Shown one piece after another: positions 1 to 25,759 of a stretch of 25,759 bases of DNA. The stretch lies in the IMG/VR virus record IMGVR_UViG_3300021963_000585, positions 1-25,759 of that record; one strand, written 5' to 3'. Source of the stretch: a virus. The notes below the pieces were generated by a model. It was not told the origin of the DNA. It ran no database searches and saw only the letters and a program-made list of their open reading frames with translations. Made by a program: the position numbers and the translations under genes. Numbering within the stretch: position 1 is the stretch's first letter; every line of letters begins with the position of its first letter.

Positions 1-1
1 C

Positions 2-592
2 CGATTTGAGGAGAATAAAGACAAGAGCGATGAAGAACTCTATTTAGAAAAAGCAGCTCTTACTGCTGAGTTCGGTCGAATCGTTTGTGCGACCTTCGGA
101 AGAGTTACTTTTGCAGTCGACGAACCGCAAGCAATTATTAAAAGCTATATCAGTTCAGACGAATCAGAAGTCTTAGCTGGAGTCGATAAAGTTTTTAATA
201 AATTCGCAAGCCTTAAGTTTACTGGTCACAATATCAAACGTTTTGATATTCCTTATGCGTGTAAGCGTATCTTAATAAATGGTGAAGCTCTACCTAAAGG
301 TTTACAAGTTACTAATATGAAACCTTGGGAAATGCCATTTATTGATACTTCAGAAGTTTGGAGCTTTGGCGCATGGCAAGAAGGTTTCGCTTCACTTGAT
401 CTCTTAGCTACCTGTTTAGGTTTAGAGAGTCCGAAAGAAGAAATGCATGGTAGTGAAGTTGGAGAATATTTTAGAGCTGGCAAATTAGATGAAATTTCTA
501 AATACTGTGAACAAGATGTTTTAGCAACTATTAATGTTATCTTAAAACTTTCAGGTCAATCTATAGTAGAAGATTACGAAAAACAAGCTTGA
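2..592 (+). CDS. PolB-type 3'-5' exonuclease (DEDDy), 5'-truncated by the window edge
   Basis: The frame is open from base 2 and ends at TGA 590-592, so about 196 C-terminal residues are visible. It resembles stand-alone 3'-5' exonucleases related to the PolB proofreading domain (DNA_pol_B_exo2 type). Visible landmarks are the family-typical stretch around TAEFGRIVC, the Exo II motif TGHNIKRFDIP (N-x3-F-D) and the Exo III motif YCEQDVLATINV (Y-x3-D), which make it a DEDDy enzyme. The Exo I motif (D-x-E) must lie upstream of the window. It would remove nucleotides from 3' ends in repair or host DNA breakdown, broadly like T4 DexA. It is distinct from the proofreading domain in the polymerase at 16693-18117. 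ATG 317 is internal, because homology runs well upstream of it. The next gene starts one base after the stop. Confidence 0.85.
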   Translation, partial: RFEENKDKSDEELYLEKAALTAEFGRIVCATFGRVTFAVDEPQAIIKSYISSDESEVLAGVDKVFNKFASLKFTGHNIKRFDIPYACKRILINGEALPKGLQVTNMKPWEMPFIDTSEVWSFGAWQEGFASLDLLATCLGLESPKEEMHGSEVGEYFRAGKLDEISKYCEQDVLATINVILKLSGQSIVEDYEKQA

Positions 593-593
593 T

Positions 594-3004
<2,411 letters not shown>

Positions 3005-3034
3005 TTTTTGCCATTTCATTAGCTTCATGCCGAA

Positions 3035-3059
3035 GGGAGACGAAAGTCTCCCTTTTTTT
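3035..3059 (+). terminator. Intrinsic terminator after groEL
   Basis: A perfect 7-bp stem GGGAGAC / GTCTCCC closes a GAAA tetraloop and is followed directly by seven T. It ends the exonuclease-nuclease-groEL unit 30 bases past the groEL stop. Confidence 0.92.
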
Positions 3060-3122
3060 GTAAAAAATTTTAAAACTAAATCTAAACTTCGATGTATAAC
3101 TCTTAATATAATGAGTATAACG

Positions 3123-4295
3123 ATGACAACACTTCAAACAATAGAACAAGATGTATTTAAAAATGACACTAAATACAACACATCAATTAAATTAACTGAG
3201 GCTGATCGTAAAGCTGGAGTTAAGGTTTACTGTAAAGAAGGCTATGCACAAGAGCTGTATGATATTATGGCAAAGCATGAAGGCCAATCTATTGAAGTCG
3301 TCAAGGACTTACTTAAAGATCAGGTTTACCGAGTTGAAGCTAAGACAATTTCATTTACTGATAAAATGATTTATTGTGAAGAACTTAGTTCTAGAACAAC
3401 TATCTCAATTCCATTTAAAGAATATTCAGCTAGTCTTGATGAATTAGCAAAAGGCGTTGATACTCAATTCTACGCAATGGTCTATAAAGCATCAAAACAC
3501 GGTGAGTATTTTGGATCAGAACGTAAAGCAGCTTCAATTGCTTACAAACAAGATCTATTCAATCACCTTAACAATAATACTTGGTTTGATGTTACTATCA
3601 CCAAACTAATTAAAGGAGGTTACTTAGCTATCTACAAAAAAGAGGTTGAATGCTTTATTCCAGGTTCACATGCAGCTGCGAATATTGTGCATAACTTTAA
3701 TGATATGCTTGGTAAAACTCTTGCCGTAATGGTTGATAATTACGATCAATCAAATGACCTCTTTATTCTTTCACATAAGAAATATATTGCTGAGTCAATG
3801 CCAACAATGATTGAAAATCTAGAGTTCGGTAAAGAATATACTGGAGTTCTTACCAATCGTCCAGCTGATATTGGAGTTTTTGTTGAAATCGATGGTTACT
3901 ACACTGGCTTAGTACATAAAAGCGAATTTAAAGATTACGAAACCCTTCGTAAAACTCTTAGAACTGGTGATAAACTGCCTGTTTTCGTTAAAGATATTAC
4001 AGTTAAAGGTCCTCAATTTAGAATTGTCTTGACTCTTGTTCCAGATAATGTAAATAGTGAAAAAGCTGCTTGGCAAAAACTAAAAGAACGTACTGAAAAT
4101 CGAAGCTTCCAATATTCGGTTAATAACAAAAATAGTTCTATCTCAATCGAGGTCGATGGAGAAAGTTTTGAAGTTTCCCTAAGAAAAAAAGATTTAGAAA
4201 AAAATCTTAACAAGTTTCCATTTGTTAAAGTATCTAAAGTAAATCCTATCCAAAAGAGCGTTAAGTTCGAATTTGTTGAGCACGAAATTGCTTAA
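3123..4295 (+). CDS. S1-domain RNA-binding protein (ribosomal protein S1-like)
   Basis: 390 residues from ATG 3123; ATG 3111, four codons earlier, is an alternative. The frame stays open back to ATG 3027, but that start would run through the terminator at 3035-3059 and is rejected. Two S1-type OB-fold repeats are visible. The first is at about residues 145-225 (FDVTITKLIKGGYLAIY, ECFIPGSHAA, then FILSHKKY, the fingerprint of bacterial ribosomal S1 repeats). The second is at about 230-305 (YTGVLTN, GVFVEIDGYYTGLVHKSEF). The N-terminal 140 and C-terminal 85 residues, the latter charged, are not recognised. S1 domains bind single-stranded RNA and, in bS1, bring mRNA to the 30S subunit. Possible roles are redirecting translation to phage mRNA or binding RNA at replication forks; the sequence does not decide. 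It is followed by a large inverted repeat, not a T-tailed terminator. Confidence 0.8.
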   Translation: MTTLQTIEQDVFKNDTKYNTSIKLTEADRKAGVKVYCKEGYAQELYDIMAKHEGQSIEVVKDLLKDQVYRVEAKTISFTDKMIYCEELSSRTTISIPFKEYSASLDELAKGVDTQFYAMVYKASKHGEYFGSERKAASIAYKQDLFNHLNNNTWFDVTITKLIKGGYLAIYKKEVECFIPGSHAAANIVHNFNDMLGKTLAVMVDNYDQSNDLFILSHKKYIAESMPTMIENLEFGKEYTGVLTNRPADIGVFVEIDGYYTGLVHKSEFKDYETLRKTLRTGDKLPVFVKDITVKGPQFRIVLTLVPDNVNSEKAAWQKLKERTENRSFQYSVNNKNSSISIEVDGESFEVSLRKKDLEKNLNKFPFVKVSKVNPIQKSVKFEFVEHEIA

Positions 4296-4311
4296 AAATT
4301 ATCCTCATTGA

Positions 4312-4361
4312 GTGGCTTAGTCAAGATAGATTTATAAATAATTTAGACTTGATTAAGCCAC
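4312..4361. repeat. 14-bp inverted repeat around a TATAAATA octamer
   Basis: Arms 4312-4325 (GTGGCTTAGTCAAG) and 4348-4361 (CTTGATTAAGCCAC) pair over 14 bp with one G-T wobble. They enclose a 22-base AT-only-like spacer that contains TATAAATA (4333-4340), the T4 late promoter consensus. No T-run follows, so it is not a classic terminator. It lies between the S1-like gene and the nrdB promoter. It could be an RNA processing or 3'-stabilising hairpin, a protein-binding operator, or a late promoter inside a palindrome. Confidence 0.7.
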
Positions 4362-4390
4362 ACAAAATGCTAAACTTTTTATAATAAAAT

Positions 4391-4419
4391 TTAACTATTA
4401 GCTGAGCTATGTGTATACT
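4391..4419 (+). promoter_or_regulatory. Putative promoter for nrdB
   Basis: TTAACT (4391-4396), a 17-base spacer and TATACT (4414-4419) form a sigma70-like pair 29 bases before the nrdB start. The -10 lies in GTATACTAGTC, an 11-mer repeated exactly at 9495-9505 before the ssDNA-binding protein gene. Confidence 0.5.
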
Positions 4420-4447
4420 AGTCTTGTCTAAAAAAATTAGAAACTAA

Positions 4448-5452
4448 ATGTCAAACTTATTCACCGATCGCATAGAATACAAACCATTTGAATACCCTGT
4501 TTACTATACCGAGGGCTGGTTAAAGCAGATGCAGGCCTTCTGGCTTCACACTGAAATCTCTATGCAAAGTGATGTTAAAGACTGGAATGAAAACCTATCC
4601 CCAGCTGAAAAGAACCTCGTAGGTAACATCTTATTGGGTTTTGCTCAAACTGAATGTGCCGTTTCTGATTACTGGACCGGGATGGTTACTAAATGGTTTC
4701 CTAAACATGAAATTAGACAAATGGCAATGTCTTTCGGTTCTCAAGAAACAGTACATGCTGTTGCCTATTCTTATCTTAATGAAACCCTAGGTTTAGAAGA
4801 CTTTAAAGCATTTTTACATGAGCCTTCAATGGCTGCTAAGTTTGAATATTTAATGGGAACTAAAAGCGAGTATACCCATGAAGATTTAGCAAAATCTGCA
4901 GATGCTCGTCGTGATGTAGCTCGTTCACTTGCTATTTTCTCAGCTTTCGCTGAAGGCGTTTCCCTTTATTCATCATTTGCTGTTCTCTATTCTTTTCAAA
5001 TGCGCAATCTTCTTAAAGGAATTGGTCAGCAAATGAAATGGTCAGTTAGAGACGAAAGTTTACACTCAAAAATGGGATGTCAACTTTTTAATCATATGTG
5101 TTCTGAATATCCAGAGCTAAGAAGTCAAGTTCAAGCAGAAGTAGAAGAAGCTGCTAACTGTATCGTTGAAATGGAACTTGCATATATCGAAAAGATTTTT
5201 GAAATGGGAGACCTTGAAAATCTTAAAGAAGCGGACCTTAAAGAATTTATTAAGAAACGTGCAAACGAAAAACTTAATGAATTAGGTTATGAAGTAGTAT
5301 TTGAGTATAACAACGAGATGGCAAGTAACCTTGACTGGTTTTATCACCTTACCGGAGGACACACACATACTGACTTCTTTGCAATTCGCCCTACTGATTA
5401 TGCTAAAGCTGGAGAGGACGAAAACTGGGACGAAGATGATTTATTTAGTTAA
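4448..5452 (+). CDS. nrdB: Ribonucleotide reductase class I, small subunit
   Basis: 334 residues. It makes the metal/tyrosyl-radical cofactor that NrdA uses to reduce ribonucleotides. The di-metal ligand set reads E69, E100, H103, E169, E203 and H206. The spacings (31 residues between the first two carboxylates, 34 between E169 and E203) match E. coli D84/E115/H118/E204/E238/H241, and Y107 sits at the radical-tyrosine position (E-x2-H-x3-Y). The first ligand is Glu where E. coli has Asp. The tail ends in an acidic, aromatic segment (NWDEDDLFS), as expected for the peptide that docks on the large subunit. It is first in an nrdB - small ORF - nrdA cluster with its own putative promoter and 2 bases from the next start. 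Confidence 0.96.
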   Translation: MSNLFTDRIEYKPFEYPVYYTEGWLKQMQAFWLHTEISMQSDVKDWNENLSPAEKNLVGNILLGFAQTECAVSDYWTGMVTKWFPKHEIRQMAMSFGSQETVHAVAYSYLNETLGLEDFKAFLHEPSMAAKFEYLMGTKSEYTHEDLAKSADARRDVARSLAIFSAFAEGVSLYSSFAVLYSFQMRNLLKGIGQQMKWSVRDESLHSKMGCQLFNHMCSEYPELRSQVQAEVEEAANCIVEMELAYIEKIFEMGDLENLKEADLKEFIKKRANEKLNELGYEVVFEYNNEMASNLDWFYHLTGGHTHTDFFAIRPTDYAKAGEDENWDEDDLFS

Positions 5453-5454
5453 TC

Positions 5455-5652
5455 ATGTCTATTATTAATTGGGAATTACACCGAAAACTTATGGAACAAC
5501 CTAAAACGATTAAGATTTGTACTGGCGTAGGCTTAAATCAATTCTTTCCTGAATACGTTACTATTGAAATACCTCAAGAAAATACTATAGCTACCGACTA
5601 TATTTATGAAAAAGAGGACTTCACAAAAGATAAAGAACAAAATAACAAATAA
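5455..5652 (+). CDS. Small hypothetical protein between nrdB and nrdA
   Basis: 65 residues; family not recognised. It starts 2 bases after the nrdB stop and ends 1 base before the nrdA ATG, so the three genes appear co-transcribed and translationally coupled. There is no signal peptide, membrane segment or Cys pair that would suggest a glutaredoxin. The C-terminus is strongly charged (EKEDFTKDKEQNNK). Tight packing between two RNR genes suggests a real gene, possibly connected with RNR, but that is context only. Confidence 0.6.
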   Translation: MSIINWELHRKLMEQPKTIKICTGVGLNQFFPEYVTIEIPQENTIATDYIYEKEDFTKDKEQNNK

Positions 5653-5653
5653 A

Positions 5654-7459
5654 ATGGCAGAAGAAGAAATAAAAAATTGGGGAGAAGAATTTGGCTGGGA
5701 AATCGGAGTTGATTTTCCAGTTTGGGCAAATACTGAAATTTACGTAAAAACCGTATCTAAGGGATATCTCCTAGCTGGCGAAACACCAAAAGATGCTTAT
5801 TGGAGAGTAGCTACTGCTGTAGCAAAAAGATTAAAAAAACCAGAGCTAGCATCTAAGTTTTTTGATTATATCTTTAGAGGTTGGTTAAACTTAGCAACTC
5901 CAGTATTTTCTAATACTGGTACTGAAAGGGGTCTTCCTATTTCTTGTTTTGGAATTGATATTGCAGATTCAATCGCAGATATTGGTACTAAAAACCTAGA
6001 GTTAATGCTCTTGGCTAAACACGGTGGAGGAGTCGGTATTGGAATAAATCAAGTTCGTCCAGCAGGGTCAAATATTTCTCAAAACGGTACCTCAGATGGA
6101 GTTGTTCCATTTATCAAGATTTTTGATAGTTCAGTTTTAGCAACTAACCAAGGAAACGTTCGTCGTGGAGCAGCATCAGTAAATATTGATATTGAACATG
6201 GCGATTTCTGGGAATGGTTAGAAATTAGGGAGCCTAAAGGTGATGTAAATCGTCAGTGTTTAAATATGCACCAATGCGTAGTTGTATCTGACGACTTTAT
6301 GCAACGTTTAGAGAATGGAGACAAAGACGCTAGAAAACGTTGGGCTGCAGTCTTAAGAAAACGTAAAGCTACTGGTGAGCCTTATGTTATGTACAAAGGT
6401 AATATTAACCGTGCAAATCCAGAAGCTTACAAAAAGAACGGACTTAAAGTCTATATGACTAATATTTGTTCTGAAATTACCCTTCATACTGATGAGAATC
6501 ACTCATTCGTTTGCTGTTTAAGTTCACTAAACTTAGCAAAATACGAAGAGTGGAAAGATACTGACCTAATCTACACAGCTACTTGGTTCCTAGATGGTGT
6601 ACTTGAAGAGTTTATCCAGCGTGCTAAATACATGAGAGGATTTGATAATTCAGTACGTTCTGCTGAAAAAGGTAGAGCACTAGGTTTAGGAGTTTTAGGA
6701 TGGCATACTTATCTACAAAACAAGAATATTCCATTTGACAGTCTTCCTGCTCAATTTGAAACCAGAAAGATCTTTAGTCAATTAAAGATTGAAAGCGAAC
6801 GTGCTTCAATGGACATGGCTAGAGAATATGGTGAGCCGTTATGGTGTGTTGGTACAGGAATGCGTAACTCTCATTTACGTGCAATTGCGCCAACTGTTTC
6901 TAATTCTAAATTAAGTGGAAACGTTTCTGCTGGAATTGAACCTTGGGCAGCTAACGTATTTACTGAGCAAACTGCGAAAGGAACGTTTATTCGTAAAAAT
7001 CCTTCCCTAGAGAGGCTCTTAGAAAAGATAGGACATAATACTAAAGAGGTTTGGGATAAGATCCTAGAAGATGGCGGATCTGTCCAGGATTTAGCTGTAC
7101 TTGATAATTATTGGGTAAAGCTTGGAGAACCACAAGTATATACCACTACTAAGAAAAATAAGATGACTCCAATGGAGCAAGGCGATCTAGTTCCAGTAAA
7201 AGACGTTTATCTTACTTTTAAAGAGTTAAACCAAATGGAAATCGTTCGACAAGCAGGAATTCGCCAACAATATGTTGACCAAGCAGTTTCCTTAAATCTT
7301 GCTTTTCCAAATGAGGCTGAACCCAAGTTTATTAATCAAGTACACTTAGAAGCCTATAATGCTGGGGTTAAGACACTTTATTATATGCGAACGGAATCAG
7401 TACTTCGCGGAGATATTGCAGCTAGAGCAATGACCGATTGTTTATCATGTGATGGCTGA
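5654..7459 (+). CDS. nrdA: Ribonucleotide reductase class I, large (catalytic) subunit
   Basis: 601 residues from ATG 5654, which lies one base past the upstream stop. The in-frame ATG at 5606 would add 16 unusual Lys-rich residues overlapping the previous gene and is less likely. Catalytic residues: C98 in PISCFG (redox cysteine), N270/C272/E274 in TNICSEITL (thiyl radical triad), C287 in FVCCLSSLNL (second redox cysteine) and Y576/Y577 in TLYYMRT (radical transfer). The C-terminal CLSC pair (C596, C599) is for re-reduction. At about 600 residues it is shorter than the roughly 750 of E. coli NrdA. The N-terminus goes straight into the catalytic barrel, so the regulatory ATP-cone is absent and dATP shut-off through it is not expected. 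Works with NrdB encoded just upstream. Confidence 0.96.
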   Translation: MAEEEIKNWGEEFGWEIGVDFPVWANTEIYVKTVSKGYLLAGETPKDAYWRVATAVAKRLKKPELASKFFDYIFRGWLNLATPVFSNTGTERGLPISCFGIDIADSIADIGTKNLELMLLAKHGGGVGIGINQVRPAGSNISQNGTSDGVVPFIKIFDSSVLATNQGNVRRGAASVNIDIEHGDFWEWLEIREPKGDVNRQCLNMHQCVVVSDDFMQRLENGDKDARKRWAAVLRKRKATGEPYVMYKGNINRANPEAYKKNGLKVYMTNICSEITLHTDENHSFVCCLSSLNLAKYEEWKDTDLIYTATWFLDGVLEEFIQRAKYMRGFDNSVRSAEKGRALGLGVLGWHTYLQNKNIPFDSLPAQFETRKIFSQLKIESERASMDMAREYGEPLWCVGTGMRNSHLRAIAPTVSNSKLSGNVSAGIEPWAANVFTEQTAKGTFIRKNPSLERLLEKIGHNTKEVWDKILEDGGSVQDLAVLDNYWVKLGEPQVYTTTKKNKMTPMEQGDLVPVKDVYLTFKELNQMEIVRQAGIRQQYVDQAVSLNLAFPNEAEPKFINQVHLEAYNAGVKTLYYMRTESVLRGDIAARAMTDCLSCDG

Positions 7460-7478
7460 TGATTATAAACTACTACTT

Positions 7479-7510
7479 AAAAAGCAGCAATCCTAATTGC
7501 TGCTTTTTTT
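7479..7510 (+). terminator. Intrinsic terminator after nrdA
   Basis: AAAAAGCAGCAA (7479-7490) pairs with TTGCTGCTTTTT around a 6-base TCCTAA loop and ends in seven T. It separates nrdA from the late-type unit that starts seven bases later. Confidence 0.92.
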
Positions 7511-7516
7511 ATGTAA

Positions 7517-7530
7517 GATAAATAACTAAA
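7517..7530 (+). promoter_or_regulatory. Putative T4-type late promoter for the capsid-cargo operon
   Basis: GATAAATAACTAAA lies 25 bases before ATG 7542 and just after a terminator. It differs from the T4 late consensus TATAAATA at one base. A near copy, GATAAATAATTAAA, lies at the same kind of distance upstream of the tail sheath gene on the other strand. T4 late promoters need only this -10 element with gp55/gp33 and the clamp; those factors are not in this window. Confidence 0.5.
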
Positions 7531-7541
7531 AAGAATTAGTA

Positions 7542-7778
7542 ATGATCCTAAAATTTACCGAATTCATTAACGAAAATTCCAAAGAAGATACTCTATTTGA
7601 TACAGTTAAGAAAAATCAAGTAGTTATGTATGCTGGCGCTCGTTTTAAAGTCAAAGACCTTAATCCTGATGGTGCACATGAATTAGAAGCAGTAAAAGCT
7701 AAAGAAGGAGAGAAACCTAGTAAAGTTAAATTAAATCGAGCTCAGTTTAATCAAAAATGTAGAGAAATCAATGACTAA
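7542..7778 (+). CDS. Small protein with T4-like capsid-targeting N-terminus
   Basis: 78 residues. The N-terminus MILKFTEFINEN matches the pattern of the T4 internal-protein capsid-targeting peptide (MKTYQEFIAEA in T4 IPs): aromatic, two residues, then F-I-x-E. T4 prohead protease gp21 cuts after (I/L)-x-E, so cleavage after E11 is predicted, releasing a small Lys-rich mature protein (many K and E, no Cys pairs, no membrane segment). The mature function is unknown. It is first gene of a late-type unit and overlaps the next start by 8 bases. Two further genes downstream carry the same type of N-terminus. Confidence 0.7.
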   Translation: MILKFTEFINENSKEDTLFDTVKKNQVVMYAGARFKVKDLNPDGAHELEAVKAKEGEKPSKVKLNRAQFNQKCREIND

Positions 7779-8268
7779 ACACATTAAAAAATACTCTCAA
7801 TTTATTTTTGAAGCCGATGAAGCTATGGGAGTTGACCCAATGGCAACTGGTGCTGCTCCTGCAAAACCGGCAACTCGTTATAAATTTATCTTTATTTCAG
7901 ATAAAAGTGATGAAGGAGTTTCTCGTAAAAAGTATCCAGATGGAAGTGTAGTCGTTACGTATAACTGCTATTCTCTAAATGACAATGAATTAGAGAAGTG
8001 GATTAAAGATAACGTTGTAAAAAGCGATAAAGACAAATCTGCTAAAAACGAAATAGAAGTTCGTCAAGAAAATATCAGCAAGTTAGTCAAAGGAGACAAA
8101 ACTACTACCGCTAAAGAAGATGTTATCTACCTTGAAAAATTACGTAGAGCGTTAGGTGCAAACTTAGTAGGCCGTGTTGAACCAGTAGTTGATGTTGTCT
8201 ATACTCGAGACGGTCAACCAACTACTACCGATATTGATGTTACCTTCATAAATAGCAAAGAAAAATAA
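7771..8268 (+). CDS. Putative internal head protein with capsid-targeting N-terminus
   Basis: 165 residues; mature domain not recognised. The N-terminus contains KKYSQFIFEADE, which aligns with T4 IP peptides (KTYQEFIAEA); prohead protease cleavage after E14 (I-F-E) is predicted. A low-complexity Ala/Pro linker (about 25-36) follows, then a probable alpha/beta domain with alternating strands (YKFIFISDK, GSVVVTYNCY, VEPVVDVVYT) and a charged, Lys-rich middle. The C-terminal strand (TDIDVTFINSKEK) suggests a compact fold. It overlaps the upstream gene by 8 bases and the next start by 1 (TAATG), so the three genes are translationally coupled. Packaging inside the capsid is inferred from the N-terminus and the late-type promoter. 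Confidence 0.7.
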   Translation: MTKHIKKYSQFIFEADEAMGVDPMATGAAPAKPATRYKFIFISDKSDEGVSRKKYPDGSVVVTYNCYSLNDNELEKWIKDNVVKSDKDKSAKNEIEVRQENISKLVKGDKTTTAKEDVIYLEKLRRALGANLVGRVEPVVDVVYTRDGQPTTTDIDVTFINSKEK

Positions 8269-9017
8269 TGGTACTTTCTTTTACTGAATTTATTAATGAA
8301 AATGAATCAGCTAATCTTGCATTTCTCAAGAAGTTAGCAAAACATGTCATTAATAAAGTAAAAGATTTAGACCGCTCTGAAGATCAAGAATATCAAATCA
8401 TTGACCGTTCTGAATTGACAGACCCTTTCCTTTTTGACCTAATTGTCTATTTACGAAGAGATCGAAACCCTAACTTTAAAGAGGACGAACATTTTAATGG
8501 ACTTGCTTGGGAACTTATTAACTTTCAAGATCTTGGCTATTCAATTGATGCTAATACTTATGTTAATACTGGAGACTTAACTGTTCCAGAAATAAAAGTA
8601 CATATCCTATTAGATCCAACCAAGGAGCCTTTATCATATAATAAACTATTCAATAGAGTATACGATATCTTAATTCACGAAACTAACCACTTAGATCAAG
8701 TAGGAATAAATCGTGATCCATTTAATGTTAAACCAAGTACTCAAGAGGACAGAAAAGCTGCAAAAGGTTCATATCAATACTTTTTATTACCTGATGAAAT
8801 TGAATCAATGGTAGAAGGAATGTATGGTAAATCAGAAGAGTCCAATACTCCATTAGATCAAGTATTTTTTGATTACTTATCTCCACTTGTTAAAAGTAGA
8901 TTTATGACCACTCAAGAATTAGCTAAAGTTATGCAAGTATGGGTTACTCATGCAGTTGAAACCTATCCAAATGCTAAGTTTTCATCAAAAGTAGACGATA
9001 TTATCAATAATCTTTAA
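8268..9017 (+). CDS. HExxH metalloprotease-like protein with capsid-targeting N-terminus
   Basis: 249 residues. The first 12 residues, MVLSFTEFINEN, match those of the gene at 7542 at 10 of 12 positions and fit the T4 capsid-targeting pattern, with cleavage predicted after E11 (I-N-E). The mature part carries HETNH at 137-141 (HExxH) in a helix (YDILIHETNHLDQ). About 38 residues later comes LPDEIES, where E177 or E179 could be the third zinc ligand; this spacing is typical of gluzincin-like families with a P-x-E-x-E signature. There is no secretion signal or membrane segment. The simplest reading is a zinc-dependent protease packaged in the head and delivered with the DNA. Proteolysis, packaging and target are not shown by sequence. 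A non-enzymatic HExxH match remains possible, though motif context argues against chance. Confidence 0.7.
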   Translation: MVLSFTEFINENESANLAFLKKLAKHVINKVKDLDRSEDQEYQIIDRSELTDPFLFDLIVYLRRDRNPNFKEDEHFNGLAWELINFQDLGYSIDANTYVNTGDLTVPEIKVHILLDPTKEPLSYNKLFNRVYDILIHETNHLDQVGINRDPFNVKPSTQEDRKAAKGSYQYFLLPDEIESMVEGMYGKSEESNTPLDQVFFDYLSPLVKSRFMTTQELAKVMQVWVTHAVETYPNAKFSSKVDDIINNL

Positions 9018-9061
9018 AACCTATTCCTAAATCGTAGTAAAATACTCTAAAATTATTACAA

Positions 9062-9325
9062 ATGAACGATTTTGAAAAACTAAAAGAAGAGATCGCAGCA
9101 GTACAGGCTACTGTTTTTGGTCCAATTAACGATTTGATTACTGCAGCGGAAGATGACGCCGTTAAATACTACGACAAAGGAGTAAAATCTGCAGGCAACC
9201 GTCTTAAAAAGACAATGCAAGAAATTCGTAAAGCAATTAAGCACCCAGCAGTTAAAGCTGAAATGACTAAAGTTCAAGAAGGTGCAAAAGCTCTTCGTCA
9301 AAAATTAGTTGACGCTAGTAAATAA
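9062..9325 (+). CDS. Histone H1-like (Hc1-type) basic protein
   Basis: 87 residues, helical, Lys-rich. The segment YYDKGVKSAGNRLKKTMQEI resembles Hc1/histone H1-like proteins, which are widespread in Bacteroidota (typically F-Y-D-K-G-N-K-A-A-G-x-R-x-R-K-x-M-Q-E-L). The second half (KAIKHPAVKAEMTKVQEG) is basic and helical, fitting non-specific DNA binding. In the phage it might condense packaged DNA or act on the host nucleoid. It has no capsid-targeting N-terminus, unlike the three genes before it, but shares their transcription unit up to the terminator at 9350. The 14 bases before its start (TAAAATTATTACAA) are identical to those before the ssDNA-binding protein gene. Confidence 0.65.
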   Translation: MNDFEKLKEEIAAVQATVFGPINDLITAAEDDAVKYYDKGVKSAGNRLKKTMQEIRKAIKHPAVKAEMTKVQEGAKALRQKLVDASK

Positions 9326-9349
9326 TTTGTTTTTGTTTTTAAGTTATAG

Positions 9350-9380
9350 AAAAACCGTGCCTTTTTAGGTACGGTTTTTT
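9350..9380 (+). terminator. Intrinsic terminator after the Hc1-like gene
   Basis: AAAAACCGTGCC (9350-9361) pairs with GGTACGGTTTTTT around a short T-rich loop, with one G-U pair, and ends in a T tract. It closes the cargo unit. Confidence 0.88.
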
Positions 9381-9471
9381 TCTTTTACAAGAAACTTTAG
9401 TAGTCTAAAGCATCACTGCTTTTAAACGCTTCCCAGATTTTGTACTTATTTTATAATAAATGTTTTACTTT

Positions 9472-9501
9472 TTGAAAAATTAACTTAAACTTTAGTATAC
9501 T
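9472..9501 (+). promoter_or_regulatory. Putative promoter for the ssDNA-binding protein operon
   Basis: TTGAAA (9472-9477), an 18-base spacer and TATACT (9496-9501) give a good sigma70-like promoter 37 bases before the start codon. The -10 is embedded in GTATACTAGTC, identical to the nrdB promoter. Starting near 9508, the leader would be about 30 bases of unstructured A/U sequence. In T4, gp32 binds such a leader to repress its own synthesis, so this is a candidate autogenous operator. Overlapping small hairpins at 9395-9422 lie upstream of this promoter. Confidence 0.55.
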
Positions 9502-9525
9502 AGTCCAGTATAACATATTAAATAA

Positions 9526-9539
9526 TAAAATTATTACAA
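9526..9539 (+). promoter_or_regulatory. Shared A/T-rich translation leader without Shine-Dalgarno
   Basis: TAAAATTATTACAA directly abuts the ssDNA-binding protein ATG. The same 14 bases occur at 9048-9061 before the Hc1-like gene, and a related AAAAATTATT precedes the UvsX start at 19627. No purine-rich anti-16S sequence is present. This is the style of initiation known for Bacteroidota, where A-rich leaders replace Shine-Dalgarno pairing. Confidence 0.5.
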
Positions 9540-10543
9540 TGACAGATTTTTTTGACTTACCAGAAGACGCTTTCGCAAAGAAAAACGTGTCTTCAAAACC
9601 AAAAGTGGATCCAAACATTTATGACCCGGATCCAAATGCTCACAACGGATCGTATAAATCAGTAATACGATTTGTTCCTTATTTGGCAGACAAAACAAAA
9701 AGCAAGTATACTAAGTATTCTGCTAAGTTTTGGAATCCTCTAACTAAGGAATCCTTGATAGTTGACTGTCCTTCAAATGTTGAAAAACCTTCAATCCTTT
9801 GGACAATAGAATCAACTCTTCGCTCACTTAAAAAAGAGGAGCCAGATTTAGTTGCTGAAATTGAGAAAAGTTTCTCTCGTTGGTATACTCACCACTCACC
9901 GGTGTATATCAAAAAAGATCCACAAAGACCTGATTTAGAAGGAACTGTTAAGCTCTTTAAATTCAGAAATCAAGTGGACATGATTATTGATGCACAAATG
10001 AATCCTGATGAGTTAGAAGGCCTTTCTGCTTCACGCAAAATCAATCCATTCCACCTACTTGAAGGAAAAGATTTCCTTTGTATTGTTGGTAAAAAGACTC
10101 AACAATTCCGTGACTGGAGCAAATGTAAATTTATGGATGAAGTTTCTCCATTAATTTTCAAAATAGGTGAAACTCAAGTAACTGTTAAAAATGACGAGAA
10201 GTCAGTTAAATTAGTTACCGAGTTCTTATCTAAAAATACTCCAAGCATGGATGAGTATTTGCACCGCGAATGGACTGATGAGACTTTTGAAAAAGTAGCA
10301 GAAGCTGTAATCTCCGCAATTCCTCAACGTGAAATCCTTAACATGATTCTTGAAAGAAGTAAGGATACTCGAATGAATGAGTTAATTAAAGCTCGTCTTT
10401 TGCCTAGAAAATCAGCTACTCCAGCAGCAGCTAAAGTTGACGAAGACCTAGACTTTACTACTCCTTCTGCTCCAGCGGCAGCTCCAGCAGCGGCTGATAC
10501 TTCAGCAGATGACGAATACGATTCACTATTCGCTGATCTATAA
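9539..10543 (+). CDS. 32: Single-stranded DNA-binding protein, gp32-like
   Basis: 334 residues. The layout follows T4 gp32: a short basic N-terminal region with a Lys/Ser segment (AKKNVSSKPK) for cooperative binding, a central OB-fold core (FVPYLADKTKSKYTKYSAKFWNPLT through about residue 220), an Ala/Pro-rich linker and an acidic C-terminal tail ending DDEYDSLFADL. The protein coats ssDNA and recruits replication proteins through the tail. The zinc cluster of T4 gp32 is not visible: there is one Cys near the expected place (C77) and no C-x2-C, so this core probably folds without zinc. The tail tip is nearly the same as that of the gp41-like helicase (DDDYDALFNSI). Own putative promoter; short A/U leader. 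Confidence 0.88.
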   Translation: MTDFFDLPEDAFAKKNVSSKPKVDPNIYDPDPNAHNGSYKSVIRFVPYLADKTKSKYTKYSAKFWNPLTKESLIVDCPSNVEKPSILWTIESTLRSLKKEEPDLVAEIEKSFSRWYTHHSPVYIKKDPQRPDLEGTVKLFKFRNQVDMIIDAQMNPDELEGLSASRKINPFHLLEGKDFLCIVGKKTQQFRDWSKCKFMDEVSPLIFKIGETQVTVKNDEKSVKLVTEFLSKNTPSMDEYLHREWTDETFEKVAEAVISAIPQREILNMILERSKDTRMNELIKARLLPRKSATPAAAKVDEDLDFTTPSAPAAAPAAADTSADDEYDSLFADL

Positions 10544-10556
10544 AAATAGAGAACAG

Positions 10557-10844
10557 ATGGAAGAGACCACTCAAACACAACAGACTCCGGCCGAAAATCC
10601 GGAGTCTTCTACTAACAATATCTTATTTGGTACTATTACCTATGCTGATGAACCTGCATACGAGAATTTTATCCAAAATATGAATATTAATCAAGCGATC
10701 TTTGTTCTAGTCGCTTCTGCTAATTTTGCTCAAGCTAAAGGAGCGTATAATCTTTTAGAATCTGAGACAATTTCAACAGCAATTAGAACAATCAGAAAAG
10801 CGCAAGAGCCTACACAAGAACCAACAGAAGAAAAAGAACAATAA
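10557..10844 (+). CDS. Small hypothetical protein downstream of the ssDNA-binding protein
   Basis: 95 residues from ATG 10557, 13 bases after the upstream stop. In-frame ATG 10509 lies inside the previous gene and is less likely. The ends are low-complexity and charged (TTQTQQTPAENPESS; TQEPTEEKEQ). The middle is a compact helical block (FIQNMNINQAIFVLVASANFAQAKGAYNLLESETISTAIRTIRKA). Family not recognised. One base separates it from RNase H. The first codons contain a strong GC-rich hairpin (10583-10606). Confidence 0.65.
   Translation: MEETTQTQQTPAENPESSTNNILFGTITYADEPAYENFIQNMNINQAIFVLVASANFAQAKGAYNLLESETISTAIRTIRKAQEPTQEPTEEKEQ
10583..10606 (+). promoter_or_regulatory. GC-rich hairpin inside a coding region, just after the SSB gene
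   Basis: GACTCCGG (10583-10590) and CCGGAGTC (10599-10606) form a perfect 8-bp stem with an 8-base loop, unusually GC-rich for this genome. It lies 40 bases past the SSB stop and inside codons 9-17 of the next gene. It is followed by TTCT, not a T-run, so full termination is unlikely. It could protect the SSB message 3' end or damp downstream expression. Confidence 0.45.
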
Positions 10845-10845
10845 G

Positions 10846-11985
10846 ATGGACTTAATTATAGATGGAAACGCGTTTATTAATGTTGCAATTAGTGTAACAA
10901 AAGCTCAAACGTCTAGGGACAAACGTTCCATGGATGCATATTGGGTAAATGATTTATTTAATGATGGCGGTTTTATCTTAAAAGACAATGTTCGAACAGC
11001 TTTTAGAAATTTTTGTTTTACTTACCTTAATTCCTTAATTGCACCAATTGCCTCTAATCCAGAAAAGGTGCATATTGTATTTGACTCAAAAAGTTGGAGA
11101 AAAGAATGGACTGAAAACTTCTTTAAAATTGGAGCCTTTTCAACTACTTCTGCTCCTACTGAATTTAAATACAAAGGAAATCGTAAGTATGATGAGCACC
11201 AATATCTTTTCTTTGATTACTTTCAACAGGTCCTAATGCCAGCTCTTTCTGAAAAGGCAGGAATTAATCAATACCGATTTAAAGATACTGAAGGTGATGA
11301 TATTATTGCATATCTTTGTGAAAATCTGGACACCGATATCCTAATCTATTCAGTTGACCAAGATTTAAAACAGTTGACTGGTAATAAGGATAAGAACGTT
11401 CTCTTAATTACGCCAAAACAAATGGCAAAAACAAAGAGACTTTTTGTACCAGAAAATCTAGTTCCAACTATTGCTGATGACGAAGTAGATAATTTCTTTT
11501 CCTTAAATGATGCTCACATTAGCGGAGCAACTATTGAAAAGACTATTTCAAATCTAGTAAGCAAAGATTTTGTTGAGCATAAAGTCGATTTTATTCCTGA
11601 AACTCTTAGTAAAATATTTTTAGGTGATAAATCAGATAATATCCCAAAGATTACAGGAATTACTCCAGTTAAATCTACTAAATTAATTACTCAACTTACT
11701 GAAAAGTTTGGTGAATCGTTAATGTCTGAATTAGATGACATTTCCGATTCTATACTTAATGAACTAGTTGAAGGGATTCAAACCCTAAATAAAATTAAAG
11801 ATCAGGATAAATTAAATGAGATCAGAGATAATATAGTTCTTAACATTAGACTAATACGTCTTTCGACTAAAGTTTTCCCAGAAGAAATCAGGGATGCTAT
11901 CGAAGAGGAATTTAAGAGCACTCAATTATCTCAATTTAATTATCGAGAATTTTTAAACTTAAAAAATAATCAAACATCACTATGA
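10846..11985 (+). CDS. rnh: 5'-3' exonuclease / RNase H, T4 Rnh-like flap nuclease
   Basis: 379 residues. It removes RNA primers and 5' flaps during lagging-strand synthesis. FEN-family landmarks: MDLIIDGNAF (first catalytic Asp), HIVFDSKSWRKE (second Asp, followed by the arch region), YKGNRK (basic clamp), DTEGDDIIAYL (E-x-D-D), YSVDQDLKQL (D-x-D) and FLGDKSDNIPKITGI (the G-D-x-S-D-N helix-hairpin-helix). All metal-binding acidic positions appear intact. It is longer than T4 Rnh (about 305 residues), with an insert around residues 185-245 and an extended helical C-terminus. Lies one base after the preceding gene and overlaps the GroES start by 4 bases (ATGA), so it is in the SSB operon. Confidence 0.92.
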   Translation: MDLIIDGNAFINVAISVTKAQTSRDKRSMDAYWVNDLFNDGGFILKDNVRTAFRNFCFTYLNSLIAPIASNPEKVHIVFDSKSWRKEWTENFFKIGAFSTTSAPTEFKYKGNRKYDEHQYLFFDYFQQVLMPALSEKAGINQYRFKDTEGDDIIAYLCENLDTDILIYSVDQDLKQLTGNKDKNVLLITPKQMAKTKRLFVPENLVPTIADDEVDNFFSLNDAHISGATIEKTISNLVSKDFVEHKVDFIPETLSKIFLGDKSDNIPKITGITPVKSTKLITQLTEKFGESLMSELDDISDSILNELVEGIQTLNKIKDQDKLNEIRDNIVLNIRLIRLSTKVFPEEIRDAIEEEFKSTQLSQFNYREFLNLKNNQTSL

Positions 11986-12281
11986 AACCTTTATTTGAAA
12001 GAGTTTTAGTTAAACCTCGAGACAAAGAGACCACTACTAAGCAAGGAATTATGCTTCCTGAAAAAGCTGTAAAGAAGCCTAATGTAGGTACAGTTATTGC
12101 CGCTGGCCCAGGTTCTACTCATAATCCAATGCCAGTTGCGCCAGGAGATCTAGTTCTCTTTAATCGTTACGCTGGTGCTGAAATGTTTATCAAAGGAGAA
12201 AAACATTTTATGATTATGGCTAATGAACTTATTTGCATCCTAGATGATATTGATGAAGTATCACTAGAAGAATTTGAATAG
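11982..12281 (+). CDS. groES: GroES-type cochaperonin (10 kDa)
   Basis: 99 residues. It starts MKPLFERVLVKPRDKETTTKQ and continues with the mobile loop that docks on GroEL (GIMLPEKA), then VGTVIAAGPG and GDLVLFNRYAGAEM, ending with a short acidic tail (DDIDEVSLEEFE) beyond the usual core. The fold signature is that of true bacterial GroES more than of T4 gp31, which is divergent. It should cap the phage GroEL encoded at 1370-3004, although they are in separate transcription units. Start overlaps the RNase H stop (ATGA). A bidirectional terminator follows. Confidence 0.95.
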   Translation: MKPLFERVLVKPRDKETTTKQGIMLPEKAVKKPNVGTVIAAGPGSTHNPMPVAPGDLVLFNRYAGAEMFIKGEKHFMIMANELICILDDIDEVSLEEFE

Positions 12282-12307
12282 TGTTTTAATTGGTTTTTAA
12301 ACACAAA

Positions 12308-12341
12308 AAAAAGAGCTCTAACCAAAATTAGAGCTCTTTTT
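12308..12341. terminator. Bidirectional intrinsic terminator
   Basis: A perfect 14-bp stem, AAAAAGAGCTCTAA / TTAGAGCTCTTTTT, with a 6-base loop (CCAAAA). It has T tracts on both strands, so it serves groES on the plus strand and the M15 peptidase gene on the minus strand, whose ends converge here. Confidence 0.92.
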
Positions 12342-12358
12342 ATTTAGTTAGAGTTTAA

Positions 12359-12826
12359 TTATTTGTAAGGTACGTAAGAAGTAGCTCCTCCTTTTTTAAC
12401 AGCTTTTAACATTTGCTTGCGTTGTTTACCATCAGATGAATAACTAACGTGTACCCAATCAGGATTAGCATCGGTTCCGAATTCCCAGATCAATTGATCG
12501 AACTGGAGATTATCCTTAATATAATCAAATACCATTTTATTAGTAATTCCATGAGCGCTGCCATCCATATCAATATCAATCGCTTCACCTTTACAGTGTT
12601 GAGAAGAACTAGATCCACCAACTGCTTTATTTAAAGCTGCTGAACGGTATCCTGATGAAATATGAATAGGTTTACCGAAATGTAGTCTAATTGGCTCAAA
12701 TACTTTTTCAGCTAATAGCTTAAAGTTTTCAAGGTGTTCAGCCGTTGGCTCATTTGAAACTCCGTTACGTTTTGCAGTTTCACTTCTTGTTACTTCTGCT
12801 AGTGCTAAATGTTCACTTAATTGCAT
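12359..12826 (-). CDS. M15-family zinc peptidase (D-Ala-D-Ala carboxypeptidase-like), probable lysin
   Basis: 155 residues, the size of a single M15 catalytic domain. The start LSEHLALAEVTRSETA is the usual N-terminus of this subfamily. ISSGYRSAALNKAVGG and SQHCKGEAIDID supply the zinc ligands H77 and D84. WEFG with E115 and WVHVSY with H126 complete the site. It would cleave peptidoglycan stem peptides. There is no signal peptide or membrane segment, so release to the periplasm would need a holin or delivery as part of the tail. It lies downstream of the tail sheath on the same strand, with a terminator between them. An endolysin or a tail-associated lysin are both possible. Confidence 0.88.
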   Translation of the reverse strand: MQLSEHLALAEVTRSETAKRNGVSNEPTAEHLENFKLLAEKVFEPIRLHFGKPIHISSGYRSAALNKAVGGSSSSQHCKGEAIDIDMDGSAHGITNKMVFDYIKDNLQFDQLIWEFGTDANPDWVHVSYSSDGKQRKQMLKAVKKGGATSYVPYK

Positions 12827-12845
12827 TTTATAATTTATTTTTTTT

Positions 12846-12876
12846 AAAAAGAAAGAGCGGCTATTAACCGCTCTTT
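12846..12876 (-). terminator. Intrinsic terminator after the tail sheath gene
   Basis: On the minus strand AAAGAGCGG / CCGCTCTTT form a perfect 9-bp stem with a 7-base loop, then C and five T. It begins four bases after the sheath stop and lies upstream of the M15 gene, which therefore probably depends on readthrough or on a weak promoter in the AT-rich stretch 12827-12845. Confidence 0.85.
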
Positions 12877-12880
12877 AAGA

Positions 12881-15841
12881 TTAGAAGCTTGGAATAAATC
12901 CGCTTGAATTTGAACTTAATTCTCCTCCAACTCGAGTAATAGTAATTCGGTTAATGAATTTCTGGATTCCTCTAGGGAAGTTAATTCGGATATCAAGTAC
13001 TGCTGAGTTTGCAGAAATTACTTCATTTGTGTTATTAGATGTATCGAAGATAACTTCGAAAGTACTAATACCTTTTGCATTTACAACAGCTGCTAAGTAA
13101 TTTTCAACAATTGTTCTAACTCTCAATCGGGTAATCTCATCGTTAAAGTCAAATAAGAAATTAAACAAGATTTTCTCGATATCTCTTTCAATAGTTGACA
13201 AGTTATCACGAACATGAGCGTTGTTAAGAGCTGAATTTACTCGTTGGTAAGCAGTATTATTACTAAACAAGATAATTCCAAATCCACGACGACGAACGAT
13301 TAAGTTGTGTCCTACTGGCTCTAGATAATCTCTATCCTCGTCAGTCAAATCGTATTCAACTCCAAGAACTTCAGGATCATTAATAGCTCCACGTTTTCCA
13401 CCAGCTACAATTAAGAAAGGTGTACCGTTCTTGAATTTTCTAACATAAAGGTTAGAAACGTATGCTGATGCTGGAACTGAAATATTTCTACTTCCACTTC
13501 TAACGATTAGGTTAGGGAATGAGTAATGAGCATAAGAAGACAAAGGAACTCCATTTACATCCTCTTCAGCAAACTTAAATAAGAACTCAGGATTAAGAGA
13601 TAAATCTCCACCTTGTGAAATTAATTGAGTTGATACCAATTTGTTAGTTTGATCAATAAAGCTAGGACTTACTGATTTCTCAAATTGTTGAATTGAAGGT
13701 GAGTTTAGGATCGCCATTGCTTGACCATTAAGAGCAGCTAATTTAGCTAAGTAGTATTTAGATGAAGCAGAGATTTCTCCTTCATATGAGTCAACTACAT
13801 AACGGAAATCAACTAGTTCTCCATTTGCAAGAGCTTGAGGAATTGAAGTATACTTAAATAAGTAGGAAAGAATTCCATTTTCTCCACCAACACGATCAGC
13901 TGTTCCATTAGGAAGAACGTCATTGCGTAGGGTAAATCCTTTTAAGTATTGTCCTTTTAAACGATTTACGAAATTGTAAATACCTTTGTAAACTTTCAAT
14001 TCGTTTCCATCTACATCCAAACCAATAATTTCATCTACACTTGGAGCCATTGTAGTAACTGTGTAAGTTAAAGTGTATGGACTCAAAGTTTCAGTAGAAG
14101 AAACTGCGATAATTTTAAGTAAACGTGGACGGCTGTCACCAATAACTTTAGCTTTAATATAGTTGTTAACTTTAATAAATTTATCAACTTCTGCTTTATT
14201 AGCAACGTTAATTCCTAAAACTAACTTGTTAGGTTGAAGAACACTATACTCAGTAAAGTAAGTAGCATCAGTTAAGTCAAATACTTTTTTGAAAGTATCG
14301 CCAGTTGACAAAATAATTTTTACATAGTTTTCTGCTCCAGGACCACCGTAACTATTAACGTTAGCTACATTTAAAAGGCTGTTGTCTGCACAAACTTGGA
14401 TTTTGATATAGTCCAAACCAGATACTTTTAAGTTATCTGAGATTTTGATATAACGAGTAGTAGAGTCATCCACTATTTGGTCTCCATTAATCATAAATCC
14501 TTTTGCATAAGCATTATAAAGTTTGCTACCTTTCATTGCAACTAGATAAGTACTTCCAGATGCAGGTGTAATTTCATAAAGATCTGCAAGAGCAACTCCA
14601 GTTCCTGCAAGGAATGCACTTTCAGTTTTAGTAGTTGTGTTACTGATTTCAAAAATAAGATCAGTGTTTGCAGGACGTGCATAACTTAAAACATCAATTA
14701 ATGGTGTAAAATCTACAGCAGTAGATCCATCTACATCATAACCTCCGTTATCTGCTGCATAGTCATCTAATTGATCTAATTCGTCATAGCCATGACCTAC
14801 AATATCCAAACGGTGTGTTTCCATGTCTTGATCAAAGAAACTATCATTCGTTAAGTTAACCAATTCTAATTTCTCAGCATCAAGAGCACATAAGATACCA
14901 GTTGTTGCAAATACTCGGTTAAGAAGAGCATCAATTGCAACAGTAACTCCGTTTTGATCTCTAAAGTTAGGAATTAAACAACCGATAGTACGATTGATTA
15001 CTTTAACTTCACGAAGAGCAAAGAAATTAGCTGCATTTTCGTCTTTTAATCCGCTTGCATCAAAATATTGTTTGTAGATAGGATCACTTGCTAATTTCAA
15101 GTAGTTTGTCCAGTCTCCACTAACGATAGATACTTCAACAAAATAATCAGAGATAAAATCGTCTGGGTGAATAAAAGTAGGAAAATCTACATCGCTACCA
15201 GCAATTGTAGAAAACCACTCTTTTGCAGTAACATCAAAACCAGTGATATTCGCTTTACGAACCCAGATTGTTGCATTAGTATTTCCTACATTTGCAAACG
15301 AAAGAACTTTATTAGATTCTAGGGTAGTTTGTCCAAATCCTCCAGGATTAGTGATATAATCATCGCCTAGTGCTAAGTTTTTAGACTTGTTTAATTCGTC
15401 AGTACTAGCAAACCAAAGACGACGTTTGTTAAAGAAATTAACAACTGGCCATTGAGTTACCTGTGTTTCTGAGTTATTTGAAGCTGCTTCAGTATTAAAT
15501 GTAGCAAAATTTGCTTTATCTAAGTTAGCTGTAGTGTCAGTATCAGTATCCAATGGAATTACATTCATTGCAAATACTGGCCCTTCACGAAGTGCTACTT
15601 CAATTGTTCTGTGGAAAAAGCTTCCAGCCTTTTCAAGTTTTGGATCGATTTCACCAAAAACTGCTTTCAATGTTCTAACATCATTGATTAAAACGACAGT
15701 GTTGTATGGTCCTACTCTACTTGAGCCGACTATAAGTCGACCAGTAGTAAGAGGCAATACCGTATTCTCACTAGCATCTATTTCAACAGTGTAAACACCG
15801 CTAGACTTAAAATTATTTAAGTTTATCCTTTGTTCGGCCAT
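12881..15841 (-). CDS. 18: Contractile tail sheath protein, gp18-like, enlarged
   Basis: 986 residues, far longer than T4 gp18 (about 659). Recognisable ends: an N-terminal segment with SSGVYTVEIDAS and TGRLIVGSSRVGPYNTVVLI, and a C-terminal sheath domain (about 740-986) with ISVPASAYVSNLYVR, a VGHNLIVRRRGFGIILFSNNTAY segment, DNLSTIERDIEKILFNFLFD and FEVIFDTSNN...RINFPRGIQKFINRITITR. These conserved ends form the inner layer and the linking strands of the sheath lattice. The central 500-600 residues (about 130-700) are poorly conserved and rich in Asp, Thr and Ser, and are probably several domains facing outward. The strand is opposite to the replication genes, with a late-type promoter motif upstream and a terminator downstream. 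Confidence 0.9.
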   Translation of the reverse strand: MAEQRINLNNFKSSGVYTVEIDASENTVLPLTTGRLIVGSSRVGPYNTVVLINDVRTLKAVFGEIDPKLEKAGSFFHRTIEVALREGPVFAMNVIPLDTDTDTTANLDKANFATFNTEAASNNSETQVTQWPVVNFFNKRRLWFASTDELNKSKNLALGDDYITNPGGFGQTTLESNKVLSFANVGNTNATIWVRKANITGFDVTAKEWFSTIAGSDVDFPTFIHPDDFISDYFVEVSIVSGDWTNYLKLASDPIYKQYFDASGLKDENAANFFALREVKVINRTIGCLIPNFRDQNGVTVAIDALLNRVFATTGILCALDAEKLELVNLTNDSFFDQDMETHRLDIVGHGYDELDQLDDYAADNGGYDVDGSTAVDFTPLIDVLSYARPANTDLIFEISNTTTKTESAFLAGTGVALADLYEITPASGSTYLVAMKGSKLYNAYAKGFMINGDQIVDDSTTRYIKISDNLKVSGLDYIKIQVCADNSLLNVANVNSYGGPGAENYVKIILSTGDTFKKVFDLTDATYFTEYSVLQPNKLVLGINVANKAEVDKFIKVNNYIKAKVIGDSRPRLLKIIAVSSTETLSPYTLTYTVTTMAPSVDEIIGLDVDGNELKVYKGIYNFVNRLKGQYLKGFTLRNDVLPNGTADRVGGENGILSYLFKYTSIPQALANGELVDFRYVVDSYEGEISASSKYYLAKLAALNGQAMAILNSPSIQQFEKSVSPSFIDQTNKLVSTQLISQGGDLSLNPEFLFKFAEEDVNGVPLSSYAHYSFPNLIVRSGSRNISVPASAYVSNLYVRKFKNGTPFLIVAGGKRGAINDPEVLGVEYDLTDEDRDYLEPVGHNLIVRRRGFGIILFSNNTAYQRVNSALNNAHVRDNLSTIERDIEKILFNFLFDFNDEITRLRVRTIVENYLAAVVNAKGISTFEVIFDTSNNTNEVISANSAVLDIRINFPRGIQKFINRITITRVGGELSSNSSGFIPSF

Positions 15842-15857
15842 TTCTGTATAGATATTT

Positions 15858-15871
15858 TTTAATTATTTATC
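15858..15871 (-). promoter_or_regulatory. Putative T4-type late promoter for the tail sheath gene
   Basis: On the minus strand GATAAATAATTAAA begins 30 bases before the sheath ATG. It is one base from the T4 late consensus and matches the motif before the cargo operon at 7517 in 13 of 14 bases. Two structural-type units sharing this element supports a late-gene role. Confidence 0.5.
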
Positions 15872-15953
15872 CGTACTGCCCCTAATAAATTACGAAAAGT
15901 CGAAAAATAAAAAACTCAAAAAGTTTATTTAAGTATAATATATAGAGAAAAAT

Positions 15954-15982
15954 TTTACAAATTGGACTCTTTTTAGTATATT
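15954..15982 (+). promoter_or_regulatory. Putative promoter for the dUTPase-polymerase operon
   Basis: TTTACA (15954-15959), a 17-base spacer and TATATT (15977-15982) form a sigma70-like pair 15 bases before ATG 15997. The -10 sits in TTTAGTATATTA, close to TTTAGTATACTA at the SSB promoter. The 155-base gap 15842-15996 thus carries back-to-back promoters and nothing else recognised. Confidence 0.5.
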
Positions 15983-15996
15983 AAAACAAAAACAAG

Positions 15997-16464
15997 ATGG
16001 CGAACACCGACAATGAATGTAAAGACCTTCCGATAGCGGATCTTTACGAAAAATCCACCACTCACTTAGCCGACATAATGGCTCATCAAAAGAAGATGCA
16101 AGAGGAGACTTATGGTTTTAACTTTGAAACCATGACACTTCGAGAAATCATGAATTTTTGGCATGCAAATACTCATGCTACCATTGATGAGATCCATGAA
16201 ATGACTGACGCTCTTGGCGGAATTAAAGACGGTGATGGCAATGCAATATGGAAGTATTGGAAAAAAGCCCATAAGAAATACGATACCATGACTATCGCTG
16301 ACCTATCTGAAGGCGATAAGAAGGAGCTCTATATGGAATGGGTAGATATACTCCACTTCTTTATTAATTATGCCGTGTCTATTGGATTAGACGCAAAAAC
16401 TGCGTATGACTACTACTTCTCAAAAGCGGCCGAAAATCAAAACCGACAAAATAACAATTATTAA
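15997..16464 (+). CDS. Dimeric all-alpha dUTPase (MazG-like superfamily)
   Basis: 155 residues. It hydrolyses dUTP to dUMP, keeping uracil out of phage DNA and feeding dTMP synthesis. Features of the all-alpha dUTPase family are the first metal-binding helix HATIDEIHEMTDALGG (E-x2-E), the later helix ELYMEWVDILHFFINYAVSIG (E-x3-D with LHF), the YYFSKAAENQNRQNNNY segment matching the K-x2-x-N-x2-R-Q-x-x-x-Y phosphate-binding end, and a short mainly charged N-terminus. dCTPase activity cannot be excluded. It opens the operon that leads into the polymerase; the next gene starts one base after the stop. Confidence 0.82.
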   Translation: MANTDNECKDLPIADLYEKSTTHLADIMAHQKKMQEETYGFNFETMTLREIMNFWHANTHATIDEIHEMTDALGGIKDGDGNAIWKYWKKAHKKYDTMTIADLSEGDKKELYMEWVDILHFFINYAVSIGLDAKTAYDYYFSKAAENQNRQNNNY

Positions 16465-16465
16465 G

Positions 16466-16696
16466 ATGGATAATTTACAAGGAGGAGAACCTAAACTCAA
16501 TATTCAAGAGCACCTAGCTGATGCTCCATATATCGAATGTGAAGCTTGCGGAAGCACTCAATTCGTAGAGCAAATGATGATTAAAAGAATTTCAAAATTC
16601 TTAACAGGCGGTATACAGGATTCAATTACCCCAGTCCCAGTTATCGCTTGTGCAATGTGTAATAATGTTAACGAACTATTTAAACCTAAACTATGA
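16466..16696 (+). CDS. Small zinc-ribbon protein
   Basis: 76 residues from ATG 16466; in-frame ATG 16406 lies inside the dUTPase gene and is rejected. Two Cys pairs, ECEACGS (about residue 30) and ACAMCNN (about 64), are separated by about 34 residues, giving a four-Cys zinc ribbon with a basic connector (MIKRISKFLTGG). Similar small proteins occur in other large phages, but no specific function is known to me. DNA, RNA or RNA-polymerase contact would suit such a fold. Its stop overlaps the polymerase start by 4 bases, so the two are translationally coupled. Confidence 0.75.
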   Translation: MDNLQGGEPKLNIQEHLADAPYIECEACGSTQFVEQMMIKRISKFLTGGIQDSITPVPVIACAMCNNVNELFKPKL

Positions 16697-18117
16697 TTAT
16701 TGGCGCTGAAGTACTTAATGAAAATACCCTTATTATTTCTTATTACGATGAGAAAGGCAAGATTGCATTTATTAAAAAGCAATTAGCTGATCATGAAATG
16801 TATAATTGGGTTGAATCTGCTACTCCAACTGCCACTAAGAACTGGAACGGTAAGTTTGTTAAACGTGCTCCAACTAAAGGGCAATACATAAATCAATTTA
16901 GGGTACAAGAATTAATTCAAGAAAAATTATCAGCTGAAGAATTAGAAATAGTTTACAGCTTTGATAATACCCCTAAGAAAACCTATATGGATATCGAGAT
17001 TAAGCTGATTAATGACTCTTTCCCAGAGCCAGATAAAGCTGCGATGCCAATCGGTCTTATCTCCTTCTGCAATGAAGATAATATTACCTATATTCTTTCA
17101 ATCCTAAATACTGAAGAACAGCCTGGTGGATTAACCCCAGATGAAATTCGTAAAATGGAAGTTGAAGTAAACGAATATTTTAGAAAAACGGTTCCATTAC
17201 GACCAGAAGATGCTAAGCTATTTCAACAAGAATTTAAGATCAAGTATAAATTCTTTGATACCGAAGAAGAGTTAATGGAATTCTATCTTCATAAATGCGT
17301 TCCTCAATTTTCTTTTGTAACTGGCTGGAATGTAACTGACTTTGACCAGAAGTATATTATGAATCGTGCTAAAAACATAAAAGTCGATTCAATGCTTAAG
17401 ATGCCATCCCGATCAGCTATGGGTAAAAATCGTATTCCTGTTCATATGGGAATGCTTGATTATATGCAAGTCTTTGAAAAGTTAAAGCCATATAAAGTAG
17501 TTGAGAACTACAAACTAGACTATATTGCTGAATTAGTTTTAGGTACAGCTAAATTAAAGCATCCTTACTCTTCATTTATGGAATTCCAAAAGGATGTTTA
17601 CTTATTTACTATGTATAACGTAATTGACGTTGTCCTTGTAAAGTTAATTGAAGATAAACTTTCAATCTTAGATGTAGCTTACTCAATTGCAAGTGTTGCA
17701 CAGGTCGAAGTTAATAAAGTATTTAGCCCAGTTTATATTACTGAAATCCTAATGTGTCGTGAGTTTCTTAATAAGAACTTAAAAATGATGAAACTTCCTT
17801 GGGGAGAATCAAATACTGCTGATGCTACTTATGAAGGTGCTTATGTAAAAGACCCAATTCCTGGCTACTATGATGCAATCGCATGTTATGACTTTTCATC
17901 AATGTACCCAAATATCCAAATTCAGTTTAATATCTCACCAGATACTTACCTTGGTAAAATCGACCAAGTAAAAAGAAAAGGTGATGAAATTCCAACTAAA
18001 AATGGAACCTTATTCTCCAGTCGAGAAGATTCAGTTTCTAGAAAAATCCTAACCCGACTCTATGATGAACGTATCTTAACTCAAGGAGAAATCAAAAAAT
18101 TAAAAAATTCAAAATAA
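16693..18117 (+). CDS. 43: B-family DNA polymerase, N-terminal half (exonuclease plus motif A), gp43-like
   Basis: 474 residues against about 898 in T4 gp43. The exonuclease domain is intact: Exo I YMDIEIKL (D100, E102), Exo II TGWNVTDFDQ (D218) and Exo III YNVIDVVLV (Y-x3-D). Motif A follows as CYDFSSMYPNIQIQFNISPDTYLG, split here by a stop soon after: the protein ends LYDERILTQGEIKKLKNSK, in what should be the start of the fingers. Motif B (K-x3-N-S-x-Y-G), motif C (D-T-D-S) and the thumb are missing. Nothing in any frame from 18118 to 19023 resembles them, so a sequencing frameshift is unlikely. A separate C-terminal subunit gene elsewhere is the best explanation, as reported for some T4-like phages and for Methanothermobacter PolB. 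A truncated exonuclease-only protein is the alternative. Confidence 0.92.
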   Translation: MIIGAEVLNENTLIISYYDEKGKIAFIKKQLADHEMYNWVESATPTATKNWNGKFVKRAPTKGQYINQFRVQELIQEKLSAEELEIVYSFDNTPKKTYMDIEIKLINDSFPEPDKAAMPIGLISFCNEDNITYILSILNTEEQPGGLTPDEIRKMEVEVNEYFRKTVPLRPEDAKLFQQEFKIKYKFFDTEEELMEFYLHKCVPQFSFVTGWNVTDFDQKYIMNRAKNIKVDSMLKMPSRSAMGKNRIPVHMGMLDYMQVFEKLKPYKVVENYKLDYIAELVLGTAKLKHPYSSFMEFQKDVYLFTMYNVIDVVLVKLIEDKLSILDVAYSIASVAQVEVNKVFSPVYITEILMCREFLNKNLKMMKLPWGESNTADATYEGAYVKDPIPGYYDAIACYDFSSMYPNIQIQFNISPDTYLGKIDQVKRKGDEIPTKNGTLFSSREDSVSRKILTRLYDERILTQGEIKKLKNSK

Positions 18118-18128
18118 ACAAATATAAT

Positions 18129-18407
18129 ATGCAAAATCCAGTAACATTCGTAAATTGGCTAGAAGGTTTTCTAGACGGTTGTGGAAACACTCCAACCTCA
18201 AAACAAATGAAAGAAATCAGAAAGCGTCTTTCTGAAATTTCACAAACTCAGGCAATGGTTCCTATGTGGGAAACTCACCCAATGACAATTGGTTTAGAGC
18301 AACCACTATCGCCTAACTTTGGAAAAAATGAACAAGTCAATGAAGAATTTTTACAAGCAATTGAAGAAAGTAAAAATGCCTCAACTATGGAAGAACTTGT
18401 TTCCTAA
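18129..18407 (+). CDS. Small hypothetical protein after the polymerase half
   Basis: 92 residues, 11 bases past the polymerase stop. It begins PVTFVNWLEGFLDGCG, then a helix TSKQMKEIRKRLSEI and an acidic C-terminus (EEFLQAIEESKNASTMEELVS). The F-x-x-W-L-x-G-F start followed by a helix of this type is seen in many small phage proteins of unknown function. It shows no polymerase motif. Expression with the polymerase is likely. The next gene lies just downstream. Confidence 0.65.
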   Translation: MQNPVTFVNWLEGFLDGCGNTPTSKQMKEIRKRLSEISQTQAMVPMWETHPMTIGLEQPLSPNFGKNEQVNEEFLQAIEESKNASTMEELVS

Positions 18408-18423
18408 AAAAACCACTAAAGAA

Positions 18424-19011
18424 ATGGATGAACAAAGACTAATGTCATTAATGGAAAACTTTACTGGTCAAAAATTCCAGTGGGTTAAAACTGATGACCC
18501 TAAACAATTAGGAAAAACGGTTAAGTGCAGAACGATCGAACCTCGCGGTGATCGTTTTCTTGTTCTATTTGATGACGGCTCAAGTATTGACTCTGCTCTC
18601 CTAAACAAAAATCTATTTATGATTCATGGAGATATGGAACCACTTAGTCTTTCTGAACTAGAAGCAATTAATGGTCCAGCTAAACCAGTTGCGCCTCCTG
18701 CTCCACCACAAGATCGACGTATTCAGGAAGGGCTTATACCTCCTCCGTCAACTGGTTCCTCGTTTGTTGGTTTAACAAACCCTCAATCAAATATGTTTGA
18801 TATGTTTGGTTCAGAAGAGACTACCGTTTCGATTGCACTATCTGTGAAGTTACCAGACAAAAAACTCCTAAAGTTAATGTATCAAAATGCAGAAAATAAG
18901 GACAAGTTCTTAGATGAGCTTTCTGACTATATGCAACGTATGATAAATAAACAAGTAATAAAAGATTCAGTACTTTCAATTGTTGACGGTCAGAAATCAA
19001 CACGAAAATAA
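18424..19011 (+). CDS. Hypothetical protein with SH3-like strand-rich domain
   Basis: 195 residues from ATG 18424, which follows an A-rich leader after the upstream stop. In-frame ATGs at 18319 and 18376 overlap the previous gene and would add a Lys/Met-rich, unlikely N-terminus. A strand-rich segment at about residues 20-65 (KFQWVK, GKTVKCRTIEPRGDRFLVLFDDGSS) looks like a small beta-barrel of SH3/KOW type. A Pro-rich linker (AKPVAPPAPPQ) follows, then a C-terminal strand-helix-helix unit (TTVSIALSVKLPDKKLLKLM, LDELSDYMQRMINKQV). Function unknown. Confidence 0.65.
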   Translation: MDEQRLMSLMENFTGQKFQWVKTDDPKQLGKTVKCRTIEPRGDRFLVLFDDGSSIDSALLNKNLFMIHGDMEPLSLSELEAINGPAKPVAPPAPPQDRRIQEGLIPPPSTGSSFVGLTNPQSNMFDMFGSEETTVSIALSVKLPDKKLLKLMYQNAENKDKFLDELSDYMQRMINKQVIKDSVLSIVDGQKSTRK

Positions 19012-19023
19012 CTCACTCGAGAA

Positions 19024-19584
19024 ATGGCCAAAGATGTAATTGTTAATAGAAATGAAGAATATTCAGACGGTAAATATTCTGTCCTGAATTTTACCAAAGA
19101 TAATTCTAAATTTACCCGAATTGTCTGTAATCAAGAATCAATTTGTCTTATTCCATTTGATGTTAATGAGCATAATCAAATTAAGAACATTTACTTAGCT
19201 AAATATCATGATTATGTTACTGATTCAGAATCTCACAAATGCGTTACAGGCTCACTTAAGCCAGACGAATTTAGTACGTTTCACGATTCCCTAATTAATT
19301 GTATAGATGATGAGCTAGGGCTAATTGATGTAGATGTTAACGACTTATTTTATCTAGGTTCTATTAAGCATGGTGTTCCATTTAATAAGAGCTATAAATG
19401 TTATGCAGTTAACGTTACTAATTATTCAGATGATGTTTCTGGATTTACTCCAAAAATAGCAGACCCTGATTCTCGACTACATAAAGTAGACAAGGTTAGA
19501 TTTAACCGAATTGCTAATGGTGAAGTTAACGATTCCTTGGCTCTTTCTGGAGCATTATTATTACTTTCTTACTTATCCGAGTAG
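19024..19584 (+). CDS. Hypothetical protein, possibly a degenerate Nudix-fold protein
   Basis: 186 residues, 12 bases after the previous gene. A central segment reads FHDSLINCIDDELGLIDVDVNDLFYLGSI. It sits where Nudix proteins have the helix-loop R-E-x-x-E-E-x-G, followed by a strand of the F-Y-L-G type; here the positions read N-C-x-x-D-E-x-G, so the R and first E are lost. If the fold is Nudix, hydrolase activity is doubtful. Other stretches are alternating strands (SICLIPFDV, YKCYAVNVTNY). Alternative: an unrelated phage-specific fold. It lies directly upstream of UvsX. Confidence 0.55.
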   Translation: MAKDVIVNRNEEYSDGKYSVLNFTKDNSKFTRIVCNQESICLIPFDVNEHNQIKNIYLAKYHDYVTDSESHKCVTGSLKPDEFSTFHDSLINCIDDELGLIDVDVNDLFYLGSIKHGVPFNKSYKCYAVNVTNYSDDVSGFTPKIADPDSRLHKVDKVRFNRIANGEVNDSLALSGALLLLSYLSE

Positions 19585-19626
19585 AACTTTTCATCCACTA
19601 AAAGTAGAATATTAAAAAAAATTATT

Positions 19627-20826
19627 ATGGCAAAAACTAATGACGCTCTCGCTGCGTTTAATAAATTCAACGACATTCTAGCAAAGAAAGTTAAATCAAA
19701 AGTTGAATTAATGGGATTTTCAGATATTGATGAATATATCCCAACTGGCAACTATTTACTAAATGCTCAGCTATCTGGGTCAGTTTTCGGAGGATACCCA
19801 AATACCAGAAGTATCGGTATCGCTGGAGACTCTGGTGCAGGTAAAACCTTCCTTTGCTTAAATGCAGTTCGTGAGTTACAAAACAAAGATTACTTTGTAT
19901 TCTATATTGATACTGAAGGAGCAATCGACCGTTCAGATTATGAAAAATTTGGAGTTGATCTAGATAAACTTAAGTATCTTCGTATGGGTCTTATCAGTGA
20001 TGTTAAGTTCTTTATCAATGACTTTATTGATACTATGAAGGAAAATCCAGGATTAAAAGCTGCAATCTTTGTTGATTCAGTTGGAATGTTGGATACTGAT
20101 AAAAGTAAACGTGATATGGATGCTGGTAAAAATGCAGCAGATATGGGATTACGTTCAAAAGAACTTCGTTCCCTATTTAAGTCATTTACGCTAGACTTAT
20201 CCAATTTGAAAGTTCCATTTATCTTTACTAACCATACCTATGCCTCAATGGACCAGTATACTCCAAAAGGTATGTCTGGTGGAGGTGGCCCTGAGTTCTC
20301 AGCATCAATTATCTTAATGTTGAGTAAAGGAGTACTTCGCGATGAAGCTAAAACTACTACTGGAATTATTGTTCGCTCGAAAACTAAAAAGAATCGTTTA
20401 GCTCGACCGATTGATATTGAATTCCATATCTCTTTCCATAAAGGTATGAATCAATTTGTTGGACTAGAGCAATACGTTAGTTGGGAAAATTGTGGAGTAG
20501 GTCGTGGAAATATCCTAACTGAAAAAGAATTCTCAAAACTAAAAGGTGATGAAGCTGACTCTTGTAGTCCTTTTGAAGTTGATGGAGAAAAAGTATACTT
20601 CCAACCTAAAAAATTAGGTAGAAATTATGTTATTCGCCATAATGGTGATTTGGTTCCAATTAAAGATTTCTTTACCTCTCGTCTCTTTACTCAAGAAGTA
20701 TTGAAAGAATTGGATGAAAAAGTAATCAAACCTACTTTTAAATTCCCAGAAACTCAGGACGAGATTGACCTATTAGAAAGCGATGAACTTGGAAATCTAA
20801 ATGGTGACGATGATTCTGCGCTCTGA
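19627..20826 (+). CDS. uvsX: UvsX recombinase (RecA-like)
   Basis: 399 residues (T4 UvsX about 391). It forms filaments on ssDNA and drives strand exchange for recombination-dependent replication. The Walker A motif is GDSGAGKT at 67-74 and the Walker B region is AAIFVDSVGML (about 146-156). SGGGGPEFSAS lies at the DNA-binding loop region. The end is acidic (DELGNLNGDDDSAL), as in UvsX/RecA proteins, whose acidic tails modulate filament assembly. The start follows an A/T leader (AAAAATTATT) with no Shine-Dalgarno. The 3' end overlaps the next gene. In T4, uvsX is followed by 40 and 41; the same order appears here. Confidence 0.95.
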   Translation: MAKTNDALAAFNKFNDILAKKVKSKVELMGFSDIDEYIPTGNYLLNAQLSGSVFGGYPNTRSIGIAGDSGAGKTFLCLNAVRELQNKDYFVFYIDTEGAIDRSDYEKFGVDLDKLKYLRMGLISDVKFFINDFIDTMKENPGLKAAIFVDSVGMLDTDKSKRDMDAGKNAADMGLRSKELRSLFKSFTLDLSNLKVPFIFTNHTYASMDQYTPKGMSGGGGPEFSASIILMLSKGVLRDEAKTTTGIIVRSKTKKNRLARPIDIEFHISFHKGMNQFVGLEQYVSWENCGVGRGNILTEKEFSKLKGDEADSCSPFEVDGEKVYFQPKKLGRNYVIRHNGDLVPIKDFFTSRLFTQEVLKELDEKVIKPTFKFPETQDEIDLLESDELGNLNGDDDSAL

Positions 20827-21142
20827 TTTACCAATTAAGTACTACCTTAATCTTCATGGCGAAGAAAAGGTTCGCGATCAATACTATTTTCTATTTGAAA
20901 TTATTCAATATTTAATTCGAGTAGCAAACTCAAAAGACAAACAGATTAATGAGGAGAGCCTAAAGTTCTCCTCAAAATCTTTAAAGTATGTTTTTGGCGA
21001 CAAGATAAAGATTGAAACTTTTAAAGAGGAATTAGTTAAATCTTTAAAGGGATTAATCCAAGATGAATACCTGAAATCTAGCAAAGATTTTATGTATATT
21101 AATAAAAAGGCACTAACTTATTTCTATAACTTAAATGATTGA
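20810..21142 (+). CDS. Small protein in the gp40 position, between uvsX and the helicase
   Basis: 110 residues from ATG 20810 (113 from ATG 20801); both starts overlap the end of uvsX and the choice is not settled by sequence. It contains a helical N-terminal half (VRDQYYFLFEIIQYLIRVANSKD) and a basic, mainly helical C-terminal half ending YINKKALTYFYNLND. The size is close to T4 gp40 (about 114 residues), which sits in the same place between uvsX and 41, but residue-level similarity could not be judged by eye. Overlaps the helicase start by 8 bases. The fold looks like a small DNA- or helicase-binding protein, which is inference. Confidence 0.65.
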   Translation: MILRSDLPIKYYLNLHGEEKVRDQYYFLFEIIQYLIRVANSKDKQINEESLKFSSKSLKYVFGDKIKIETFKEELVKSLKGLIQDEYLKSSKDFMYINKKALTYFYNLND

Positions 21143-22634
21143 TTTTACTGAAAATATTGACTCTTTGGAGAAAATGGTTTGGAATTTTATTCTTAACTCA
21201 ACTACTGATGTTAATGAATTGAAGCCAAGCAGCCACGACTCCCTTAGAAAAGAAGAGTTGATGCCAATGATCAAGCCCAGCTACTTTAACGATGAGAATC
21301 GTCAAGAGTCATACAAAGCTGCTCTTCGATTCTTTACTGAATATGAAAAAATTCCAAACCGTAAAGAATTACGAAGCTATCTTGATCTAAACAATCATTC
21401 ACTTTCAGAAGAAGAATTTGAAGAATTATACGCATTTAATTTAGGTGAGTATAATTATGACTACTTGTATAAGTATATGCGAGCATTCATACTATTAAGA
21501 AACCTAAACTTAACCGTATTTGATCTTTTAACTTATCTTAAGACTACTTCAATCGATCCTCAAAATATCGATAAGATCTCTGAAAAGATTAGAAATGATA
21601 TTAGTAGCAAATTAGCAATTAACTTTTCAAGTGGAGATACAGGTTTAAGTTTCTTTGATTCTGAATCCCATATCCAATTAGCAAAAACAGGAAGTCCTAC
21701 TGGATTTACCTTCTTTGATAAAGCCCTAGGTGGAGGTTGGAACCCAAAATCATTAGTAGTATTTTCCGGTCGACCTAAAGTTGGAAAATCGATGGTACTT
21801 GGAAATATTGCAGCACGCTCATTCTTAATAGGTAACTGTACTGGACTTGTGACAGTAGAATTACCTGAAAGACAATATATGAAGCGTATTGGTTCAAATA
21901 TCCTAAGTATCAGATCTGACGAATACTCTGGAATTACTTCACCTGCACAAGCGCAAGAGGTTGCTAGAAAAATCGGGCAACTAAAACAGGAAAAACCAGA
22001 AATTGGAGAACTATACGTAAAAGAATTTGCTACTGGTGGAGCAACTGCAATTGATATTGAAAATTACTTTCTTCGTTTACAAACCAAGATTAATAAGAAG
22101 TTTACAGTAATTGTAGTTGACTACTTAAATCTATTACGTCCACTTAAGGATCAGAATGGAATGTATGAGAAAATTAAAGCCATTTCTGAAGAACTTCGTG
22201 GAGTTGCAATGAGAAATGAGTGGTGTATTATTTCAGCTACTCAAATTCGCCGAGAAGACGTTGATAATTTCGATTTAGGCATGGACTCAGTTGCTGAATC
22301 ATTTGGACTTATCCACACAGTTGACTCCCTATTTGGACTTATGCGTAGTCCGCTTGAAGGTCGAATGAAAATTAAAGTTATTGCCAATCGTGATAACGGA
22401 TACGAAGAAAGTTACAAGTTTTATACAATGCATAAAGACTATTTCCGATTAAGTGAAGAAATAGGATTAAACAGTGAATTTTATAGTGACGATGAAGAGG
22501 TCAATAGAATGGCCGATGAATTAAGAACAGAATACTCAAATGTTAGTAGCCCTACTCTAGTTGAAGCGCGACCGATACCCGAATCGGCTCCTATGGCAGA
22601 TGACGACTATGATGCTCTCTTTAATTCAATTTAA
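21135..22634 (+). CDS. 41: Replicative DnaB-family helicase, gp41-like
   Basis: 499 residues (T4 gp41 about 475). It is the hexameric 5'-3' helicase of the replication fork. An N-terminal helical domain (about 1-160) precedes the RecA-like ATPase: Walker A GRPKVGKS (212-219), Walker B FTVIVVDYLNLLRP (about 318-331), the SATQIRRED sensor region (about 370) and an IANRDNG C-terminal ATPase segment. The last residues are an acidic tail ending MADDDYDALFNSI, unusual for a DnaB-type protein and almost the same as the tip of the ssDNA-binding protein. Starts 8 bases inside the preceding gene. Confidence 0.95.
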   Translation: MIDFTENIDSLEKMVWNFILNSTTDVNELKPSSHDSLRKEELMPMIKPSYFNDENRQESYKAALRFFTEYEKIPNRKELRSYLDLNNHSLSEEEFEELYAFNLGEYNYDYLYKYMRAFILLRNLNLTVFDLLTYLKTTSIDPQNIDKISEKIRNDISSKLAINFSSGDTGLSFFDSESHIQLAKTGSPTGFTFFDKALGGGWNPKSLVVFSGRPKVGKSMVLGNIAARSFLIGNCTGLVTVELPERQYMKRIGSNILSIRSDEYSGITSPAQAQEVARKIGQLKQEKPEIGELYVKEFATGGATAIDIENYFLRLQTKINKKFTVIVVDYLNLLRPLKDQNGMYEKIKAISEELRGVAMRNEWCIISATQIRREDVDNFDLGMDSVAESFGLIHTVDSLFGLMRSPLEGRMKIKVIANRDNGYEESYKFYTMHKDYFRLSEEIGLNSEFYSDDEEVNRMADELRTEYSNVSSPTLVEARPIPESAPMADDDYDALFNSI

Positions 22635-22650
22635 AATAATTAAAATATGA

Positions 22651-23205
22651 ATGATTAATGAACAAGACTGGGAAGAAGGCTATGATGAAACGATTAGTCC
22701 AATCCAAAGAGAAGACAAAATTTTTAATAATCGATACCATACTGGTGAATTATTAAAAGACACAGATGAGTACGAATTTTCAAGAAAAATATCAGTATCT
22801 AGTGATTACTCTGATAATTACTTAAAAGACGTCTACGATTACGAAGAAAACCTAGAAAACAAATTTATTCTAGATATAATCTTTGACTTTTTAAAAAACG
22901 ACGATATTCTTTCAAAGTTACTTTTTATCTCAACTGAAAATCAACCTAGACTAAAGGCTAAGTTTTCAAAAGAAGAGGTAAATTTAATTTTTAATAGGGT
23001 CCATGATAACTTAGATATGTCTAGCCATAGTGTAAGTTTTTATAGCCCTATTTTTATTTTAGAAGCAATTTCTAGTTTTTCTGGATTTGACTATAAAAAG
23101 ATATTCGACTCATTAGAAACTGAAATTCAGGAAATGCTAATTATTGAACTCAATAAAAAGTATAAATTCCTTGAAGGAAAAATGCACCGAAACAAAATAC
23201 ATTAA
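22651..23205 (+). CDS. Hypothetical acidic protein between helicase and gp47
   Basis: 184 residues; family not recognised. The N-terminal 65 residues are acidic and probably disordered (DWEEGYDETISPIQRED, DEYEFSR). The rest is helical (NKFILDIIFDFLKNDDILSKLLFIS, KEEVNLIFNRVHDNLD, SPIFILEAISSFSG, TEIQEMLIIELNKKYKFL). A position between gp41 and gp47 suggests a replication or recombination accessory role, by context only. The start chosen is ATG 22651; a second, out-of-frame ATG lies 4 bases upstream. Confidence 0.65.
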   Translation: MINEQDWEEGYDETISPIQREDKIFNNRYHTGELLKDTDEYEFSRKISVSSDYSDNYLKDVYDYEENLENKFILDIIFDFLKNDDILSKLLFISTENQPRLKAKFSKEEVNLIFNRVHDNLDMSSHSVSFYSPIFILEAISSFSGFDYKKIFDSLETEIQEMLIIELNKKYKFLEGKMHRNKIH

Positions 23206-23219
23206 TATAGAAAAAACGA

Positions 23220-24329
23220 ATGGTTACATTAAGTAATATTAGAAAAATATTCATACTCGGAGACCTACACTTAGGTATTAAAAACAACTCAGTCGAATGG
23301 GCGGAAATTCAAAGATCTTATCTAGTTGACGAGTTTTTACGACAAGTCGATGAAAACGGGTTCGATCCAGAGCAGGATATTTTGGTTCAAGTAGGTGATT
23401 GGAACCACGTTCGTGAACATACTAATATTAGAACTTGGCAAGTATCCTTAGGAATTGCTAAAAAGTTAACTGACAAATTTAAAAAAGGAGTCTATGTAAT
23501 CTTAGGAAATCATGACGTTTACTATAAAGATCGCACTGATATCCACTCTCTAAAAGGAATGGATCTAATGTTTCCTAACTTTAAGATTTTTGAAAAACCA
23601 GAAATAGTTAAAGTAAATGGTTTACATAAATTCTTAATGCTTCCTTGGGAAGATAATACTGACCTGATTAAGTCAACCCTTTCTAAAAATCCAGCAGACT
23701 TTCTCTTTTGTCATGCTGATGTTCAGGGCTTTAGCTTAAATGCTGCTCAAAAGATTACACATGGAGTTGAGCTAGGTGATCTAGGTAAGTTTAAACGTGT
23801 CTATTCTGGCCATATCCATATTCGTCAAGAAAAAGGAAATACTCTCTATGTTGGTACACCATACCAAATGGACAGAGGAGATCGTGGAAATCAAAAAGGT
23901 TTCTATGTAATTGATGTAAGTCAGAAAAAAGTAGCGGAAGATTTTATTCCAAATACTTTTTCTCCAGTTTATAAAAAGCTAGATGTTTTTAGTATATTAA
24001 ATCTAACTTTACCTGAATTAATGGAGGAGTTTAGGAATAACTTTGTCGATATTGCAATTGACGACTCTATTCTTAAATCGTTTCCTCTTAGTATCTTTAC
24101 CGATTTAGTTAAAGACTTAGGACATCGCCGTCTTGAATTCTTTAACTACTCATCAGTAGGATTAGTTAATTCAGAGGTTGAGGAGAACTCTAATTATGAA
24201 TATAATATATTTGATTTCTTAAAGGAGAAGTTGCACGAGAAGCAGCTTTCTGACCATCAGATGGCGACTATCTCTAAAGAGTTTAAGAGCATTTACGATA
24301 AAATTAAAAATACTAAAAGTTACGACTAA
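23220..24329 (+). CDS. 47: Recombination nuclease subunit gp47 (SbcD/Mre11-like)
   Basis: 369 residues. It is the calcineurin-like phosphoesterase partner of gp46; the complex resects DNA ends for recombination. Motifs in order: FILGDLHLG (D15, H17), VQVGDWNHV (D60), ILGNHDVYY (N97, H98), FCHADVQG and VYSGHIHIRQE (the G-H-x-H pair). All metal ligands appear present. The C-terminal third (about 240-369) would hold the gp46-binding part. The start at ATG 23220 follows an A-rich leader (AGAAAAAACGA). It precedes gp46 by 3 bases, in the T4 order. Confidence 0.95.
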   Translation: MVTLSNIRKIFILGDLHLGIKNNSVEWAEIQRSYLVDEFLRQVDENGFDPEQDILVQVGDWNHVREHTNIRTWQVSLGIAKKLTDKFKKGVYVILGNHDVYYKDRTDIHSLKGMDLMFPNFKIFEKPEIVKVNGLHKFLMLPWEDNTDLIKSTLSKNPADFLFCHADVQGFSLNAAQKITHGVELGDLGKFKRVYSGHIHIRQEKGNTLYVGTPYQMDRGDRGNQKGFYVIDVSQKKVAEDFIPNTFSPVYKKLDVFSILNLTLPELMEEFRNNFVDIAIDDSILKSFPLSIFTDLVKDLGHRRLEFFNYSSVGLVNSEVEENSNYEYNIFDFLKEKLHEKQLSDHQMATISKEFKSIYDKIKNTKSYD

Positions 24330-24332
24330 TTT

Positions 24333-25759
24333 ATGAAGATATCCGAACTTAGTTTTAAAAATATCTTATCTTACGGTAATATAACCCAAACTATCAACTT
24401 TGACGATAAACCAAAACTTATCCTAGTTGAAGGTGAGAATGGAGCAGGCAAATCCTCTATTAAAGAGGCAATGACCGTTGCTATTTACGGGCGATCTGCT
24501 ATTCGTAAAATGAAGGATATTCCCAATTGGATTAATCGTAATGCTCAAACCGGAATAAAATTTACCACTACTAATGGCGACCAAATTGAAATTAATCGTG
24601 GGGTTGACCCTAATTTTAGCGACGTCAAGATTAATGGAGTTACTCATAACTTACCCGATAAACGTAAGGTTGATGACTTTATTGAAGATGAATTAGCCCA
24701 AATACCTTTTGCAGTTTTTTGTAATACTATCAGTCTTTCATTTGATGATTTTAAATCTTTTGTTAGTTTAACCCAAGCTGACAAGAGAAAAATCGTTGAT
24801 CGTATCTTTGGAATTGATATTCTTAGTGATATGCGAACAGTTGTTAAAGAAGAATTAAAGGATACTCGAAAAGAGGTTGACTTATTAACCGCTACAATTA
24901 ATAAGTCAACTGAAAAACTAACAACTGCTTCTGATCATTTAGAAAGCGTTAAGTCTGCAATTACTAAAAAGAAGGATGATGAAAGAGCCCAATTATCTGA
25001 AGCTATTTCAAAAAAAGAAAGTGACTTTAGTAAATTAAAAAGTAAGAGAGAAGCATTAGCTAACTCTATTTCTGAATTATCTGCAGTTTTAAAAGCAGAT
25101 CGTGAAAAGAAATCTCAAATTCAGGCAGACATTCGTCAAATTCTACAAAGGGTAACTATCTATGAAAAAAATAGATGCCCTCACTGTTTAAATGACTTAA
25201 CCCTAGATACTGCTGTTGAAACTAAAAATGCAATTCTAAAAAAGCATCAAAAGTTAACTGAAAGTCTCTTACCTATTGATTCAGTTATTGCAGTAAATGA
25301 TACTGCTCTTGATGGAATGCTAGTTACTAAAAGTGACCTAGACTCTGACTACTATGAATTACAGGCAACAGTTCAAAGTTTAAAGAAAGATTTAGCTAAA
25401 TTAGAAAGCGAACCAGAAGTCGACCAAACTGCTGGAATTTCTGAATTAATTGAAAGTTTAAAAGCTGACTTAGATAAAGATCGTCTTGAACTTCAAAGTC
25501 ATTCAGAAAAGAATTTCCTCTATTCTCAATTAGATGATCTACTTTCAGATAGCGGAATTAAAAAATCAATGATTGACCGAATTATTCCAGCACTAAATAC
25601 CCGAATTGCTGAAATTTCAGAAAGATTAGAGTTTAAGTTTCAATTTTCATTTGATAGTGACTTTAATCCATTAATTACCTACTTAGGAATGGAGGTTTCT
25701 CAAGAGAGCCTTTCTAGCGGTCAGCGTAAAAAGATGAACCTGATTGTTCTACTTGCTTT
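24333..25759 (+). CDS. 46: Recombination ATPase subunit gp46 (SbcC/Rad50-like), 3'-truncated by the window edge
   Basis: The frame is open from ATG 24333 to the window end, 475 residues, against about 560 in T4 gp46. The start MKISELSFKNILSYG is typical of the SbcC N-lobe. Walker A GENGAGKSS lies at about residue 35. Two coiled-coil arms (about 180-275 and 300-410) flank the zinc hook RCPHCLNDL near residue 280. The ABC signature SLSSGQRKKMNL is near residue 463. Walker B should lie just beyond the window. It dimerises through the hook and, with gp47, forms the end-resecting complex. It follows gp47 by 3 bases and is probably co-translated. Confidence 0.95.
   Translation, partial: MKISELSFKNILSYGNITQTINFDDKPKLILVEGENGAGKSSIKEAMTVAIYGRSAIRKMKDIPNWINRNAQTGIKFTTTNGDQIEINRGVDPNFSDVKINGVTHNLPDKRKVDDFIEDELAQIPFAVFCNTISLSFDDFKSFVSLTQADKRKIVDRIFGIDILSDMRTVVKEELKDTRKEVDLLTATINKSTEKLTTASDHLESVKSAITKKKDDERAQLSEAISKKESDFSKLKSKREALANSISELSAVLKADREKKSQIQADIRQILQRVTIYEKNRCPHCLNDLTLDTAVETKNAILKKHQKLTESLLPIDSVIAVNDTALDGMLVTKSDLDSDYYELQATVQSLKKDLAKLESEPEVDQTAGISELIESLKADLDKDRLELQSHSEKNFLYSQLDDLLSDSGIKKSMIDRIIPALNTRIAEISERLEFKFQFSFDSDFNPLITYLGMEVSQESLSSGQRKKMNLIVLLA

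What the first reader, a model, noticed from the sequence alone, without database searches (positions are those of the whole stretch)
16693..18117. DNA polymerase gene stops between motif A and motif B; the C-terminal half is absent here
The 474-residue protein has all three exonuclease motifs and motif A but no motif B, motif C or thumb. Nothing resembling them follows before UvsX. The most likely reading is a two-subunit polymerase with its other half elsewhere. Split gp43 is known in some T4-like Aeromonas phages, but a break in the fingers with no homing endonuclease or intron alongside deserves comparison.
Basis: partly seen in the sequence, partly recalled or inferred. Interest (0 to 1): 0.6.

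Follow-up and report, generated by a model that had tools for sequence, protein, structure and literature searches.

The report
Two-gene phage DNA polymerase, split at fingertip
This phage carries only the first half of its DNA-copying enzyme here because, throughout a large group of aquatic and gut phages, the enzyme is made from two separate genes (in this phage's own clade 38-67 thousand bases apart) that are cut at one particular loop and must join up again as proteins.

Summary
ORF 16693-18117 (474 aa) is the N-terminal half of a gp43-like family B polymerase: exonuclease motifs and motif A present, motif B, motif C and thumb absent. It is not an error or a decayed gene: every related viral locus whose ORF could be read (about 157) stops at the same place, under strong purifying selection. 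The missing half exists. In every relative contig of 176 kb or more (19 of 19) a separate gene with motif B, motif C (YTDTDS) and thumb was found; in the window's clade it lies 38-67 kb downstream on the same strand. The halves cover Pfam DNA_pol_B positions 21-141 and 146-450; the break is the fingertip loop. N-half and C-half trees match (Mantel r 0.95), and no PolA or PolIII was found in relatives. The same cut occurs in Lak megaphages, 635-kb phages, PAU, PTm1, pT24 and MA9V, probably from one ancient event separate from the Aeromonas split. No intein or homing gene sits at this cut, though some relatives carry a split intein at motif C. Most likely a two-subunit polymerase that reassembles without covalent joining: a new, widespread variant of a known kind. 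Assembly itself is untested.

The parts
16693..18117 (+). PolB N-half (gp43 N-terminal domain, exonuclease, first part of palm and fingers); ends at the fingertip
   Evidence: Pfam DNA_pol_B_exo1 and DNA_pol_B 21-141; PHROG 2062 and 262; AF2 model matches RB69 gp43 residues 5-496, Z 24
16990..16998 (+). exo I motif DIE (residues 100-102)
   Evidence: invariant in alignment A2
17323..17346 (+). exo II motif GWNVTDFD (residues 211-218)
   Evidence: G211, W212, N213 and D218 invariant in alignment A2
17614..17628 (+). exo III motif YNVID (residues 308-312)
   Evidence: Y308, N309, D312 invariant in alignment A2
17890..17910 (+). motif A DFSSMYP (residues 400-406)
   Evidence: D400, F401, S403, Y405, P406 invariant in alignments A1 and A2
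18034..18114 (+). first finger helix (residues 448-474) running to the stop codon: the fingertip break
   Evidence: AF2 helix 448-473; N-half aligns to archaeal PolB up to residue 469, C-half starts at 477
15997..16464 (+). NTP pyrophosphohydrolase-like gene that precedes the N-half here and in marine relatives (conserved neighbour, not part of the enzyme)
   Evidence: PHROG 173; same neighbour in L312, L313, L314, L316, L321

Best explanation
The gene is the N-terminal subunit of an obligate two-subunit family B DNA polymerase. It supplies the N-terminal domain, the 3'-5' exonuclease, the palm segment with the motif A aspartate, and the first finger helix. The second subunit, encoded in relatives by a gene 38-67 kb downstream next to primase, supplies the second finger helix with motif B, the motif C aspartates and the thumb. 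The two are translated separately and assemble non-covalently: the two finger helices pack antiparallel as in intact enzymes, leaving an open fingertip instead of a loop, and motifs A and C come together in the palm to make one active site. Shown here: both halves, their complementarity, conservation, co-occurrence and matched evolution. Inferred: physical assembly and activity, and that this phage itself has the second half.
For: Second half found in 19 of 19 relative contigs of 176 kb or more. Halves cover Pfam DNA_pol_B 21-141 and 146-450, leaving only 4 positions out. Break at the fingertip, archaeal PolB residues 469/477. AF2 models match RB69 gp43 5-496 (Z 24) and 426-901 (Z 23). In the N-half alone the palm around motif A (368-415) is predicted with pLDDT of about 36, as expected if it needs the partner (inference). 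Catalytic motifs intact in both halves. dN/dS where not saturated 0.03-0.09 for N-halves and 0.03-0.10 for C-halves. N and C trees agree, Mantel r 0.952 for 26 pairs and 0.961 for 11 pairs in the window clade. No DNA_pol_A and no DNA_pol3_alpha over its cut-off in 8 large relatives. Precedent: 43A and 43B of Aeromonas phage 25 co-purify and are active (PMC2988022).
Against: No physical or biochemical evidence of assembly for this lineage. The window's own C-half is outside the 25.8-kb record. The two halves could not be predicted together as a complex. Use of a host or highly diverged polymerase cannot be fully excluded. Shared ancestry of whole genomes contributes to the tree agreement.
Confidence: 0.9

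Rival explanations
1. The two transcripts or proteins are ligated in trans (split intein or split group I/II intron), so that the working enzyme is a single chain.
For: Split inteins are common in phage PolB and occur in this very family, at motif C: L153, L162, Tenacibaculum PTm1, Lak-A2, LR756500; also MIJ3 (PMC6892783).
Against: No intein splicing segment at the end of the N-half or the start of the C-half: the N-half ends soon after the LYxxR finger helix and the C-half starts about 18-40 residues before motif B in most members. No Rfam intron in the window or the related loci tested. The intein sites in the same family are at motif C, not at the fingertip.
Confidence: 0.04
2. The N-half works alone, as a nuclease or regulator, while replication uses another polymerase.
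For: The N-terminal part of T4 gp43 with the exonuclease folds on its own (PDB 1noy, 388 aa). The window's own genome is not complete.
Against: Motif A and the finger helix are conserved as strongly as the exonuclease. The C-half is always present in long contigs and co-evolves. No PolA or PolIII found.
Confidence: 0.04
3. Assembly error, frameshift or decaying pseudogene.
For: None found.
Against: About 157 readable loci share the end point; dN/dS 0.03-0.09; four contigs of 270-271 kb from different samples have rotated start points but the same arrangement.
Confidence: 0.01

Closest known systems
Aeromonas phage 25 and 44RR2.8t split gp43 (43A/43B)
   Same: Same family B polymerase cut at the same place, the fingertip between motif A and motif B; the halves of phage 25 co-purify and are active (PMC2988022).
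   Different: Halves adjacent or parted only by a homing gene or a short untranslated spacer; belongs with T4 in the trees. Here the halves lie 1 to 67 kb or further apart, usually with ordinary genes between, across a large separate clade.
PHROG 2062 and PHROG 1918 (DNA polymerase); Sphingomonas phage PAU gp105/gp110, Tenacibaculum PTm1 and pT24, Chryseobacterium MA9V-1/2, Prevotella Lak phages
   Same: Same split, same clade.
   Different: Annotated merely as DNA polymerase pieces or not at all; in the papers I could search none describes the fingertip split as shared. PTm1 and Lak carry an extra split intein at motif C.
RB69/T4 gp43 (intact)
   Same: Both halves match it in fold (Z 23-24) and sequence.
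   Different: One chain, with a longer fingertip.
Methanothermobacter thermautotrophicus split PolB (Kelman 1999, cited in PMC3984812)
   Same: Family B polymerase from two genes.
   Different: Archaeal; the position of its break was not checked here.
Pseudomonas phage MIJ3 split PolB with split intein (PMC6892783)
   Same: PolB in two ORFs of a jumbo phage.
   Different: Reported as joined by a split intein with an HNH gene between; no intein at the cut studied here.

Membership tests
Family B DNA polymerase, T4 gp43 type | DEDD exonuclease motifs I, II, III and motif A | tested here: met
Family B DNA polymerase, T4 gp43 type | Motif B (KxxxNSxYG), motif C (YxDTDS), KKxY and thumb | tested here: met
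   Met only by the separate C-half gene of relatives; absent from the window itself
Split gp43 of the Aeromonas kind | Break in the fingers between motif A and motif B | tested here: met
Split gp43 of the Aeromonas kind | Common descent with Aeromonas 43A/43B | tested here: not met
   Aer44RR groups with T4 and WSPA, 100/99, in both trees; the window clade lies in another group, 100/100
Split gp43 of the Aeromonas kind | Halves co-purify and polymerise | not testable with these tools
   needs protein work
Split-intein (fractured) polymerase | Intein N and C segments at the break | tested here: not met
   No intein segments at the fingertip break; inteins only at motif C in some relatives

The most novel reading that the evidence does not exclude
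A single ancient cut at the fingertip gave a whole superclade of large, mostly Bacteroidota-infecting phages (freshwater and marine clades, PAU/PTm1/pT24/MA9V, Lak and 635-kb phages) an obligate two-subunit replicative polymerase that needs no intein or homing gene, with the two genes drifting apart (about 1 kb to tens or hundreds of kb) and now expressed from different operons, in the window's clade the N-half with UvsX and helicase and the C-half with primase.
Probability: 0.6. Interest if true: 0.62.

Novelty: new variant of a known kind. Interest (0 to 1): 0.5.

Why it matters
The replicative polymerase is usually treated as one indivisible chain, and split forms have been read as accidents of homing genes or inteins. 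Here the split looks ancient, stable and shared by a large part of jumbo and megaphage diversity, without a mobile element at the cut in most lineages. It suggests that the fingertip is a natural breakpoint of family B polymerases, gives cultured test systems (PAU, PTm1, pT24, MA9V), and explains why annotation reports 'partial' or duplicate polymerases in such phages, which matters when PolB is used as a phage marker gene.

Tried and rejected
Intact PolB, PolA or PolIII in large relatives: none over cut-off; one PolIII hit in G006 was below cut-off (13 bits against 23.9). Introns: no Rfam match in window, L312, L319, L321, L349. Readthrough or frameshift into motif B/C: no such ORF in any N-half locus flank. 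Homing gene between the halves as cause: in the compact marine arrangement nrdB, nrdA and a 250-aa gene lie between; in PAU and pT24 only a dUTPase and genes of unknown function; MA9V-2 has a TnpB-type gene between, and LR756500 has nuclease- and intein-like ORFs in the interval. I guessed that the 250-aa gene before the C-half is the sliding clamp, but Pfam, PHROGs and NCBIfam gave no support. Bacterial genome collection: one true relative, a 254-kb contig binned with an uncultured Bacteroidetes genome. Papers: the Lak, jumbo-phage and polymerase papers searched did not mention this split; Petrov 2010 and Dassa 2009 are not held.

Full report
Observation. The ORF at 16693-18117 (+) is 474 aa and matches Pfam DNA_pol_B_exo1 and the first third of DNA_pol_B (profile positions 21-141 of 453). 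Exonuclease motifs I-III and motif A are present and invariant among relatives; motif B, motif C and thumb are not encoded here. The window is a 25.8-kb virus record with no further contigs held, so the rest of this genome cannot be inspected.

The end point is real. A scan of IMG/VR with the protein gave 79 loci, mostly 37-80% identical, and a scan with an alignment gave 80 loci, partly the same, down to 31%. Every locus whose ORF could be read to its stop ends 70-92 residues after motif A, and no locus carries motif B plus motif C in the flank held. dN/dS between relatives is 0.03-0.09 where not saturated. A base error or decay is therefore excluded.

The second half. A DNA_pol_B search in whole relative contigs found a separate gene with motif B (KILINSxYGAFGN), motif C (YTDTDS), KKxY and thumb. 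Every contig of 176 kb or more with an N-half has it: 9, 3, 7 (six phage records and the 254-kb contig of a metagenome-assembled genome), 19 of 19 in all; some of these are near-copies of one another. The contigs without it are shorter (79-142 kb) and may be fragments. Four contigs of 270-271 kb from different samples have different start points and the same N-to-C spacing, also when counted across the contig ends, so they are probably circular permutations of a complete genome with exactly one N-half and one C-half. In the window's clade the halves are 38-67 kb apart on the same strand, N upstream of C. There the C-half starts an operon divergent from a hypothetical gene and overlaps a primase gene, while the N-half is followed, after small hypothetical genes, by UvsX, DnaB-like helicase and gp47-like genes.

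Where the cut is. Aligned with T4 and Aeromonas 44RR gp43, all cuts fall between the two finger helices. Against solved archaeal PolB the N-half aligns up to residue 469 and the C-half from residue 477, the fingertip loop. The C-half of a close relative covers Pfam positions 146-450, so only four profile positions are missing between the halves. AlphaFold2 models of the two halves match RB69 gp43 residues 5-496 (Z 24.4, rmsd 4.0, 403 aligned) and 426-901 (Z 23.0, rmsd 3.5, 326 aligned). The N-half's last helix runs to the final residues; its palm segment around motif A is predicted with low confidence alone, which I read as needing the partner (inference).

Co-evolution and origin. Trees of the N-half and C-half agree (Mantel r 0.952 over 26 pairs, 0.961 within the window clade). 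All split polymerases except that of Aeromonas fall in one group, 100/100, apart from T4, cyanophage and Ackermannvirus polymerases; the intact polymerase of Flavobacterium phage MaF61, a long branch, is nested in this group in the N tree and joins near its base in the C tree. Holding the split ones together without MaF61 is not rejected (p-AU 0.25), so one origin is possible; a re-fusion in MaF61 or two splits are not excluded. The Aeromonas split is independent.

A series of spacings. pT24 1.2 kb, PTm1 2.0 kb, PAU 2.4 kb, MA9V-2 3.5 kb, four contigs 4-5 kb, LR756500 10 kb, five others 14-17 kb, a 373-kb contig 36 kb, window clade 38-67 kb, and more than 100 kb and on opposite strands in 635-kb phages and Lak. 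In the contigs with 4-5 kb the genes between are nrdB, nrdA and a 250-aa gene of unknown function, and UvsX follows the C-half. In the 15-kb contig examined, a cassette that looks like sugar-nucleotide metabolism has been added (from sequence reading only). Thus the interval seems to have grown by ordinary gene insertion and rearrangement rather than by a homing gene at the cut.

Rivals. Splicing in trans is unlikely: no intein segments at the ends of either half, no Rfam intron. Inteins do occur in this family, but at motif C of the C-half: in one piece in L139, split with a nuclease-like gene between in L153 and L162, and similarly in PTm1, Lak-A2 and LR756500. There the polymerase is encoded in three pieces, one cut left open and the other presumably repaired by protein splicing, a contrast that fits the idea that the fingertip tolerates a break and motif C does not (inference).

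Known or new. Split gp43 with the same cut is known from Aeromonas phages, and the halves of phage 25 co-purify and are active (PMC2988022). PHROGs 2062 and 1918 are in effect the two halves, and GenBank entries list both pieces in PAU, PTm1, pT24 and MA9V. I found no paper stating that the split is shared, ancient and free of mobile elements in this group, but many subscription papers are not in the library and the two most relevant could not be read. I therefore call it a new variant of a known kind. Host range: isolates in the group infect Flavobacterium, Tenacibaculum, Chryseobacterium and Prevotella according to their records; PAU's record says Sphingomonas (I recall a later reassignment of that host to the Bacteroidota, not checked); the window's own host is not known. 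That the halves assemble and work together is inferred, not shown.

Noticed in passing
L139:8001-9917; L153:6042-9137; L162:6026-9140: In the window's own clade, some C-half genes carry an intein right after DTDS of motif C: in one piece in L139, split with a nuclease-like ORF between the two parts in L153 and L162. With the fingertip cut this makes a three-piece polymerase gene.
   Followed up: partly
L347:784-4184 and 8360-10650; L188:5887-8035; L346:5196-8002: LR756500, Lak-A2 and PTm1 have a split intein at the same motif C site; LR756500 also has a further intein-like C-terminal segment in the interval between the halves.
   Followed up: partly
L312:2116-2874, L313:7479-8237, L314:2717-3469, L316:16990-17739: A 250-aa protein of unknown family lies just before the PolB C-half in marine relatives; ORFs of similar size precede it in PAU and pT24. 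A diverged sliding clamp is a guess without support from Pfam, PHROGs or NCBIfam.
   Followed up: partly
L194:9681-10847: A TnpB-type RNA-guided endonuclease gene lies between the polymerase halves of Chryseobacterium phage MA9V-2.
   Followed up: no
L193:4246-7230: Flavobacterium phage MaF61 has an intact 994-aa PolB nested in or next to the split group; either an intact sister or a re-fusion.
   Followed up: partly
window:1370-3004 and 11982-12281: The phage encodes its own GroEL-like (Cpn60) and GroES-like (Cpn10) proteins about 9 kb apart.
   Followed up: no
window:18418-19011: A hypothetical protein behind the N-half holds the stretch NMFDMFG, resembling the clamp-binding tail of T4 gp43 (from memory); not tested.
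   Followed up: no
L279: A 254-kb phage-like contig with both polymerase halves is binned in a Bacteroidetes metagenome-assembled genome (CAIWBA010000291.1).
   Followed up: partly
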